Shown here piece after piece: positions 1 to 64,000 of a stretch of 64,000 nt of DNA. The notes beneath the pieces were generated by a model. That model made no database searches and was not told the DNA's origin. It was given only the letters and a program-made list of their open reading frames with translations. Made by a program: the position numbers and the translations under genes. Source of the DNA: Haloferax marisrubri (GTDB lineage Archaea > Halobacteriota > Halobacteria > Halobacteriales > Haloferacaceae). Positions within the stretch are counted from its first letter, which is position 1, and each line of letters starts with the position of its first letter. Where the stretch lies: the NCBI RefSeq assembly GCF_001469875.2, contig NZ_LOPW02000010.1:779924-843923 (forward strand). Direction: 5' to 3'.

Positions 1-570
1 TTCGGAGAGCGCCCACGACTCGACGGGGTCGAGCGCGAGCCCCGACAGTTCGGTCCGCGCCTCGCTCCCGGTCCAGTAGGCCCACGCGGCGTCGGCGTCG
101 TCGCCGACCACCGCGTCCGGTTCGGCGGTCGCGTCCGGCTCGGGCGTCGCCCAGCGGAACTCGATGCCGGGGTCGAATCCGACGGTGCGGGCGTTGGCGA
201 GACTCGGGACGTTCCACGAGTGAATCATGTTGCGGACGCGGCGCGCCCCCCGCTCGCGCGCCCAGTCGAGAAGCGCGTGCGACAGCCGGGTGGCGAGGCC
301 CTGCTCGCGGTAGTCGGGCGCGACGCGCATACCCTGCGCCCAGCCCTCGTACTCCGAGAGCATGACGACCTGCGCGATGGCGGCCACGTCGTCGGAGGGC
401 GTCTCCTCGCCCATATCGACGAGGAGCGTCGCCTGCTCCAACTCGCCGGGGGAAATCCAGTCGTGGTAGATGTCGGGGATGTAGTCCGACCCGCCGCGGT
501 CGGCCCACGTGTCGCGGGTGAACGCGGCGACCGCGTCGTAGTCCTCGGGTCGCGCGGGTCGAATCTCCAT
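1..570 (-). CDS. GNAT-family N-acetyltransferase (3' end outside window)
   Basis: Translating the minus strand from the ATG at 570 gives 190 residues with no stop before the window edge, so the C-terminus is missing. The protein opens MEIRPARPEDYDAV, a typical GNAT first strand. The acetyl-CoA binding motif A is visible as RVAPDYREQGLATRL at about residues 82-96, with the R/Q-x-x-G-x-A signature, followed by an amphipathic helix and an N-x-x-S-x-x-x-Y/N-type motif B region (residues 114-132). Such enzymes move an acetyl group from acetyl-CoA to an amine; the substrate cannot be read from the sequence. It starts 4 bases after the gatD stop, so it is probably co-transcribed with gatD. Confidence 0.85.
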   Translation of the reverse strand, partial: MEIRPARPEDYDAVAAFTRDTWADRGGSDYIPDIYHDWISPGELEQATLLVDMGEETPSDDVAAIAQVVMLSEYEGWAQGMRVAPDYREQGLATRLSHALLDWARERGARRVRNMIHSWNVPSLANARTVGFDPGIEFRWATPEPDATAEPDAVVGDDADAAWAYWTGSEARTELSGLALDPVESWALSE

Positions 571-574
571 CAGG

Positions 575-1822
575 TCACTCCCACGGGACGGAGCGCTGGG
601 TCAGCTCGCCTTCGAGGTTCCGGCCCATCGCGTCGGTCGGGTCCGCGAGGTTGGCGAGCGACCACATGAGCTTCACCTTCGCCGTGCCGGGGAGCGTGTC
701 GCCCGCCTCGACGACGCCGGCGTCGAGCAGGTCGCGCCCGGTGTCGTAGACGCGGTCGCAGACGCGGCCTTCGAGACACTGCGAGGTCATGGCGACGACC
801 GTGCCGTCGTCGACGAGTTCCTCGAACCGCGGGATGAGGTCGGTGTGGACGTGGCCGAGGCCCGTCCCCTCGATGATGACGCCGGCCTTCCCGTCGAGGT
901 AGTCGAGCGCCGCGGGGTCCATCCCGGGCGTGAACTTCACGAGTTCCACCTCGGATTCGATGTCGGCGTGGAGCGCGAGGTCGGCCTCGCCGCGGGGGGC
1001 GTAATCGCGGCGGAACGTGACCTCCTCGGCCTCGTAGTCGACCTCGCCGAGCGGCTTCGCGCCGACGGTCTCGAACGCGTCGCGCCGGGAGGTGTGATTC
1101 TTGCGGACGCGCGTCCCCTCGTGGAGCGCGCAGACGTCGTCGGACTCCGAGCCGTGCATGCAGATCATGACCTCGGCGGCGTCTGCCTTCGCGGCCTCGA
1201 CGGCGCAGACGGCGTTCATCACGTTGTCCGAGGAGGGTCGGTCCGCCGAGCGCTGACTGCCCGTGAAGACGATGGGCACGGGCGTGTCGAGCATGAACGA
1301 CATCGCCGACGCGGAGAACTGCATCGTGTCGGTGCCGTGCATGACGACGACGCCGTCGGCCCCGGCCTCGATTTCCTCGGCGATGGCCTCGGCGAGGTCG
1401 ACCCACACGTCTGTCGTCATGTTCTCCGAGAGGATGTTGGCGACGACGCGGCCGCGGTAGTTCGCCCGCCCCGCGAGGTCGGGGACGGCCCGGAGCACGT
1501 CCTCGGCGTCGAACTGCGCGGTCACCGCGCCCGTGCGGTAGTCGACCGTCGAGGCGATGGTCCCGCCGGTCGAGATGAGCGAGACGGTCGGGAGGTCGTC
1601 GTCGAACTCGATTTCGGAGGTGCCGTCGCCCTCGGACTGTGCGTCTTCGATGTCGTACACGTCGGTTTCGAGGACGTCCACGTCGGCTCCCTCGCGGGCG
1701 ATGCCGACGTTGTACCCGCCGTCGAGTTTGACGACGAGGTGGTCCTCGGTGGAAGACGGCATGAGCACGCCTTCGTTCGTGACGTCCGCGCGGGTGACGC
1801 GGACGCGGTCCCCTGCGTTCAT
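575..1822 (-). CDS. gatD: Glu-tRNA(Gln) amidotransferase subunit D
   Basis: 415 residues. GatD is the L-asparaginase-like subunit of the archaeal GatDE enzyme, which converts Glu-tRNA(Gln) to Gln-tRNA(Gln); it releases ammonia from glutamine or asparagine for the GatE subunit. The N-terminal 80 residues form the GatD-specific beta-barrel extension. The asparaginase nucleophile motif TGGTIAS is at about 85-91 and the second catalytic motif HGTDTM at about 161-166. I chose the ATG at 1822 (MNAGDRVRV), since in-frame codons upstream to 2026 give a basic, non-haloarchaeal leader. GatE is not in this window. The N-terminal extension separates it from plain L-asparaginase. Confidence 0.95.
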   Translation of the reverse strand: MNAGDRVRVTRADVTNEGVLMPSSTEDHLVVKLDGGYNVGIAREGADVDVLETDVYDIEDAQSEGDGTSEIEFDDDLPTVSLISTGGTIASTVDYRTGAVTAQFDAEDVLRAVPDLAGRANYRGRVVANILSENMTTDVWVDLAEAIAEEIEAGADGVVVMHGTDTMQFSASAMSFMLDTPVPIVFTGSQRSADRPSSDNVMNAVCAVEAAKADAAEVMICMHGSESDDVCALHEGTRVRKNHTSRRDAFETVGAKPLGEVDYEAEEVTFRRDYAPRGEADLALHADIESEVELVKFTPGMDPAALDYLDGKAGVIIEGTGLGHVHTDLIPRFEELVDDGTVVAMTSQCLEGRVCDRVYDTGRDLLDAGVVEAGDTLPGTAKVKLMWSLANLADPTDAMGRNLEGELTQRSVPWE

Positions 1823-2028
1823 ATCGCGGGATACCGTGGGGGCAGACTTCAAACCCACCTTTTTACCGTTCGGGGTCGCCGGAGGCGACCCACTCACGGT
1901 AAAAACCTGGAGGGAAAAACGCCGAGTAGCTCGCTTCGCTCGCGACTCGGGACGACAACTGAGGGAGAACCGAATCGCACGGGCGCAACGAATGAGCTGT
2001 CTGCGCCCACGACATAACGGACACAAGA

Positions 2029-2038
2029 CATTTTAGCC
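2029..2038 (+). promoter_or_regulatory. box A (TATA) of the 2059 gene
   Basis: CATTTTAGCC lies 21-30 nt before the ATG at 2059. That spacing is the haloarchaeal leaderless arrangement, in which transcription starts at or next to the start codon. Confidence 0.55.
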
Positions 2039-2058
2039 GACCGGGTGTCTGCCAGCGT

Positions 2059-2268
2059 ATGCTTCCCACGATACTCCTCCAGTCGCGCGGCGCAGGCGCG
2101 CTCGTAATCGGCCTGCTGTTTTTCCTCCTGTACCTCGGGATGGTGGTGTGGACGTACCGCGACGCGAAGCGACACAGCAGTCACCCGGCGTTCCTCTGGG
2201 CCGTCGTCGTCTTTCTCGCCCCGCTTCTGGGAATCGTCCTGTACCTCATCTTGGGTCGGGGTTCGTAA
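2059..2268 (+). CDS. PLDc_N-domain small membrane protein
   Basis: 69 residues with two predicted membrane helices (about 14-32 and 45-65). Between them is WTYRDAKRHSSHPAFLW, followed by P-L-x-G-x-x-x-Y-L-I-L-G-R. This is the signature of the phospholipase D N-terminal (PLDc_N) family, in which the segment anchors enzymes or stands alone as here. There is no catalytic domain, so no reaction can be assigned. It is divergent from gatD, with its own box A. Confidence 0.8.
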   Translation: MLPTILLQSRGAGALVIGLLFFLLYLGMVVWTYRDAKRHSSHPAFLWAVVVFLAPLLGIVLYLILGRGS

Positions 2269-2349
2269 CCACCGCGTCGCGCCTCCTTTTCGACGAGAAT
2301 CTATCGCGCCGGCACAAGAGCCATCAGGCTCGCCCGCGACCCTGTACAC

Positions 2350-2844
2350 ATGCAACGGTCGGACCAACGAGAGTCTGAGCAGTCCGTCGACGACCTGCTC
2401 TCCGGAGTGAGCCGCGAGAGCGACGAGGCGGCGGAGACGGGTCGGTCGGCGTCGTCCGGCGGCGGTCGCCTCAGCGGGCTGTTCTCCCCGCGCGTGTTCC
2501 TCGCGGCGCTCTTGCTTTCCGTCGGCGGCCTGCTCGTCGGCGGCGCGATTCCCATCGTCGGCTTCATCGGTCGGTTCGTCGGCATCGCCGCCGCCGGCTT
2601 CCTCCTCGGCCTCGTCGGGTCGAAGCGACACTACACGGAGGTCGTGCTCGCCGGCGCAATCGCCGCCGGTCTCGCGTTCGTCCTCTCGACGCTGTTCGCC
2701 GTGTTCGCGCCCTTCGCGGTCCAACTGCTCGCGGACTACGGCGTCGCCATCGCGGGCGTCGGTGCGGCGAGCGGCGGGCTCGCGGGGCTGGTCGGGCACT
2801 ACTTCGGCCGCGACCTCAGAAACGGCCTGACACAGGAGCTGTAG
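2350..2844 (+). CDS. conserved membrane protein, DUF456-like
   Basis: 164 residues. The first 45 are polar and acidic (soluble side). Three to four hydrophobic segments follow, rich in Gly and Ala: about 53-75, 76-94, 100-122 and 126-148. The glycine-zipper-like repeats (GGLLVGGAIPIVGFIGR, GAASGGLAGLVG) resemble DUF456 membrane proteins. It ends 3 nt from the convergent regulator gene at 2848. No enzymatic motif is visible and the function is unknown. Confidence 0.7.
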   Translation: MQRSDQRESEQSVDDLLSGVSRESDEAAETGRSASSGGGRLSGLFSPRVFLAALLLSVGGLLVGGAIPIVGFIGRFVGIAAAGFLLGLVGSKRHYTEVVLAGAIAAGLAFVLSTLFAVFAPFAVQLLADYGVAIAGVGAASGGLAGLVGHYFGRDLRNGLTQEL

Positions 2845-2847
2845 GCG

Positions 2848-3501
2848 TCAGTCGATTCGCCAGCTATCGCCGTTGTGGGCGACGAGGTCGCCTTCAGCGA
2901 GGTGGTGAAGCGCGCTGTCGACGACCGCGGGGTCCGCGTTGAGGTCCTTCGCGATGCCGCGGACGGTGTTCGAGCCGTTTGCGAGCGCGGCGAGAATCTC
3001 CGCGTAGAACCGGCTGTCGGCGTCGACGCCGAGACGGTCGTTGAGGCGGTCGAGCACGTCGGTGATGCGGCCCTGCACCCACCGCTGGGCCAAGGAGAGT
3101 TCGTTGTCGAGTTCCTCCAGTTTCCCGAGTTCGCGCGCCAACTCGGAAACGTCGTCGCTCCCGGCGTTCTCGACTTCGAGCGTCACGTGCGGACAGCGCC
3201 CGGCCATGTCGAGGCTCGGACTCGGCGGGTAGGCGCTCTTCGCGCCGAACCCGTACGGCGAGACGTTCACCTCCAGTCGGAGGTTCCGTGAGATGTGGAA
3301 GTACTTGCGTCGCTGGTCGTCGGTGCGCGACTCGATGAGCCCCGCGTCCTCCAACTTTCGGAGGTGGTCGATGACGGCCTTGGGGCTGACGCCGAGGTAC
3401 TCGCTGATCTCGGTGACGTAGCACGGTTTGTGCGAGAGCAACCGCAGGATACGCCGGCGGTTTTCGTTCCCGAGTAGGTCGAGCAGTACCGCGGAGTCCA
3501 T
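2848..3501 (-). CDS. ArsR-family winged-helix transcriptional regulator
   Basis: 217 residues. Residues 1-75 form an ArsR/MarR-type winged helix: LLGNENRRRILRLLSHKPCYVTEISEYLG, then the recognition helix SPKAVIDHLRKLEDAGLI and a wing ending RRKYFHIS. Residues 85-150 include a helical stretch (ELARELGKLEELDNELSLAQ) that could mediate dimerisation. A second HTH-like segment appears near the C-terminus (VRGIAKDLNADPAVVDSALHHLAEGDLV). Two HTH-like units in one chain are unusual for plain ArsR proteins but common in haloarchaeal relatives. No ligand-binding cysteine pair is evident, so the effector is unknown. Confidence 0.85.
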   Translation of the reverse strand: MDSAVLLDLLGNENRRRILRLLSHKPCYVTEISEYLGVSPKAVIDHLRKLEDAGLIESRTDDQRRKYFHISRNLRLEVNVSPYGFGAKSAYPPSPSLDMAGRCPHVTLEVENAGSDDVSELARELGKLEELDNELSLAQRWVQGRITDVLDRLNDRLGVDADSRFYAEILAALANGSNTVRGIAKDLNADPAVVDSALHHLAEGDLVAHNGDSWRID

Positions 3502-3566
3502 TACGAGGTCATAGACTGCGGGCGGGGAAAAGCCTGACTCATGTGATACTCCGCGCCGTCGTGCGA

Positions 3567-4268
3567 TTAGCGATTGTGGCTCGCGGGGCGCTCACGGGTC
3601 CCCTCTGGGGAGTCCGGGAGGCGGTCGAACGCCCGCGACGCGAGGAACACCGCGAGGAACGAGAGGGCGACCGTGATACCCGCGAGGAGCGCCCCCGCCT
3701 CGTACTTCAGCGGCGGGTAGTAGCCGAAGCCGTAGTCGAACACGTCGTTGACGAGCGCGAGCGTGAGGGCGAACCCGAGCGCGCCCTTCGTGGTCGCGCC
3801 GTACCGCGGCACGACGAGGGCGAGCGCGAGAAAGCCCGCGTGGGTGAGCATGATGCCCCAGTAGTCCCAGAGCGCGGCCCCCGAGAAGCCGATGTAGAGG
3901 TCGGGCCGGAGGTTGAGCGCCACGACCGTCCAGACCCCGTACTTGACGAGCCAGACGAACGCGAGCGTGTGGAGGTACGCGAGCGGTCGGTTGACCGGGG
4001 CGTCGGCGACGCGGCGACCGAGGTTCGGAAGCAGCGTCGCGGCCGACAGCGTCATCAGCGCGAGGGCGGTCGGCGAGTCACCGAAAAGCGGGTAGAGGAA
4101 CGTCGGCAGGTCCGAGAGCGCGGGGTCGGAGTGGACGTAGAAGCTCACCCCGACGAGGAACGCGGCGGCGTTGAGGACGAGGAAGACGACGAGGCTCGGG
4201 CCGTTTCCGAGGTAGTACTCCGTCCAGTCGTCCACCGCGGCGTCGAGGTCGAAGTCGCGCAGACCCAT
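3567..4268 (-). CDS. DUF1405 family membrane protein
   Basis: 233 residues with about six membrane helices. Family-typical sequences include YVHSDPALSDLPTFLYPLFGDSP, the KYGVWTVVAL helix and the NDVFDYGFGYYPPL loop. These match the DUF1405 (YpjA-like) family of integral membrane proteins of unknown function. It is followed by the convergent regulator region and is divergent from gpmI. The first 30 residues are acidic and cytoplasmic. Confidence 0.85.
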   Translation of the reverse strand: MGLRDFDLDAAVDDWTEYYLGNGPSLVVFLVLNAAAFLVGVSFYVHSDPALSDLPTFLYPLFGDSPTALALMTLSAATLLPNLGRRVADAPVNRPLAYLHTLAFVWLVKYGVWTVVALNLRPDLYIGFSGAALWDYWGIMLTHAGFLALALVVPRYGATTKGALGFALTLALVNDVFDYGFGYYPPLKYEAGALLAGITVALSFLAVFLASRAFDRLPDSPEGTRERPASHNR

Positions 4269-4442
4269 CGCCGAGTCGGACGGCGCGCCGAAAGAAAAGG
4301 CCGTCGGGGTGGGAGCGGGGGCGGGAGCGGCGCACCCCCGTCGTCAGGGCGCGAACGCCGTCCTCTCATCTCCGTACGCGACACGTTGTCATCCCATGTC
4401 GGGAGCAAAGGACAGTTAGCCCGGCACGCCGAACGGCGACGT

Positions 4443-6035
4443 ATGGACGCAGCACTCATCATCCTCGACGGGTGGGGTCTCGGCGACCACGACCGCCGCG
4501 ACGCCATCAAGGCGGCGGACACGCCGAACTTCGACCGCTACCGCGACGCGGGAGCCTTCGGGACGCTCATCGTCGACGGCCGGCGCGTCGGCCTCCCGGA
4601 CGGCCAGATGGGCAACAGCGAGGTCGGCCACCTCAACATCGGGGCCGGCCGCGTCGTCAAGCAGGCGTACACCCGCATCGGCGACAGCATCGACGACGGC
4701 TCGTTCTTCGAGAACGAGGCCATCACGGCCGCCTACGACCACGCCGACGAACACGACGGCCGCGTGCACCTCATGGGCCTCGTCTCCGACGGCGGCGTCC
4801 ACTCCGACCAACAGCACCTCCACGCGCTCATCGAACTCGCCGCCGACCGCGGCGTCGAGGCCGTCACCCACGCCTTTACCGACGGCCGCGACACCAGCCC
4901 CACCGGCGGCGAGGAATACCTCTCGGACCTCGAAGCCGTCGCCGAAGAGCAGGGAACCGGCGGCGTCGCCACCGTCTCCGGGCGCTACTACGCGATGGAC
5001 CGCGACCAGAACTGGGAGCGCACCAAGCGCGCCTACGACGCCATCGTCGAGCGCGAGGCGGAGTGGTCCGCCGACACCGCCGTCGACGCCGTCACCGAGT
5101 CGTACGACCGCGGCGACACCGACGAGTTCGTCGAGCCGACCGTCGTCGACGACGCGCCCGCCCTCGAAGACGGCGACTCGGTCGTCTTCTTCAACTTCCG
5201 GGCCGACCGCGCGCGACAGCTCGTGCGGATGCTCTGCGACATCGAGCCCGTCTGGGAGTTCGAGACGACGCCGCCGGAGGTTCTCATGACGACGATGACG
5301 CAGTACGACAAGACGTTCGACGTCTCTGTCGCCTACCCGCCGGAACAGCCCGAAGACACGCTCGGTGAGGTGCTCGCCGGGGCAGACATGACGCAGTTGC
5401 GCATGGCCGAGTCCGAGAAGTACCCCCACGTCACCTACTTCCTCAACGGCGGTCGAGAGGTCGAGTTCGACGGCGAGATTCGGAACATCGTCGAGAGCCC
5501 CGACGTGCCGACCTACGACCTCCAGCCCGAGATGTCCGCGACGGAACTCACCGACACGGCCATCGACATCATCGAGACCGACGACCCGAACGTGATGGTG
5601 CTCAACTACGCCAACCCCGACATGGTCGGCCACACCGGCGACTACGAGGCCGCCATCGAGGCGGTCGAGGCCGTCGATGAACAGCTCGGGCGGCTCGTCG
5701 AGCGCGTCCGCGCCCACGGCGGCCACGTCTGTATCACCGCCGACCACGGCAACGCCGACGACATGGGCACCGAAGACGACCCGCACACGGCCCACACGTT
5801 CAACCCCGTCCCGTTCGTCTACCTCGCGGCCGACCGCGACGACGAGGCGGCCGCGGAGAACGACGCCGAGGACGAAGCCGCCGAAGACGCCGCCGAGGTC
5901 GACCCCGACCACCCGCTTTCGGGCGGTCGGACCGTCCGCGAGGGCGGGTCGCTGTGCGACATCGCGCCGACAATCCTCGAACTCGTCGGCGTCGACCAGC
6001 CGTCCGCGATGACCGGCGAGTCGCTGTTAGAGTAA
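4443..6035 (+). CDS. gpmI: 2,3-bisphosphoglycerate-independent phosphoglycerate mutase
   Basis: 530 residues. The enzyme interconverts 3- and 2-phosphoglycerate in glycolysis and gluconeogenesis, using two divalent metal ions and a phosphoserine intermediate. The start ILDGWGLGDH and the catalytic Ser59 in GQMGNSEVGHLNIGAGR are the alkaline-phosphatase superfamily signature. The metal-binding motifs NYANPDMVGHTG and ITADHGNADDM follow near residues 380-440. I chose the ATG at 4443, as the open frame continuing back to 3543 reads as a basic leader antisense to the neighbouring gene. An acidic Ala/Glu/Asp-rich insert sits near residues 463-485, before the last conserved block, and looks like a halophile-specific surface loop. 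Confidence 0.97.
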   Translation: MDAALIILDGWGLGDHDRRDAIKAADTPNFDRYRDAGAFGTLIVDGRRVGLPDGQMGNSEVGHLNIGAGRVVKQAYTRIGDSIDDGSFFENEAITAAYDHADEHDGRVHLMGLVSDGGVHSDQQHLHALIELAADRGVEAVTHAFTDGRDTSPTGGEEYLSDLEAVAEEQGTGGVATVSGRYYAMDRDQNWERTKRAYDAIVEREAEWSADTAVDAVTESYDRGDTDEFVEPTVVDDAPALEDGDSVVFFNFRADRARQLVRMLCDIEPVWEFETTPPEVLMTTMTQYDKTFDVSVAYPPEQPEDTLGEVLAGADMTQLRMAESEKYPHVTYFLNGGREVEFDGEIRNIVESPDVPTYDLQPEMSATELTDTAIDIIETDDPNVMVLNYANPDMVGHTGDYEAAIEAVEAVDEQLGRLVERVRAHGGHVCITADHGNADDMGTEDDPHTAHTFNPVPFVYLAADRDDEAAAENDAEDEAAEDAAEVDPDHPLSGGRTVREGGSLCDIAPTILELVGVDQPSAMTGESLLE

Positions 6036-6101
6036 GTCGCCGTCGCTCACAGACTCGATTTTCGCGAACTTAGTTTCCCGTCTCCGTCCCTGTCTCCGTT
6101 T

Positions 6102-6734
6102 CTACGCGCCGGATTCGCCTCGGTAGCGGCGGTACGCGGTCGGCACGAGCATCGACACGCCCGCGACCGCCGCGAGCACGACGAACTCCGGGCGGACGGC
6201 TGCGGCCAGCGACTCCGTCGTGAGCGTCTCGACCGACGCGCCGGCGATGACGCCCGCGACGGCCCACGGGAGTTCCCCGACGGCGGTCCCGAGCGCGAAC
6301 GCGCCGAGTCGGACGTTGGCGACGCCCGCCGCGACGGACACCACGTCGGAGGGGACCGGAAGCAGGCGGCTCGCGGCCACGCCCCTGACCGACCCCGTCT
6401 GTTCGACGGTTCGCTCGCCGACGGCGGCCAGTCTGGTCGCGCCCCGGTAGCGCCGCGCGAAGAGGAACGGCGGGACGCTCGTGAGGACGATGAGCGCCAG
6501 CGCGAACGGGACGCCGACCGGGCCGAGCCCGTAGCCGACGACGAGCGCGAGGAGCGTCGTCGGCCACGCGAGAAGCGGGCGGACGAGCGCCAACGCGCTC
6601 ACGACGACGACGAGCCGGACGGGGTCGGCGGCGACCCACGCCGCGTGCGCGATGACGGCGTCTGGCGACGCGAGCAGGAAACCGGCGACGACGGCCGCGA
6701 GCGCGAGGCCGGCGGCGAGGCGCGGACGAGGCAC
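6102..6734 (-). CDS. TVP38/TMEM64 (VTT-domain) membrane protein
   Basis: 210 residues, GTG start. It has about six hydrophobic segments. The VTT core reads SRLLPVPSDVVSVAAGVANV followed by FALGTAVGELPWAVAGVIAGAS, matching the [FY]-x-x-x-R-x-x-P-x-x-P and G-x-x-P-x-x-x-x-x-x-x-x-G pattern of the DedA/TVP38 superfamily. Related proteins act in membrane lipid scrambling or envelope homeostasis; the haloarchaeal role is not known. It is divergent from the gene at 6825. Confidence 0.85.
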   Translation of the reverse strand: MPRPRLAAGLALAAVVAGFLLASPDAVIAHAAWVAADPVRLVVVVSALALVRPLLAWPTTLLALVVGYGLGPVGVPFALALIVLTSVPPFLFARRYRGATRLAAVGERTVEQTGSVRGVAASRLLPVPSDVVSVAAGVANVRLGAFALGTAVGELPWAVAGVIAGASVETLTTESLAAAVRPEFVVLAAVAGVSMLVPTAYRRYRGESGA

Positions 6735-6824
6735 GGAAGCTCTGGGGTCCGTCGTCGCGCCGCGATCAAACGCTTTGTGCTTCGGAGGGCTTTAGCCCGA
6801 CCCCGTTCGATTGGCTCCCGAACC

Positions 6825-7196
6825 GTGACCGAGCCCACACGCGACGAGCGCGTCGAACTCGCGCTCGACCTCCTCGCGCACCTCGAAGCCGACGAACTCT
6901 CCCTCGCCGAGGTTGTCGACCGCATCGAGACGGTCACCACGGACCCGACGCTCACCCGCGACATCCTCGATACGGCGGAGCTACGGGGCATCATCGAGCG
7001 CGACGGCGGCCGCATCCGTCACAACCGCGGCGGCACGTTCGTCAGGTTCGAGAGTCAGGTCGTCCAGCGCGAGGGCGACTTCGACTGCCGCCGGTGCGGC
7101 GCGTCCATCTCGACGGGTCACTTCGTGAAGTTCGAGTCCGGCGAACTCGGGCCGTTCGGCTCGTCGTGTATCAGAAAAGTGCTCGGTCGGGAGTAG
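6825..7196 (+). CDS. haloarchaeal DUF5830-like zinc-binding protein
   Basis: 123 residues from the GTG at 6825; a longer in-frame start at 6645 would run through the divergent gene. A box A-like GGCTTTAGCCC lies about 26-36 nt upstream. Residues 1-75 look helical, with a winged-helix character (ELALDLLAHLEADELSLAEVVDRIE). The C-terminus carries C-R-R-C-G and a distant SSCIRKV, a likely partial zinc ribbon. From memory this matches the haloarchaeal DUF5830 family. No function is known; DNA or RNA binding is an inference. Confidence 0.7.
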   Translation: MTEPTRDERVELALDLLAHLEADELSLAEVVDRIETVTTDPTLTRDILDTAELRGIIERDGGRIRHNRGGTFVRFESQVVQREGDFDCRRCGASISTGHFVKFESGELGPFGSSCIRKVLGRE

Positions 7197-7232
7197 CGGT
7201 CGCGACCGCCGCAACCGGCCGGAACGGCTCGC

Positions 7233-8354
7233 TTACCGCCCGCGGCGGAGTTCTTCGATGAGCTGTTCGACCAGCTCCTGCTGGTAGCGAATCTGCTCGC
7301 TTTGGGCCTCGACGACCTCGCGGAGCGACTCGATTTCGGCGGCGAGTTCGGCGTAGTCGGCATCGACAGCACCGGCGTCGGCCGCCTCGGACTCGGCGGC
7401 CGACTCGAAGCCGGAGCCTTCGAATCCGAGGTCCGCGGCGTCGGCGACGTTGTCCGACGCCGACTCGGTCGCCGTCGATTCGGCGGCCTGCTTCGCCTCG
7501 GCCACCGCGCCGGTCGCGGACGGGGCCTCGACCGACTGCGTCCGGGCGGTCTGTTGGCTCGGCTCGGCAGGCGCGTCGCTCTCTGCGCGGGTGGCGTTCG
7601 CCGGCTCGTCGGACAGTTCGCCGGGGTTCGCGCTCAGCGGGTCGGGCCCCGCGCCGAAGTCGGTGTTGTCGCGGCCGGCGTCGTCGGCGGCGGACTCGGC
7701 GTTCGCCTGCGCCTTCTCCATCTGGACGCGGAACTCCTCGAGACTGCCGACGCCGTGGTAGTCACACAGCGCCCGCGCGAGTTTCTCGCGGACGAGTCGC
7801 GCCTCCTCGTTGGGAATCTTGAACCGCTCTTGGCGGCCGTCGACGGTGAGCACGACCGTCGTGGCGACGCTCCCCGACTCGAATTCGAGGTCGGTCACGT
7901 TGGCGTAGTGGTACGATTCGTAGTCTTCGTCCCAGACCGCGCTGCCGATGTGCCGGACGACGCGGGCGTCGGTGACGACGAACGTGAGTTCGCTGAAGCG
8001 GAACGTCTGGACGACGCGCTCGCCGTCCTCGTCGGTCACGCCGGCGGCCGCGAGCACGCCCTCGACGATGGGCTGGAGCGCGTCGTCGAGTCGCTTCGAG
8101 GACAGCGAGAACGTCTCGCTTCCGTCGAGACCGTAGTCGAGCGATATCTTCGCTTTTCGTCGCCCTTCCTTGACGGACAGTCGCTCGGCGGCGTGCGAGA
8201 ATTCGTCGACGGACTCGTCCGAGAGGAGGCCTTCGGCCCGATAGACGAGCGTCCGCGTCGGAGTTACAAACAGTTCGTCCTCGCCCCCGAGGTGGACGCG
8301 CGTCACCACGTCTTCCTCTCCGAGGACGGACTGGACGATCTCCGGTTGGCTCAT
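7233..8354 (-). CDS. conserved haloarchaeal protein with C-terminal coiled coil
   Basis: 373 residues from the ATG at 8354 (MSQPEIVQSVLG); a longer start at 8381 is possible. Residues 1-185 form a beta-rich globular region that looks like two similar halves: a GGEDELFVTPTRTLVYRAEG half and a TFVVTDARVVRHIG half. This pattern is reminiscent of PH-like bacterial/archaeal domains. Residues 205-325 are a low-complexity Ala/Ser/Glu/Asp linker. The last 45 residues form a coiled coil (EIESLREVVEAQSEQIRYQQ...). It is probably an oligomeric scaffold; no catalytic motif is visible. Confidence 0.7.
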   Translation of the reverse strand: MSQPEIVQSVLGEEDVVTRVHLGGEDELFVTPTRTLVYRAEGLLSDESVDEFSHAAERLSVKEGRRKAKISLDYGLDGSETFSLSSKRLDDALQPIVEGVLAAAGVTDEDGERVVQTFRFSELTFVVTDARVVRHIGSAVWDEDYESYHYANVTDLEFESGSVATTVVLTVDGRQERFKIPNEEARLVREKLARALCDYHGVGSLEEFRVQMEKAQANAESAADDAGRDNTDFGAGPDPLSANPGELSDEPANATRAESDAPAEPSQQTARTQSVEAPSATGAVAEAKQAAESTATESASDNVADAADLGFEGSGFESAAESEAADAGAVDADYAELAAEIESLREVVEAQSEQIRYQQELVEQLIEELRRGR

Positions 8355-8450
8355 GCGTGTGTGCACCCGGTGTTGGGACATAAATCCGCGGGTGATTGCG
8401 CGAATCGAGTGGCGTGGTGACTCGCCCCGCGGTCGGCTGAGATGAGAAGC

Positions 8451-8458
8451 TTAAATAC
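8451..8458 (+). promoter_or_regulatory. box A of the tRNA-Met gene
   Basis: TTAAATAC lies 25-32 nt before the tRNA 5' end at 8483, the expected archaeal TATA position. Confidence 0.65.
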
Positions 8459-8482
8459 AACCAGCACACAACGGGAAGTTGA

Positions 8483-8631
8483 GCCCGGGTGGCTTAGCTG
8501 GACATAGCGCCGCACTCATAGGGTTTCACAATCGGTGCGGAACGCCTTGGAAGCCTCCGCCCCTCGCGAGGTCACGCCGGCCTCGCACCTGGGACATGCG
8601 GAGATCGTGGGTTCGGAGCCCACCCCGGGCA
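8483..8631 (+). tRNA. elongator tRNA-Met(CAU) with 75-nt intron
   Basis: Exon 1 is 8483-8520 and exon 2 is 8596-8631. Acceptor GCCCGGG pairs with CCCGGGC; anticodon stem CCGCA pairs with TGCGG; T stem GTGGG pairs with CCCAC; the discriminator is A at 8631. The anticodon CAT is at 8517-8519. The intron lies after position 37. The junctions fold into a textbook bulge-helix-bulge: exon CTCA pairs with intron TGGG, flanked by 3-nt bulges TAG and ACA that are cut between A/G and C/A, with outer CCGCA/TGCGG and inner GGT/ACC helices. A 75-nt intron at this site is known for H. volcanii elongator tRNA-Met. CCA is not encoded. Confidence 0.97.
8521..8595 (+). other. archaeal tRNA intron (bulge-helix-bulge)
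   Basis: The intron begins GGGTTTC and ends CACCTGGGAC, exactly 75 nt. It is removed by the tRNA splicing endonuclease (EndA) and may be circularised. I saw no clear C/D box guide motifs inside it, unlike the haloarchaeal tRNA-Trp intron. Confidence 0.9.
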
Positions 8632-8750
8632 TTCTTCGGTTCGTCGCACACCGAGAGTCGTCCGTGAGTCACGACGACGCTCGTTTTCCTGAGAACCGCC
8701 GCTGTGAGCCGCGGCCACGCGCCGAAACAGTCGAAGGTGCGTCGGTGACG

Positions 8751-9800
8751 CTAGTCGAGCGGGTCGTCGAGTTCACCCATGACCGCTTCGAGGGCGTCGG
8801 TCGCGGTGAGGAGGCCGACGACCTCGCCGTCCCGCAGGACGAGCGCGAGTTCCTGGTCTTCCGCTTGGAACTGGTCGAACGCGTCGCTGACGTTCGTGTC
8901 GGCGGCGAGCGTCATCGTCGGCGCGGCGATTTCGTCGAACGAGCGCTCGCCGGCGCGGAGCGCCTCGAAGTTGTCGATGATGGAGGGCGCGTAGACGACG
9001 CCGCGGAAATCGGTGAGCGACTCGCCGACGAGCGGGAAGCGGGTGTGCGGCGTGTTCCGAATCCGGTCGAAGTTCTCGCCGGGCGTCGCCGTCGTCGAGA
9101 GCGAGACGATGTCGTCGCTGGGAATCATGATTTCGCTGATGGAGAGTTCGTCCACGTCGAGCGCGTTGAGCACCTCGTCGCGGCGCTCCTCGGGGAGTTC
9201 GCCCTCCTGGAGGAGCGAGTCGAGACGCTCGCGGAGTTGGCCGCGGGACTCGATGACGTCGGTCTCGGTTTCGAGCCACGCGCCCGTCATCTCGATGCCG
9301 AAGAGCTTGAGCGTCCACTTGGCGACCCAGTCGCCGAACTTGATGATGGGCGAGATGGCGAGGTAAAACCAGTGCAGCGGCGCCGCCCCGTAGCGACAGA
9401 CCATCCGGGAGCGCTCGACGCCGAGGTACGTCGGCGTCTGCTCGCCGTGGGTGAGGTGGAGGAGATTGATAATCATGTACGCGATGAGCGCGCCGGCCCC
9501 GATGGTTGCGAGCGTCGTGCCGGCGAAAAGCGGCTCGAACAGCGCCGCTAGCGCGGGTTCGGCGACGATACCGACGGCGATGCTCGACGCCGTAATCCCG
9601 ACCTGACAGGTCGTGAGATACAGTTCGAGCTCTTGGGTCATCTCCCACGCCCGCTCGAGTCGGGAGTCGCCGTCGACGAACTCGGACTCGGTGAACTGTC
9701 GTGCGCGCGTCAGCGCGAACTCGATAGCCACGAAGAAACCGTTCGCGAGGATGAGAAGCGCCCCTGCGACGAGGCGTATACCAATCTCTGTTGGGTTCAT
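8751..9800 (-). CDS. CNNM/CorC-type transporter with CBS domains
   Basis: 349 residues. The N-terminal DUF21/CNNM membrane domain (residues 1-185) has about four helices, including ANGFFVAIEFALTRAR and LTTCQVGITASSIAVG. A paired CBS domain follows (about 205-345) with PSDDIVSLS and DQELALVLRDGEVVGLLTATD. The family is linked to Mg2+/Na+ or Co2+ efflux, with CBS domains sensing adenine nucleotides. The protein ends shortly after the CBS pair and lacks the CorC_HlyC domain. The divergent Lrp-type regulator at 9965 shares its AT-rich upstream region. Confidence 0.88.
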   Translation of the reverse strand: MNPTEIGIRLVAGALLILANGFFVAIEFALTRARQFTESEFVDGDSRLERAWEMTQELELYLTTCQVGITASSIAVGIVAEPALAALFEPLFAGTTLATIGAGALIAYMIINLLHLTHGEQTPTYLGVERSRMVCRYGAAPLHWFYLAISPIIKFGDWVAKWTLKLFGIEMTGAWLETETDVIESRGQLRERLDSLLQEGELPEERRDEVLNALDVDELSISEIMIPSDDIVSLSTTATPGENFDRIRNTPHTRFPLVGESLTDFRGVVYAPSIIDNFEALRAGERSFDEIAAPTMTLAADTNVSDAFDQFQAEDQELALVLRDGEVVGLLTATDALEAVMGELDDPLD

Positions 9801-9964
9801 CTGTGTCGGTGTCCCGTTCGTTCGCGTTCGACCCGTTAGAAAGCATCGGCCGTCCGGGAGTATATGTAGTCGGTTATCGGGTGTTGAGTATTATTTAATT
9901 TGAGATGAGGTTCTGACAACGATGCCGGGAAGGTTAATGTCGCAGGCGACAGACGGCCGGACGA
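9801..9964. promoter_or_regulatory. divergent promoter region, CNNM gene / Lrp gene
   Basis: An AT-rich tract (about 9855-9905) sits in GC-rich surroundings. It contains ACATATACTCC (read on the minus strand) as a candidate box A for the transporter and a minus-strand TTAAATAATAC. A GGTTAATG at about 9928-9935 is placed about 30 nt before the Lrp start. An Lrp-family protein commonly binds its own promoter, so a regulatory link is plausible but unproven. Confidence 0.45.
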
Positions 9965-10438
9965 ATGACGAGTCGAGAACTCGACGCGCTGGACAGGCAG
10001 ATACTGTACACGTTGCAGGCGGAGGCGCGCCGCACGTCGTCGACCGACATCGCCGACGAACTCGACGCCTCGGCGAGTACCGTCCGGAACCGCATCCAGC
10101 GGCTCGAAGCCGACGGGGTGCTCCGCGGCTATCACGCCGACGTTGACTACGAGCGCGCGGGCTACCAACTGTACACCCTCATCGTCTGTACGGCACCGAT
10201 TCCGGAGCGCGCGGAGTTAGCCGAGGCCGCCGCCGCGGTCCCCGGCGTCGTCGAGGTACAGGAGGTGATGACCGGCGAGCGGAACGTCATGGTCCGGGCC
10301 ATCGGCGTCGACGGCGACGATCTCAGCCGAATCGGCGAGGAGTTAGACGAACTGGGGCTTCGCGTCTCCGACGAGGACCTGATTCGGAACACCCACCGCC
10401 GACCGTACGCGAAGTTCGGCGACGGCGACGGCGAGTGA
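9965..10438 (+). CDS. Lrp/AsnC-family transcriptional regulator
   Basis: 157 residues. The N-terminal HTH (residues 5-60) reads LDALDRQILYTLQAEARRTSSTDIADELDAS then STVRNRIQRLEADGVLRGYHADVDYERAG, the standard AsnC recognition helix and hinge. The C-terminal RAM/AsnC ligand-binding domain (about 65-135) has VVEVQEVMTGERNVMVRAIG. Such proteins form octamers and respond to amino acids or related metabolites; the ligand is unknown. The protein ends in a short acidic tail. It is divergent from the CNNM transporter. Confidence 0.92.
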   Translation: MTSRELDALDRQILYTLQAEARRTSSTDIADELDASASTVRNRIQRLEADGVLRGYHADVDYERAGYQLYTLIVCTAPIPERAELAEAAAAVPGVVEVQEVMTGERNVMVRAIGVDGDDLSRIGEELDELGLRVSDEDLIRNTHRRPYAKFGDGDGE

Positions 10439-10915
10439 GCCACGTGGGGACGTCGCCGGTCGACCGCAACCGTGGTTCGCGTGCGACCGATAGGTAAAAC
10501 CGGCTTCACGAGCCCCGAGGACAGGACACACGGCAATATTCGAACGCTCACGCGACTGGTGATGCGGTTCCCGAACCACCGGTACAGCTTTGACAGGTGA
10601 TAACGAACTGGTAATCGCCGTTGTCAGAGACCCTCCCGTTCGCGTCGGTCTCTCGCCGACCGGACGCCCCCCACCACCACCACCATCACCACCAGAGCGG
10701 TTCAACGCGCTCCGACAACGGGTAGACGCAAGCTGCAACAGCATCGCGCGGTCGGGTCCCCCGCACTCGCCGCGTGGTACGCTACGTGGTTTCATCGGAC
10801 GACCTCCCCCGGTCGTTCGCTTCCGACGGCGTCCACGCCTCGGTTTTTCGTTCTCCGCCGCCCGTGACTTGTGAGCGACGGGACACCGCTGTCGAGCGGT
10901 CGAGCCGGGGCTGAC
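10439..10915. other. 477-bp stretch with no recognisable gene
   Basis: Open frames here (e.g. 10590-10874 plus) translate to basic, proline/arginine-rich peptides unlike haloarchaeal proteins. There is a CAC-rich simple run at about 10671-10693. AT-rich short stretches such as GGTAAAACCGG and GACAGGTGATAACG could be promoter parts of an unannotated small RNA. I see no tRNA, hairpin terminator or conserved coding signal. Confidence 0.5.
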
Positions 10916-11698
10916 TCAGTCGAGTCGCTCGACCTGAATCAGCGCGACGGGGTCGTCCCAGCCGTAGACGGCGGGGTCGAGGTCGCCGTCGCCGACGATG
11001 CCGGCGTGCGGCGTGACGACGCCGCCCTCGGCGAGATCCGGGTCGCTCGCGCCGGTTCCCTCGGTGCCGGAATCGATGCCGTAGAGGGCCTGCGCAGGGG
11101 GGACCATGTCGCCGTACGCCTCCGTGTTGACCTCGGTTCCGGCGTCGTAGCTGGCCGCGAAGTACGACCGCGACTCGTTGACCCGCTCCGGGAGCGGCAC
11201 GGTGTCGAGGCCGGCGAAGCCGTCGTTCGTGCCGATGAGCATGCTGACGAACGAGAGGTACGCGCCGCTGGCGTCAGTTTCCAGTTCGAGCGTCGCGGCC
11301 GCGGGGAACATCTCGCTCGCGGGGAGTTCGTCGGGGACGAGCGGCGTATCGCCGACTGCGACGCCGCGAACGTCGTCGCTCTCCTCGGCCAACTCGCCGA
11401 GCGGGCCGAGGTTCCCGTTCTCGGCGACTTCCCTGATGGCGTCGCTCGCCGGGTCGCCGACGGCGAACAGTTCGACGCTGGCGCGGTGGGCGACCACCGC
11501 CGGCGGGGTGAACGGCTGTCCAGTCGTCAGGTTCGCCACCGTCACGCGGTAGGTCCGCGCGGACTGGCCGTTTTCGTTTCCGGCCGCTTGGCCCGGAAGG
11601 CTCGCACTACCCAGACAGCCGGCGAGGGCGGTCAGCACGCCCGCGCCGGTCAGCCCGAGTACGGTTCGTCGCGTCGTCGGAGTCGTCGTGTCTCTCAT
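10916..11698 (-). CDS. spondin-domain lipoprotein (Tat signal)
   Basis: 260 residues from the ATG at 11698; an in-frame ATG at 11707 is an alternative. The N-terminus TTRRTVLGLTGAGVLTALAGC is a Tat-type leader ending in a lipobox, so the mature protein is probably lipid-anchored outside the membrane. The body begins YRVTVANLTTGQPFTPP and continues SVELFAVGDPASDAIREVAENG, the hallmarks of the spondin_N fold, with SMLIGTNDGFAGLD later. Spondin domains are known from extracellular matrix proteins and some prokaryotic secreted proteins. No enzymatic role is evident. It may bind surface components or metal (inferred). Confidence 0.82.
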   Translation of the reverse strand: MRDTTTPTTRRTVLGLTGAGVLTALAGCLGSASLPGQAAGNENGQSARTYRVTVANLTTGQPFTPPAVVAHRASVELFAVGDPASDAIREVAENGNLGPLGELAEESDDVRGVAVGDTPLVPDELPASEMFPAAATLELETDASGAYLSFVSMLIGTNDGFAGLDTVPLPERVNESRSYFAASYDAGTEVNTEAYGDMVPPAQALYGIDSGTEGTGASDPDLAEGGVVTPHAGIVGDGDLDPAVYGWDDPVALIQVERLD

Positions 11699-11802
11699 TG
11701 GTCTCACGTGTGGTCGGTTCCACGAGAACGAAGACGCGAGGCCGGCTAAAGGCGATTTTTCGAGATTCGGGGTGACTCCGTGACGAATCGGGGTCGACTC
11801 TG

Positions 11803-11814
11803 TACCAAATTCGG
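11803..11814. repeat. CCAAATTCGG near-palindrome, copy 1
   Basis: TACCAAATTCGG occurs here and again at 12597-12608. Each copy lies about 105-110 nt before a minus-strand start codon (11698 and 12487). The core CCRAATTYGG is nearly self-complementary, as an operator would be. Confidence 0.4.
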
Positions 11815-11912
11815 ACGGAAAAGACAGGAGAACCGAGGTTCGGACGGGTAAACGAGGCGCGAGCGCGTGTGGGAAGGTCAGAGAGGGACGGCGCGCGCGG
11901 GTATCTGGTCGC

Positions 11913-12209
11913 TCACCGGACCGTCACGTAGGTCAGGAACGCCAGCGCGACGAGTTGGAGGCCGCGGAGGACCAACACGGCCTGCTGGACGTGGGGGTCG
12001 CCGGAGTAGAGGCTCTGCATCGTGAAGAAGAAGTAGAGCGCGACGGCGTTCTCGACGAGCATGACGACGGCGAACGCGAGCAGGCCGAGGACGAGCGAGG
12101 TGCGGAACGTCCGGTAGTTGCGAATCCACACGGCGGTCAGCGCCGCGAGGAAGACGATGTTCGCGCCCGAGAGGGCGCTCGCCGCCATGATTTGGGTGTC
12201 CATTGCCAT
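11913..12209 (-). CDS. small three-helix membrane protein coupled to HTH gene
   Basis: 98 residues from the ATG at 12209 (MAMDTQIM), or 96 from 12203. Three membrane helices are predicted: about 8-27, 38-62 and 73-95. The last carries LRGLQLVALAFLTYVTV. The start is 2 nt after the stop of the winged-helix gene upstream, so the two are translationally linked. Similar short membrane proteins next to winged-helix regulators recur in haloarchaea (recollection); a membrane sensor or anti-regulator role is inferred only. Confidence 0.75.
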   Translation of the reverse strand: MAMDTQIMAASALSGANIVFLAALTAVWIRNYRTFRTSLVLGLLAFAVVMLVENAVALYFFFTMQSLYSGDPHVQQAVLVLRGLQLVALAFLTYVTVR

Positions 12210-12211
12210 GG

Positions 12212-12487
12212 TCAATCGAGGTGTGTCGCGATCTCTTCGAAGGTGTCGCGGTACCGTTCGAACTGGTCGGTGAGGAAGTACAGTCGCCCGTACTTGTCGC
12301 CGCCGGCCTCGACGACCCCGTGGGATTCGAGGGCGTCGAGGTGGTGTCTGACGGTCTTGTAGCCCACGTCGAGTTCGTCGGCGAGGCGGTTCGCGTTCTG
12401 CGGCCGCTCCGAGAGGACGCGGATGATGCGGACGCGGTTCTCGCCGCCGCGGGTCGCCGTGAGTAGATACCAGAGCGCCTTCTCCAT
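12212..12487 (-). CDS. winged-helix DNA-binding protein
   Basis: 91 residues from the ATG at 12487 (MEKALWYLLTATRGGENRVR); the in-frame sequence upstream to 12577 is basic and not protein-like. It is almost entirely one winged helix: IIRVLSERPQNANRLADELDV, the recognition helix GYKTVRHHLDALESHGVV, and the wing GGDKYGRLYFLT. A GAATATTACC box A lies about 35-45 nt upstream. It is probably the regulator of its own operon with the membrane protein at 11913. Confidence 0.85.
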   Translation of the reverse strand: MEKALWYLLTATRGGENRVRIIRVLSERPQNANRLADELDVGYKTVRHHLDALESHGVVEAGGDKYGRLYFLTDQFERYRDTFEEIATHLD

Positions 12488-12596
12488 CGACTGTTCGTTT
12501 GACTGATTGGTCGAGCGCGGTAATATTCTCGCGGGTGCCTTCGACGCGACGGGTTCGACTCGGCGACGACCGCACATGAGCGTTGTTCCAGTTCCG

Positions 12597-12608
12597 TACC
12601 AAATTCGG
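12597..12608. repeat. CCAAATTCGG near-palindrome, copy 2
   Basis: This is the second copy of the 12-mer at 11803-11814, about 110 nt upstream of the winged-helix gene start at 12487. Confidence 0.4.
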
Positions 12609-12720
12609 GTGGAGTCTCCGGGCGCGCCGAATCGGCCTCGTCACCGAATCGAACCGAACCGGCAGGGGACGCCGCCAACGGCAGTAAGGGATATGTCGGT
12701 CGCGTCCTACGAAAACTCGT

Positions 12721-12873
12721 ATGGACGACGACGCCGGGCAGAACGCGTGCACCATCGAGTCGCCGAAGGGCAGACCGTGTCCCTTCTGTGGCACGTCGAT
12801 GGACCACCGCCACTGCAAGTACGTCTGCCCGGAACACGGGGTCGTCTACGACTGTAGCGACACGTTCTGGTAA
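12721..12873 (+). CDS. 50-residue CPxCG zinc-finger microprotein
   Basis: The ATG at 12721 opens a 50-codon frame ending TAA at 12873. The protein is acidic at its start (MDDDAGQ). It carries two cysteine pairs: PCPFCG at about 18-23 and a second cluster HCKYVCPEHG at about 30-39, then a terminal DCSDTFW. This is the layout of the small CPxCG-related zinc-finger proteins described in H. volcanii, many of which affect growth, motility or biofilm when deleted. It is divergent from the winged-helix gene and upstream of crtB. The function of this member is unknown. Confidence 0.85.
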   Translation: MDDDAGQNACTIESPKGRPCPFCGTSMDHRHCKYVCPEHGVVYDCSDTFW

Positions 12874-13041
12874 CGAAAACTGACAGATGACGCCCGCGCC
12901 GGTACCACCGCGAAGTCGGCGGGTTCGCCGGTTGATTTCACGACAGCACGAAGCGTTATGTCGGCGGAGGCCTAACGAATGACTGTCCTCCCCGGTCAGC
13001 TCAGTTGGTCCCGAGTCGGACGCGGCCACGCACACGAAACG

Positions 13042-14061
13042 ATGCTCAACGAATCACAGGTCGAGGCGGGAAAAGACATCCAACAGCGGACGGGAAAGAC
13101 GTTTTATTTCGCAACGCGGCTGCTCCCCGAGCGCGTCAGACACGCCACGTACGTGCTGTACGCATTCTTCCGTGTCGCCGACGAGGTCGTCGACGCCGAG
13201 GAGACCGCGCCGCCGGCACAACAGCGCGAGCGTCTCGAACGCCTCCGCGCCGAGGCGCTCGGCGAAGTCGAGACCGACGACCCCGTCCTGTCGGCGTTCG
13301 CCGAACTCAGGGAACGCTACGGTATCGACCCCGACGACGTGAACGTCTTCATCGACGCCATGGAGTCGGACATCGAAAAGGACCGCTACGAGACCTACGA
13401 GGAGTTAGAGACGTACATGGACGGGTCGGCCTCCGCGGTCGGCCGGATGATGACGGACGTCATGCGCCCCGACGACCCCGAGGCGGCGCTCCCGCACGCG
13501 ACGGCGCTCGGGCAGGCGTTCCAGATGTCGAACTTCCTCCGCGACGTGGGCGAAGACGTGGTCGAACGAGACCGGGTGTACCTCCCGCAGACGACGCTCG
13601 ACCGCCACGGCGTCGACACCGAACAGATTCTCGCGCTGGAGTTCGACGAGCGCGTCGCCGACGTGATGCGCGACGAACTCCGCCGAACGGAATCGCTGTA
13701 CCGCGACGGCGTCGCCGGCATCGAATACCTCCCGGCGGACTGCCGGTTCCCGGTGCTCCTCTCGGCGGTGCTGTACGCCGACCACCACCGGTCGATTCGA
13801 AAGCTCGACTACGACACCCTCACGACGACGCCCGAACTCGGCTTCGGCCGGAAGGTCACGCTCCTCGCGAAGACCGCGGCGTACTGGGCCGTCTGGCGCG
13901 ACCCCGTCGCCGTGTTCAAGGCCGTCAGCGTCGTCCCGTACCCGGAAGACGACGAACTCGACGCGGAGTTCGGCCCCGGTTCGACGCCGGTCGGCCGCGC
14001 CCGCCGCAGCGGACGCGTCTCCGGGTGGCTCCGCTCTCTGAGCCGCTGGGGCTCGGACTGA
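13042..14061 (+). CDS. crtB: phytoene synthase
   Basis: 339 residues from the ATG at 13042 (MLNESQVEAGKDIQQRTGKT); an in-frame ATG at 12979 would add 21 residues of less typical composition. The enzyme condenses two geranylgeranyl diphosphates to phytoene, the first step of C40/C50 carotenoid synthesis. The two Asp-rich Mg2+-binding motifs are seen as FFRVADEVVDAEE (about 43-54) and FLRDVGEDVVERDRVYLP (about 160-177). It lies in one region with crtD, lyeJ and cruF, which complete bacterioruberin synthesis. The C-terminal 30 residues are polar and variable. Confidence 0.95.
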   Translation: MLNESQVEAGKDIQQRTGKTFYFATRLLPERVRHATYVLYAFFRVADEVVDAEETAPPAQQRERLERLRAEALGEVETDDPVLSAFAELRERYGIDPDDVNVFIDAMESDIEKDRYETYEELETYMDGSASAVGRMMTDVMRPDDPEAALPHATALGQAFQMSNFLRDVGEDVVERDRVYLPQTTLDRHGVDTEQILALEFDERVADVMRDELRRTESLYRDGVAGIEYLPADCRFPVLLSAVLYADHHRSIRKLDYDTLTTTPELGFGRKVTLLAKTAAYWAVWRDPVAVFKAVSVVPYPEDDELDAEFGPGSTPVGRARRSGRVSGWLRSLSRWGSD

Positions 14062-14121
14062 GCGCCGCACAATTTCTCCGCGACTGAAACGATTTACTGG
14101 GTGGCCGCTAGAGACCTCACC

Positions 14122-14907
14122 ATGTATCGCGTCACCCTCGACACCCGGTTAGACTGTCCGCTGGGACGGGTGACCGCCGCGCACGACGTGACGCTGACCA
14201 CGCCGTACTGGAATCTCTCGCCCGAGACGGGCCGGTGTGACCTCTGGGTCGAAGCCTCGTCGCCGGGGCGGTCGCAGTTGGAGTCCGGCATCCGGGCGCT
14301 CAGAGACGCCGACGGGGTCAGCTATTTCGAACTCAAGCGGAAGCGCGGTTCGCACGCGACCGCCCACGTGGTGCTCGAAGAGACCGTCGCCATCGAAACG
14401 GTCCTCGCCAACGGCGGCGCGGTCATCGCCCCGCTCCGCGACAGAGACGGCTGGGAGCGGTGGCATCTCGGTTTCGCCGACGCCGACGCCGCAGCCGCCA
14501 CCCTCGACTCGCTCGACCGTCGCTACGAACTCGCCGTCGTCGAGCAGACGCCGCTCGACGACTCGATTCCGACCGACGTCTTCCGGCACTTCCACGAGGC
14601 CGCGACGCTCCTCGACGGCTGTGAGCGACTCACCGACACGGAGGCGCAGGTGCTCCGCACCGCGGTCGAACACGGCTACTACGAGACGCCGCGAAGCGAG
14701 TCGCTCGCCTCTCTCGGCGACCGCTGTGGCGTCTCCGACGTGGCCATCTCGAAGACGCTCCGCCGCGCTGAGCGAAAGCTCCTCGGTGCCGCCGTCTCCG
14801 CGCTCGCCGGCCTCGATGGTTTCGACACCGCCCCCGGCCCCGGTTCCGACTCCACACCCCACACCGACTCCAACTCGGCGAACGCGCGACCCGACGGCGG
14901 GGGTTAG
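14122..14907 (+). CDS. bacterio-opsin activator (Bat)-type HTH regulator
   Basis: 261 residues from the ATG at 14122, with an alternative GTG at 14101. Residues 1-150 match the N-terminal region of Bat-like proteins (MYRVTLDTRLDCPLGRV, then a beta-rich sensor). The C-terminal HTH_10 domain is clear at about 175-235: LTDTEAQVLRTAVEHGYYETPR, SLASLGDRCGVSDVAISKTL, RRAERKLLGAAV. A Pro/Thr/Asp-rich tail follows. Bat activates bacterio-opsin and carotenoid genes in Halobacterium; its place just after crtB makes regulation of carotenoid genes plausible (inference). No PAS or GAF domain is present. Confidence 0.88.
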   Translation: MYRVTLDTRLDCPLGRVTAAHDVTLTTPYWNLSPETGRCDLWVEASSPGRSQLESGIRALRDADGVSYFELKRKRGSHATAHVVLEETVAIETVLANGGAVIAPLRDRDGWERWHLGFADADAAAATLDSLDRRYELAVVEQTPLDDSIPTDVFRHFHEAATLLDGCERLTDTEAQVLRTAVEHGYYETPRSESLASLGDRCGVSDVAISKTLRRAERKLLGAAVSALAGLDGFDTAPGPGSDSTPHTDSNSANARPDGGG

Positions 14908-15078
14908 CATCCTAACCCACCGGTTCTCCGGGGTCGCCGGCGTAGGTCTCGGTGATGAGCGCACACGCCGACGAACCGCTCTCGACCGCCGACGGACCGA
15001 GACCGATTCCCGATACGCTCCCGCAGACTGCCGACTCGCTCACGCCCGCGACCCCGCTGTCTCCCGACCGCTCACGCC

Positions 15079-16026
15079 ATGCTCGGTGAGTCACGTCTCG
15101 ACGGTCGGTACCGAAACGCCGCCCTGTTCGTCCTCTTGGCCGCCCTGTGGGGTGGGGCGTACCCCGCGATAACGGTCGGTCTGGAGTCGTTCCCACCGAT
15201 TCTGTACGCCGCGCTTCGACTCGACCTCGGTGCGGCCCTCCTGTTGGCGTACGTGGGGTGGCGCGCCGACTACTGGCGGCCCCGGACGAGGCGCGATTGG
15301 GCGGTCGTCGCCCCGGCCGGGCTCTTGGCGCTCGCAGGCTACAGCATCCTCCAGAACGTCGGCCAGCAGACCGTCCCGAGCGCGGTCGCGTCGGTGCTCG
15401 CGGGGCTGATTCCGATACTGACCGTCGGCTTCGCGAAGCTGTTTCTCCCCGACGAGCGGTTCGGCCCTGTCGAACTGCTCGGCGTCGTCGTCGGCTTCCT
15501 CGGATTGGTCGTTATCACCGACCCGGACCCGGCGAACCTCCTCGGGGCGAACACCGCAGGGCAGGTGGTGCTGGTGCTCGCCGCGGCCTCGTTCGCACTC
15601 GGCGGCGTGCTCACTCAGCGAATCGACGCCGAGATACCCTTCGCCGCCCGCACCGCGTGGGCGATGGTCGTCGCGGCCATCGCGACCCACCTCGCCAGCG
15701 CCGCGAGTCCGACGGAGTCGCTGGCGCAGGTCGACGTGTCGCTTGCGGGGCTCGCTGGCCTCGTCTATCTCGGCGTCTTCGCCAGCGCGGTCAGCTACCT
15801 GCTGTACTTCTCGCTTCTCCCCCGCCTCGGCTCGGTCGAACTCAACCTCGTCACCTACGCCACCGCCGGCTTCGGAGCGGTGTACAGTTGGCTCCTGTTC
15901 ACGGAACCCGTGACCGCGGCCACGCTCCTCGGCTTCGGGCTCATCCTTCTCGGCTTCGGCCTGCTCAAGTGGAAACGACTTGGGGCAGTCTATCGAGGTC
16001 GGCGTCGTGGCGTCGAGTCCGACTGA
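15079..16026 (+). CDS. EamA/DMT-family transporter
   Basis: 315 residues, ten predicted membrane helices as two EamA repeats. The first repeat starts FVLLAALWGGAYPAITVGLESFPP, the classic EamA opening, and the second starts near residue 160 (GQVVLVLAAASFALGGVLTQ). The C-terminal helix ends LGFGLLKWKRLG with a short basic tail. The family exports amino acids, nucleotide-sugars or other metabolites; the substrate is unknown. It converges with cruF at 16052. Confidence 0.88.
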   Translation: MLGESRLDGRYRNAALFVLLAALWGGAYPAITVGLESFPPILYAALRLDLGAALLLAYVGWRADYWRPRTRRDWAVVAPAGLLALAGYSILQNVGQQTVPSAVASVLAGLIPILTVGFAKLFLPDERFGPVELLGVVVGFLGLVVITDPDPANLLGANTAGQVVLVLAAASFALGGVLTQRIDAEIPFAARTAWAMVVAAIATHLASAASPTESLAQVDVSLAGLAGLVYLGVFASAVSYLLYFSLLPRLGSVELNLVTYATAGFGAVYSWLLFTEPVTAATLLGFGLILLGFGLLKWKRLGAVYRGRRRGVESD

Positions 16027-16051
16027 AACAGCCGCCGGCGAGCACCGACGC

Positions 16052-16933
16052 TCAGGAGCGCCACGGCAACCGCCGCGGAAGCCGCAGGAGCCGCGAGTCG
16101 AACCGGTCCGTCTTGAGCAGTCCGACGCCGAACAGCGCCGCGACCGCGACGGGAATCCAGTTGCCGAACCACGCGTTGATGCCGCCCCAGAGGATGACGA
16201 AGCTCACCAGGTCGTCGAGCATGAACTCCGTGCGGTCGAGTCGCGCGAGGAGCGCCTCGCGGTCGAACGACCGGTCGAGCGCGACGACGGCGACGGTCGC
16301 GCTGACGACCCAGCCGGCGTAGTTCGAAAGCGGGACGCCGTAGAACAGGCGCGCGTCGTCGGCGAGGCGGTAGTACTCCCAGAAGCCGAGCGCGACCGCG
16401 CCGGGGTCGAGCACCACGTCCATGGCGAGGACGGCCGCGATGACGACGCCGAGGCGGACGGCCCCGTTGCGGGCGCGGTCGCCCAACAGGAGCAGACACA
16501 GCAGGTAGGCGTTCATCACGAGCGGGATGAAAAACACCGGGAGCCCGACGGGGACGCCGGCGACCGTCGGCCCGAGGTCGACGCCGTAGTGGAACCAGCC
16601 GTAGGGCCAGCCCGTGGTGACGCCGGTGTACTCGATGGCGTAGGCGTAGGCGGTGAGCGCGCCGACGCCGAGGGCGGCCCGACGTGTCACGAGCGGGAGG
16701 ACGCCCACGATGAGCGGCGAGCGCATCACGAGCGTCCCGAGGAGGATGAGAAACGCGTTGAACGCGAGCGGGTCGGGGAGCCAGCCCATCGCGCTGGCGA
16801 CGAGGAGCACCGCGCCGTTCAGCGGGAAGAACACCGAGATGGTAAAGCGGTTGTCGCGCACCAGCCGGTCGAGCGACGCCTCCGCCTCGCTCCGGGTGGA
16901 CGGCAGGCGCGCTCGCAGGTCGCTCGCGCTCAC
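16052..16933 (-). CDS. cruF: bisanhydrobacterioruberin hydratase CruF
   Basis: 293 residues, GTG start at 16933, with about seven to eight membrane helices. Characteristic CruF motifs include EYTGVTTGWPYGWFHYG, PVFFIPLVMNAYL, DVVLDPGAVALGFWEYY and FYGVPLSNYAGW. In Haloarcula and Haloferax this enzyme adds water to the terminal C5 units of bisanhydrobacterioruberin, giving bacterioruberin. It is the last gene of a crtD-lyeJ-cruF unit, 24 nt after lyeJ. The conserved Glu/Asp/His residues in membrane helices are the likely catalytic set. Confidence 0.93.
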   Translation of the reverse strand: MSASDLRARLPSTRSEAEASLDRLVRDNRFTISVFFPLNGAVLLVASAMGWLPDPLAFNAFLILLGTLVMRSPLIVGVLPLVTRRAALGVGALTAYAYAIEYTGVTTGWPYGWFHYGVDLGPTVAGVPVGLPVFFIPLVMNAYLLCLLLLGDRARNGAVRLGVVIAAVLAMDVVLDPGAVALGFWEYYRLADDARLFYGVPLSNYAGWVVSATVAVVALDRSFDREALLARLDRTEFMLDDLVSFVILWGGINAWFGNWIPVAVAALFGVGLLKTDRFDSRLLRLPRRLPWRS

Positions 16934-16957
16934 GGACGCACCTCCGGGGACTCGCCG

Positions 16958-17866
16958 TTACCCATTGACGAGCCTCCAGAGAGCCCCGAGGGTGATGAGC
17001 ATGCCGACGACGGTGTTGATGACGGGATACCACCAGTACGCCCGGTCCACGTCGACGCCGGCGGCGACGATGCCGAGGACGACGACCGGATAGGCCGCCA
17101 AGAGCGCGCCGAGTCGGAGGTCGACCGCGGCGAAGGCGACGGCGGCGAGACCCCACGTCGCGGCGCAGTACCAGTAGGTCCGGCGCTCGCCGAGGGCTGT
17201 CGCAGTCGTCCGAATACCGGCCTCGCGGTCGGGTTCGATGTCCGGAATCGCGGAGAACGTGTGCATCCCCATCGTCCAGAGCCACGCGCCCGCGACGGCG
17301 AGCATCGGGGGGTTCGACCCCGAGACGGCCGCGTAGGCGGCGACGCCCGGCAGGACGTACAGGCCGTTCGACACCGAGTCGAGAAGCGGCGTCGTCTTGA
17401 ACCGAAGCGGCGGGGCGCTGTACTCGACGGCGAGGAAGAAGTGCGCGGCGAGCCACGGCCACGCCACCCGCGGGACGAGGACGAACAGGCCGACGCCGAG
17501 CAGGCCGCTCCCGGCGACGACGGCGGTGTTCACGGGGTCGCCGCGCCAGCGGGCCTCGCGGTCGTCTTTCTTCGGGTTCGCCTCGTCCACGTCGGCGTCG
17601 AACACGTCGTTGACGCCGTAGAGGAAGACGTTCGCGGGGACGAGGAAGTACGCGAACAGGGCGACCGCTTCGAGGCCGAACAGGTCGGCGGGGGCGCTCG
17701 CGGCGGCCGCGACGCCGACGACGACGGGACCGGCGAGGTAGAGCCAGAAGCGGGGCCGCGAGAGGACCGCGAGGTAGACGAGGCGGTCCCGCAGACCGCC
17801 GTCTGCCCGGGCGTTGCTCTCTCGTCCACCGTCGCCGCCCTCCCCGACCTCGGTCTCTGCGGCCAT
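16958..17866 (-). CDS. lyeJ: lycopene elongase/1,2-hydratase
   Basis: 302 residues of the UbiA prenyltransferase superfamily with about eight membrane helices. The first Asp-rich motif is NDVFDADVDE (about 93-102) and the second DIEPDREAGIRT (about 199-210). LyeJ adds C5 (DMAPP) units to both ends of lycopene and hydrates the 1,2 bonds, giving the C50 skeleton. The ATG at 17866 is used here; a GTG at 17878 would overlap the crtD stop (GTGA) and add four residues, and both are credible. Confidence 0.92.
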   Translation of the reverse strand: MAAETEVGEGGDGGRESNARADGGLRDRLVYLAVLSRPRFWLYLAGPVVVGVAAAASAPADLFGLEAVALFAYFLVPANVFLYGVNDVFDADVDEANPKKDDREARWRGDPVNTAVVAGSGLLGVGLFVLVPRVAWPWLAAHFFLAVEYSAPPLRFKTTPLLDSVSNGLYVLPGVAAYAAVSGSNPPMLAVAGAWLWTMGMHTFSAIPDIEPDREAGIRTTATALGERRTYWYCAATWGLAAVAFAAVDLRLGALLAAYPVVVLGIVAAGVDVDRAYWWYPVINTVVGMLITLGALWRLVNG

Positions 17867-17874
17867 GTCGGCGC

Positions 17875-19377
17875 TCACCTCGCGTCGTCGGCCATCTCCT
17901 CGGCGGTGAGTTGGCCGCTGATGAGACACATCGGGACGCCGATACCCGGCGTGGTAAACGACCCGGTGAAGTAGAGGCCGTCGACCGCGTCGGAGCCGTG
18001 GGGCGGGCGGAGCAGCGCCGTCTGGAACAGCGTGTGCGCGAGGCCGAGCGCCGTGCCCTGCGTGCTGTTGTAGCGCTCCTTGAAGTCGTTCACGCAGAAC
18101 GACTCCTCGACGACGATTCTGTCGCGGAGGTCGACGCCGGTGTTGTCGGCGATGTCGTCGAGGACGAGGTCGCGGTAGCTCTCGCGGAGTTCCGGCGTGT
18201 CCTCCAACCCGGCCGCGATGGGGACGAGCGCGAACAGGTTGCTGTGACCCTCGGGTGCGACCGAGTCGTCGGTCTTCGACGGCACACAGAGGTAGTACGC
18301 GGGGTCGTCGGGCCACGCCGGGTCTTCGAATATCGTCTCGAAGTGGTCGTCCCAGTCGGTGGGTAACACGAGCGTGTGGTGGGCGAGTTCGTCCACGTCG
18401 CCCTCGACGCCGAGATAGAGCAGGAACGCCGAGGGGGCGTACGTTCGGGAGTCCCAGTAGTCGGCGTCGTACTGGCGCTTCTTCTCCGGGAGGAGCTCCT
18501 GTTCGGTGTGGGCGTAGTCGGCGTCGGAGACGACCTGGTCGCAGAGGAACTCGCGGCCGTCCTCAGTGCGGACGGCGAACCCGCCGCGGCGACCGGCGAT
18601 TTCGGCCACCGGGGAGTCGGTGTGGAACTCGACGCCCAACTCCTCGGCGAGGTCGACGATGGCGTCGACGACGCCCGCGAGGCCGCCGTCGGGGTAGTAG
18701 ACGCCCATGTTGAAGTCCACGTGGCTCATGAGGTTGTAGAGCGCCGGCGTGTTGTTCGGCGCGCCGCCGAGGAACACCAGCGTGTACTGCATTATCTGCT
18801 GGAGCTTCGGGTGGTCGAAGTAGTTCTCGACGTGGTCCTGCATCGACCCGACGAGCGACAGCCCCCACGAGTACCGGAACACGTCGAGGTCGATGTAGTC
18901 GGTGAGGTCCGGGCGGTCGGTGTAGACGAAGTGCTCCATCCCGATGCGGTAGTTCCGCTCGGCCTTCCGGAGGTAGTCGTCGAGCCGGTCGCCCGCGCCG
19001 GGTTCGTACGACTCGAAGGTGGCCTTGTTGGCCGCGACGTCGGGGAGCATGTCGACCCGGTCGCCGTCCTTGAAGAAGATGCGGTAGTGCGGGTCGAGCC
19101 GGGTCAGCCCGTAGTAGTCCTCCGGTTGCTTGCCGAAGTAGGCGAAGAAGCGCTCGAACACGTCGGGCATGAGGTACCACGACGGCCCCATGTCGAACCG
19201 GAAGCCGTCGCGTTCGAGCGTGCTGGCTCGGCCGCCGAGCTGTTCGTTCTTCTCCAACAGCGTCACGTCGGCACCGGCGTCCGCGAGGTAGCACGCCGTC
19301 GAGAGGCCGCCGAAGCCGCCGCCGACGACGACGACGGACTCGCCGGCGAGAGAGTCGAGAGCCGAGACAGAATTCAT
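17875..19377 (-). CDS. crtD: carotenoid 3,4-desaturase (phytoene desaturase family)
   Basis: 500 residues. The N-terminal dinucleotide fold SVVVVGGGFGGLSTACYLADAGADVTLLE is followed by the substrate region and the family's C-terminal motif GLYFTGSFTTPGIGVPMCLISGQLTA. In haloarchaea the CrtD in this gene order introduces the 3,4 double bonds on the path from lycopene to bacterioruberin; assignment as CrtD rather than the phytoene desaturase CrtI rests on the lyeJ-cruF context. The ATG at 19377 has a box A 24-33 nt upstream; an alternative start at 19404 would overlap that box. Confidence 0.92.
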   Translation of the reverse strand: MNSVSALDSLAGESVVVVGGGFGGLSTACYLADAGADVTLLEKNEQLGGRASTLERDGFRFDMGPSWYLMPDVFERFFAYFGKQPEDYYGLTRLDPHYRIFFKDGDRVDMLPDVAANKATFESYEPGAGDRLDDYLRKAERNYRIGMEHFVYTDRPDLTDYIDLDVFRYSWGLSLVGSMQDHVENYFDHPKLQQIMQYTLVFLGGAPNNTPALYNLMSHVDFNMGVYYPDGGLAGVVDAIVDLAEELGVEFHTDSPVAEIAGRRGGFAVRTEDGREFLCDQVVSDADYAHTEQELLPEKKRQYDADYWDSRTYAPSAFLLYLGVEGDVDELAHHTLVLPTDWDDHFETIFEDPAWPDDPAYYLCVPSKTDDSVAPEGHSNLFALVPIAAGLEDTPELRESYRDLVLDDIADNTGVDLRDRIVVEESFCVNDFKERYNSTQGTALGLAHTLFQTALLRPPHGSDAVDGLYFTGSFTTPGIGVPMCLISGQLTAEEMADDAR

Positions 19378-19400
19378 GTCCGTTCGTAAGGACGTAGAGG

Positions 19401-19410
19401 ACATAAATCG
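19401..19410 (-). promoter_or_regulatory. box A of the crtD-lyeJ-cruF operon
   Basis: CGATTTATGT on the minus strand lies 24-33 nt before the crtD ATG at 19377, the leaderless position. Confidence 0.6.
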
Positions 19411-19472
19411 ACTGACCGAATCGACTGCCGTCGGGGGGTAGCTTTAGGCTCGGTCCCTCCTTACGGCCCCGC

Positions 19473-20165
19473 ATGAACGACACCACCGCGGTGGTCACAG
19501 GCGCGAGTTCCGGAATCGGCGCGGCGGTCGCGCGCGCTCTCGGTCGCGCCGGTGCGACTGTCGTCGCCTGCGCCCGCGACGGCGACGCCCTCCAGTCGGT
19601 CGTGGACGACATCGAGGCCGGCGGCGGGACCGCCAGCGCCGTCCGCGCCGACGTGCGCGACGAACTCGACATGGAGCGCCTGATGGAGACGGCGGCCCGC
19701 GCCGGCGGGCGCATCGACGTGCTCGTCGCCAACGCCGCCGTCGCCCACGGCACGCCCGGCGAGATGCCCGCGCCCGAGGAGTCCTACGCGGCGTTCGACG
19801 ACACGCTCCGGACCAACGTCCGCGGCGTCTTCGCGGCGGTCAAAGAGGCGCTCCCGCACATGGCCGACGACGGACGCATCCTCGTGCCCTCCGGCGCTAT
19901 CGCTCGCGAGGCGAAGCCGGGGATGGGCGCGTACGCCGTCTCCAAGGCGGCCGCCGAGGCGCTCGGCCGGCAGTTCGCCGCCGACTGCGACCAGACCGTG
20001 ACGGTCGTCGACCCCGGCCTCGTCGCCACCGACCTCACCGGCGGACAGGGCCGCGACCCCGACGACGTGGCCGATCTGTTCGTCTGGGCGGCGACCGACG
20101 CCGACCCCGCCGAGTTCGACGGCGACATCGCGGACCTCAAGGCGTGGAAACAGGCGACGCGGTGA
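19473..20165 (+). CDS. short-chain dehydrogenase/reductase
   Basis: 230 residues. The Rossmann cofactor motif TGASSGIG is at 9-16, NAAV near 87-90, catalytic Ser near 140 (LVPSGAIAR) and the Y-x-x-x-K pair at Tyr154/Lys158 (GAYAVSKAA). All four SDR catalytic elements are present, so the enzyme should be active with NAD(P)(H); the substrate is not predictable. A conserved VVDPGLVATDLTG loop follows. It is divergent from crtD, with a short intergenic region. Confidence 0.92.
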   Translation: MNDTTAVVTGASSGIGAAVARALGRAGATVVACARDGDALQSVVDDIEAGGGTASAVRADVRDELDMERLMETAARAGGRIDVLVANAAVAHGTPGEMPAPEESYAAFDDTLRTNVRGVFAAVKEALPHMADDGRILVPSGAIAREAKPGMGAYAVSKAAAEALGRQFAADCDQTVTVVDPGLVATDLTGGQGRDPDDVADLFVWAATDADPAEFDGDIADLKAWKQATR

Positions 20166-20240
20166 GGTCTCTCGTCGGTTCGACCCCCGCGCTCCGCCGG
20201 AATCGCGCCCCTTATTAATCCGAACCATTTCGTTCATAAT

Positions 20241-21062
20241 ATGAACCGTTCGACGGCCATCGGCGCGGGGAGCGTCGTGGCACTCGTCGCGCTCTCCGGA
20301 TACGCCGCGAGCGCCGAGGCGTGGAACCTCCTTATCGTCTCGTGGGCCGCCTTCGGCGCGATGGCGCTCGCCGCGCCCTTCGGCGCGCGGAGCCGGACCG
20401 AACACGCCGAGGGACTCGTGTGGGGCTACGGCCTCGCCAGCGGCGCGATGGTGACGAGCGCCGCGGTGTTTCTGGTCCCGCAGGCGCTCGGCCACCACCC
20501 TCAGTTCGGCGGCTTCGGCATCGCGTTCGGCATCCTCGCGGGCTTCGCCGCCCACACCGTCGGCCACCGCTTCGCTCACATGAACTTCCCCGTGGACCGC
20601 ACCGTGACCGAACTCTCGGCGCACGCCATCTCCGCGGGCGCGATTATCGGCATCGTCTACGGCAACATCGACGTGGGCGTCGGTCTCGGCCTCGCCATCG
20701 TCTCGCACAAGGGACCGGCCGGCTACGCCGCCGCCCGCCGGCTCTCGGGACAGGACAAGTCGGTCGCCCCGCTTCTCCTCCCCGCGGCGGGCCTCGGCAT
20801 CGCCGCCATCGTCTCCAGCGCCGTCTCGCTCCCGGCGACCGACGCCTTCCGCGGACTCGTCTTCGGGTTCGCCTCCGGCGTCTTCCTCCACGTCGCCATG
20901 GACTTCCTCCCGCGCTGTGAAATCGGCAGCGAGATTCACGAACTCCTGTCGGTCGAAGACGGCCACGCCCACGCGATTCTCGACCGCCTCCGGGTCCACG
21001 CCGCGCTGAGCACCGGCGTCGGCGGCCTCGCCGTCTTCGCCGCGTGGCTGGTGCTCAACTAA
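20241..21062 (+). CDS. ZIP-family metal transporter
   Basis: 273 residues, about eight membrane helices. The ZIP signature is visible in helices IV and V: ELSAHAISAGAIIGIVYGN and GLGLAIVSHKGPAGYAAA, with His residues as metal ligands, and a late FGFASGVFLHVAMDFLPRCE with His/Asp ligands. The family moves Zn2+, Fe2+ or Mn2+ into the cytosol. The His-poor loop after helix III argues against strong sensing of zinc. Two ATGs near the start are plausible, and 20241 gives the usual short N-terminus. Confidence 0.88.
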   Translation: MNRSTAIGAGSVVALVALSGYAASAEAWNLLIVSWAAFGAMALAAPFGARSRTEHAEGLVWGYGLASGAMVTSAAVFLVPQALGHHPQFGGFGIAFGILAGFAAHTVGHRFAHMNFPVDRTVTELSAHAISAGAIIGIVYGNIDVGVGLGLAIVSHKGPAGYAAARRLSGQDKSVAPLLLPAAGLGIAAIVSSAVSLPATDAFRGLVFGFASGVFLHVAMDFLPRCEIGSEIHELLSVEDGHAHAILDRLRVHAALSTGVGGLAVFAAWLVLN

Positions 21063-21071
21063 TCGACTCTT

Positions 21072-21103
21072 GACGACTCGACGACTCGACGACTCGACTA
21101 CTC
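21072..21103. repeat. 8-bp tandem repeat (GACGACTC)
   Basis: Three perfect GACGACTC units plus one variant (GACTACTC) run through the convergent gap between the ZIP gene and the ATP-grasp gene. The last copy contains the TAG stop (21098-21100) of the minus-strand gene, so slippage here could alter its C-terminus. Confidence 0.85.
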
Positions 21104-22408
21104 GCCGGCCGGCCCGAGGTAGCCCCACGCGAGCAGTCGGTCGCCGTCGCCGCTTATCCACCGCTCGCCGATGTCGTCGCGGTAGTACAGGTTCGGGATG
21201 ACGATGTCGTCGACGCGGTCGTACGCCTGTTTTCTCGCCTCCTGCATCGTCTCGCCCTTCCCGGTGACGACGAGCGGGATGCCGCTTTCACCGGCGGCGC
21301 GCCACTGTCCATCGACGAGCTTCGCGTCCTCGATGTGGACGCCCTCGCGGCTGTCGGTCTCGAAGACGACCGCCGCGTTCCGCGAGTTCTCGTCGTAGGT
21401 CTTCTCGTCGGTGAAGGGGAACGGCGGCAGGACGATGCGGACCGCGATTTGGTAGCCGCTGTGGACCGATAGCTCGGGGTCGTTGCCGTGGGCGAGGTCG
21501 TAGAAGAACTGCGCGGTCGACGACTCGAACGACTCCTCTTGGAGCGTAATCGTCGGGTAGCCGAACCGCGGCGTGAACTCCAGCGGGTAGATGCCGTGTT
21601 CGTTGACGATGCAGTTGATGTCGATGCTCCCGACGTAGCCCTCCTCGGCGAGCCACGGTTCGAGCCGGCCCAGCGTCTCCTCGAACAGCCGGTTCCGCCC
21701 GGCCCAGAACATCGACGTGCCCATCTCGCCGGTCGAGGGGCCGATGTTGCCCGGAAAGAGCTTCTTGTGCTCGAAGTTGAAGTTCACCGGGTCGACGAAC
21801 GTCTCCCCGTTGAAGAAGCCGCAGACGGCGATTTCGACGCCTTCGACCTTCCGCTGGAGCTGAAAGCCCTTCATCCGGTGGCCCCACGCCTGCTTGTACG
21901 CGCGGAGCACCTCGACCACGTCGCTCCCGTCGTCCTCGTTGCCGACGTAGAGGAGTCGCTTGACGTTCTGGACCTCGCCGAGCGGCTTGATGACGTAGGG
22001 GGCGCGGTTCCGCCGGACGTACTCGATTCCCTCGTCGAAGTCGCGGAAGATGCGCTGTTCGATGGTGTTGACGCCGTGTTCTTCGAGCACGTCCATGGCG
22101 TAGCCGCGGTCCTCTTCGAGGCGGTCGGTGTTCGGCGTCCCGCCGACGACGGCGTGCCCCTCCTCGCGGAGTTCCTGCGCCAGCGCCCCGGTGCCGATAT
22201 CGGAGCCGACCCAGATGTCGTCGAAGACGATGACGTCGGCCCACTCGACCTCCGCGCGCCAGTCGTCGGTCTTCGGAACGAAGCCGTCGCCAATTTCCTT
22301 GTCCCGCTCGGCTTCGATGTAGTACCGCACGTCGTGGCCCTCCCTGTGGACCTGCCACGCGAGGTCGGTGATGAGCGCGGCGTCCGCCGACACGAAGAGG
22401 AAGTTCAT
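21098..22408 (-). CDS. PurD-like ATP-grasp ligase
   Basis: 436 residues. The overall order matches phosphoribosylamine-glycine ligase: an N-terminal Rossmann-like domain, ATP-grasp residues (APYVIKPLG, GFQLQRKVEGVEIAVCGFFNGE), a GNIGPSTGEMG loop parallel to the PurD GPNTGGMG loop, GYVGSIDINCIV, PLEFTPRFGYP, and a C-terminal GARS-C-like region (AVVFETDSREGVHIEDAKLVD). But the N-terminus MNFLFVSADAALITDLAWQV lacks the canonical PurD GGREHA motif. I call it a PurD paralogue with an unknown acceptor; it may be mis-annotated as purD elsewhere. No other purine gene is nearby. Confidence 0.72.
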   Translation of the reverse strand: MNFLFVSADAALITDLAWQVHREGHDVRYYIEAERDKEIGDGFVPKTDDWRAEVEWADVIVFDDIWVGSDIGTGALAQELREEGHAVVGGTPNTDRLEEDRGYAMDVLEEHGVNTIEQRIFRDFDEGIEYVRRNRAPYVIKPLGEVQNVKRLLYVGNEDDGSDVVEVLRAYKQAWGHRMKGFQLQRKVEGVEIAVCGFFNGETFVDPVNFNFEHKKLFPGNIGPSTGEMGTSMFWAGRNRLFEETLGRLEPWLAEEGYVGSIDINCIVNEHGIYPLEFTPRFGYPTITLQEESFESSTAQFFYDLAHGNDPELSVHSGYQIAVRIVLPPFPFTDEKTYDENSRNAAVVFETDSREGVHIEDAKLVDGQWRAAGESGIPLVVTGKGETMQEARKQAYDRVDDIVIPNLYYRDDIGERWISGDGDRLLAWGYLGPAGE

Positions 22409-22468
22409 AGCCGAGGACTCGGGCGCGACCTGAAAACTGTATGCGTGGTGAGAGGTAGCGCGGGCCGC

Positions 22469-22819
22469 TCAGTCGCTCGTCAGCCGGCGAAGTTGGACGG
22501 AGACGCCGAGCGCCGCCCCGAGGAGCAACACGAGGTTGAACGCCGCTTGGAACGGCGCGCGGTACTCGGGGTTCACCCACGTCGTGATGGTCTGGCTGGC
22601 GTTGAGGTAGAACTGGAGCGCCGCGATGAGCGCGAGCAACAGCAGTCCCGCGAGCACCGCGTAGTCGAGGTAACGACGCATCCGCTCCGCGAACTCGCGG
22701 TTCTCGGTTTCCTCGTCGTCTCCCGCGTCGTCGGCACTCTCGGTCGGCTCCGGGGTCGCGTCAGTCGATACCGTCGTCTCGGTGTCGGCCTCGTCGGCAG
22801 TCGTCGAGTCGTCGCTCAT
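22469..22819 (-). CDS. small acidic two-helix membrane protein
   Basis: 116 residues from the ATG at 22819, which overlaps the upstream stop (ATGA). Residues 1-47 are a Thr/Glu/Asp-rich acidic tail, then membrane helices at about 52-72 and 90-108 separated by a short loop (NASQTITTWVNPEYRAP). No catalytic motif. Tight coupling to the PGF-CTERM surface protein upstream suggests a shared membrane complex or export role (inference). Confidence 0.7.
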   Translation of the reverse strand: MSDDSTTADEADTETTVSTDATPEPTESADDAGDDEETENREFAERMRRYLDYAVLAGLLLLALIAALQFYLNASQTITTWVNPEYRAPFQAAFNLVLLLGAALGVSVQLRRLTSD

Positions 22820-23823
22820 TTCGACCACCTCCGGGCGACGAAGACGGCCGCGAGCAGTCCCACGACCGCCACTATCGGGCCGAATCCGGGTGCCGCCGAG
22901 GAGGTCTCGGTCTGCTCGTACGCGGTTTCTCGCGGTGCGTCGCCGTCGCCGTTCTCGAAGTCTTCGACGCGGAGTTCCACGTCCTCTCTGGTCTGGTTCA
23001 CGCTAATCGTCCTCGTTGGGTTCAGGTTCGCCGCGCCGCGGGCGGTGTCGATGACGACCCCGTCGCGGAGCAACACGGCGTCGATGTAGTAGTTGTAGTC
23101 GTTCGGGACGCTCGCCGACGCGCCCACCGTCTCGGTCCGGCCGGCCGCGATGGTCCCCGCGTCCACCGTCGTCCGGGAGGCCACGATGTTGGATTCGGCC
23201 TGCCGGAGGACGAACAGCACGGAGAGTTCCTCGGCCGGGTCGTCGCCGGCGTTCGTCAGCGTCGCCGTCAGGTCCAGCGTCGTCCGGTCCTCGTCGGCCT
23301 CGGCGATGGCGAAGGAGACGGGCGGGAGCGCCTCGCTGTCGGTGAACGAGGTGGTCGACCGGAGGTACGGCGGCTTGATGGCCGAGACGCCGCGGACGCT
23401 CTTTCGCGCCTCGTCGACCCGCTCGTCGTCGCTGTAGAGTACGACCTCGATGTCGTAGCCGCCCTCGCGGGGGACCGTGAGGTTGGTCGTCGTCGCCGTC
23501 TCACCGTCCTTCGAGAGCGTCCCCACGTCGAGTTCCCGCGTCGTCGTCAACAGCCCCGACTCGGCGTCGACGGCGCGAACGAGGACGCTCACGTTCCGCG
23601 TGGGGTTGCCTCGGTGGTCGATTCGCGTCTCGATTTCGAGGGTGACCGTCTCCCCCGTCGCCTGCCCGGCCGCGATGGAGACGCCGGCGACGTCCACCGG
23701 TCCGGGTCGGACGGGCCCGTCGTCGGTCGGGTCCGCGATGACCCCCGGCACGACGGCGGCGGCGACCAGCGCCACGACGACGACGCCGACCGCCCCGGCG
23801 GTGAGGAGGGCGTTTCTTTCCAT
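22816..23823 (-). CDS. secreted PGF-CTERM surface protein
   Basis: 335 residues. There is an N-terminal hydrophobic segment (LLTAGAVGVVVVALVAAAVV) as signal or anchor. Two CARDB-like beta-sandwich regions follow, e.g. VTLEIETRIDHRGNPTRNVSV and TTLDLTATLTNAGDDPAEELSVLF. The C-terminus AAPGFGPIVAVVGLLAAVFVARR is a PGF-CTERM sorting signal: in Haloferax, archaeosortase ArtA removes it and attaches a lipid anchor. Probably an S-layer-associated or cell-surface protein. The next gene overlaps its stop by ATGA. Confidence 0.82.
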   Translation of the reverse strand: MERNALLTAGAVGVVVVALVAAAVVPGVIADPTDDGPVRPGPVDVAGVSIAAGQATGETVTLEIETRIDHRGNPTRNVSVLVRAVDAESGLLTTTRELDVGTLSKDGETATTTNLTVPREGGYDIEVVLYSDDERVDEARKSVRGVSAIKPPYLRSTTSFTDSEALPPVSFAIAEADEDRTTLDLTATLTNAGDDPAEELSVLFVLRQAESNIVASRTTVDAGTIAAGRTETVGASASVPNDYNYYIDAVLLRDGVVIDTARGAANLNPTRTISVNQTREDVELRVEDFENGDGDAPRETAYEQTETSSAAPGFGPIVAVVGLLAAVFVARRWSK

Positions 23824-23986
23824 ACCCGACTGACATTTACGGTCGGGTATATGTTTTGTCCCCGACGGGTTGACGGAGCGAGCGACGCGGCGGCGACGCC
23901 GCGGCCGTGGGGACCCGCTCGCGACCGGGAGTGTCATGGTAAGTGTGAACACACGCTTTCGTCCCGGAGCGCGTATCTCTACTGCT

Positions 23987-24145
23987 ATGTCGAAGGCAAT
24001 GCAGCAGGCGACGTGTTCGTGCGGGTTCAGCGTGACATCCGAGAACAGAAACGAGGTCGTGAAAGTGATTCAGGAACACGCCCACGACGAACACGGAAAA
24101 GAGATGACGAGAGACGACGTGCTGGCGATGATGAAGCAGGCCTGA
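23987..24145 (+). CDS. DUF1059 small protein
   Basis: 52 residues from the ATG at 23987. Sequences such as ATCSCGFSVTSENRNEVV and EHAHDEHGKEMTRDDVLAMM match the DUF1059 family, whose members keep a Cys-x-Cys-G-x-x motif near the start and a His-rich helix, suggestive of metal binding. Upstream in-frame codons encode a basic leader and are rejected. It lies just before a universal-stress gene on the same strand but with a separate box A. Confidence 0.85.
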   Translation: MSKAMQQATCSCGFSVTSENRNEVVKVIQEHAHDEHGKEMTRDDVLAMMKQA

Positions 24146-24164
24146 CGAGCGTGGTCGGGCGTGG

Positions 24165-24174
24165 ATTTTTATAG
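24165..24174 (+). promoter_or_regulatory. box A of the stress-protein gene
   Basis: ATTTTTATAG lies about 22-31 nt before the ATG at 24196, giving a leaderless transcript. Confidence 0.65.
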
Positions 24175-24195
24175 GACGGCGTAGCGATATGTGGC

Positions 24196-24597
24196 ATGGC
24201 AACATACGTTATCGGGACGAACTCGGTCCACACGAGCGCCGAAGTCTGCGACTATCTCTCGCGGCGAATCGACGCCGGCGACGTGCTCCACGTCGTCAAC
24301 TCCCACCCCGGCGGCGACGAGACCGACAGCGAGGACGCCCGCGACGGCGAGGACGCCCTGAACGTCGTCGTCTCCCGACTCGGCGACCTCGTGGACGTAG
24401 AGACACACCAGTACATCCGCGGTAACGACGCCGCCGAGGACATCCTCCAGTGCGCCGACGAACAGGACGCGGACGAAATCGTCATCGGCATCCGAAAGCG
24501 CAATCCGACCTCGAAAATCGTCTTCGGCAGCACGGCACAGGACGTGCTGTTGAACTCGAACGTCCCGATGGCGGTCGTCCCGCTGGAAAAAGTCTAA
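24196..24597 (+). CDS. universal stress protein (UspA family)
   Basis: 133 residues, one Usp domain. The N-terminal strand is MATYVIGTNSVHTS. The ATP-binding C-terminal motif G-2x-G-9x-G-(S/T) is approximated by GIRKRNPTSKIVFGSTAQDVLLNSNVP. Residues 35-50 form an Asp/Glu-rich surface loop. Usp proteins bind ATP and respond to stress; no partner is visible. Confidence 0.92.
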   Translation: MATYVIGTNSVHTSAEVCDYLSRRIDAGDVLHVVNSHPGGDETDSEDARDGEDALNVVVSRLGDLVDVETHQYIRGNDAAEDILQCADEQDADEIVIGIRKRNPTSKIVFGSTAQDVLLNSNVPMAVVPLEKV

Positions 24598-24627
24598 TCG
24601 ACGCGTCCGAGACCGGTCGCGGCCGAC

Positions 24628-25359
24628 TCAGTCTCCGGCCCGGTACTCGACGAGAACCATCTCGAACGCGGGCTCCTCGTCGCCTTCCTCCTCGTAGAAC
24701 GCCATGTAGCCCGGCAGCGGGCTCTCCGGCGTGACACAGCTCTCCCAGAAGACGCTCCCGTTCGTCCGGACGACGAAGTTCGCGCACTCCAAGCCGGCGT
24801 AGGCGGAGATTTCCTCGACTCTGAAGCTCACGTTGCCGTTCGCGCCGGAGGCCTCCCAGCCGTCGCCGACGCTGAGCGTCTCGCCGTCGACCCCGCTGTA
24901 GTACGGCGAATCGAAGCCAATCGTGGCGACCGACCCCGACGGGCTTCCGGCGAGTTCGCCGTAAATCTCGTCCGGCGGCGCGCTCACGGTCTGCTCGCTC
25001 GTCGTGTTGGGCGTGACCAGTTTCGTCCGAATCGTCACCTCGTCGTCGGTCGCGGAGACGACCTCCCACTCGTAGGTGGCGGTGCCGTCGATGCTCGGAC
25101 TCGTGATGTCGTAGCGGTAGTACTGCCCGGTCCGGTACCGCTGGTCCCACGTCCCGTTGAAGTCGAAAGACGTCCTCTCGGTTGCGTCGCCGTCGCCGCT
25201 CTGGTCTGCCGAGTCGCCGTCGGCGGCGGTCGCGGTCGCGTCCGTCGCGCCCGCCGACGAGTCGGTCGCGGTCGTGGCGTCGCCGCCGACGCCGCCCCCG
25301 CACCCGGCGAGGAGAACCATGAGTGCGACGAGGAACACTCGCGCTACTGTGGGTTGCAT
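24628..25359 (-). CDS. putative lipoprotein, unknown function
   Basis: 243 residues from the ATG at 25359. A short leader ends in a lipobox, LMVLLAGC, followed by a Thr/Ala/Asp-rich low-complexity linker (about 22-60). The folded part is beta-rich: TWDQRYRTGQYYRYDI, YEWEVVSATDDEVTIRTKLV, GFDSPYYSGVDGETLSVGDGW, CANFVVRTNGSVFWESCV. Two cysteines in the C-terminal part could form a disulfide. A TTATG-type box A lies 22-31 nt upstream. No family recognised. Confidence 0.7.
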   Translation of the reverse strand: MQPTVARVFLVALMVLLAGCGGGVGGDATTATDSSAGATDATATAADGDSADQSGDGDATERTSFDFNGTWDQRYRTGQYYRYDITSPSIDGTATYEWEVVSATDDEVTIRTKLVTPNTTSEQTVSAPPDEIYGELAGSPSGSVATIGFDSPYYSGVDGETLSVGDGWEASGANGNVSFRVEEISAYAGLECANFVVRTNGSVFWESCVTPESPLPGYMAFYEEEGDEEPAFEMVLVEYRAGD

Positions 25360-25441
25360 ACAAGACACGAGAGGCCACCCGGGGACATAATAGACACGTC
25401 AGACGGGACGAGGGCGCACGGGGCGAACCGAGACGAACCGT

Positions 25442-26683
25442 TCAGTTCTCGCCGTCGGCCTCGAGGACCTTCTCGGCGAGCGTCGGCACGAACGTCCCGA
25501 TGTCCGTGACCATGCCGATGGCCTGCGAGGAGCCGCGGTCGAGCAGTTGCGTGACGGTCGCGGGGTTGATGTCCACGCAGACGGTCTTCGCCGTCGAGGG
25601 CAGGCAGTTGCCGACGGCGACCGAGTGCAGAAGCGTCGAGAGCATGAGCACCATGTCGGCGCGGTGGGCCTGCTCGCGGATGGCGTTCTGCGCCTCGATG
25701 GTGTCGGTGATGGTGTCCGGAAGCGGGCCGTCGTCCCGAATCGACCCCGCGAGGACGTACGGCACGTCGTTTTTCACGCACTCGTACATCACGCCCTCCG
25801 TGATGAGGCCCTCCTCGACCGCCTCGGCGATGCCGCCGGCGCGGATGACCTCGCTGATGGTGTAGATGTGGTGTTTGTGACCCTTTCGGGGGTGTTCCAT
25901 CGTCTCCATGTCCATCCCGAGAGAGGTGCCGTACAGCCCGCGTTCGATGTCGTGGGTGGCGAAGCCGTTCCCGGCCGAAATCATGTCCACGTAGCCCTCG
26001 CGGACGAGTTCGGCGAGGGCGTCGCCGCCGCCCGAGTGGATGAGCGCCGGCCCGGCGACGACGAGGACGTTCCCGCCGTCGGCTTTGGTCTCGCGGAGCG
26101 CGTCGGCGACCTCGCCGATGAGCGACTCCGAGGGGCGTTCCGAGGAGACGCCGCCCTGCATGAACCCGAAGGGGCCGGAGGCGTCGCGGGGCCGCTCCGG
26201 CGGCTTGACGCGAATCCCCGCCTCGTCGGTGACGACGAGGTCGCCCTCCTCGATGCCGTTGAGGACCTTCGTGTAGGCCCGCGGGCCGTCGTCAGTCTCC
26301 TCGACGACTATCGCGCAGTCCATCTCGATGTCCTCGACCGGGAGCCACTCCCCTTGATACCGAACGTCGGTCGGGTGGTTCGTCGTCGAGTAAAAGCCCA
26401 CGGGGACGACCCGGTCGGCCGGCGAGGCCTCGACGCGGGCGTCCACGGGGTCCGTGAGGTTCGCGCCGATTTGGTGGAGTTCGTGCAGTATCTCCTGGAG
26501 CGTCTCGCGGTCGTCCGCGGTCACCGACATCCGGCAGTAGGAGGTCTGGTCTTTCTGCCGTCCGACGTCGAACTGCTCGACGTCGAAGTCGCCGCCGAGG
26601 TCCATCACGATACCCATGGCCTGTTGCATCATCCCCGAGTCGATGATGTGGCCCTCGAGTTCGACCGTGCGCGTGAACGTCAT
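25442..26683 (-). CDS. ornithine cyclodeaminase-like (nickel-pincer, TIGR00300 family)
   Basis: 413 residues from the ATG at 26683 (MTFTRTVELEGHIIDSGMM). The N-terminal LOR/SDH-type domain (about 1-95: YCRMSVTADDRETLQEILHEL) is followed by the conserved core: VLVVAGPALIHSGGGDALAEL, MISAGNGFATHDIERGLYGTSLGM, GHKHHIYTISEVIRAGG, MLSTLLHSVAVGNCLP and VDINPATVTQLLDRGS. This is the archaeal TIGR00300 family. Recent work reports a nickel-pincer nucleotide cofactor and ornithine cyclodeaminase activity (ornithine to proline plus ammonia) for relatives; I infer the same here. Confidence 0.75.
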   Translation of the reverse strand: MTFTRTVELEGHIIDSGMMQQAMGIVMDLGGDFDVEQFDVGRQKDQTSYCRMSVTADDRETLQEILHELHQIGANLTDPVDARVEASPADRVVPVGFYSTTNHPTDVRYQGEWLPVEDIEMDCAIVVEETDDGPRAYTKVLNGIEEGDLVVTDEAGIRVKPPERPRDASGPFGFMQGGVSSERPSESLIGEVADALRETKADGGNVLVVAGPALIHSGGGDALAELVREGYVDMISAGNGFATHDIERGLYGTSLGMDMETMEHPRKGHKHHIYTISEVIRAGGIAEAVEEGLITEGVMYECVKNDVPYVLAGSIRDDGPLPDTITDTIEAQNAIREQAHRADMVLMLSTLLHSVAVGNCLPSTAKTVCVDINPATVTQLLDRGSSQAIGMVTDIGTFVPTLAEKVLEADGEN

Positions 26684-26767
26684 CGACGGAGAGACGGGGG
26701 AGGCGGCAAAGTGGGTTACGGACACGACGACGCGGAGAAAAGACGGATTCGAAGGGAGTCGGTCCGC

Positions 26768-27259
26768 TCAGAGGAAGAAGCTCTTGAACGTGTTGGCGAC
26801 GGTCCAGACGACCTGGTCGACGGGGTGACCCCGCTCGCCGGAGACGCGGATGCGGTCGTCGGCGAGGGCGTCTTGAACCTCGGCGAGCGGGTCAGACGAG
26901 TCGGCGATGGTTTCGAGGGTCTGTCGGTCCGTCGTGATTCGGGTCGACGCCTCGTCGTTGGCGCCGGTCGAGATGTCGTCGATGCGCATGTCGTCTTGCA
27001 CCGACGCCGAGAACACGTGCGTCTCGTCGCCGTCTTCGATGTAGACGTTCACCGTCTTCCCCGCGATGAGGCTTCGGGCGAACGACACGTCGAGCTGTTC
27101 GACGTTATCGTTGTACAGCGCGACGCCCTCTTCGAGGAGCTGTTGCATCTCCTCGTCGCTCGGTGCCTCCGACTCCTGTGCGAACACCGGCGCGGACGCG
27201 GCCACCGCGACGAGCGCGACGGCGAGGAACAACGAGACGAAACGGGTGGATGTGGACAT
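26768..27259 (-). CDS. secreted protein with SCP2-like domain
   Basis: 163 residues from the ATG at 27259. It has a cleavable-type signal peptide: STRFVSLFLAVALVAVAASAPVFA with a likely cut after A-Q-E. The mature part includes SLIAGKTVNVYIEDGDETHVFSASV and DEASTRITTDRQTLETIADSSD followed by PLAEVQDALADDRIRVSGER, which resembles the sterol-carrier (SCP2) pattern of threshold strand, helix and a late I-R-V-S-G-E. Lipid or hydrophobic ligand binding outside the cell is possible but unproven. A box A with TTATG lies 27-31 nt upstream. Confidence 0.6.
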   Translation of the reverse strand: MSTSTRFVSLFLAVALVAVAASAPVFAQESEAPSDEEMQQLLEEGVALYNDNVEQLDVSFARSLIAGKTVNVYIEDGDETHVFSASVQDDMRIDDISTGANDEASTRITTDRQTLETIADSSDPLAEVQDALADDRIRVSGERGHPVDQVVWTVANTFKSFFL

Positions 27260-27329
27260 TTCTGTGTGGTATATGCCGGGCGAGGACATAATGGTTCCCG
27301 CGAGCGTTCAACGGGATGACTCGTTCCCG

Positions 27330-28271
27330 TCAGCGAACCGTTCCGAGGAACGACAGGAGATGGCCGAACGTCTGTTCGAACGCCCGGCCGTAGTGGTCGA
27401 AGTGGTCCGCGGGGAGTTCGACCAGCGTCGAGTCCGGAAGCTCGTCGGCGAGGTCGGCCACCGCGTCGGCGGGCGCGAGGTCGTCGCGCGTCCCCGAGAC
27501 GAGGAGCGTCGGGCAGGTGACCGCCTCAGGGTCGGGAAGCGCCCGGTAGCGAAGTAACGAGAGGAACAACCGAGCGGGCGTCTCGTCTCGCCACGCGCTC
27601 CCCGGCGGCACGAGGTCGCGGTAGGCGGCGCGGACCCCGGGGTCCTCGAAGACGGCCATCGACGAGCCGTCGCCGACGACCGGGACGCGATAGGGGCCGA
27701 GGAGCCGCGACTGGAGCCTGTCGCGGACGCCGGCGGCGACCGCCGCGAGCGTGCCTTTGACGCCTCGCCCCCGCGTGACTGCCTTTCCGTCGAGCATCGG
27801 GTTCTGGGCGACGACGGCGGCGACGCGACCGTCTTCGGCCGCCGCGCGGAGCGCGTAACCGCCGGAGAGCCCCGACCCCCAGAGGACGAGCGAGCGCGAG
27901 TCGATTTCGTCGCGTCCGCGGAGGCCGTCGAGCGCGGCGTGCCAGTCGGCGACCTGCGAGTCGGGCGCGACGAGGTTCCGGGGTTCGCCGTCGGAGTCGC
28001 CGGTGTGCCGATAGTCGAAGAGGAACGCCGCGTAGCCCGCCTCGGCCAGCCGCTCCGCGTAGGGTCGGAGCCCGAAGCGACGCTCCGCGGCGAGTTCGCC
28101 CGCCATGACGACCACCGGCGGCGACTCGACGCCGTCGGGGCGGTAGAGCCAGCCCGCGCAGTTCGTCCCCTCGCTCTCGAACGTCAGCGAGACGCGCGAG
28201 TACTCGAAGTGCGAGGGCCGACGCGGGCCGCGCGCGGCGGGGCGCTCGCCGCGGTGACGCCACGCGCTCAC
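27330..28271 (-). CDS. alpha/beta hydrolase
   Basis: 313 residues; the GTG start at 28271 overlaps the upstream stop (GTGA). The alpha/beta fold is clear: PVVVMAGELAAERRFGLRPYAERLAEAGYAAFLFDYRHTGDSDG, the nucleophile elbow GSGLSGG (about 130-136), a late CPTLLVSGTRDDLAPADAV with the acid, and a His in PADHFDHYG. It resembles the peptidase S9/dienelactone-type hydrolases; the substrate is unknown. It is coupled to the small protein upstream (28268). Confidence 0.85.
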   Translation of the reverse strand: MSAWRHRGERPAARGPRRPSHFEYSRVSLTFESEGTNCAGWLYRPDGVESPPVVVMAGELAAERRFGLRPYAERLAEAGYAAFLFDYRHTGDSDGEPRNLVAPDSQVADWHAALDGLRGRDEIDSRSLVLWGSGLSGGYALRAAAEDGRVAAVVAQNPMLDGKAVTRGRGVKGTLAAVAAGVRDRLQSRLLGPYRVPVVGDGSSMAVFEDPGVRAAYRDLVPPGSAWRDETPARLFLSLLRYRALPDPEAVTCPTLLVSGTRDDLAPADAVADLADELPDSTLVELPADHFDHYGRAFEQTFGHLLSFLGTVR

Positions 28272-28624
28272 GCGTCACCCTCCTCGTAGAGGCTGTCGAG
28301 GACGCGTTGCGATAGCTCCTCGTCGTCCAGCGAGTAGTCGTTGTACGCGCGAATCCAGTCGGCTTCGAGCGTCCACGTCGCCTGCACGTCGCCCTCGCTT
28401 CGGAGCACCGTCGCCTCGACGGTCCTCGGGACGAACTCGTCGTCGCGGGCGAGGTCGAGGAACGCCGTGACGGCGCGGCCGACTTCGCCGTGGTCGGGTT
28501 CGACGTCCGGGAACGCCGTGAGATAGGTCAGCGAGACAGACTCGTCGAGGGAGATCGACTCGACGCTGATGCCGTTGCCGCGGAGCGCCTCCTCGACGGC
28601 GGCCGCCGGTTCGAGGTCGTTCAT
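28268..28624 (-). CDS. conserved haloarchaeal protein, unknown function
   Basis: 118 residues, acidic, soluble. It is predicted to alternate strand and helix: SISLDESVSLTYLTAFPDVEPDHGEVGRAVTAFLDL then VPRTVEATVLRSEGDVQATWTLE. Its short length and sequence fit uncharacterised haloarchaeal families. It ends by overlapping the start of the hydrolase gene. No motif suggests an activity. Confidence 0.65.
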   Translation of the reverse strand: MNDLEPAAAVEEALRGNGISVESISLDESVSLTYLTAFPDVEPDHGEVGRAVTAFLDLARDDEFVPRTVEATVLRSEGDVQATWTLEADWIRAYNDYSLDDEELSQRVLDSLYEEGDA

Positions 28625-28726
28625 ACCACGCGATACGACTGCCGGCGGCTAAACGTTTGCCGCGAGACAGGACGACGCACGGGTCCGACCGACGGCGTCG
28701 AGTCGGCTCGGCAGGGACGAAACGAT

Positions 28727-29446
28727 TCAGTCCGCGCTCGCGTCGGCCCGGCGGAGCGCGTCGCGGAGCGAAAACAGCGGCTCGATGTCGCCGGCGGCGT
28801 AATCCACGAGGAGTCGAGTGAGTTCGGCGTGCGTCCGCGTGTGGTCGAGTCCCGCGACGACCCCCTCGACGTACGCCTCGCCCAGCGCCTCGCCGACGTG
28901 CGCGCCCTTGACGTGGTCGTCCTCGACGCCGAGGCGTTCGAGGTAGCCCGCCGGGAGGTCGTAGTCGTCGTACCAGACCGAGGGCTGGTCCACGCCGGCT
29001 TCCTTGCACGCCTTCCACAGCGCCGGAATGTCGCGGTTCGGACGGACCGCTTCCGGGTACGCCTCGGCGGCGAGCGTCCCGAGGTCGACGTGGTCCGCGA
29101 ACAGCGCGTCGATTCGGCTCGGCGCGTCCGCCCAGACGCCGGCGTCCGCGACTCGGTCGGCCCACGCGCGGAGGTGGTGTTCGTCGAAGTACTCGCCGTT
29201 GTAGGTGACGACGGCCCCGCTGCGGGCCTCGCACCACTCGACGACCCGCCGGAGGAGGTCGGCGGTGTGTTCAAGCGACCAGTCGCCGTCGCGGAGGAGC
29301 ACCTCGACTTCGACCTCGGCGTCGTCGCTGGCGCGGTGGCCGAGGCCGACGGCGACCAACTCGAAGTCGTCGGTGTTTCGGAAGTCGCTCGGCGGACCGT
29401 TCGGGCTGGCCGTCTCGATGTCGAGTGCGAGTCGCCCCTCGTGCAT
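28727..29446 (-). CDS. RNase H-like 3'-5' exonuclease
   Basis: 239 residues. The ExoI motif LALDIETA (about 6-13) and the ExoII motif VVTYNGEYFDEHHL (about 79-92) carry the metal-binding Asp/Glu and Asp. A VDLGTLAAEAYP segment and a late ELTRLLVDYAAGDIEPL with the ExoIII D-Y/D provide the remaining carboxylates. Together this is a DEDDy-type exonuclease of the YprB/RNase H-like family. It may act on RNA or DNA; the substrate is unknown. It lies 155 nt before secY, same strand, but with its own upstream region. Confidence 0.8.
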   Translation of the reverse strand: MHEGRLALDIETASPNGPPSDFRNTDDFELVAVGLGHRASDDAEVEVEVLLRDGDWSLEHTADLLRRVVEWCEARSGAVVTYNGEYFDEHHLRAWADRVADAGVWADAPSRIDALFADHVDLGTLAAEAYPEAVRPNRDIPALWKACKEAGVDQPSVWYDDYDLPAGYLERLGVEDDHVKGAHVGEALGEAYVEGVVAGLDHTRTHAELTRLLVDYAAGDIEPLFSLRDALRRADASAD

Positions 29447-29611
29447 ACCCCGCTGTTCCGCCGGCGGGAGTCAAAAGTGGCCGGATTGTTCGGCGATTCG
29501 AACGGTCCGAGACGGACGCACCGCTCACGGTTCGAGCGGGTCAGAAATGAAGTGAAGTGGAAGTGACGTTCGCCGCGGGCGTGCGGCGACAGCCGAGCGC
29601 GTCGGCGCTCG

Positions 29612-31081
29612 CTATTCGGAGCCGAACATGTTGCGCATCATCGGGTGCATCTCCATGAGCTGTTCCTCCGCGATCTCCTCGTACAGTTTGTACGTGATGG
29701 AGACCGTAAGGAGCAGCCCCGTCCCGGAGACTGCGCCGATGGTGCCGAGCATGTTCGCCATGACGGCGAGCAGGCCGACGAGCGCGCCACCGATGACGGT
29801 CACTTGCGGGATGTACCGCTCCATGACCTTCTCGATGACCTGCGGGTTACGTCGGAACCCGGGAATCTGCATCCCGGAGTTCTGAATCTGTCGCGCGGTC
29901 GATTCCGGACCCATGCCCGTCGTCTCGACCCAGAATATCGCGAACACCGCGCCACCGACGATCATGAAGACCAGGTCGATGAGCACGCGGATGGCGATGT
30001 CGAGCGGGTCGGCCGACGTGAGTCCGAGGAACCACATCCAGTCGGACCGCGACTGGATGGGCGCGAGGTAGTAGAACAGGCCACCGGTGACCTGTCCGCT
30101 CGTGTACTGGCCGAGCCACGCTGGCATGGCCGCCCACGAGTTGTTGAGGATGCGCCCGAGGAACTGGATGTTCGCCTGCAGGGCGCGAACGAGGATCATC
30201 GGCAGGACGCTCGCGTAGATGAGCTTGACCGGGAAGCGACCGCGGGCACCCTTCACACGGGCGTGCGAGAGGGGAATCTCGACGCGGACGCTCTCGGCGT
30301 AGACGACGATGCCGAAGATGAGCACCGTCGTGATAAGCGCGAGCAGTTGACCCTGACCGAGGAAGATCGTCGACAGCAGGTCGGTCGGCGAGGCCGGCAG
30401 TTCGACGGCACCGGTGACGATGCCGATCCACGTCGGGAAGAACCCGGACGTACCGCCGAGGCCCTGCCAGCTGAACAGCCCACCGACGAGCTGCTGGCTG
30501 ACGCCGGCGATAATGAACAGGCCGACCCCGGAGCCGACGCCCCACTTGCTGACGATCTCGTCCATGAACAGGATGAGGACACCACCGACGGCGATCTGCG
30601 CGAAGATGAGTCCCTTCACGCCAAGCGTACCGATGCCGAGCGACGCCGCTACGGCTTGGTCGGCCGGCAGGAAGTTGCCGGCGAACACCATCGGCGCGCC
30701 CGTCAGGACGATCATGACCCCGACGAGCAGCTTCTGCAGTCCCTGATAGAGGACCTGGTCGCGCGGGTTGTTGTCCGTGTCGAGCCCGAGCAGGTCAGCA
30801 CCGCCAAGCAGTTGTAGGACGATGCTCGCCGTGACGATGGGACCGATGCCCAGTTGGAGCACCGAGCCCTGCTGGCCGGCCAAGATGGACCGGAACTGAC
30901 CGAACAGGTCGTTCGCGGTCGCGGCGTCGAGGCCGAACAGCGTCACGTTCGTCAGGAAGAAGTACAGAACGAGGATGCCGCCAGTCCACCCGAGCTTCCG
31001 GCGGAACGGTACGTGTCCCTCCGGACGGGCGACTGCGGGCATCCGCGCCAGCACTGGTTCGGCGGCGTCCTTCCATCCCAT
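29612..31081 (-). CDS. secY: preprotein translocase subunit SecY
   Basis: 489 residues, ten membrane helices. SecY forms the protein-conducting channel with SecE and Sec61beta. The N-terminal region begins MGWKDAAEPVLARMPAVARPEGHVPFRRKLGWTGG. The plug and pore region is in residues 40-120. It starts 3 nt after the rpl15 stop and closes the spc operon, its usual place in archaea. The cytosolic loop VYAESVRVEIPLSHARVKG is conserved. Confidence 0.97.
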   Translation of the reverse strand: MGWKDAAEPVLARMPAVARPEGHVPFRRKLGWTGGILVLYFFLTNVTLFGLDAATANDLFGQFRSILAGQQGSVLQLGIGPIVTASIVLQLLGGADLLGLDTDNNPRDQVLYQGLQKLLVGVMIVLTGAPMVFAGNFLPADQAVAASLGIGTLGVKGLIFAQIAVGGVLILFMDEIVSKWGVGSGVGLFIIAGVSQQLVGGLFSWQGLGGTSGFFPTWIGIVTGAVELPASPTDLLSTIFLGQGQLLALITTVLIFGIVVYAESVRVEIPLSHARVKGARGRFPVKLIYASVLPMILVRALQANIQFLGRILNNSWAAMPAWLGQYTSGQVTGGLFYYLAPIQSRSDWMWFLGLTSADPLDIAIRVLIDLVFMIVGGAVFAIFWVETTGMGPESTARQIQNSGMQIPGFRRNPQVIEKVMERYIPQVTVIGGALVGLLAVMANMLGTIGAVSGTGLLLTVSITYKLYEEIAEEQLMEMHPMMRNMFGSE

Positions 31082-31084
31082 GAT

Positions 31085-31582
31085 TTATTCCTCGTCGTCC
31101 TCGTCGGCGTCGGCCGCTTCTTCGGCCTCTGCCGCTTCTTCAGCGCGTTCGGAGAGTTCGGCGTTGCCGCCTGCCTCTTCGATGAGTTCGACGGCACCGG
31201 CCGTGAAGGCGTCGGCGACGACGTGCAGTTCGTTGCGGACCTGCCCGCCACCGAGCACCTTCACCACGTCCGCTTCCCAGCCGTCCTCGGCCACGTCGCG
31301 GGCGTCGATGGTGTAGGTGTCGCCGTCCTTCTCGGCGACTCCGTCGGCCGCGAGGAGCGCCGCGTCCTCGTCGAGCTTCTGAATCTTGACTTCGGCGACG
31401 TCGTCCTGCAGGACGTCCGGTCGCTTGAAGCCGTGCTTGCCGAGCGGCTCGTAGTTGTGGAACTCGTGTTTGTCGCGTCCGGCGCGGCCGCGACCGCCGC
31501 GGTGACCGGCACCGCGTCGGTTCTTGTGCGTACCGCCGCTGTGCGTGCGGGAACCGCGTTGGCGTCGCTTCTTGGACGTCAT
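31085..31582 (-). CDS. rpl15: 50S ribosomal protein uL15
   Basis: 165 residues. The N-terminus MTSKKRRQRGSRTHSGGT, rich in Lys/Arg/Gly, is the rRNA-binding tail; GRDKHEFHNYEPLGKHGFKRP is the L15 signature region. A C-terminal acidic tail (EEAAEAEEAADADEDDEE) is a haloarchaeal addition. Start overlaps rpl30 by 4 nt (ATGA). Confidence 0.96.
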   Translation of the reverse strand: MTSKKRRQRGSRTHSGGTHKNRRGAGHRGGRGRAGRDKHEFHNYEPLGKHGFKRPDVLQDDVAEVKIQKLDEDAALLAADGVAEKDGDTYTIDARDVAEDGWEADVVKVLGGGQVRNELHVVADAFTAGAVELIEEAGGNAELSERAEEAAEAEEAADADEDDEE

Positions 31583-32043
31583 CGCATGTCCTCCAGGAGT
31601 TCGTCGATCTGATCGGTGCTGTGCTTACCGAGCTGGCCACCTTCCTTGGTGACGTGCTTCTGTCCGCGGTGACCGCCACGCGGCGGGTGCAGACGGAGCA
31701 CGGGGGAGACGCCCTGGTCTCGCAGCGTCGTCTCCTCGTCGACGATGGCCTGCGCGAGCGCAGCCACGTCGTCGTAGTCGGTGTTCTCGGAGACCCACTC
31801 GTCGGTGATGTCGCCGTCGCCCTCCTCGGGCTCGGCGCGCGTGCTGATGAGCGTCTCGACGACGTCGACGCTCGGCTCGCCGTGCGCGACGAAGTCGTTG
31901 ACCTTCGAGATCATCCCGCGGTAGGCGTCCGTTTCCGGCACGAACGTCGCGTGGTTCACGCGGTGGATGTTGAGCATCGTGAGCGTGTCGCGGACGTCCT
32001 GTGCGATGTTGACCTCACCGCGAAGCTGAACGATAGCCTGCAT
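31579..32043 (-). CDS. rpl30: 50S ribosomal protein uL30
   Basis: 154 residues, the longer archaeal/eukaryal L30 form. [21 protein letters not shown] is the L30 core strand-helix; VLRLHPPRGGHRGQKHVTKEGG follows in the archaeal C-terminal extension. It overlaps rps5 by 1 nt. It contacts 23S rRNA near the central protuberance. Confidence 0.96.
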   Translation of the reverse strand: MQAIVQLRGEVNIAQDVRDTLTMLNIHRVNHATFVPETDAYRGMISKVNDFVAHGEPSVDVVETLISTRAEPEEGDGDITDEWVSENTDYDDVAALAQAIVDEETTLRDQGVSPVLRLHPPRGGHRGQKHVTKEGGQLGKHSTDQIDELLEDMR

Positions 32044-32687
32044 TATTCGCGCACCTCCTGACGGACTTCACGAGCGCGCCGCGGCGTGCGGGACTGCGAC
32101 GCGTTCTTGAGCGCGTTGTAGGTCGCCTTCGCGAGGTTGACCGTGGTCCGGGTGTTCCCGTCGCTCTTGGTCCAGGCGTCCTGGATGCCGGCGAGTTCGA
32201 GGATGTTCCGGACGGTCTCTGCGGCCGCGAGGCCGAGACCCTGCGGGGCGGGGATGATACGGACCGTCACGGAGCCGGCCTTGCCCTCTGCCTTGCGCGA
32301 GAGGGAGTTGAGGCCGCCTGCGCGGTCTTCCCACGAGCCCGAGCCGCGGTCTACCTTGATGATGTTCAGTTTCGCCACCTCGATGGCTTTCTGGATGGCA
32401 CCGCCGACCTGATCGTCGCGGGCCTCAGCGTAGCCGAGGTAGCCGTCACGGTTCCCGACTGCGACGACACACCGGAACTTCACCCGGCGGCCGGAATCGG
32501 TCATGCGCTGGACCATGTTGATGTCGAGCACCTCGTCGTCCAGTCCGGGAAGGAGCTGGTCGACGAGCTGGGGTTCCTTGAGCGGAAGTCCCGTCTCGAG
32601 CGCCTGGTCCATCGACGTGACGTCGCCGTTCTGCACCATGCGGCCGAGCCGCGTTCGCGGCTCCCAGCCGTTGTTATTGCTGCTCAT
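32043..32687 (-). CDS. rps5: 30S ribosomal protein uS5
   Basis: 214 residues. The dsRBD-like N-terminal fold contains [30 protein letters not shown]; the S5 loop and C-terminal domain contain [34 protein letters not shown]. The protein acts in decoding fidelity and in mRNA entry-site helicase activity. It overlaps rpl18 by 4 nt. Confidence 0.97.
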
Positions 32688-33238
32688 TCGTCCTCCTGAA
32701 GGTTCCCGAGCACTTCGTCGAAGTGGTCGGGGAGGTTCGTGGCATCGAAGTCTCCACTGTAGAGCGGCTCATCGAGCTGCTCTGCGTACTCGGCGATGTG
32801 GACACCGCGGTTGCGGTCCCAGTCGGCGAGTACTGCGTCGTTGTGGGGGATTTCGAGGCCAGCGTCGATAGCACCCTCCTGCACCGCGAAGACCTTGTTT
32901 CCGGGCGTGGCCGTGTTGAGGCCGATGTCGAGGACCGCTTCCTCGACGCCGGCGGCCAGCGCCCGCTTACCTGCCAGATACCCCGTGAGGTACGCGCTCG
33001 GGAGGTTGCCCGTGGGGGCTTCCCAGCCGTACTCGTCGAGGTCAGCAGAGGTCGCTGCAGCGTGGGTCTCGTCGCCCTGCGGGCCCGGAGTGACCAGCTG
33101 CGCCCTGACGTGCTTGTTGCTCACGCGAGCAACGAGGCGGGGCTTGCCCGATTTCAGCAGGCGCAACCTTTGATGGTAATCGGTCCGGACTTCGCGGCGA
33201 CGCCGCATCGGAACCTTGTATCGTGGTCCGGTCGCCAT
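32684..33238 (-). CDS. rpl18: 50S ribosomal protein uL18
   Basis: 184 residues; binds 5S rRNA together with uL5. [24 protein letters not shown] is the basic N-terminus, and [18 protein letters not shown] is the L18 core. The sequence [26 protein letters not shown] marks the archaeal type. It overlaps rpl19e by 1 nt. Confidence 0.97.
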
Positions 33239-33693
33239 TATTGAATCTCCACCTGGTAGTTGTTCTGAATGTACGCTTCAAGCCGGTCCACGCTATCGAA
33301 TTCGCCACCGGACGCCTTGTTGTAGAGCGAGCGGTACTGGGAACGGTCGAGCGTTCCGTCCTCGCGAAGCTCCTTCAGGCGACGGCGCTGGGCGCGGATT
33401 CGGCTGACCCATGCGTCCTTCTTGTTCTGTCGAGCGCCGGAACGGCCCTTGCGGGAGCCGGCACCCTTGCGGTGACCGTAGGAACGCTTGGCGGCGCGCT
33501 CGCGTGCGCGACCTTTCGAGTTGCCCTTGGCGTCCTTGGCGCGAATCGTGCCCTCGTCGACGAGTTCACGGATGTCTTCGCGCGTGATGGCCTCCGCGAT
33601 TTCGGCCTGTTCCTCGGGGTCGAACCAAACTCGACCCTTGCCGACGTCGAGGACGTCGGCCGCCATTCGCTTCTGCGCTTTGAGGTCCGTCAT
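33238..33693 (-). CDS. rpl19e: 50S ribosomal protein eL19
   Basis: 151 residues. [29 protein letters not shown] is the eL19 N-terminal helix pair; a Lys/Arg/Gly-rich middle (KGRARERAAKRSYGHRKGAGSRKG) is the long helix and RNA-binding segment. It is found only in archaea and eukaryotes. One-base overlap with eL32. Confidence 0.97.
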   Translation of the reverse strand: MTDLKAQKRMAADVLDVGKGRVWFDPEEQAEIAEAITREDIRELVDEGTIRAKDAKGNSKGRARERAAKRSYGHRKGAGSRKGRSGARQNKKDAWVSRIRAQRRRLKELREDGTLDRSQYRSLYNKASGGEFDSVDRLEAYIQNNYQVEIQ

Positions 33694-34400
33694 CAGTTAT
33701 CCACCTCGACTTCGACGTAGGTGGGGTTGAGGACGCGAATCTCGCGGTCCTCACACGCTTCCTCGATGCGCTCGCGCTTGCGCGCGCCGACCGAGGAGGC
33801 GATGCGAACTGCCTGCGTATCGCCGTCGATGCCTTCGAGGTCGTCCGTGTTGAACACGCGGACCTCCTCGAAGCCCGACGGGTGAAGGCCGCGGGCGGCC
33901 TTCGGCGTGCGGTAGCCCGCCTCGACCTTGGGGCCCTTGCCCTTGATACCGATACGCTGTTTGGAGAGACCACCACGGGGGCGACGCCACGACGTGGGCG
34001 TGCGCTTCTTCTTGTGGTAGTCCTGCCGGTTGAACTGCGGCTTGCCCTCGCGACGCTTCTGCGCCAGGGCTTCCGCGGTTTCGTCGTCGAGCTGGGGCTT
34101 CTTGTCCGCGTGACCGCGGGGCTGAAGCTCCGTCTCGACCTCTTCGGCTTCCTCTTCCTCAGGCTCGGCTTCGGACTCGTCTTCGACTTCGGCCTCGGCC
34201 TCGTCGGAGACCTCGAGGCCACCGACGTCGGCTTTGATACGCGCGGCGAGCGCGTTCCCGATGCCGTCGACCTCGGCCAGTTCGGACTGGCTCGCGGCCT
34301 GTACGTCGTCGACGCTCTCGAAGCCGGCTTCGCGAAGTGCGTCGGCCTTCGACGGGCCGACGCCGCTGATGTCTTCGAGTTCGGTGATTTCTTCCGACAT
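33693..34400 (-). CDS. rpl32e: 50S ribosomal protein eL32 with N-terminal HhH extension
   Basis: 235 residues. The eL32 core is residues 115-235 ([25 protein letters not shown]...). Residues 1-62 form an extra helix-hairpin-helix unit: [20 protein letters not shown] and [21 protein letters not shown] are two HhH motifs. A Glu-rich linker follows ([27 protein letters not shown]). Haloarchaeal eL32 proteins are known to carry such an N-terminal domain; its role is unknown. Confidence 0.96.
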
Positions 34401-34936
34401 TAGGCATCACCAGTCTGCGGTTTCTGGGTGATGTACACGCCGTCGGTGAACACGCGAGTGTCCTTGTCCTTGACGCGGGTGAGTTGTTCGATGTCGGCGG
34501 CGGTCTGCCCGACGTCCTCCTTGTTGGAGCCCGTCAGGGTGAGTTCTTCGCCGTCGACCTGTACGTCCGTGTCGCCGCGAATCTGCGCTCGTCGCGGGGA
34601 CTTCTCGCCGAGGAAGTTCTTGATGACCACGTCGCTCCCTTCGACGCTAACCTGCATCGGGAAGTGAGCGTAGTGGACTTCCATCTTGTACTCCCACCCC
34701 TCGGTCGCGCCGTGAAGCATGTTGTTCACGTGGCTCTCGAAGGTACCGATGGTCGCGTTGGTCTTCGCGTTCTCGACGTCGCTCTCGATGACGACAGCGT
34801 CGTCTTCGGCGGAGACCGAGACGTTCGGGTACCAGAGGCGCTTGGTGACGCTTCCGTTGGGGCCCTCGATGGTGAGCTCGAGGTTCTTGACCTCGGCGGA
34901 TACCTCGTCCGGGATTTCGATTTCTATTCGGCTCAT
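34400..34936 (-). CDS. rpl6: 50S ribosomal protein uL6
   Basis: 178 residues from the ATG at 34936; an in-frame extension to 34969 lies over the end of rps8. Two repeats of the L6 fold are present: [30 protein letters not shown] and [23 protein letters not shown]. It is located near the sarcin-ricin loop and the L7/L12 stalk. Gap of 4 nt to rps8. Confidence 0.97.
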
Positions 34937-34940
34937 TGTT

Positions 34941-35333
34941 CTAGTAGACGTAGGCGATGATCTGGCCACCGATGCCCTTCTCGCGGGCCTCGTAGTGGCT
35001 CATGACGCCGTGGCTCGTCGTGACGATGAGCGCACCGTAGTCACGGGCGGGGAGGAATCGCTTCTCCCATTTCTCGAAGTCGTCGGCTCCGGCGGAATAC
35101 CGGGGCTTGACGACGCCACAATCGTTGATTGCGCCTTTCAGTTCAACCTCGAACAGACCGGCCTTGCCGTCGTCGACGAACTCGAAGCCGTCGATGTACC
35201 CGCGGTCGTAGAAGACCTCGAGGACGGAGCCGATGATGTTGGAGGCGGGCTGGATCTCGTGGGACAGGTGTCCGACGCTCTCGGCGTTGTCCACACCGGA
35301 AAGCGCGCTACTGAGTGGGTCGTTGTCAGCCAT
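34941..35333 (-). CDS. rps8: 30S ribosomal protein uS8
   Basis: 130 residues from the ATG at 35333 ([13 protein letters not shown]); the upstream frame lies inside rps14. The C-terminal RNA-binding fold contains [23 protein letters not shown], which binds helix 21 of 16S rRNA. In bacteria S8 represses the spc operon by binding its mRNA; a similar role here is only possible. Confidence 0.97.
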
Positions 35334-35334
35334 G

Positions 35335-35511
35335 TTATCGGTACTTCTTGAATCCCATCTCGCGGGCGATCTCTCGGAAGCACTGGCGGCACAGGTTGAT
35401 GTCGTACTTGCTGACAAGTCCCTGCTTTCGACCGCAGCGCCGGCACTCGTTCTCCTGGCCGGTGCGGCGGGACGCGTGCTCGCCCGTCTGTTCTGTTTCG
35501 CTATCGCTCAT
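35335..35511 (-). CDS. rps14: 30S ribosomal protein uS14 (zinc type)
   Basis: 58 residues from the ATG at 35511, overlapping the rpl5 stop (ATGA). The zinc motif is [10 protein letters not shown] then [11 protein letters not shown]: four cysteines in two C-x-x-C pairs at about 23-26 and 41-44. The C-terminal EMGFKKYR is the conserved S14 end. The acidic first 12 residues are a haloarchaeal extra. Confidence 0.97.
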
Positions 35512-36026
35512 TCTTCAACCTCCACGTCGAACGTGGACTCGATGAACGCGACGGCGTCCTCGACGGTCATCCGGTGGGACGACGGAATCTGACGGGAACG
35601 CTTGTCGCGCTTTTTCACTCGGTAGCCGGGGCGGACGAGGTTGACCGTCACGTCCAGCCCGTAGATACCGATCTGCGGGTCGTACTCCTGGCTCGGGAAC
35701 TCCGTGTGCTCTTCGACGCCGAAGCCGAAGTTGCCCGTCTGGTCGAACGACGAGACGGAGAGGTCCGCGATGGGGAGTGCGGTTTCGAGGAACTCGACGG
35801 CGGTGTCACCACGGAGGGTGACCTTCGCGCCGACGGGTTCGCCGCGGCGGACGCCGAAGTCCTGCGAGGCGCGGCCGGAGATCGTGCGAACGCTCTCCTG
35901 GCCGGTAATCTCCTCGAGGATGTCCTCGGCCTTGGCGAGTTCGCGACCACCTTCGCCGACGCCCATGTGGACGACGACCTTCTCGATGCGCGGGTCGCGC
36001 ATCGCGTGGAAGTCAGCCTCGCTCAT
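35508..36026 (-). CDS. rpl5: 50S ribosomal protein uL5
   Basis: 172 residues; binds 5S rRNA and contacts the P-site tRNA. Signature segments are [44 protein letters not shown] and [22 protein letters not shown]. It overlaps rps4e by 4 nt and rps14 by 4 nt. Confidence 0.97.
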
Positions 36027-36724
36027 TCGTCATCACCCGTGAAGTTCTCGTCGATGACGACGACGTACTGTTCGACCGTCTCGAACTCGCCGTCTTCGGT
36101 CTCGACGACAACGGAGTTGTTCCCGCTGCCGGGCGTGACGATAATCTCGGTGATTTCGCCGATCTCGCCGGAGTGCCGCCCGTTGACGGCCGTGACGAGC
36201 GCGCCTTCCTCGTAGGGGAAGTGCGCGACGACGTCCTTCGTCTCGTTGTCGACGACGATGGAGTCCTTGCCGCTGTACTCCGAGGCGTCCTCAACGATGA
36301 GGGTCGCACCGTCGTGGAGCGTCAGCTGGAAGTCACCGCCGGTGACCTGCGTCTTGCTCACGATTTTGCCGAGACGGCTGGATGCCGAGTCGGCGTCGAT
36401 GGGCGTCAGCGCCAGGCGGCCTCCCTCGTCGGGGAAGACGCGGTAGTACTCTTCTCGCTGGACGAACGCCAGGATGTCGAACATCCCGATGGGACGGCGG
36501 ACGTCAGAGGCCACGTCGCCGTTGACCAGAATGCTCTGGTGGTTGAGGGCGTACTGGGCCTCCTTCTTCGAGTCCACGTAGCCGAGCACGTCGCGCAGGA
36601 CGATGAGGAGGGGAACCCCCTCTTCGCCGTGCGGACCCGCTCCGGCCTTGACCGTGAACGTGCCTGTCTTGCGCTCGACCGGCCAGGACTTCGGTACGGA
36701 CAGTCGCTTCTGGTGTCGAGTCAT
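36023..36724 (-). CDS. rps4e: 30S ribosomal protein eS4
   Basis: 233 residues. The N-terminus [23 protein letters not shown] and the S4-type domain (about 42-105) are followed by a KOW-like region ([16 protein letters not shown]) near residue 180. Found only in archaea and eukaryotes. It overlaps rpl24 by 4 nt. Confidence 0.97.
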
Positions 36725-37077
36725 TCGTTATCCTCCTTGAGTCGGGCCTCGCGCACGTCGTCTTCGAGGTCCAGTTCCGTCACGCGGACGTTACTGGCCT
36801 GAAGGGGGCGTGGGACCTCCTCGCCGTCGGCTTTCTCAACGGTGACACCGTCGACGTAGATGACGGCGTCGGTGAGGTCGACCTCGGTGACTTCGCTTTC
36901 TTCGCCGGCGAAGTCGCCGCGGAGCACCTCGACCGTGTCGCCCGCGTTGACGCGGACGTTACGGCTGCCGTACTCCTCGCGGAGGTCGGCCGACAGCGGT
37001 GCGCGGACCTGCTTTTGCCGCTCGTGGAGCGGCGCGTCGCGAATCTGGGTTCGCTGTTTGCGCGGTTGTCGAGTCAT
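36721..37077 (-). CDS. rpl24: 50S ribosomal protein uL24
   Basis: 118 residues from the ATG at 37077. The N-terminus [22 protein letters not shown] is the archaeal/eukaryal extension; the KOW motif is [21 protein letters not shown] (about 45-65). It acts early in 50S assembly. Gap of 1 nt to rpl14. Confidence 0.97.
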
Positions 37078-37078
37078 A

Positions 37079-37477
37079 CTATACAATCATCGTAGCCGTC
37101 GATGCGATACTCCCGAAGCGCTCGGCGACTTCGCGTGCGACGGGACCCTTGATCTCGGTCCCGCGAGGCTCTTCCATCTCGTCGATGATGACGGCGGCGT
37201 TGTCCTCGAACTTCACACGCGTGCCATCGGGCCGGCGGATGGATTTCCGCTGGCGGACGATGACCGCTTCGAGCACCTGGCGGCGCATCTCGGGGGTACC
37301 CTTGGTGACCGAGACGGTCACCTTGTCCCCGATGCCTGCCTTGGGGTGGCGGTTCTTCGTGCCGGAGTAACCCGCGACGCTGATAATCTTCAGTTCACGA
37401 GCGCCGGTGTTGTCGGCGCACGTGACCAGCGAGCCACGGGCGACACCCTTGGTGATGTCCGCTTTGAGCGCTTCCAT
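37079..37477 (-). CDS. rpl14: 50S ribosomal protein uL14
   Basis: 132 residues. ATG at 37477 overlaps the rps17 stop by one base; a GTG at 37480 is possible. The beta-barrel core has [23 protein letters not shown], and the signature [28 protein letters not shown] is clear. It forms part of the GTPase-factor and inter-subunit bridge surface. Confidence 0.97.
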
Positions 37478-37821
37478 CACTCGTCACCTCCGATAATCTC
37501 GACGACGACGTGGGATTTCGTCTTCGAGAGAGGTCGGGTCTCCGCAATCGTTACTTCGTCACCGACAGCGACGTCGTCGAGCACGCCCGGCACGTGTGCC
37601 GGGATGCGGGAACGTCGCTTCATGTAGCGGTCGTACTTCGGAACGAATACGTCGTACTCCCGCTCGACGATGACGGTCTTTGCCATGTCCGTCGAGACGA
37701 CTGTCCCCTCCAGGGTCTGACCCCGGACGGAGAGCGAGCCGTAGAACGGACATTTTTCGTAGTCGTAAGCCTCGGAATCGTCAGGTTCCGGAGGCATTGG
37801 AACGTCAAGTCCTATCGCCAT
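37477..37821 (-). CDS. rps17: 30S ribosomal protein uS17
   Basis: 114 residues. An OB-fold with [31 protein letters not shown] is followed by [21 protein letters not shown], the S17 signature. A 25-residue acidic N-terminus ([16 protein letters not shown]) is typical of archaea. Starts 10 nt inside the end of the RNase P gene. Confidence 0.97.
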
Positions 37822-38243
37822 TTCGAGTCACCTGTAGTTTCGGTGCGCAGGGCGGGTCGTGAGAGCAGTTGTGCGCCATCCACCGTAACGTAGGCCACGC
37901 CCTCGCAATTCCCGGAACGGGAAGCCGCCGATGATGAGTCGGCGAGCCGATCAGACTGACTGGCATCAAATCCGCCAGTAGTATCCGACCGAAGTTTGGA
38001 CGCGGTCCCCGACGCCTTCGCAGCGCCGGCGGCTTCATCTGTACGCGGAATCTCGAATTCGAAGGTCGCCCCTCGTTTCGGCACCTGCCGCACCCGAGAC
38101 CCGTCGTCGACCATGAGCGTGTGCATCGTCTCGACGACGGTGCGACCGGCTATCCCGACGAGGTCGGGGTTCGCCGCGTCGACGACCTCCACGTGGAGGC
38201 CGTTGAGCTCGTGTCGCGTGAGGGTCTCGGGTGTAAGTGGCAT
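37812..38243 (-). CDS. rnp1: RNase P protein component 1 (Rpp29/Pop4 homologue)
   Basis: 143 residues. Archaeal Rpp29 binds RNase P RNA with Rpp21 and helps cleave pre-tRNA 5' leaders. The Sm-like barrel is seen in [38 protein letters not shown] and in the final [18 protein letters not shown]. Between them sits an insert of about 45 residues, rich in Ala/Ser/Gly/Asp ([20 protein letters not shown]...), which lengthens the protein over the usual near-95 residues. Its place between rpl29 and rps17 is the standard archaeal order. Confidence 0.93.
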
Positions 38244-38244
38244 T

Positions 38245-38457
38245 TTATTCTTCGTCGAGGTCGCCTTCTTCGCCCTGAATCGTCTTGATTCGGGCGATGG
38301 TCTTCTTCAGTTCAGAGACGCGGCCGGGGTTCTCCGGCGCGCCACCCGCGGCCTGCACGGCCTTCGCGTTGAGCAGCTCCGTCTCGAGCTCTTCGAGCTC
38401 GGCGGTGCGCTCTGCGGGCGTCATGTCGCGAATCTCTTCGGTGTAGAGGATCGCCAT
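38245..38457 (-). CDS. rpl29: 50S ribosomal protein uL29
   Basis: 70 residues, a helical hairpin ([47 protein letters not shown]). It lies next to the peptide exit tunnel where SRP and Sec bind. The ATG directly follows the rps3 stop. The acidic end GDLDEE is a halophilic tail. Confidence 0.96.
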
Positions 38458-39369
38458 TTATTCTTCCTCCGTTTCTTCGTCGTCGTCTTCCATCTCCGCG
38501 ACGAGGTCGGCCGCCTCTTCGGCGACGTCTTCGTCGAGTTCTTCGTCGTCGTCGACGACTTCCTCGACCGCTTCGTCCTCGTCGTCGTCGGCTTCGTCGT
38601 CGACGACTTCTTCTTCGACCGCTTCGACGGCCGCTTCCTCGACGACGTCTTCGTCGACTGCGTCCGTCTCGGCGTCGGCCTCCTCGGAGACGTCCGGAAC
38701 TTCCTCCGGCTCCTCTTCGAGGAGGTCCTCGACGCTCTCGGTCTCTTCGATCTGTTCGACCGCTTCGGGGTTCGCGTCTTCCGCGACCTCGAAGTCGTCG
38801 GGGAGCTTCGCACCCGGCGGGATGATCTTGACCGTCACGCCGATGGTGCCGAGCTTCATGACTGCGACGCCCTGACCCTCGTCGACGATCTCCTGTGCGG
38901 GCTCACCGTTGTGCTTGATGTAGCCGCGGTTGAACTTCTCGACGCGGGAGCGAGCACCCGTGACCTTCCCGGAGAGGACGATTTCGGCACCGAGGGCGCC
39001 GGCGTCCATGATACGGTCGATGGTCGTGTGGCCCGCCTTACGGAAGTACCAACCGCGCTCGAGCGCGTTGGCGAGGCGGTCGGCGACGATCCGGGCGTTG
39101 AGGTCCGGCTCGTCGACTTCCTGCACGTCGATCTGGGGGTCGTCGAGGTTGAATCGCTCTTCGAGTTCGCGGGTGACCTTACGGATGTTCTTCCCGCCTT
39201 TCCCGATGACCATCCCGGGCTTTTCGGCCTTGAGCACGATCTGGGTGCCCATCGGCGTCTTGGCGACGTCCATGCCGCCGTAGCCCGCTCGACCGAGTTC
39301 CTCTGCGAAGAACTCGTCGATCTGGGACCGCTGCAGTCCGTTCTCGATGAATTGGTGTTCGTCAGCCAT
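38458..39369 (-). CDS. rps3: 30S ribosomal protein uS3 with acidic C-terminal tail
   Basis: 303 residues. The KH domain (about 45-95) reads [21 protein letters not shown]; the S3_C domain (about 100-190) has [26 protein letters not shown]. Residues 205-303 are an extended Glu/Asp/Val tail, unusually long and nearly free of basic residues. Long acidic tails on S3 are usual in haloarchaea. Confidence 0.97.
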
Positions 39370-39830
39370 TATTCCTCGACCTCTTCGATGATGAGTTCGA
39401 CATCACAGATTGGGGTGTTCCACGGGTCCGCCCGACCGAAGGCGCGGGGCTTGCGACCCTGACGTTCGCCGACCTTGTGGGCGGCGACGTGCTTGATTTC
39501 CATGGCCGGTCCGTCGAACCCCTGTTCGGTCGCGTTGTTGCGAACGTTTTCGAGGAGTTCGAGGAACGCCTTGGACGCCTTCTCGGGATACCGTCCCGCG
39601 TCCCAGCCGTCGATGTCGCTTCGGTGACCGACACCGGAGTTGTGCTGCTTGAACGGAACCGACCGCTCGCCGTCGATGACGGCTTCGAGGTACTCCTCTG
39701 CGTCGGCGACGGGCATCCCCTTGATGGCTCGGGAGATGGCCTTGCTGTGCTTGATGCTGATGGGCCGGTCCCGGAGCATACCCTTGGCCGTGGTGTCCGG
39801 GTCGGCCTCGACGCTGTAGTTGATTCCCAT
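39369..39830 (-). CDS. rpl22: 50S ribosomal protein uL22
   Basis: 153 residues, archaeal type. [47 protein letters not shown] and [35 protein letters not shown] are L22 landmarks. The extended loop reaches the exit tunnel. Gap of 3 nt to rps19. Confidence 0.97.
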
Positions 39831-39833
39831 GGT

Positions 39834-40256
39834 TTACTTGAGGGGCACGAACTTCGAAGACCGGGTCGCGCCGATACCGGCCTGACCGTGCTCGACCGAG
39901 CTACGGGTCAGCTGGAACTCGCCCAGGTAGTGTCCGATCATCTCGGGCTGAATCTGGGTGCGCTCGAACTCCTGACCGGTGTAGACGGCGAAGGTGAGAC
40001 CGACGAATTCGGGGAGAATCGGCATGTCGCGCAGGTGCGTTCGAATGGGCGCGTTAGCCGTCTCCTCTTCCGTCTTGTCCTGAGCCTTCGCGAGCAGCTT
40101 CTCGTGCTCGGCCGACAGGCCTCGGGTGATGGTTCGCCGCTGACGAGCGGGGAGCAGTTCCGCGACCTCGTCGAGCTCCATATCCTGCAGCTCGTCGAGC
40201 GTGTAGCCGCGGTAGGTGAACTCACCTTCGCGGCCGGTGCGGTATTGCGTACTCAT
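39834..40256 (-). CDS. rps19: 30S ribosomal protein uS19
   Basis: 140 residues. TIQ-type S19 core [57 protein letters not shown] is at the C-terminal half. The N-terminal half is the archaeal extension. It binds 16S rRNA in the head. Confidence 0.97.
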
Positions 40257-40258
40257 GG

Positions 40259-40984
40259 TTACTTACCTCCCTTGCCACCGCGACCGGTGCGTTTGGAGGC
40301 GATGTCACCGACCTTCCGGCCCGGCGGAGCGTTCCGCGAGACGGACTTCGGCTGACCGGGGTGCTGCCGGCCGCCGCCACCGAACGGGTGGTCGACGGCG
40401 TTCATAGCAACACCACGCACGCGCGGCCACTTGATACCGCGCGCTTTCATCTTGTGGTACTTCTTGCCTGCCTTGACGAACGGCTTCTCCGTGCGGCCGC
40501 CACCGGCGACGACGCCGATGGTGGCTCGGCAGCTGGGGTTGAGGCGCTTGACCTCACCCGAGGGGAGCTTCACGATAGCGACCTTGCGGTCGTGCGAGAG
40601 AAGCTGCGCGCTCACGCCGGAGGCGCGGGCGAACTTCCCGCCGTCGCCGGGCTGGTGCTCGACGTTACAGACGGGGACACCTTCGGGAATCTCGGCGAGC
40701 GGCAGGGTGTTGCCGGGCTTGATTTCGGCGGAGACGCCGATCTGAAGCTCTTCGCCGACGGAGATGCCCTCGGGCGCGAGAATCATGCGCTGTTCGTCCT
40801 CGAACTCGACGAGGGCGATGGGCGCACTGCGTGCGGGGTCGTGCTCGATGCCGACGACCGTACCCGAGATGGTGTCTTTGTCTTCGGACTTCTTGTGCGA
40901 CAGTTCGGCCTTGTAGCGGTGCGACGGCGCCCGGAACGTGGACGTACCGCGACCGCGACGCTGGCCCTGAATTCGGCGTCCCAT
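40259..40984 (-). CDS. rpl2: 50S ribosomal protein uL2
   Basis: 241 residues. The N-terminal [21 protein letters not shown], the RNA-binding domain, and the signature [27 protein letters not shown] near the end include the His implicated in peptidyl transfer support. Two-base gaps on both sides. Confidence 0.97.
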
Positions 40985-40986
40985 GG

Positions 40987-41238
40987 TTAGAACACCCCGA
41001 TACGCGACGCGACTTCCTGCGCGTCGTCGTCTTCAGAGAGACGAACTGTTGCTTTCTTTTTGCCTTTCATCGTGACCTGCGTGTTGACCTTCTCGACGGC
41101 CACGTCGTAGCGCGACTCGACTTCCTCCTTGACGTCGGACTTGGTCGAGTCGATGTGGACGATGAACTGGAGCTTGTTGTCGAAGTCCATCTGGTTCATC
41201 GCCTTCTCCGTGACCAGCGGGTGTTCGATGATGCTCAT
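40987..41238 (-). CDS. rpl23: 50S ribosomal protein uL23
   Basis: 83 residues. IIEHPLVTEKAMNQMDFDNKLQFIVHIDSTKSDVKEEVESRYDVAVEKVNTQVTMKGKKKATVRL is the L23 ferredoxin-like fold, located at the tunnel exit. It overlaps rpl4 by 4 nt. Confidence 0.97.
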   Translation of the reverse strand: MSIIEHPLVTEKAMNQMDFDNKLQFIVHIDSTKSDVKEEVESRYDVAVEKVNTQVTMKGKKKATVRLSEDDDAQEVASRIGVF

Positions 41239-41981
41239 CGTTCTGCGACCTCCTCGAGCGCGCTCTCGGTGAAGAGCGTGAGGCGACCGGCGTGGGTGCC
41301 GGGCGCGAGGTCTTCGGCGGAGACGTTCGCCGCGGTGGCGACGTCGACGCCGGCGAGGTTGCGAGCCGCCTTCGAGGGCTCGTCAGCCGTCACGAAGAGG
41401 ATGGACTTCGGACGGGTGTACTTGCGACCGCGGAGCTTGCCCTGGCCGCTCTTGACCTTCTTGTTCTCCTCGGAGCGCTCGATGTCGTCGTAGACGCCGA
41501 GGGACTGCAGGAGGTCGACGACCTCCTTCGTCTTGACGAGGTCCTCGAAGTCGTCGGAGACGACGAGGGGGAGCTCGGCGTCGTCGTCGAAGCGGTGACC
41601 GCGCTCGGCGACCAGCTCGGGGTCCGCCGTGGCGGCGAGCGCCGAGCGGACGGCGAGCTTACGCTCCTTCGTGTTGATCTCCTTCCCCTGGTCCTTCTCG
41701 GCCTTCGGCGGGTGAGCGCGACGGCCGGAGACGGCGTGCGGAACGCGTCGGGCGACGCCGTTCTGGCGTGGGTCGTGGGACATACCACGGCCGCTGCCCA
41801 TGGACTCTGCCGGGGTTCGAAGTCCGGCGTAGGGGTCGGCACCGTACGGCTGTTTTCGGTTTGCCTGCGCGGCGATGACGGCACGCTTGATGAGGTCCGG
41901 ACGGTAAGCCGTCTCGAAGACCTCGGGCAGGTCGATGCTGCCCGCGTCGTCGCCGTTCAGGTCTCGGATAGTTGCCTGCAT
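41235..41981 (-). CDS. rpl4: 50S ribosomal protein uL4
   Basis: 248 residues. MQATIRDLNGDDAGSIDLPEVFETAYRPDLIKRAV is the start of L4; the central GRGMSHDPRQNGVARRVPHAVSGRRAHPPKAEKD is the extended loop that lines the exit tunnel. The C-terminal half is the archaeal/eukaryal L4 domain. A 3-nt gap separates it from rpl3. Confidence 0.97.
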   Translation of the reverse strand: MQATIRDLNGDDAGSIDLPEVFETAYRPDLIKRAVIAAQANRKQPYGADPYAGLRTPAESMGSGRGMSHDPRQNGVARRVPHAVSGRRAHPPKAEKDQGKEINTKERKLAVRSALAATADPELVAERGHRFDDDAELPLVVSDDFEDLVKTKEVVDLLQSLGVYDDIERSEENKKVKSGQGKLRGRKYTRPKSILFVTADEPSKAARNLAGVDVATAANVSAEDLAPGTHAGRLTLFTESALEEVAER

Positions 41982-41984
41982 GGT

Positions 41985-43001
41985 TTAACCCTGGTTCGAT
42001 GCGGTAGAGACGTAGCGCACCTCGGGGTCGAGGCGCGGCTGGTCGTTCGGCCGGATGGCCGGGCGGAACCGCAGAAGGCGCTTGTTGGGGCCCGGCAGCG
42101 AGCCCTTGATGAGCGCGTAGGAGCCGTCGACCTCGCCGTAGTTGACGAAGCCACCTTCGACGGAGGCCTCGTCACCCTCACCGAGGTCGATGAGGCGCTT
42201 GTTGAGCTCGGTGCGCTGGTGGTAACCAGTCTGACCGAGCTGCGGAACCGTAGAGCGGACACGGGACGGGTTCCAGGGGCCGAGGTTGCCAATACGGCGT
42301 CTCCAGCCCTGGCGGGCGTGCTTGCCCTTACGCTTCTGGACGCCCCATCGCTTGACGGGACCCTGCGTACCCTTACCCTTCGTGACACCCGCGGCGTCGA
42401 GGTACTCGCCGGCGCGGAACACGTCGGACATCTCGTGTTCGCCGCCCTCGGCAACGAGGTCGAGGGCGAAGTCGGCGCGCTCCACCATGGAGCCGCCACC
42501 GACGCGAGTCTCCATCACGTCGGGCTTCTTCTTGGGCACGTTCGCGAGCTCGGAGGGCACCGTGTGCGTGATGACGCGGAGGTCATCGACTTCGCCGGCC
42601 TCGACGGCCTCGCGAAGCGCGTCGGCGTCCGAGTCGAACGTGTCTTCTGCCGGCAGGTCGAGGACGCGGTCGAGTTCGTCGTGGAACTCGCCCGCCCAGA
42701 CCTCGGTCTGCGGCTTCATACCGTACGGCGTCTGCTCGTAGGCGCGAAGGGCGACGGCGCGCATCGGCGGCGTCTCGACGACGGTCACCGGGACGGACTC
42801 CTCCATTCCTTCGCGGGGGGAGTCTGCCTCGTCGTTGACCATCATCACGTGGGTCATACCGGCCTTGTAACCGGCGAAGCCCTGCAGCGCGGGGGAGCCG
42901 TCGTCGGACGGCCACGACTTGATGCGTGGAACCTCCTTGACTGCTCGCTTGCGCGGGCTGAAGCCCATCGAGCCTTTTCGTGGTCTGCTTGGTTGTGGCA
43001 T
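41985..43001 (-). CDS. rpl3: 50S ribosomal protein uL3
   Basis: 338 residues. MPQPSRPRKGSMGFSPRKRAVKEVPRI starts the archaeal L3. The core includes GAGYLDAAGVTKGKGTQGPVKRWG-type text (here AGVTKGKGTQGPVKRWGVQKRKGKHARQGWRRRIGNLGPWNP). It starts 4 nt after the SPOUT methyltransferase stop. Confidence 0.97.
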   Translation of the reverse strand: MPQPSRPRKGSMGFSPRKRAVKEVPRIKSWPSDDGSPALQGFAGYKAGMTHVMMVNDEADSPREGMEESVPVTVVETPPMRAVALRAYEQTPYGMKPQTEVWAGEFHDELDRVLDLPAEDTFDSDADALREAVEAGEVDDLRVITHTVPSELANVPKKKPDVMETRVGGGSMVERADFALDLVAEGGEHEMSDVFRAGEYLDAAGVTKGKGTQGPVKRWGVQKRKGKHARQGWRRRIGNLGPWNPSRVRSTVPQLGQTGYHQRTELNKRLIDLGEGDEASVEGGFVNYGEVDGSYALIKGSLPGPNKRLLRFRPAIRPNDQPRLDPEVRYVSTASNQG

Positions 43002-43005
43002 GGAT

Positions 43006-43848
43006 TCACTCCGTGAGTGTCAGGGAGGCGAGGGAGGCGAACATCGCTTCCTCCGTTCGCACGACCTCGCTGCCCTGTCGCGGAATCGTATTGAGCCAGA
43101 GGTCGAACCCCGGACCAACGGAAGGTTCGACGTCTGCAACATCCTCGGGAGACATCCCGAGCATGTCCGGAAGCCCACGGCCCGGCGACCCGAAGACGAC
43201 GGTCATGCCGCCGGCATCGGTGATGCGGGCCGTCAAGTCGCCCAATGTGGGGACCGACAGCGGTTCGCCATAGCGAGACGTGGCGATTCGCACGCCCGCA
43301 TCTGGCCTGCCGAGTGCTTCCGTGAGGTCCATGCGGGATACGTCGAAGCCCGGAAGGGGCTCGTCGACGATCCGCGCACGGACCGGTTCTCGCGAAGAGA
43401 TCCTGACAGCGACGCGCTCTCCCTCTGTGAGGTCCATCCCGGGAGGGACGAACAGGGAGATCGGGTGTTGCATTCCGCAATTGACCCGAACGCGGTCGTC
43501 AGGTCCGACCTCGGTCACGATTCCTTCTCGCAACGCGGGCGACTCGTCGGAGTCGTCCGCGGTCGTAGACGCGACGAGAACGGGCGGCAAGATACCAGCG
43601 TAGCGGAGTTCGTCGCGCTTGCCCCAGACCTCCTTTCGGAGGTAGGGGGGCGTCGCGGCGTACCGAAGTACGGTTTCGACGAACTCGCCGCCCCACTTGT
43701 TCTCGCCGTCTTCGTCGGGGAAGACGACGAGTTCGTTCGCCCGGAAGACCGCCGCCGCGCGGGCGACGTAGCCGAGTTTGCGAGTTGCCTCGCGTTGATC
43801 TTCGGCTTCCCGGACGAGTGAGGACGGCACGAGTACGCTGAGTTTCAT
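43006..43848 (-). CDS. SPOUT-family RNA methyltransferase (SPOUT1-like)
   Basis: 280 residues from the ATG at 43848 (MKLSVLVPSSLVREA); the frame upstream to 43986 is non-coding-like. The alpha/beta knot SAM-binding end is visible: TARITDAGGMTVVFGSPGRGLPDML and the final LWLNTIPRQGSEVVRTEEAMFASLASL. A beta-barrel insertion (ALREGIVTEVGPDDRVRVNCGM) lies in the middle. It matches archaeal homologues of the putative uridine-N3 rRNA methyltransferase (human SPOUT1). It heads the S10-spc operon, consistent with an rRNA target. Confidence 0.85.
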   Translation of the reverse strand: MKLSVLVPSSLVREAEDQREATRKLGYVARAAAVFRANELVVFPDEDGENKWGGEFVETVLRYAATPPYLRKEVWGKRDELRYAGILPPVLVASTTADDSDESPALREGIVTEVGPDDRVRVNCGMQHPISLFVPPGMDLTEGERVAVRISSREPVRARIVDEPLPGFDVSRMDLTEALGRPDAGVRIATSRYGEPLSVPTLGDLTARITDAGGMTVVFGSPGRGLPDMLGMSPEDVADVEPSVGPGFDLWLNTIPRQGSEVVRTEEAMFASLASLTLTE

Positions 43849-43900
43849 GCCGGATTCATCCTCGTCTCGTCTAGACTGTGGCGTTTCTACCGGGGGCCTA

Positions 43901-43910
43901 CCTAAAAGAG
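43901..43910 (-). promoter_or_regulatory. candidate box A of the S10-spc operon
   Basis: CTCTTTTAGG on the minus strand lies about 53-62 nt before the SPOUT gene ATG at 43848. It would start a transcript with a leader of about 25-30 nt. Confidence 0.5.
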
Positions 43911-44076
43911 TAGCGAATCCATTCTGGGGTGATAGAGCGTCCCACGACCCAGTTTGCGGGGGATTGGCGAACGTCGCATGGTACATAATTACACGGTCGC
44001 CGACAGGTCGGCAAAGACGAATCTCACGTGGTAGCAGGTGGCGCGCCGTCGCCCGATTTCTCCCCCGTTTCGCAAG

Positions 44077-44086
44077 TCTTATTTAT
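44077..44086 (+). promoter_or_regulatory. candidate box A of the tRNA-Gly pair
   Basis: TTATTTATCA lies about 52-61 nt before the first tRNA-Gly at 44138, leaving a 5' leader of about 30 nt to be removed by RNase P. Confidence 0.5.
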
Positions 44087-44137
44087 CAACCCGACACTAT
44101 CGAGTAACGCAGCAGCACGCCACGATACACGCGGAAT

Positions 44138-44208
44138 GCGCTGGTAGTGTAGTGGTATCACGTGACCTTGCCATGGTCACAACCTGGGTTCAAATCCCAG
44201 CCAGCGCA
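44138..44208 (+). tRNA. tRNA-Gly(GCC), copy 1
   Basis: 71 nt. Acceptor GCGCTGG pairs with CCAGCGC; anticodon stem TGACC pairs with GGTCA around loop TTGCCAT, anticodon GCC at 44170-44172; T stem CTGGG pairs with CCCAG around TTCAAAT; discriminator A. CCA is not encoded. Confidence 0.96.
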
Positions 44209-44220
44209 CTTCCACCACAT

Positions 44221-44291
44221 GCGTCGGTAGTGTAGTGGTATCACGTGACCTTGCCATGGTCACAACCTGGGTTCAAATCCCAGCCGACGCA
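44221..44291 (+). tRNA. tRNA-Gly(GCC), copy 2
   Basis: 71 nt. It differs from copy 1 only in the acceptor stem: GCGTCGG pairs with CCGACGC, a compensated change. Anticodon GCC is at 44253-44255. Only 12 nt separate the two tRNAs, with no room for a promoter, so the pair is probably one transcript. Confidence 0.96.
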
Positions 44292-44311
44292 CTTCTGCCG
44301 AACACAAACCT

Positions 44312-44335
44312 CCGAGAGACCTCTGTATCTCTCGG
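44312..44335 (+). terminator. hairpin after the tRNA-Gly pair
   Basis: CCGAGAGA (44312-44319) pairs perfectly with TCTCTCGG (44328-44335) around an 8-nt loop, 20 nt after the second tRNA. It may stop transcription or mark the 3' end. Confidence 0.4.
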
Positions 44336-44360
44336 TCTTGCGAGGCTGCGTGCGGGACGC

Positions 44361-44509
44361 TGGGATTCTGAACCCGACGAGACGCAGTCCCGAGCAGCGC
44401 GAGGGAACCGTCTCGGCTCGGTTCAAATCCCGTCTCACCGACTCGACCGCCGTCTCGCCGGTGCTCCTGAGTTCACCTCACGGCGTTCGGTGAACTCCCA
44501 GCCGACGCA
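44361..44509. pseudogene. tRNA-like fragments downstream of tRNA-Gly
   Basis: Three scraps resemble tRNA 3' regions. The inverted T-arm-like TGGGATTCTGAACCC is near 44360-44374. GGTTCAAATCCC at 44420-44431 is identical to the tRNA-Gly T arm. CCCAGCCGACGCA at 44497-44509 is identical to the 3' end of the second tRNA-Gly. None folds as a complete tRNA. Confidence 0.5.
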
Positions 44510-44551
44510 GTTCTCTGAACGCAACTCGGTCAGCGACGCGGCTCCGAGAAC

Positions 44552-44842
44552 TCACCGTTCGTCCCGCACCCGCCACCACCAGCCCATCGCGGCCACGCCG
44601 ACGATGAGGACGACGACGGCGAGCGCGTCGAGAGCGTAGTTGAGCGGCGTGCCCGTCGGCACGGTCCCGGACTGCGTCACCTGCAAGAGGGCGTACGAGA
44701 GCCACGTGAGACACATCCCGACGAGGAGAACCGCCCGCGTGCCCGGGAGTTTCCCGCGCCGGTACTGGATGGCCGTGCCCGCGAGGAGCAACAGGTACGC
44801 GACGAGGAGGGGAACGCCCCCGAGGTCGGCGGGCACGCTCAC
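44552..44842 (-). CDS. small membrane protein, unknown
   Basis: 96 residues from the GTG at 44842 (read MSVPADLGGVPLLV). Three hydrophobic helices are predicted: about 10-25, 35-55 and 70-90, ending WWWRVRDER. A longer in-frame start at 44962 adds a basic, Arg-rich leader that I do not trust. It has no recognised family. Confidence 0.55.
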   Translation of the reverse strand: MSVPADLGGVPLLVAYLLLLAGTAIQYRRGKLPGTRAVLLVGMCLTWLSYALLQVTQSGTVPTGTPLNYALDALAVVVLIVGVAAMGWWWRVRDER

Positions 44843-45022
44843 GGTTCCGTCGACAACGCCGCGAGAGGACTCACAGTCCCGAAGCCGGCGAGCGGTACGC
44901 CGAATCCAGACGGTGCGGCGCGGGAGGGGAGAGGGACCATACGCCACCTCCGCAGAGAACACACTAAACAGTTGACACCAGTCGCCACGAGGACCGCCGG
45001 CCTCGCACGCGTGGGCGAAGAA

Positions 45023-45250
45023 TCAGTATCCGAGCGTGTCGACCGTCTCGATTCGCTCGATACCGTCGAGTTCGCAGAGGTCGGAGACGGCCGACTCCGC
45101 GAGCGAGACCACGACGCCGCCGAATCGAAGTTCGCGTTCGAGGCTACCGTCGAGCGACTCGACGCGGGTTTCGAGCGCGGCGCGGGCGTCGTCGTCCGCG
45201 GGTTCGACGCGGAGTTCCGCGACCTCGTCGTCGAGGGGGTCGTCGCGCAT
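45023..45250 (-). CDS. small acidic protein, unknown
   Basis: 75 residues from the ATG at 45250. The composition is Asp/Glu-rich, with a pattern of short strands and helices (EVAELRVEPADDD..., GVVVSLAESAVSDLCELDGIERIETV). It could be a ferredoxin-like mini-domain. It is isolated between two minus-strand genes. No family recognised. Confidence 0.55.
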   Translation of the reverse strand: MRDDPLDDEVAELRVEPADDDARAALETRVESLDGSLERELRFGGVVVSLAESAVSDLCELDGIERIETVDTLGY

Positions 45251-45349
45251 GCGACGGACGGGGTGAGAGAGATACATACCCGGGGGTCGTCGGCCGGCGG
45301 GAAAACGGTCGCGGTCGGCCGGTGGCGGACCGCGCTCGACCGAGGGAGT

Positions 45350-45634
45350 TCAGTCCTCGGTGAAGTAGAACAGCGCCTCGCGACTCGCGCCGCAGTCGGG
45401 ACACGCCGACGGGAACGCGGTCAACGAGCCGAGTTCGCCGCAGTCGTCGCAGCGCCAGACGAGTCGGGCCTCGCCGAAGTTCTTCTCGGGCAGTCGCCGG
45501 TGTTCGACGACGGTCGGAGGCCGAACCGCGCGCGAGGCGGTCTCGTCGGTCGTCTCCACCGTCTCCCACCGCGGTCGGTCCTGTTCGAGCGGTCGCGCCG
45601 GCTGAGTCGGTCGCGCGGGTGTCTTTATTGCCAT
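45350..45634 (-). CDS. rubredoxin-like zinc-ribbon protein
   Basis: 94 residues from the ATG at 45634. The first 45 residues are polar and probably flexible; the C-terminal half carries a four-cysteine ribbon: WRCDDCGELGSLTAF then SACPDCGASREAL. From memory it resembles the haloarchaeal DUF7130 rubredoxin-like family. It could bind zinc or iron. It lies 38 nt after the YihY gene on the same strand. Function unknown. Confidence 0.72.
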   Translation of the reverse strand: MAIKTPARPTQPARPLEQDRPRWETVETTDETASRAVRPPTVVEHRRLPEKNFGEARLVWRCDDCGELGSLTAFPSACPDCGASREALFYFTED

Positions 45635-45672
45635 AGTGTCACATACGCACGCGAGCTCCATAACGCCCGTCG

Positions 45673-46731
45673 TCACTTCTCTTGACTGTCAGGCCACGAG
45701 GACCATCTGAGTTCCAGTCTGACCGGTCCCTCCGGGAGGAACCGACTGGTCTCGGTGTCGCTGACGACCCGTTCGGGACGGGGGAGCGTGACGGATTCGT
45801 CGCCGACCCGAACCGTCAGGTCCTCGTCCGGAGCGGCCGCCACGAGGCGGTCGAACTGCTCGATGGCCGCAGTCACCTCTCGGCGAGTCACGATGTCGGT
45901 CTGCGAGTCGAGCGGGACGCCGCCGAACACCGGGCGGACGTTCACGTCGCGCGAGCGGTTCGACAGCACCGCGTTGACGGCCGCGCCGAGGAGGATGACG
46001 AGCCCGCTGAAGTAGAGCCACGTCAGGAGGACGAGGATGCCGGCGACGACGCTCGACTCGGGGGCGCGGCTACTGAACTCGACGTAGAGCCGGAACAGCG
46101 ACTCGAAGGTCGTCAGTCCGACGGCGGCGACGAGGGTGCCGGGGACGACTTCGAGGTAGGTCACGTCCTCGTCGGGGAAGATGTAGTACATCGGGTAGAA
46201 CGTCACGAACAGGACGGCGACGAGGAGGCCGCGGTAGACGACCCATCCGAGCGCACCGTCGAGCGCCGGGAGCACGGACTCGATGAGCGCGCCGGCGACG
46301 ACGGCGAGCGAGACGGTGACGAGCACGACGATGCCGTCGGAGAGCTGGTCGGCGAAGGTGTTGGCCGCCTCCGACTCGTAGATGTCCGAGAAGGCGGTGT
46401 CGAGGCCGCGGAAGATGCGGAGCGTCCCCCACACCAACACGAGCACCCCGACGACAGAGAGGCTCGCCAGTTGGGTCGACGACTCCAGTTCGGCGACGAT
46501 GACGTCGCCCGCGCCGGGAGTCAAGACGGATTGGATGACGGCGATGACGCCCTCGCGGAGGCCGCTGTCGCCGGTGGCGGAGACGGCCGCGAGGACGAGC
46601 AGGAACAGCGGTAACAGCGAGACGAACGCCCCGTAAGCGATGCTTCCCGCCATGAAGGTGAGCCGCTCGGTGCGCACCTCGTAGACGATGGCCCGGCCGA
46701 GCGTGAGCGCTCTCGTGACGCGCGGATTCAT
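45673..46731 (-). CDS. YihY/virulence-factor-BrkB family membrane protein
   Basis: 352 residues with six membrane helices. MAGSIAYGAFVSLLPLFLLVLAAVS is the family's first helix; a SSTQLASLSVVGVLVLVWGTLRIFRGLDTAFSDIYE loop and YPMYYIFPDEDVTYLEVVPGTLVAA follow, both diagnostic. The C-terminal 85 residues are a soluble acidic domain with no match I recognise. The family is of uncertain function; despite an old name as RNase BN it is not a nuclease. Confidence 0.9.
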   Translation of the reverse strand: MNPRVTRALTLGRAIVYEVRTERLTFMAGSIAYGAFVSLLPLFLLVLAAVSATGDSGLREGVIAVIQSVLTPGAGDVIVAELESSTQLASLSVVGVLVLVWGTLRIFRGLDTAFSDIYESEAANTFADQLSDGIVVLVTVSLAVVAGALIESVLPALDGALGWVVYRGLLVAVLFVTFYPMYYIFPDEDVTYLEVVPGTLVAAVGLTTFESLFRLYVEFSSRAPESSVVAGILVLLTWLYFSGLVILLGAAVNAVLSNRSRDVNVRPVFGGVPLDSQTDIVTRREVTAAIEQFDRLVAAAPDEDLTVRVGDESVTLPRPERVVSDTETSRFLPEGPVRLELRWSSWPDSQEK

Positions 46732-46806
46732 GGACGCTGATACGTCGGCCGACGAGAAAAGCGCGATGCGCGGTCGGTGGGCGGTGGCGGCTGGCGGTGA
46801 TGGCGG

Positions 46807-46974
46807 CTACCGACGGGCGGCGAAGACGGCGACCGCCAGCCCCAAGATGGCTCCTGTCGCGGTCCACTCCACCGCGTAGCCGACCGTTCCACCGATGGCC
46901 GAGCCGAGGGTCACCCCGCCGACGACGTTCGCCCCCGCAACGAGCGCCATCCGAGTGAGTTCGCTCTGGAACAT
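46807..46974 (-). CDS. 55-residue glycine-rich membrane protein
   Basis: The ATG at 46974 opens 55 codons to a TAG at 46807. Two hydrophobic, Gly/Ala-rich helices are present: ALVAGANVVGGVTLGSAIGG and ATGAILGLAVAVFA, with glycine-zipper spacing. Short and unrecognised. It may be a channel-like or membrane-bound oligomer. Confidence 0.5.
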   Translation of the reverse strand: MFQSELTRMALVAGANVVGGVTLGSAIGGTVGYAVEWTATGAILGLAVAVFAARR

Positions 46975-47085
46975 ATCGAACTCTCTGGCTGTTCGAGAAG
47001 ATAGCCTCGTCGGTTCCGTCATCGAACCGACCGACGGGCGACGGGCCCACCGCGTTTTACTACCGCGTGGCGCGTGGGTTCGACC

Positions 47086-47400
47086 ATGACAGTCATCGCC
47101 ATGTTGAGCGTCGCACCGGTCGTCGAAGGGAGCATGTCGGGCGAGGTCGCCAAGGCCGTCGCGGCCCTCGACGACTTCGAGGTGTCCTACGAGACGAACC
47201 CGATGGGAACGGTCATCGAGGCCGACGACATCGACGAACTGCTCGCTGCGGTCGGCGCGGCCCACAAGGCGGTCGACGGCGACCGCGTGAGCACGTTCCT
47301 GAAGATAGACGACAAGCGCACGAAAGACCAGACGGCCGCCGACAAGGTCGACGCCGTCGAAGCCCACCTCGGGCGAGAAGCCAGAAGCGACCGCGAGTAG
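47086..47400 (+). CDS. MTH1187/YkoF-family thiamine-binding protein
   Basis: 104 residues from the ATG at 47086. VIAMLSVAPVVEGSMSGEVAKAVAAL, then YETNPMGTVIEADDIDELLAAVGAAHKAV and RVSTFLKIDDKRTKDQ are the family landmarks. Members bind thiamine or a similar small molecule in a ferredoxin-like fold. It is divergent from the small membrane gene at 46807. Confidence 0.88.
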   Translation: MTVIAMLSVAPVVEGSMSGEVAKAVAALDDFEVSYETNPMGTVIEADDIDELLAAVGAAHKAVDGDRVSTFLKIDDKRTKDQTAADKVDAVEAHLGREARSDRE

Positions 47401-47520
47401 ATTCGCGGGCCGCGGTGGCCCGCGTGCGTTTCCGCCACGCGAGACACGAGACACGTCCACGCAACCCGTAGCGGTGGGTGACTGACAAACCCTTTAGCCG
47501 AAGGCGCGCAATCGCCTCGC

Positions 47521-48453
47521 ATGGACAGCATCAATCGGATGGCCATCGAACTGGTCGACGAGGCGCTCGACTTCGCCGGGGTACTCGGCATCGAGGGCTA
47601 CGAACTCGACTCGGGCGCGACGGTCATCGACTTCGGCGTCGACGCCGACGGCGGTGTCGAAGCGGGGATGCTCCTCGCGGAGATTCAGACCGCGGGTCTC
47701 GCCACGGTACAGACGCGGATGGGCGACGTCGCCGGCACGCCCCGTCCGTACGTCGAACTCTCCACCGACCGCCCAGCGCTCGCCCTCCTCTGCTCGCAGA
47801 AGGCCGGTTGGGAGCTCGCTTTCGACGACTTCGACGGCCTCGGCTCGGGCCCGGCCCGCGCGTTGGTCGGCGAAGAAGAGGAGTTCCACCACCTCGGCTA
47901 CTACGACGAGTTCGACCTGACGGTCCTCTCGGTCGAGAGCATCGACCTCCCGACCGACGAGGTCGCAGAACACGTCGCGGAGACGACCGGCCTCGAACCG
48001 AGCGCCATCTTCCTGCCGACCTACGCGACCGGCTCGCTCGTCGGGAGCGTCACGGGCGCGGCCCGCGCGGCCGAACTCGCCGTGTTCAACCTCTTCGAGG
48101 CGGGCTACGACCCGTCGAGCATCCTCTCTATCAACGGCTCCGCCCCGCTCGCGCCCGTCAGCTACGACGAGAGCGTCGCCATGGGCCGGACGAACGACGC
48201 CGTCGCCTACGGCGGGCGCGTCCACGTCACGGTCAGCGAGGACTTCGACGACTTCGACCGCGCGGTCTCCACGGCCGGGTCCGACTACGGCGTCCCGTTC
48301 GAGCAGCTGTTCGAAGACGCCGACTGGGACTTCGGCGAGGTCGACCCCGACGTGTTCGGCCCCGCGCAGGTCACGGTCGACGTGGTCAACGGCCCGACGT
48401 ACACCCTCGGCGAGACCGACGAGGACGTGCTCGCCGACTCGTTCGGACTGTGA
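47521..48453 (+). CDS. mch: methenyltetrahydromethanopterin cyclohydrolase
   Basis: 310 residues. The enzyme hydrolyses the methenyl group on the C1 carrier to the formyl level. Landmarks are INRMAIELVDEAL, LAEIQTAGLATVQT, YVELSTDRPALALLCSQKAGW, LARALVGEEEEFHHLGYYDEFDLTVL-type text and SINGSAPLAPVSYDESVAMGRTNDAVAYGG. Haloarchaea use a tetrahydrofolate-type C1 pathway and yet keep Mch, so the physiological substrate is inferred. The next gene overlaps its stop (GTGA). Confidence 0.93.
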   Translation: MDSINRMAIELVDEALDFAGVLGIEGYELDSGATVIDFGVDADGGVEAGMLLAEIQTAGLATVQTRMGDVAGTPRPYVELSTDRPALALLCSQKAGWELAFDDFDGLGSGPARALVGEEEEFHHLGYYDEFDLTVLSVESIDLPTDEVAEHVAETTGLEPSAIFLPTYATGSLVGSVTGAARAAELAVFNLFEAGYDPSSILSINGSAPLAPVSYDESVAMGRTNDAVAYGGRVHVTVSEDFDDFDRAVSTAGSDYGVPFEQLFEDADWDFGEVDPDVFGPAQVTVDVVNGPTYTLGETDEDVLADSFGL

Positions 48454-48941
48454 GGCGCAAGCCGGTCCCGCCCGCGCCGGACTCCCTCGACCGGCTGTGG
48501 GACGCCCACCGCGCCGTCCCCCTGGTTCCGGGGACCGAAGACGACTGTTGCGGGCGCGTCGCCGAGCGACTCGACGTAACGCCCGACGAGGGCCGCGACT
48601 GGCTCGTGTTCTGCCAGTCGCTCGGGCTCGCCCGCGAAGTGAGCCGCGGCTTCGAGCGCGTCCGCGACGACCCGACACAGGACGACTTGCGGGCCGCCTT
48701 CGAGTCGAACGTCTTCGGCGCGCGCGAGGCGCTCGACGCCCTCGGCGACGAGCCGAAATCGGTGGACGCGGTGTTCGACGCGTTCGAGCCGACCGTCCCG
48801 AACTGGGAGCGCCACCGCGACCCGGAGGGGTGGGAGTCGCGCTGGCGCGACAGAGTCGCCCGCCTACTCGACTGGGCGGTGCTGTTCGGCGCGGCGGCGA
48901 GAAAATCGGACGGCTACGTCGCGGTCGAGGACGCGGACTGA
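48450..48941 (+). CDS. unknown protein coupled to mch
   Basis: 163 residues from the GTG at 48450, overlapping the mch stop codon. It is soluble and helical, with a Cys-Cys pair (EDDCCGRVAERLDVTPDEGRDWLVFCQSLGLARE), then FERVRDDPTQDDLRAAFESNVFGAREALDALGDEP. The first half resembles a small winged-helix or helical bundle. No family recognised. Coupling to mch suggests a part in C1 metabolism (inference). Confidence 0.7.
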   Translation: MRRKPVPPAPDSLDRLWDAHRAVPLVPGTEDDCCGRVAERLDVTPDEGRDWLVFCQSLGLAREVSRGFERVRDDPTQDDLRAAFESNVFGAREALDALGDEPKSVDAVFDAFEPTVPNWERHRDPEGWESRWRDRVARLLDWAVLFGAAARKSDGYVAVEDAD

Positions 48942-48981
48942 CAGTCGGCGGGAACGAAGCGGAGTCGCCGCCCGTGCTGTT

Positions 48982-50586
48982 TTAATCGACCTTCGTCACG
49001 GTCCCGACGCCCTTGGACCGGCCCTCGCGGAAGACGAATCGCTGGCCCTCCTCGACGAAGTACGGCCGGAACTTGAACTCCACGCGGGTCGTGCCGGTGT
49101 CGCCGGGCAGGAGTCGCCCGCCGTCGGGGTGGAAGACGGCCGCCTCGGAGATGGTTTCGAGGTGGACGACCGGCTCGTAGCCCTCCTGAATCCGAGTCGG
49201 GTGGTTGAGCACCATCACGTCGGCTTCGAACTCGCGGACGGCGGTGGGCTCCGAGTTGGCCGGGAGGAGCACCATCCCGCGTTCGATTTCGGACTCGCGG
49301 ACGCCCTTGAGGGCGATGCCGACGATGCGGCCGGCGTTGGCCCGGTCGACTCGGTGGTAGTGCATCTCGATGGAGCGGACCTCGACCTCGCGGAACTCGC
49401 CGTCGGACATCGGCCCCAAGAGCAGTTTGTCGCCGGCTTCGACCGCCCCGGAGTTGACCGTGCCGGAGGCGACCGCGCCGACGCCCGTGACCGAGTAGAT
49501 CCGATCGATGTACATCTTGAAGTCGCCCTCGGCGGCGCTGCGCTTCGGGAGCGACTCGAACAGCCGGTCGAGGTCGTCGAGACCGTCCATCGTGACCGCG
49601 CTCGTCAGGAACAGCGGGACGACGGACTCGCTTATCTCCTCGACCGCGGCGTCGACGCCGTGGCGCTCGACGCTCAGCGGCGTCCGGCCCACGTCGCGGA
49701 GGAGCCGTTCGACCTCGCGTTCGACCTCGGCGGCGCGCTCCTCGGAGACTGCGTCGATCTTCGTGATGGCGACGACCGTCGGCAGTTCCATGGCGAGCAG
49801 GATGCCGAGATGTTCGCGGGTCGTCCGCGTCGGGCCGTCGTCGGCGGCGACGACGAGCAGGCCGTAGTCGAGGCGCTGGCCGACGAGGCCGCGAATCGTC
49901 GTCCGGAGCCACGGCTCGTGGCCCACGGTGTCGACGAACGAGACCAACCGGTCGGCCTCCTGGACGATTTGCGCCCGGTCGGACTTCCGGTGGGGGTTTC
50001 GCATGTGGACCGGACCGTCGTCGGAAAAGCCGTAGACGGCGTACGAGAGGTCCGCCGACAGGCCGCGTTCGACCTCGTGGGGCTGTACGTCGAGGAACGA
50101 CCGCGTGCCGCCGTTGCCGTTGTCGGCCTGTCCGGTCACGAGCGACCCGACGAGGGTGGACTTGCCGTGGTCGACGTGGCCCGCGGTGCCGACGACGATG
50201 TGGTCGTCGTCCACGTCGAGCATCGCGCCCTCGCGGATGGTCGCGACGCCGACGAGGCCGCGTTCGGCCGAGTCGCCGACGCCCCACGTCTCCACGTCTT
50301 CGATGTGCGCCCCGGCCTCTTCGGCCAGAAGCGACAGCACGTCCATGGTCTCGGAGAAGTCGTCCGGCGGGATGCCGGCGATGCCGCCGTCGTCGGTGAC
50401 GCCGACCACGTAGGTCGCCACGCCGTCGCCGGAGAGCACTCGGTGTCTGAGTTGCGCCGCGAGCGACTCCATCCGGCCGTCGGACAGGTGAACGGCGCGA
50501 GTGAGGCGTTCTTTGAACTCGACGTTTCCGCCTTCTTCCTCACCGCGCTCGAGGGCCTCGTCCAAGAGAGCCCGATCCGCGCTCAT
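48982..50586 (-). CDS. GTPBP1-type translational GTPase
   Basis: 534 residues from the ATG at 50586. Residues 1-128 are a domain of unknown function. The G domain has G1 GHVDHGKST (136-144), G3 DTVGHEPW and G4 TKID. Beta-barrel domains follow, as in EF-Tu/aEF1A (FKMYIDRIYSVTGVGAVASGTVNSG). The C-terminus RPYFVEEGQRFVFREGRSKGVGTV is the EF-Tu-like domain III end. It belongs to the GTPBP1/2 group; eukaryotic relatives act in ribosome rescue and mRNA decay. Confidence 0.87.
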   Translation of the reverse strand: MSADRALLDEALERGEEEGGNVEFKERLTRAVHLSDGRMESLAAQLRHRVLSGDGVATYVVGVTDDGGIAGIPPDDFSETMDVLSLLAEEAGAHIEDVETWGVGDSAERGLVGVATIREGAMLDVDDDHIVVGTAGHVDHGKSTLVGSLVTGQADNGNGGTRSFLDVQPHEVERGLSADLSYAVYGFSDDGPVHMRNPHRKSDRAQIVQEADRLVSFVDTVGHEPWLRTTIRGLVGQRLDYGLLVVAADDGPTRTTREHLGILLAMELPTVVAITKIDAVSEERAAEVEREVERLLRDVGRTPLSVERHGVDAAVEEISESVVPLFLTSAVTMDGLDDLDRLFESLPKRSAAEGDFKMYIDRIYSVTGVGAVASGTVNSGAVEAGDKLLLGPMSDGEFREVEVRSIEMHYHRVDRANAGRIVGIALKGVRESEIERGMVLLPANSEPTAVREFEADVMVLNHPTRIQEGYEPVVHLETISEAAVFHPDGGRLLPGDTGTTRVEFKFRPYFVEEGQRFVFREGRSKGVGTVTKVD

Positions 50587-50728
50587 GGAAGCGGGTAGGA
50601 AACCGACCGTGAAAACGCTTTCCGCGGTAGCGATTACCATGAGAACATACCGCAATCGAGACGGAGACCGACGCGGACGCGCTCGTCGGGACTCGTGGCG
50701 GTCGGATGCGAGTAAAAAGGGAAACGCG

Positions 50729-51307
50729 TTACTCGGTCAGGCGCTCGTAGGCGCGGTTGACGCGCTTGAACGCCTCCTCGTCGCCGGTCTTCGAGTCCGG
50801 GTGGGTCTCTTTGACCCGCTCGCGGTAGGCCGCTTTCACGTCGTCCTCGGAGGCGTCGGCGTCGAGGTCGAGCGTGTCGAGGGCCTGCTGTCGGCTCATG
50901 CCGCGCCGCGGCGGGCGGACGCTCGGTCCGTCGCCGCCAGTTCGCTGTCGGCGACGGCGGTCGCCGGCGAATCCGCCGTCGGGACCGAACCGACCGGCTC
51001 GTGGTCCCTCTTGGGGGTCGCCGCGGGGGCCCGCACCGAAGCCGCCGGTCTCCCGGCGGTCGCCTCGCCGTCGCTCCGACCGGAAGCCGAACCCGCCGCG
51101 TCCGGCGTCGGCGCGGACGCGCGTCCGGCGGAACCGCTCGTGGAGGCGGCCGCTGACGTGGGCGTACATGAAGTACGTCGTCGCGCCGAAGGGGACGGCG
51201 ACGAACAGCAACAAGAGCTGTCGGTAGGCGAACGCCAACACGACGAGGAGCATGGTGATACCCGCGAACACCGCCGCGAGCCCCATGACGAGTCGGTCTC
51301 GGTCCAC
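50729..51307 (-). CDS. membrane-anchored DnaJ-domain protein
   Basis: 192 residues. Two N-terminal membrane helices (about 8-25 and 30-48) are followed by an Arg/Gly-rich linker (RGGFGFRSERRRGDRRETGG...), and a C-terminal J domain (137-192) with the HPD motif at 169-171 (KETHPDSKTGDEEAFKRVNRAYERL). The HPD motif stimulates Hsp70 ATPase. A membrane J-protein suggests chaperone action at the inner face of the membrane. Confidence 0.88.
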   Translation of the reverse strand: MDRDRLVMGLAAVFAGITMLLVVLAFAYRQLLLLFVAVPFGATTYFMYAHVSGRLHERFRRTRVRADAGRGGFGFRSERRRGDRRETGGFGAGPRGDPQEGPRAGRFGPDGGFAGDRRRRQRTGGDGPSVRPPRRGMSRQQALDTLDLDADASEDDVKAAYRERVKETHPDSKTGDEEAFKRVNRAYERLTE

Positions 51308-51397
51308 GGGCGCAGTTAGGGTCGCACGGTGGTAAACGTCTCGCCGGGCGGCGACTGCCGGACGGTTCGGCCGGGAAAACCGACCGCTGGCGTCGGC

Positions 51398-52195
51398 TCA
51401 GCGATACTGGTTCAGCCGCTTTTTGAGGCGCTTCGCCGCCTGTCCGGCGGCCTTGTCGAACTGCTCGCCGTCGTCCTCACCGGCGAAGATGATGCCGCGC
51501 GAGGAGTTCACGAGGCCGACGCCGTCGGCGAGGCCGAACTCGACGGCAGCCTCGGCATCGCCGCCCTGCGCCCCCACGCCGGGGACGAGGAAGGGCAGGT
51601 CGGGCACCTGTTCGCGGAGGTGTTCCAGTTCGTCGGGACCGGTCGCGCCGACGACGAGGCCGACGTTCCCGTGTTCGTTCCAGAGGTCGCAGAGCGCGGC
51701 GACGCGCTCGTAGAGGGGTTCGCCCGAGTCGAGTTCGAGCGACTGGAGGTCGGAGCCGCCGGGGTTCGAGGTGCGGCAGAGGACGAACACGCCCTTGTCC
51801 GCCCGCGAGAGGAACGGCTGGATGGAGTCGCGGCCCATGTAGGGGTTGACCGTGATGGCGTCGGCGTCGTCGAGCAGGTCGGCGTACTTGCGGGTCGTGT
51901 TGCCGATGTCGGCGCGCTTGGCGTCCAGCAGGACCGGCACGCCCTTCCCGTGGGCGTAGGCGATGGTCTCGCGCAGGGAGCGCCAGCCGTCTTCGTCCTC
52001 GTAGAACGCCGCGTTCGGCTTGAACGCCGCGGCGTGCTCGTGAGTCGCGTCGATAATGCGGCGGTTGAACGCCCAGCGCGGCAGGTCCTTGTCGAGCAGG
52101 TGTTCGGGGATGCGGTCGATATCGGCGTCGAGGCCGACCGAGACGACGCTGTCTGTCGCCTCGATGCGCTCGCGGAGGTCGTCGAAGAAGCCCAT
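51398..52195 (-). CDS. pyrF: orotidine 5'-phosphate decarboxylase
   Basis: 265 residues. The enzyme makes UMP from OMP, the last step of de novo UMP synthesis. The catalytic Asp-Lys-Asp triad is in LLDAKRADIGNTTRKYADLL; NPYMGRDSIQPFL and FLVPGVGAQGGDAE follow, marking the second-type PyrF group also used in Haloferax selection systems. The start MGFFDDLRERIEATDSVVSVGLD is typical. Confidence 0.96.
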   Translation of the reverse strand: MGFFDDLRERIEATDSVVSVGLDADIDRIPEHLLDKDLPRWAFNRRIIDATHEHAAAFKPNAAFYEDEDGWRSLRETIAYAHGKGVPVLLDAKRADIGNTTRKYADLLDDADAITVNPYMGRDSIQPFLSRADKGVFVLCRTSNPGGSDLQSLELDSGEPLYERVAALCDLWNEHGNVGLVVGATGPDELEHLREQVPDLPFLVPGVGAQGGDAEAAVEFGLADGVGLVNSSRGIIFAGEDDGEQFDKAAGQAAKRLKKRLNQYR

Positions 52196-52258
52196 TGCCC
52201 GCGAGTGCGACGACCGGCAGTAAGGGGTTTTCCCTTCGGCGTGGGTGGACTGCCCCGC

Positions 52259-53065
52259 TCACCCGGTCCGGAAGGAGAAGTCGGAACTCGGCGCGCTGTG
52301 GGTGAGCCACCCCATCGAGACCACGTCGACGCCGGTGTCGGCGTAGGCGGGGAGCGTCTCCAGCGTGATGCCCCCGCTGGCCTCCGAGATGACGCCTTCG
52401 GGGAGTCGGGAGACGCCCTCGCGGACCGCCTCGGGCGGGAGGTTGTCGAACAGGACGATGTCGGCCCCGGCGGCCGCGGCGCGCTCGCCCATCTCGGGCG
52501 TCTCGACTTCGACTTCGAGCTTCGTCGCGAACGACTTTCGCTCGGCGAAGCGGCGGACCGCCTCCTCCAGCCCGAGTTCTGCGACGTGGTTGTCCTTGAC
52601 CATCACCATCCCAGAGAGCGTGAGGCGGTGGGTGTCGCCGCCGCCGGCGACGACGGCGCGCTTTTCGACGCCGCGGAGGCCGGGGGTGGTCTTGCGGGTC
52701 GCGGCGACCCGAACCGAGTCCGACACCTCGCGGGCGGCGTCGACGGCTTCGCGGGTCGTGGTGGCGACGCCGGAGGCGTGGCCGACGACGTTGGCGGCGA
52801 CGCGCTCGCCGCGGAGGACGTTCCGGGCGTCGCCTGCGACGCGGAGAACCACGTCGCCCGCCTCGACCGCGTCGCCGACCTCGACCGCGTTCTCGGCCTC
52901 GACGCCGAGGGAGTCGAAGACCGCGACGGCGGCGTCGAGACCGGCGGCGACAGCCGGCTCCTTCGCCACGAGTCGCCCGGTGGTGTCGCCGGGCACGTCG
53001 TTCGTCACGTCGCGGTGGCCGACGTCCTCGGTCAGCCAGCGCTCGACCGTCTCAGTCGTCAGCAC
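52259..53065 (-). CDS. nadC: quinolinate phosphoribosyltransferase
   Basis: 268 residues, GTG start overlapping nadB by 14 nt. The enzyme joins quinolinate and PRPP to nicotinate mononucleotide with loss of CO2. Landmarks: GDVVLRVAGDARNVLRGERVAANVVGHASGVAT, ATRKTTPGLRGVEKRAVVAGGGDTHRLTL and MVKDNHVAELG. All catalytic Arg/Lys/His blocks are present. Confidence 0.96.
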   Translation of the reverse strand: MLTTETVERWLTEDVGHRDVTNDVPGDTTGRLVAKEPAVAAGLDAAVAVFDSLGVEAENAVEVGDAVEAGDVVLRVAGDARNVLRGERVAANVVGHASGVATTTREAVDAAREVSDSVRVAATRKTTPGLRGVEKRAVVAGGGDTHRLTLSGMVMVKDNHVAELGLEEAVRRFAERKSFATKLEVEVETPEMGERAAAAGADIVLFDNLPPEAVREGVSRLPEGVISEASGGITLETLPAYADTGVDVVSMGWLTHSAPSSDFSFRTG

Positions 53066-54644
53066 TCGGGGTCACCCCCTGTTCGGCGTCGTCGCCTTGC
53101 TCGTCTTCCTTGCTTCCCTCGCTTCCCTCGCTTCCGTCCGAGTCGACGAGCGAGTGACAGCCGGCCGACGGCGCGTCGGCGGCCGCGCGGGCGACGAGGA
53201 GCGACGAGACGCAGGCGTTCCGGAGTTCGTAGATGGACCGCGAGACGCGGGTGCGGGCGTAGGCGTCCACCTCGCCCTTCAGGCGGCGGAGCCGAGCCCG
53301 CGCGGTGCCGAGGCCGTCGGGGGTGCGTTCGATGCCGACGAACTCGTCCATCGTCCGCCCGAGGCGGTCGAACTTCGTGTCGGCGAAGGCGTCGGGGAGC
53401 GCCGGGTCGGAGTCGCGCGGCGGCGCGTACTCGACGGTCTCGGCTTCGCCACGGCCGCGTTCGGCCGCGGTCTCGCCGGCGCGGACGCCCCAGACGAGGC
53501 CTTCGAGCAGGCTGGTCGAGGCGAGTCGGTTCGCGCCGTGGACGCCGGTGCGGGCGCACTCGCCGGCGGCGAACAGGCGGGACAGCGAGGTCCTGCCGCG
53601 GTCGTCGACGGCGACGCCGCCGCAGAGGAAGTGCTCGCTCGGCGCGACCGGGATGCCGGCGTCGAGGTCGACGCCGCGGTCGTCGCACAGCGCCGCGAGG
53701 TCGGGGAACTCCTCGCGGAAGTCGAGGTCGGACACGTCGAGGACGACGCGGCCGGTTCGGTCGCGGGCGCGAGAGACGGCGCGGGCGACCACGTCTCGGG
53801 GGGCGAGTTCGGCGTCTTCGTGCACGTCAGGCATGAAGCGGTGGCCGTCGGCGTCGCGCAGGACCGCGCCCTCACCGCGAACGGCTTCGCTGACGAGGAA
53901 CGGTTGCGCGTCGTCGTCGGCCCGTTGGTCAGTCCGAGGGTCGTACGCCGTCGGGTGGAACTGGACGTACTGCATGTCCGAGACGGTCGCGCCGGCGAGC
54001 GCGGCCATCGCCACGCCGTCGCCGGTCGCGCCCGCGGGGTTGGTCGACCGGGCGTAACAGTCGCCGATGCCGCCGGTGGCGAGGACGGTCGCCCCGGCGA
54101 ACACCGGTTCGACTTCGCCGTCGGCGAGGACGGTCGCGCCGCGGACGGTCCCCTCCTCGGTCAGGAGGTCGAGGGCCGTCGCGTCCTCGACGATGCGCAC
54201 GCCGTCGCGGGCCGAGAGGTGCTGGAGAAACGGCCGGAGGACGTGTGCGCCGGTGCTGGCGTCGACGTGGAGGATGCGGCGGCTGGAGTGGCCCGCCTCG
54301 CGGGCGAGGTCGAAGTCGGCGGCGTCGGTGCCGTCTCCCACCGCGTCGAACTCGACTTCGAGCGTGTCCAAGAGCACGTCCTCGACGACGGCTCGGGACT
54401 CGGAGACGAGCGTCTCGACGGCCTCGGGGTCGGCGGTGCCGTCGCTCGCCCGGCGGATGTCGGCGGCGAACTCCTCGGGCGCGGACTGGGTGACGGCGAT
54501 GCCGCCCTGCGCCCAGTCGGACGCGGCGTCCTCGGGTTCGGTCGCCTTCGTGACGACGAGCACGTCGGCCCCCTCGCGGGCGGCGGCGAGGGCCGCGGCG
54601 CAGCCGGCGATGCCGGAGCCGACGACGAGCACGTCGGCCTTCAT
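53052..54644 (-). CDS. nadB: L-aspartate oxidase
   Basis: 530 residues from the ATG at 54644, overlapping the nadA stop (ATGA). The flavoenzyme oxidises L-aspartate to iminoaspartate, which NadA uses. The FAD motif VLVVGSGIAGCAAALAAAREGADV is at the start; SDWAQGGIAVT, GHSSRRILHVDASTGAHVL, DMQYVQFHPTAY, RFMPDVHEDAELAPRDVVARAV and CARTGVHGANRLASTSLLEGLVWG follow. The Ser/Glu/Gly repeat near the C-terminus (GSEGSEGSKE) is encoded by a 9-nt tandem repeat. Confidence 0.95.
   Translation of the reverse strand: MKADVLVVGSGIAGCAAALAAAREGADVLVVTKATEPEDAASDWAQGGIAVTQSAPEEFAADIRRASDGTADPEAVETLVSESRAVVEDVLLDTLEVEFDAVGDGTDAADFDLAREAGHSSRRILHVDASTGAHVLRPFLQHLSARDGVRIVEDATALDLLTEEGTVRGATVLADGEVEPVFAGATVLATGGIGDCYARSTNPAGATGDGVAMAALAGATVSDMQYVQFHPTAYDPRTDQRADDDAQPFLVSEAVRGEGAVLRDADGHRFMPDVHEDAELAPRDVVARAVSRARDRTGRVVLDVSDLDFREEFPDLAALCDDRGVDLDAGIPVAPSEHFLCGGVAVDDRGRTSLSRLFAAGECARTGVHGANRLASTSLLEGLVWGVRAGETAAERGRGEAETVEYAPPRDSDPALPDAFADTKFDRLGRTMDEFVGIERTPDGLGTARARLRRLKGEVDAYARTRVSRSIYELRNACVSSLLVARAAADAPSAGCHSLVDSDGSEGSEGSKEDEQGDDAEQGVTPSADD
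53103..53138. repeat. 9-bp tandem repeat in nadB 3' end
   Basis: GCTTCCCTC appears twice in tandem with a close third copy, encoding Gly-Ser-Glu repeats in the nadB tail. The unit length is a multiple of three, so slippage would keep frame. Confidence 0.7.
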
Positions 54645-55798
54645 AGTTCGAGCATACGGTCGAGCGCGACCGCGGCGAGTTCCTTCTCCTCGGGCGCGAC
54701 CTCGACGACGTTGGGTTCGCGGCCCGCGGCGAGTTCTTCGAGCACCCACGTCAGGTAGTTGGGGTCGACCTGCCGCATGGCGTTGCAGTCCATGCAGGCG
54801 TCGCCGCAGAGGGGGCGCACGTCGACCTCGGGGTGCCAGCGCGCGAGGTGTCGCGCGAGGTGGACCTCGGTGCCGATGGCCCACGTCTCGCCGGGGTCGG
54901 CGTTCTCGATGACGTCGCAGATGTGGCTCGTGGAGCCGACCTCGTCGGCGGCCGCGACGACGCTCGGGCGGCACTCGGGGTGGGCGACGACCTTCGCGCC
55001 GTCGGCCTGCGCCTCCTCGACGTGGTCGACGCGGAAGCGCTCGTGGACCTGACAGTAGCCGTCCCAGAGGATGACTTCGGCGTCGCCGAGGTCCGGGATA
55101 TCGGGTTCCACCTCGTCGGCAGCGCCCATCGACTCGGCCACGTCGCCGGCCCACGGGTCCCACTCGACGACCTCGTCGATGCCGAGTTCGTCGGCCGTGT
55201 TGCGCCCGAGGTGCTTGTCGGGCAGGAACAGCACGGCGTCGCCGCGCTCGAAGGCCCACTCGAAGGCGTCGGCGGCGTTCGAGGAGGTGCAGATGAGCCC
55301 GCCGTGGGAGGCGCAAAACGCCTTCAGGTCGGCGTAGGAGTTCATGTACGTCACGGGGATGATGTCCTTGCCGCCGGACTCCTCGACGAGCGTCTCCCAC
55401 GCGGAGTCGACCTGCACGGCCTCGGCCATCCCGGCCATCGGACACGACGCCTCCATCGACGGGAGAATCACCGTCTGGTCGTCGTCGGTGATGATGTCTG
55501 CGCTCTCGGCCATGAACGTCACGCCGGCGAAGACGACGTACTCGGCGTCCGACTCGGCGGCGCGTTTCGAGAGTTCGTAGGAGTCGCCGATGAAGTCCGC
55601 GTGCTCGACGATTTCGCGTCGCTGGTAGTTGTGTCCGAGCACGATGACTCGGTCGCCGAGTTCCTCGCGGGCGGCGGCGATTCGCCGGGAGCGGGCGGCC
55701 TCGTCGAGGTCGCGGTGGCTCTCCGGAAGCTGTTCGAGCGTGTCGTATTTGAACAGGCTGAGCTCCGACTCGAACCCGACCGACTGTAATTCAACCAC
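54641..55798 (-). CDS. nadA: quinolinate synthase
   Basis: 385 residues from the GTG at 55798. The enzyme condenses iminoaspartate with dihydroxyacetone phosphate to quinolinate, using a [4Fe-4S] cluster. Landmarks are RVIVLGHNYQRREIVEHADFIGDSYELSKRAA, FAGVTFMAESADII, SMEASCPMAGM, GLICTSSNAADAFEWAF and CGDACMDCNAMRQV, which supply the cluster cysteines. It opens the nadA-nadB-nadC operon. Confidence 0.95.
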   Translation of the reverse strand: MVELQSVGFESELSLFKYDTLEQLPESHRDLDEAARSRRIAAAREELGDRVIVLGHNYQRREIVEHADFIGDSYELSKRAAESDAEYVVFAGVTFMAESADIITDDDQTVILPSMEASCPMAGMAEAVQVDSAWETLVEESGGKDIIPVTYMNSYADLKAFCASHGGLICTSSNAADAFEWAFERGDAVLFLPDKHLGRNTADELGIDEVVEWDPWAGDVAESMGAADEVEPDIPDLGDAEVILWDGYCQVHERFRVDHVEEAQADGAKVVAHPECRPSVVAAADEVGSTSHICDVIENADPGETWAIGTEVHLARHLARWHPEVDVRPLCGDACMDCNAMRQVDPNYLTWVLEELAAGREPNVVEVAPEEKELAAVALDRMLEL

Positions 55799-55837
55799 GA
55801 TTGGTCACCACGGTGGAAGTCCAATCATCGGGCCTTA

Positions 55838-55858
55838 TTGAAAAATATTTTTCTTCAA
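55838..55858. promoter_or_regulatory. AT-rich palindrome 1 upstream of nadA
   Basis: A 21-nt element with arms TTGAAAAA and TTCTTCAA around an AT centre, 40 nt before the nadA start. It is nearly the same as the second element at 55957-55978, sharing TTGAAGAA, a short A/T core and TTTTC (the reverse complement of copy 1 is used for comparison). It also may contain the box A. Confidence 0.5.
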
Positions 55859-55956
55859 TACTCGCCACTTACCCGTAAAGATTCTCTACATAGCCGATTG
55901 GCCGGTGGTACTTACACCCGATCGAATGTTAGAAGCCGAAAGCAGTCGCTACTCTG

Positions 55957-55978
55957 TTGAAGAATAATTTTCTTCGAA
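55957..55978. promoter_or_regulatory. AT-rich palindrome 2 upstream of nadA
   Basis: A 22-nt element with arms TTGAAGAA and TTCTTCGAA around TAATT, 159 nt before the nadA start and just after the upstream amidohydrolase gene. It pairs with the first element; two such sites suggest a dimeric repressor of NAD synthesis genes or a looped complex. Confidence 0.5.
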
Positions 55979-56008
55979 ATCCCGCCGGTGTCGATGGCGA
56001 TTACTCGT

Positions 56009-57646
56009 TCAGTCGCGTTCGAAGACGACGCGACCGTCCACGACGGTCATCGAGACTGCAATGTCACGAATCGAGTCGGTCTCCCACGGCGACTCGTCGA
56101 GGACGACGAGGTCGGCGGCGCTCCCGACCGCGACGGTCCCTAGTCGGTCCTCGTCGAACCCGGCGTAGGCCGCGCCGGAGGTGTACGCCCGAAGCGCCTC
56201 GGTGACGGTGAGCGACTGGTCGGGGTTCGGATGGTCGGTGACGAGGTCGACGCCGAGCAGCGGCCCGAGCGGCATGCAGTCGCTCCCGAACGCGAGGTCG
56301 ACTCCAGCGTCGAGCAGGTCGCGGTAGCGGTTGGTCCGCAGGCGTCGCTCGCCGAGGCGGGCGTCGTAGAGGCCGCCCTCGTCCGCCCACTTCAGGAAGT
56401 TCGGCTGGACCGAGGCGACGACGCCCAACTCGGCGAAGCGCTCGATGGCCTCGTCGGACGCGAGTTCGACGTGTTCGACCCGATGGCGGGCCGCGCCGGG
56501 GTCGTCGGTCTCCTCGTACGCGTCGAGCACCGCGTCGATGGCCGCGTCGCCGATGGCGTGCGCGGTGAGTTGATAGCCCGACTCGTCCGCGTCGGCGACG
56601 AGGTCGCGGAGTTCCTCGGGGGCGACGGCCCACTGGCCCGTCTCGTCGTCGGCCGCGTCGGGGTCCGCCGCGGCGTCGGCGTAGGGGTCGGTGAGCTTCG
56701 CGGTCCGCCCGCCGAAGCTCCCGTCGGTGAACGTCTTTATCGCGCCGACGGTGACGAGGTCGCGGCGGCTCCCGCCCCCGTGGTTCGTCCGCAGGCCGAC
56801 CTCGCGGAGCGCGTCGAGGTGGTCGGACCAGTAGTTGATTCGGACGCGGAGGGCCAGTTCGCCGGCGTCGGCGAGGTCGCGGTAGACCTCGGGCGCGCGA
56901 GAGCCGCGGACCATGTCGTGGACGCCGGTGACGCCGCGGGCGGTCGCGTACGACTGCGCCGCGCGGACGAGTTCCCCCATCTCCTCGCGGCCCGGCTCGG
57001 TCGCCTCGCGGAGCACGTCGACCGCGCCCTCGACCACGACACCCGTCGGCTCGCCGGCGTCGCCATCGCCGCCGTTCCCGGCGGTCTGGACGCCCGAGTC
57101 GGGCATCTCGTCGGCGTAGCGGTCGAGGACGACCGAGTTGACGCCGGCGGTGTGGAGGTCCTCGCGGAAGGCGACCACGGGGCGCGACTCGGAGACGGCG
57201 TCGAGGTCGTCGCGGGTGAGATATCTTGAGTCGTCCCACGTGCTCTCGTCGTAGCCGTAGCCGAGCACCCAGTCCGTGTCGTCGCTGGTCTCGTCGTCGC
57301 CCGCCCCGTCGCCATCACCCTCGTTTCCGCGTTCGACCTCGGCGGCCCGCTCGCGGAGCAGTTCGACCGCCTCGGCCGCGGAGTCGGCCTCTGAGAGGTC
57401 GGCGTGGACGAGCGACCGGCCGACCATCGGGAGGTGCGTGTGGGCGTCGATGAAGCCGGGGAGGACGACGCGGCCGCCGCAGTCGACGACCCGCGTCTCG
57501 ACGCCGGCGAGGAGTTCCACGTCGAACGCGCGGCCGACGCGGACGACCTCGCCGTCGCGAACGGCGACGGCTTCGTGCGTCTCGTCGGGCGACCCGAGGG
57601 TGTGTACCTCCGCGTTCGTCAGTACGAGGTCCGCTGCCGCGGTCAT
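56009..57646 (-). CDS. amidohydrolase (YtcJ-like)
   Basis: 545 residues from the ATG at 57646. It belongs to the amidohydrolase superfamily: GRVVLPGFIDAHTHLPMVG carries the first His-x-His metal site; KTFTDGSFGGRTAKL, QLTAHAIGDAAIDAVLDAYE, HRVEHVELASDEAI and FGSDCMPLGPLLG supply the others. It ends SAADLVVLDESPW and a late VVDGRVVFERD strand. YtcJ-like enzymes cleave N-formyl or amide groups; the substrate here is unknown. It is divergent from hmgA. Confidence 0.88.
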   Translation of the reverse strand: MTAAADLVLTNAEVHTLGSPDETHEAVAVRDGEVVRVGRAFDVELLAGVETRVVDCGGRVVLPGFIDAHTHLPMVGRSLVHADLSEADSAAEAVELLRERAAEVERGNEGDGDGAGDDETSDDTDWVLGYGYDESTWDDSRYLTRDDLDAVSESRPVVAFREDLHTAGVNSVVLDRYADEMPDSGVQTAGNGGDGDAGEPTGVVVEGAVDVLREATEPGREEMGELVRAAQSYATARGVTGVHDMVRGSRAPEVYRDLADAGELALRVRINYWSDHLDALREVGLRTNHGGGSRRDLVTVGAIKTFTDGSFGGRTAKLTDPYADAAADPDAADDETGQWAVAPEELRDLVADADESGYQLTAHAIGDAAIDAVLDAYEETDDPGAARHRVEHVELASDEAIERFAELGVVASVQPNFLKWADEGGLYDARLGERRLRTNRYRDLLDAGVDLAFGSDCMPLGPLLGVDLVTDHPNPDQSLTVTEALRAYTSGAAYAGFDEDRLGTVAVGSAADLVVLDESPWETDSIRDIAVSMTVVDGRVVFERD

Positions 57647-57796
57647 ACGTTCGACCCCGACGCGGGAGGGCAAAACGGTTCGGGAGGCGGCGGGGTGGCC
57701 GGTCGGTGGTCGGTCGCCGCGGCTGACGTTGGCCGGGTCGGTGGGCGCGTTGAAAGAACCGGAACGCGTTAGGGCCGGCGCGGGAAACGTCGGAGC

Positions 57797-59008
57797 ATGA
57801 CAGACGCCGCGTCCCTCGCCGACCGCGTTCGGGAGGGCGAACTCCGCCTCCACGAACTCGAAGCGCACGCCGACGCCGACACCGCCGCCGAGGCGCGCCG
57901 GTTGCTCGTCGAATCGCAATCCGGCGCGTCGCTCGACGCGGTCGGGAACTACGGCTTCCCCGCGGAGGCCGCCGAGTCGGCCATCGAGAACATGGTCGGC
58001 GCGATTCAGGTGCCGATGGGCGTCGCCGGCCCCGTCAGCGTCGACGGCGGCTCCGTCGCCGGCGAGAAGTACCTCCCGCTCGCGACCACCGAGGGCGCGC
58101 TCCTCGCGTCGGTCAACCGCGGCTGTTCGGTCATCAACAGCGCCGGCGGCGCGACCGCTCGCGTCCTCAAGTCCGGGATGACCCGCGCGCCGGTGTTCCG
58201 CGTCGCCGACGTGGCCGAGGCCGAGGCGCTCGTCTCGTGGACTCGCGACAACTTCGCGGCGCTGAAGGAGGCCGCCGAGGAGACGACGAACCACGGCGAA
58301 CTCCTCGACGTGACGCCGTACGTCGTCGGCAACTCGGTGTACCTGCGATTCCGCTACGACACCAAGGACGCGATGGGGATGAACATGGCCACCATCGCCA
58401 CCGAGGCCGCCTGCGGCGTCGTCGAAGCAGAGACGACCGCCTCGCTCGTCGCCCTGTCGGGCAACCTCTGTACCGACAAGAAGCCCGCCGCCATCAACGC
58501 CGTCGAGGGCCGCGGCCGGAGCGTCACCGCCGACGTGCGCATCCCACGCGAAGTCGTCGAAGAGCGCCTGCACACCACGCCCGAAGCGGTCGCCGAACTC
58601 AACACCCGCAAGAACCTCGTCGGCTCCGCGAAGGCCGCGAGCCTCGGCTTCAACGCCCACGTCGCCAACGTCGTCGCCGCGATGTTCCTCGCCACCGGGC
58701 AGGACGAGGCGCAGGTCGTCGAGGGCGCGAACGCCATCACGACCGCCGAGGTGCAGGACGGCGACCTCTACGTCTCGGTCTCCATCGCCTCCCTCGAAGT
58801 CGGCACCGTCGGCGGCGGCACGAAGCTCCCGACGCAGTCCGAGGGCCTCGACATCCTCGGCGTCAGCGGCGGCGGCGACCCCGCCGGCTCCAACGCCGAC
58901 GCCCTCGCCGAGTGCATCGCCGTCGGCTCGCTCGCGGGCGAACTCTCGCTGCTCTCCGCGCTCGCCTCGCGGCACCTCTCCAGCGCCCACGCCGAACTCG
59001 GCCGGTAA
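57797..59008 (+). CDS. hmgA: hydroxymethylglutaryl-CoA reductase (NADPH)
   Basis: 403 residues. The rate-limiting enzyme of the mevalonate pathway makes mevalonate for isoprenoid lipids and carotenoids. Catalytic blocks seen: the Glu in LATTEGALLASVNRGC, DTKDAMGMNMATIATEA with the Asp, the Lys in NLCTDKKPAAIN, and the C-terminal His in SRHLSSAH. It is the class I form, inhibited by statins; H. volcanii hmgA alleles are used as mevinolin/simvastatin-resistance markers. GCGTTAGGGC about 23-32 nt upstream is a weak box A candidate. Confidence 0.97.
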   Translation: MTDAASLADRVREGELRLHELEAHADADTAAEARRLLVESQSGASLDAVGNYGFPAEAAESAIENMVGAIQVPMGVAGPVSVDGGSVAGEKYLPLATTEGALLASVNRGCSVINSAGGATARVLKSGMTRAPVFRVADVAEAEALVSWTRDNFAALKEAAEETTNHGELLDVTPYVVGNSVYLRFRYDTKDAMGMNMATIATEAACGVVEAETTASLVALSGNLCTDKKPAAINAVEGRGRSVTADVRIPREVVEERLHTTPEAVAELNTRKNLVGSAKAASLGFNAHVANVVAAMFLATGQDEAQVVEGANAITTAEVQDGDLYVSVSIASLEVGTVGGGTKLPTQSEGLDILGVSGGGDPAGSNADALAECIAVGSLAGELSLLSALASRHLSSAHAELGR

Positions 59009-59218
59009 CTCGAATCCGGTTTCAGTTTCGCCGGCACCGGACACAGCTGAACTGCGTTTCTCAGCGTGTTCTCGGACTATACCAGCGTATTCGCGCCTCT
59101 CCGTTTACTTTCACTTTCACTCCGCACCCGTGGCTCGCGTTTATTCCGTTTCCGCGGGAACGATGAAAACGCGTCCGTCGGGGAGCACCCGCGGGCGTGT
59201 CCACACCCATCCCCTCCC

Positions 59219-59368
59219 ATGCCCGTCTCCACACGCAGTACCGACCCCGAATCGCCCGACGAGTACGACGACGCGCGGCGGTTGGCGCTCGCGCTCAGGC
59301 TGGTGAAGTTGGCCCTCGGCGTCGTCGCCTCCGCGCTGACAGTAGCGAAGTTGCTCGGCGCGCTCTGA
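59219..59368 (+). CDS. 49-residue acidic single-helix protein
   Basis: The ATG at 59219 opens 49 codons. The acidic start (TDPESPDEYDDAR) precedes one membrane-length helix (LVKLALGVVASALTVAKLLGAL). It is haloarchaeal-like in composition, but too short to assign and possibly spurious. Confidence 0.45.
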   Translation: MPVSTRSTDPESPDEYDDARRLALALRLVKLALGVVASALTVAKLLGAL

Positions 59369-59416
59369 GACGCTCACGCTCGCGGCCCCTTTGCTGCCGG
59401 TCGCTCGCCGCGACGC

Positions 59417-59956
59417 TCAGACTAGTCGGTGTCGACCCCGCGACTCCGACACCTCGCCGCGCCGCCGGAGCTTATCGAGCAGGTCGCGGGCGCGGTCCTC
59501 CGGGACGCCGCGTTCGACCGCGGTCGCGACGATTTCCTCCTCGGTCGGCCGGTCGCCATCGCGTATCGCCTCGCGGACGACCGTCAGGCGGTCGGGCGAC
59601 CCGGACGACGAGTTCCGACCGTGCGAGGCGGACTCACCCGCCTCGAACACCTCGTCGGCGTCGAGCCCCGAGCCTTCGAGATACTCGCGGTCGTCGATGC
59701 CCGACTCCTCGACTTGCCGGTCGAGTTCCGAGACGTGTTCGACCTGCGCGAACGCCTCGCTGTCGCCGTGTTTCTTCGCCAACAGCGCCGAGCGCGCCTG
59801 CCGCGCCGCGTCCCTGTCGTCGGACTCGAAGAAGCGCCGGAGCTTCTTCGTCTGGTGTCGCCTGCCGCACCGCGGACACGTCGCCGTCTTCGACCCGTCG
59901 GGGTCAGAAAGCAGCCACATGTTCGCGCAGTCCGTACATCCCACGACCGCGTACAT
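59417..59956 (-). CDS. zinc-ribbon plus winged-helix protein (DUF5817-like)
   Basis: 179 residues. The N-terminus MYAVVGCTDCANMWLL then ATCPRCGRRHQTKKLRRFFE forms a four-Cys zinc ribbon (two C-x-x-C pairs). The C-terminus (about 115-175: LTVVREAIRDGDRPTEEEIVATAVERGVPEDRARDLLDKLRRRGEV) is a winged helix like those in MCM and replication proteins. From memory it is the haloarchaeal DUF5817 family. A nucleic-acid-binding role is likely; no target is known. Confidence 0.8.
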   Translation of the reverse strand: MYAVVGCTDCANMWLLSDPDGSKTATCPRCGRRHQTKKLRRFFESDDRDAARQARSALLAKKHGDSEAFAQVEHVSELDRQVEESGIDDREYLEGSGLDADEVFEAGESASHGRNSSSGSPDRLTVVREAIRDGDRPTEEEIVATAVERGVPEDRARDLLDKLRRRGEVSESRGRHRLV

Positions 59957-60105
59957 ACGCCGATGTTCCGCGGCGTCGGATTTGAACGTTCGGGAGCGCG
60001 CCGAAAGGGAGAGAGCGAACGGGTAGGCGGCGTCCTTTCCGAAACCATCGGGACCCCTCGCAGACGCTCCAGCGGATTTATCTTCGCTCCCCGTGGCGTG
60101 TCACC

Positions 60106-60450
60106 ATGGACCGAGTTTCTGTCGACGACGCGCCGTCCGCCGAGGCGGCCGACAACGTGTTTCTCTCGCTCCTCGCGGGCGGCGAGGAGATGAACGTCCA
60201 GCACTTCCGCATCGAACCCGGCGCGGCCGTCCCGGTTCACGACCACCCCCACGAGCAGGTCGGCTACATCGTCGCCGGCGAACTGACGTTCCTCGTCGGC
60301 GACGAGGGCGAGGAAGTCGTCGTCGGCCCCGGCGATTCCTACTCGCTCGCGGGCGGCGAACCCCACGGCGCGGAGAACCGCGGCGACGACACCGTCGTCG
60401 GCATCGACGTGTTCTCGCCGCCGCGGGACAACCCGCCGTGGCTGGACTGA
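60106..60450 (+). CDS. cupin-domain protein
   Basis: 114 residues, one cupin barrel. The metal motif 1 is PVHDHPHEQVGYIVAGELTFLVG, with His-x-His and Glu ligands, and motif 2 is GPGDSYSLAGGEPHGAENRG with His. The barrel is complete. Single-domain cupins can bind metals and act as dioxygenases, isomerases or sensors; no substrate can be given. Confidence 0.88.
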   Translation: MDRVSVDDAPSAEAADNVFLSLLAGGEEMNVQHFRIEPGAAVPVHDHPHEQVGYIVAGELTFLVGDEGEEVVVGPGDSYSLAGGEPHGAENRGDDTVVGIDVFSPPRDNPPWLD

Positions 60451-60636
60451 CGCCGAGCGCGAACCGCCACTCGTTAGAGACTCCGTATCGGTGATTCTGC
60501 CGGGGTTGAGTGCATCTCGAACGACTTCTCTAGATAGTTCAGTCAAAACATATGAGGAGAAAGCATTTATCAATCCGGTGTCACCACTCGGTAGACGGTA
60601 GTCCCTAACTATGCCCTCCCCCCGCGTACTTCCTCC

Positions 60637-61197
60637 ATGGATAGCGCCCAGCGCGCCGAACGCCCCGAATCACCCGCCGAGCGGCGGGCGACCATGAGTC
60701 ACTCGAAGCTCGCACGCGAGCCGTGGCTGTGGGTGTTCGTCGGCGTCTGGGCGGCGGTCGTCAGCGCGCTCCACTTCGGCGGGCTCGCGTACGACATCTA
60801 CACGAGAATCTGGTGGTGGGACGTGCTCACCCACTCGCTTTCGGGCTTCGGCGTCGCGGGCGTGCTGTTCCTCGTGTTCCCGCGGACCTTCCGGGGCGAC
60901 CGCGCTCCAGTCGTCGTCGCCGGCGTCATCCTCGCCATCGGCGCGGGCTTCGAAGTGTACGAGTACCTGTTCAAGGACTTCTGGTGGGGCTGGTCGATGG
61001 CCTACTACGCCGAGGACACCGCGATAGACCTCGTGGTCGACGTGGTCGGCGGCCTCGGCTTTTTCGTCCTCGTCGAGGGCGTCCTCAGGTCGCGGGCGCG
61101 GTCGGACGCCCCCCGCGGCGACTCGCCGCCCTCAGCCGGTCACCTCCGCTCCGACGGCGGCGAGAAGGCGGACGACGACCGCCCGAAGAACCGCTGA
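60637..61197 (+). CDS. DUF2238-like membrane protein, paralogue A
   Basis: 186 residues from the ATG at 60637; an in-frame ATG at 60694 (MSHSKL) is possible. Four membrane helices. The core is YTRIWWWDVLTHSLSGFGVAGVLFLVFPR, then GAGFEVYEYLFKDFW, then YAEDTAIDLVVDVVGGLGFFVL. The conserved D-x-x-T-H-x-x-S-G, F-E-x-Y-E and E-D-T-x-x-D-x-x-x-D residues recall the YjdF/DUF2238 family. The last 40 residues are a polar tail. Paralogue B follows at 61370. Confidence 0.75.
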   Translation: MDSAQRAERPESPAERRATMSHSKLAREPWLWVFVGVWAAVVSALHFGGLAYDIYTRIWWWDVLTHSLSGFGVAGVLFLVFPRTFRGDRAPVVVAGVILAIGAGFEVYEYLFKDFWWGWSMAYYAEDTAIDLVVDVVGGLGFFVLVEGVLRSRARSDAPRGDSPPSAGHLRSDGGEKADDDRPKNR

Positions 61198-61369
61198 GTT
61201 CGACCGTGATACCCCCGTCGGCGGGGTTAATTTAACCCCAAACGTGTTGCTCCGTCGGGATAACGTACATATCGATGATGTCCTATCTCTCGTCTATGCT
61301 TCCGCTCGCAGCAGCCCCGGCACCGACCCCCTTCACCGCACTCGGCGCGAGCCGCGCACCGCCCCGCGC

Positions 61370-61825
61370 ATGCTGAGGCGCACCTGGGACGAGATGGTGC
61401 TCGCCGGGTGGGAAGAGCGCCCCCGAGAGATGGCCGCCGTCGCCGTGTTCGGAGGCGTCGTCACCGCGACGCACTTCACGAGTATGGCGCTGTTTCTCTA
61501 CACGCGCATCTGGTGGTGGGACATCCTCGTCCACGCCGCCTCCGGGTTCGGAGTCGCGGCGGTCCTCTACGTCCTCAACCCCCGCTTACTCCACTCGCGC
61601 CTCGCGCTCCTCGTCGTCCTCCCGATGGCCGTCGCCGCCATCGGCACGTGGTTCGAGGTGTACGAGCGTCTGTTCACCGGCTTTTGGGTCGAATGGCCGC
61701 GTTCGGTCTACTTGGAAGACACGGGCGTCGATATCGTCGCCGACACCGCCGGCGCGGTCGTCTTCGGCGTCGTCAGACCCCTGTGGAACCGGATTCAGCG
61801 CTGGCGGGACCCGAATCGACTGTAG
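61370..61825 (+). CDS. DUF2238-like membrane protein, paralogue B
   Basis: 151 residues from the ATG at 61370; a longer in-frame start at 61244 is likely too long. It aligns over its length with paralogue A: YTRIWWWDILVHAASGFGVAAVLYVLNPR, GTWFEVYERLFTGFW and YLEDTGVDIVADTAGAVVFGVV. The same D/H/S-G, FEVYE and EDT-x-x-D-x-x-x-D residues are kept. The pair arose by duplication, and the second copy has lost the polar tail. Confidence 0.75.
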   Translation: MLRRTWDEMVLAGWEERPREMAAVAVFGGVVTATHFTSMALFLYTRIWWWDILVHAASGFGVAAVLYVLNPRLLHSRLALLVVLPMAVAAIGTWFEVYERLFTGFWVEWPRSVYLEDTGVDIVADTAGAVVFGVVRPLWNRIQRWRDPNRL

Positions 61826-61877
61826 TCGGCGCGAAACGAGTGCGGCGTCGGTGCCACGAGAGAAGTGGTGTGTTCGC

Positions 61878-61995
61878 TTACGCGAGTTCCTGAATGTATC
61901 CAGAAATCGAAGATTTCTGGCTGCTCAACGAACTGGCTTAGGCCAGTTCGTTGATGTTCGCGCGGTGTAACCGCGCGAGTTAGAGAAGCGCTCTA
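61878..61995 (-). repeat. icd 3'-end reiterations with three hairpins
   Basis: Reading the minus strand after the icd stop (61993-61995), two further copies of its end follow: NINELA-stop at 61938-61958 and YIQELA-stop at 61878-61895. Three perfect hairpins lie between them: 61958-61978 (8-bp stem, 5-nt loop), 61925-61954 (13-bp stem, 4-nt loop) and 61900-61920 (9-bp stem, 3-nt loop). They probably act as a terminator series. Confidence 0.75.
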
Positions 61996-63252
61996 CGCGA
62001 GTTCGTTGATGTTCTCGACGACCTTGTCGGCGTACTCGCTCGTGGCGAGCTTGTTGCCGCCCTCGATCTGACGTTCGAGGTCGTAGGTCACGTCGCCGTC
62101 CGAGATGGTCTTCTCGACGGCGTCGCGGATGAGCTTACCGGCGTCCTTCCAGCCCATGTACTCGAACATGAGGCGGCCGGAGAGAATCATCGCGGTCGGG
62201 TTGACCTTGTCCTCGCCGGCGTACTTGGGCGCGGAGCCGTGGACGGGCTCTGCGAGACAGAGACCTTCGCCGAAGTTCGCACCGGGGGCGATGCCGAGGC
62301 CACCGATCTGCGCGCCGGCGGCGTCGGACATGTAGTCGCCGTTGAGGTTCATCGTGGCGATGACGTCGTAGTCGGCGGTGCGGGTCAGAAGCTGCTGGAG
62401 CATGTTGTCCGCGATGCGGTCCTTGACGACGACCTTGTCCTCGGGCTTCTCGCCGTCGTACTCCTCCCAGAGTTCGTCTTCCGTGATGGTGACGTCGCCG
62501 AACTCCTCTTCGGCGAGTTCGTAGCCCCAGTCGCGGAACGCGCCCTCGGTGAACTTCATGATGTTACCCTTGTGGACGAGGGTGACGGAGTCGCGGTCGT
62601 TTTCGAGGGCGTACTCGATGGCCTCGCGGACGAGGCGCTTCGTCCCGAACTCGGTGATGGGCTTGATGCCGATGCCGACGGGGCCGTCGTGGATGACGCC
62701 CGTCGCGCCCATCTCCTCTTCGACGAACTCCTTGACCTGCTGGACCTCGTCGGTGCCGGCCTCCCACTCGATGCCGGCGTACACGTCTTCGGTGTTCTCG
62801 CGGAACGTGACCATGTCCATCGCCGAGGGGTTCTTGACGGGCGACGGGACGCCGTCGAGGTGGTAGGTCGGGCGGACGTTCGCGTACAGGTCGAGCTTCT
62901 TACGGAGCGCGACGTTGAGCGAGCGGAAGCCGGCGCCGACGGGCGTCGTGAGCGGGCCCTTGATGGCGACGCGGTGGTTGCGAATGGCGCTTACCGTGTC
63001 TTCCGGGAGATTCTCGTCGTACTTGTCGCGGGCGGACGAACCGGCGTAGACGCGCATCCAGGAGACAGAGCGGCCGGTCGCCTCGGCGGCGGCGTCGAGG
63101 ACCTTCTGCGCGGCGGGGCCGACGTCCGTTCCGATTCCGTCGCCGTGGATGATCGGAATAATCGGGTTGTCGGGGACGGAGAGCTCGCCCGTCTCCTCGT
63201 CGACCGTGATTTTCTCGCCGTCGTCCGGAACCTCAATCTGGTCGTAGCTCAT
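61993..63252 (-). CDS. icd: isocitrate dehydrogenase (NADP)
   Basis: 419 residues from the ATG at 63252. The enzyme decarboxylates isocitrate to 2-oxoglutarate in the TCA cycle, producing NADPH. Landmarks: IPIIHGDGIGTDVGPAAQKVLDAAA, the substrate loop GSSARDKYDENLPEDTVSAIR, YANVRPTYHLDGVPSPV, NTEDVYAGIEW, LVHKGNIMKFTEGAFRDWGYELA and NLNGDYMSDAAGAQIGGLGIAPGANFG. The reading frame ends VENINELA; this end is repeated downstream. Confidence 0.97.
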   Translation of the reverse strand: MSYDQIEVPDDGEKITVDEETGELSVPDNPIIPIIHGDGIGTDVGPAAQKVLDAAAEATGRSVSWMRVYAGSSARDKYDENLPEDTVSAIRNHRVAIKGPLTTPVGAGFRSLNVALRKKLDLYANVRPTYHLDGVPSPVKNPSAMDMVTFRENTEDVYAGIEWEAGTDEVQQVKEFVEEEMGATGVIHDGPVGIGIKPITEFGTKRLVREAIEYALENDRDSVTLVHKGNIMKFTEGAFRDWGYELAEEEFGDVTITEDELWEEYDGEKPEDKVVVKDRIADNMLQQLLTRTADYDVIATMNLNGDYMSDAAGAQIGGLGIAPGANFGEGLCLAEPVHGSAPKYAGEDKVNPTAMILSGRLMFEYMGWKDAGKLIRDAVEKTISDGDVTYDLERQIEGGNKLATSEYADKVVENINELA

Positions 63253-63276
63253 GAACAATCAGGGTTTTCCAGTGCG

Positions 63277-63286
63277 GTGTAAAAGT
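63277..63286 (-). promoter_or_regulatory. box A of icd
   Basis: ACTTTTACAC on the minus strand lies 25-34 nt before the icd ATG, the leaderless position. Confidence 0.6.
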
Positions 63287-63338
63287 CCTGCCGTTATCGA
63301 CGGCGAGACGCAAATCTCGCTGCATTCGGCGGTCGATA

Positions 63339-63347
63339 CGTTTAGGC
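63339..63347 (+). promoter_or_regulatory. box A of the asparaginase gene
   Basis: CGTTTAGGC lies 24-32 nt before the ATG at 63371, the leaderless position. Confidence 0.55.
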
Positions 63348-63370
63348 TCGCGCTCCGAAGACACCATCGT

Positions 63371-64000
63371 ATGCGAATTATCCTCCACGGCGGTGCCGGC
63401 GGCATCCCCGGCGAACCGGAACCCAGACAGGCCGTCTTGGACGACGCGGCCGACGCGGGCGCGAGCGAGTCGGACCCGCTTTCGGCGGTCGAGACCGCGG
63501 TCCGCGTCCTCGAATCCGACCACCGGTTCAACGCCGGCGTCGGCGGCGCGGTCCAGTCCGACGGCGTCGTCCGGACCGACGCGGGCGTCATGCTCAGCGA
63601 CCGACGCGCCGGCGCGGCCTCCGGCATGGAGGGCGTCGAACACGCCGTCTCCGTCGCGCGGGCGGTCCTCGAAGACACTCCGCACGTCCTCCTGACGGGC
63701 GAACCGGCGGTCGAGTTCGCCGCCGACGCGGGCGTCGAGACCGGCGTCGACCTCTTCACCGACGAGACCCGCGAGCGCTGGGAGAACGCGGACGCCCCCG
63801 ATGGCTCGCCCAGCGAACACCTCGCGTGGCTCGCCGACCGGTTCGGCGGTAGCACGAGCGACCCGACGGCCGAGGCGGGAGACGGCTACCTCCCGGCGCA
63901 CGACAGCTCCGACGAAACCTCAGCAAGCAGTGACCGCTCGGCTCGCGATGCTCGCCTTCCCGGTCACGACACAGTAGGCGCGGTCGCCACCGACGGCGAG
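63371..64000 (+). CDS. isoaspartyl peptidase/L-asparaginase (3' end outside window)
   Basis: 210 codons are present before the right edge, with no stop. The N-terminus MRIILHGGAGGIPG and the FNAGVGGAVQSDGVVRTDAGVML segment are the plant-type (Ntn-hydrolase) asparaginase signature. The self-cleavage site is at GHDTVGAVATDGE near the end of the visible part, where Thr becomes the N-terminal nucleophile. The linker before it (SSDETSASSDRSARDARLPG) is typical of the precursor. The enzyme splits isoaspartyl peptides or asparagine. Confidence 0.93.
   Translation, partial: MRIILHGGAGGIPGEPEPRQAVLDDAADAGASESDPLSAVETAVRVLESDHRFNAGVGGAVQSDGVVRTDAGVMLSDRRAGAASGMEGVEHAVSVARAVLEDTPHVLLTGEPAVEFAADAGVETGVDLFTDETRERWENADAPDGSPSEHLAWLADRFGGSTSDPTAEAGDGYLPAHDSSDETSASSDRSARDARLPGHDTVGAVATDGE

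Follow-up and report, generated by a model that had tools for sequence, protein, structure and literature searches.

Two A/T-rich palindromes that precede the nadA-nadB-nadC genes of Haloferax marisrubri are very likely repressor binding sites through which haloarchaea control the synthesis of NAD and, probably, the uptake of vitamin B3, a reading for which there are as yet no binding data. The sequence motif, its position before nadA, the set of genes it marks, its linkage to a gene of the HFX_2341 ('Crr') family, and the joint loss of this gene and an operator are shown below. Taken as a whole, we consider it likely that a haloarchaeal NAD repressor uses the palindromes as its operators and that this repressor is HFX_2341, with both binding and ligand being inferred.

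Two palindromes upstream of nadA

The window is the whole 64-kb stretch of DNA that was analysed. Within it, nadA leads a compact nadA-nadB-nadC gene cluster, and both palindromes fall within the 210 nt preceding it. The features are as follows.

55956-55978, minus strand: operator 2, 29.4 bits with a matrix derived from nadA sites
55837-55859, minus strand: operator 1, 37.9 bits with the same matrix, the top score in the window
54641-55798, minus strand: nadA, quinolinate synthase (PF02445, E 8.4e-90)
53052-54644, minus strand: nadB, L-aspartate oxidase (FAD_binding_2, E 9.2e-76), overlapping the end of nadA by 4 nt
52259-53065, minus strand: nadC, quinolinate phosphoribosyltransferase (QRPTase_C, E 1.2e-53, and QRPTase_N), overlapping the end of nadB

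Site 1 reads ATTGAAAAATATTTTTCTTCAAT on the plus strand and ATTGAAGAAAAATATTTTTCAAT on the nadA strand, and site 2 reads GTTGAAGAATAATTTTCTTCGAA and TTCGAAGAAAATTATTCTTCAAC, respectively. Each palindrome is 23 bp long; the centre of operator 1 lies 50 nt upstream of the nadA start, and operator 2 lies a further 119 bp upstream, measured centre to centre. With the matrix derived from nadA sites, every position in the window apart from these two stays at or below 0 bits, the next-best separate position reaching -0.1 bits. An earlier note, made from sequence alone, had described two nearly identical palindromes before nadA-nadB-nadC, 98 nt apart and both within a 210-nt region before nadA, and these claims held: both palindromes are real, and 98 nt is the gap between the cores recognised at that time. 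The same note had placed the first palindrome over the probable promoter. We likewise think it likely that operator 1 overlaps the nadA core promoter, an inference made because the site is A/T-rich, lies at a fixed short distance from the gene start, and has lost its symmetry at one base pair in nadA sites only.

The octamer TTGAAGAA occurs six times in the window, as compared to 0.29 copies expected. Four of these copies, at window positions 5187, 19070, 21810, and 35511, lie outside any high-scoring palindrome and are unexpected in GC-rich DNA.

Conservation of the motif before nadA

A consensus of ATTGAAG-N9-TTCAAT, with an A/T core, was found approximately 50 bp upstream of nadA in every one of 80 haloarchaeal loci, which were the best 80 of 225 relatives recovered by a scan of genome contigs and from which the 23-bp matrix was refined. 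All but one of these sites score above 20 bits (the remaining site scores 14.3 bits), and nearly all lie about 50 nt from nadA, whereas the best of 1600 shuffled upstream regions reached 13.9 bits and the second best 6.5 bits. The nadA scores are partly circular, since the matrix was trained on these 80 sites; the scores of the symporter and pncB sites described below are not. In a separate sample of 59 genomes from the class, nadA was found in 39, each with a site of at least 17 bits. The nadA start of one of these genomes (G021) is misplaced, so its site position (-1) is meaningless, although its score is valid.

Operator 2 has a narrower distribution. It is strong (at least 24 bits), with a spacing of 118-119 bp, in six of the nine Haloferax loci compared, and weak in one further Haloferax locus (11.8 bits) and in Halogeometricum (16.3 bits), while a matrix scan detected no such site in the loci of Haloferax elongans and H. 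larsenii. The distance between the two operators is kept at 118-120 bp in Halogeometricum and wherever a Haloferax locus has both. As found in the loci compared, and without binding data, site 1 is thus a class-wide operator and site 2 an extra copy present in most Haloferax and, weakly, in Halogeometricum. The nadA sites also differ in symmetry from the symporter sites: at the seventh pair from the outside, palindromy is 0.03 of the 39 nadA sites versus 0.85 of the symporter sites, the latter being more symmetrical at both pairs 7 and 8 (0.85 and 0.93).

The motif marks NAD and niacin genes

The pattern TTGAA-N11-TTCAA, with at most one mismatch, occurs at 22 places in the 3.9-Mb source genome (control, 12). 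Only four of these have an A/T-rich core of the GAAGAA/TTCTTC type, as judged by eye: the two nadA sites, a site (ATTGAAGAAAATAGTTCTTCAAT) preceding a DUF3311 and sodium:solute symporter gene pair, and a site preceding pncB, which encodes nicotinate phosphoribosyltransferase (NF006415, 529 bits; cut-off 243). A search of the 59 genomes for TTGAAGRNAAANNNTNTTCAA with at most one mismatch returned 44 rows, which represent 43 distinct sites and come from 38 genomes; the control counts were no higher than 1. Using tblastn and known positions, all 43 sites could be placed: 31 precede nadA, 11 precede the DUF3311 and symporter pair, and one belongs to an ABC importer.

With a matrix trained on nadA sites only, the symporter site scores at least 12 bits in 37 of 50 genomes having the candidate regulator described below, and less than 12 bits in the other 13; most genera have a site before the DUF3311 and symporter pair. 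Sites before pncB are more restricted; upstream regions were scored in 30 of the 59 genomes, and only four reach 12 bits, all from the genus of the source genome (g1) or genus g3. No further motif of at least 12 bits was detected in 398 kb of loci, comprising 20 long loci chosen around known sites. In one genome (G037), nadABC is directly followed by the symporter gene, which has a palindrome of its own. The nearest substrate model for the symporter is panF, with a score below the cut-off. The single ABC site, in G014, lies upstream of a four-gene importer that runs towards a second pncB-type gene (pncB2), and this arrangement recurs in G048, a member of another family, where the site scores only 7.1 bits.

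The motif therefore marks an NAD/niacin regulon, as it is found at nadA, the symporter, pncB, and an importer beside pncB2. That it is the operator of this regulon is very likely, with the proviso that the NAD-precursor cargo of both transporters is inferred and that binding data are lacking. The earlier note had held that a specific operator should be conserved before nadA in other haloarchaea and should not be common genome-wide; it is conserved in all loci and genomes with nadA that were compared (80 of 80 and 39 of 39), and it is rare and marks NAD genes.

The importer itself is NMT1/SsuA-like, and its four genes face the second pncB-type gene at two loci (L416:552-574 and 634-5985; L417:2174-7626), one of which has a 36.1-bit operator. 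Perhaps this importer carries an NAD precursor, a possibility that we infer.

HFX_2341 as the candidate regulator

When gene neighbourhoods of 20 loci, the window, and three others were clustered, a protein of approximately 300 residues recurred beside both the symporter and nadC, and was identified with Pfam and NCBIfam as a member of the HFX_2341 family. The protein of the source genome (L087:9480-10424) matches NF051475 with 586.8 bits, over the equivalog cut-off of 500, and contains the domains HFX_2341_N (PF19810, E 5e-23) and DUF7776 (PF24989, E 7e-35); its gene (G000:C10:579479) lies about 4.2 kb after the symporter. Orthologues are present in 56 of the 59 class genomes. Fifty genomes carry both the HFX_2341 gene and the symporter gene, and in 38 of them no more than 15 kb separates the two. 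In G001 and G007 the HFX_2341 gene follows the symporter immediately, the two overlapping by 4 nt, whereas in G006 and G017 it is next to nadC, roughly 2.5 kb away from nadA. In some genomes it is far from both targets. Distances between nadA and the regulator gene were entered for 10 of the 39 genomes with nadA. By eye, no operator was seen in the 100 nt upstream of the HFX_2341 gene itself in L087.

HFX_2341 of Haloferax mediterranei was described in 2024 as a CRISPR-related repressor and global regulator that affects cas genes, with an HHpred match of 99.74% to the CARF regulator Csa3a (PMC11434293). Loss of HFX_2341 raises transport and coenzyme genes, the coenzyme category increasing by a mean of 11-fold in rich medium; no significant change in cas genes was detected by RNA-seq in the deletion strain, whereas qPCR and over-expression showed cas repression (PMC11434293). 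Its ligand has only been speculated on, and its binding sites are not known (PMC11434293). The main text of that study contains no NAD terms and no NAD target. Of the four published deletion primers, two fall inside the source-genome gene, one matching exactly and one with three mismatches, and the two flanking primers have no match in L087.

The earlier note had proposed the operator of an uncharacterised NAD regulator. The operator part of this proposal is supported and the regulator part is refined, as the HFX_2341 family has already been published (PMC11434293). Its statement that no regulator was established for such a site in haloarchaea agrees with the literature searched, in which we found no NAD regulator for haloarchaea and no link between NAD and either HFX_2341 or CARF proteins. 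The case for HFX_2341 as the regulator of the NAD sites rests on linkage, co-loss, and the published deletion, and no binding, footprint, or expression data tie the protein to the sites; it is likely the right candidate, and we name it with good but not final confidence.

NiaR was also considered as the regulator and was rejected: its 3H domain (PF02829) has no match in the source genome, while Bacillus subtilis and Thermotoga maritima controls were positive.

Co-loss of the candidate regulator and the symporter operator

Genus g2 (the genus of G008) comprises 52 genomes, of which 43 have an HFX_2341 orthologue and nine do not. One genome with only a 43% paralogue (G067) was counted as lacking the regulator, and two without a symporter match (G068 and G074) were left out of the resulting table of 50 genomes. 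The symporter operator scores at least 21 bits in all 42 genomes with the regulator and below 0 bits in all eight without it (Fisher p 1.9e-9). On a tree of the symporter gene, which is not a species tree, each trait changes three times, and all three independent pairs are concordant (sign test p 0.25, the floor for three pairs). A plain pattern count gave no match in G060 and G088, which have the regulator, and a two-mismatch match in G015, which does not, on a contig other than that of its symporter gene.

One exception is G009, which lacks the regulator and keeps a 21.3-bit nadA site. Its nadA operon is on a 166-kb contig (L318; G009:C2), and its NadA is nearest, at 88.6%, to that of G023, a member of another family. 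Both observations suggest a recent transfer of this nadA together with the operator of its donor.

Proposed mechanism and rival explanations

In our model, the HFX_2341 protein would combine a Csa3/CARF-like domain at its N terminus with a winged helix at its C terminus, and a dimer of it would bind the palindrome and cover the nadA core promoter. Plentiful niacin or NAD would lead it to block transcription, and a fall in NAD would release the repressor, with a joint increase in de novo synthesis, in the uptake of precursors, and, in Haloferax, in salvage. Operator 2, with its near-constant spacing, would probably make repression stronger, either through cooperative binding or through formation of a small DNA loop. 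The ligand would most likely be NAD or a niacin-derived nucleotide, which is the least certain step and a guess from the regulon.

It could be argued that the palindromes are NAD-regulon operators but that their repressor is another conserved transcription factor, with HFX_2341 being linked to the symporter gene by synteny alone. Long conserved synteny could indeed give the linkage, and a dnaG-like gene is also near the symporter in several genomes; moreover, the distance of HFX_2341 from both targets in some genomes, and the lack of a visible autoregulatory site in the short region inspected in L087, would fit such a view. We nevertheless regard it as unlikely, given that HFX_2341 adjoins nadC in G006 and G017, that it is lost along with the symporter operator on three separate g2 branches, that its deletion derepresses coenzyme genes (PMC11434293), and that it is the one regulator beside both the symporter and nadC among the clustered recurrent neighbours. 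Absence of the 3H domain from the source genome also counts against this rival, but the exclusion covers NiaR and not NrtR, NadQ, or NadR.

Two further rivals would deny a repressor role to one or other palindrome. The nadA palindrome may be merely a conserved core promoter (BRE and TATA), and its fixed position near -50 and its near-complete lack of palindromy at the seventh pair in nadA, as if the downstream half doubled as a promoter element, are in keeping with this. Such a promoter would not, however, explain why both GAA/TTC arms are conserved in 23-bp palindromes, why pairs 7 and 8 are more often symmetrical in symporter sites, why the motif is missing from most pncB promoters (26 of the 30 examined score below 12 bits), or why it is absent at 12 bits or more elsewhere in the 398 kb of loci, and we consider this explanation very unlikely. 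Site 2 is an inverted repeat about 30 nt past the stop codon (56009) of the upstream amidohydrolase gene, and could be a terminator or processing hairpin of that gene rather than a second operator. This too is unlikely, as site 2 scores 29.4 bits with the nadA operator matrix, its 118-120 bp spacing from operator 1 is kept in several species, and it is absent in H. elongans and H. larsenii.

Relation to known regulators

A repressor of NAD genes acting at promoter sites has ample precedent in bacteria, in which NiaR, NrtR, NadR, and NadQ repress genes of NAD synthesis, salvage, or niacin uptake. These proteins are alike in role to the regulator proposed here but belong to families different from HFX_2341. 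The likely regulator here is the source-genome orthologue of HFX_2341/Crr (PMC11434293; NF051475), which is reported to be a repressor; the published study reports no site or NAD target, whereas we assign both a site and an NAD regulon. Csa3a of Saccharolobus has the domain order proposed for HFX_2341 (CARF and winged helix) and is a dimeric regulator with palindromic sites near promoters (PMC8699464). It differs in that its ligand is cyclic tetra-adenylate and its genes of association are CRISPR loci, while the regulon here is metabolic, and the Csa3a site, TCCC-N8-GGGA, is unlike the TTGAA-N11-TTCAA palindrome (PMC8699464). The archaeal riboflavin regulator RbkR is likewise an archaeal cofactor regulator proposed from comparative genomics, but is a bifunctional enzyme and regulator of another pathway (PMC8305020).

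The assignment of HFX_2341 to these operators provides an exactly defined DNA site, a regulon of few genes, and a named candidate for which a deletion strain exists. It also predicts the substrate of a widespread symporter that has no known substrate, and suggests that cofactor repression is the main role of a protein that was named after CRISPR. The CARF fold is known for reading antiviral cyclic oligoadenylates, and the question is raised of what CARF-like domains sense outside antiviral signalling. It is tempting to speculate that a CARF-type sensor is the class-wide NAD sensor and repressor of haloarchaea, binding NAD or a niacin nucleotide; this bolder reading is tentative, and on balance we lean slightly against it. 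If it is true, the reported effect on cas genes is perhaps secondary, or perhaps reflects a link between NAD status and immunity.

Paralogues and distant relatives

Similarity of the family to Csa3 is weak at the sequence level. HFX_2341 paralogues match Csa3_N with E 0.0032 and cas_HTH with E 0.0011, both under the cut-offs. A PDB sequence search with a single protein found no relative, and the matches of a PDB profile search were limited to weak winged-helix hits (best E 0.018) and did not include Csa3. AlphaFold models of two fragments (L085, N-terminal; L044, C-terminal) had mean pLDDT values of 43 and 42, too poor for a fold search.

In a sample of the phylum, the family cut-off was passed in 20 of 148 genomes, all of the same order as the source genome, and distant relatives outside Halobacteria were not beside nad or symporter genes at the six loci inspected (L409-L412, L414, and L415). 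A role in NAD regulation is therefore not claimed for other relatives. No relative was found in the viral contigs searched.

The source genome also encodes a second HFX_2341-type paralogue (G000:C18:244079-244936; L306:2077-2949), approximately 44% identical, and G003 has a similar copy that is interrupted by an internal stop. Haloarchaea also have a separate DUF6293 branch (L308-L316; HFX_2341_N and DUF6293_C), which shows weak Csa3 similarity and is 22-25% identical to the NAD-linked type. At four of the loci outside Halobacteria (L409, L411, L412, and L415), the distant HFX_2341_N relatives adjoin or lie near a metallo-beta-lactamase-like gene, as judged by eye.
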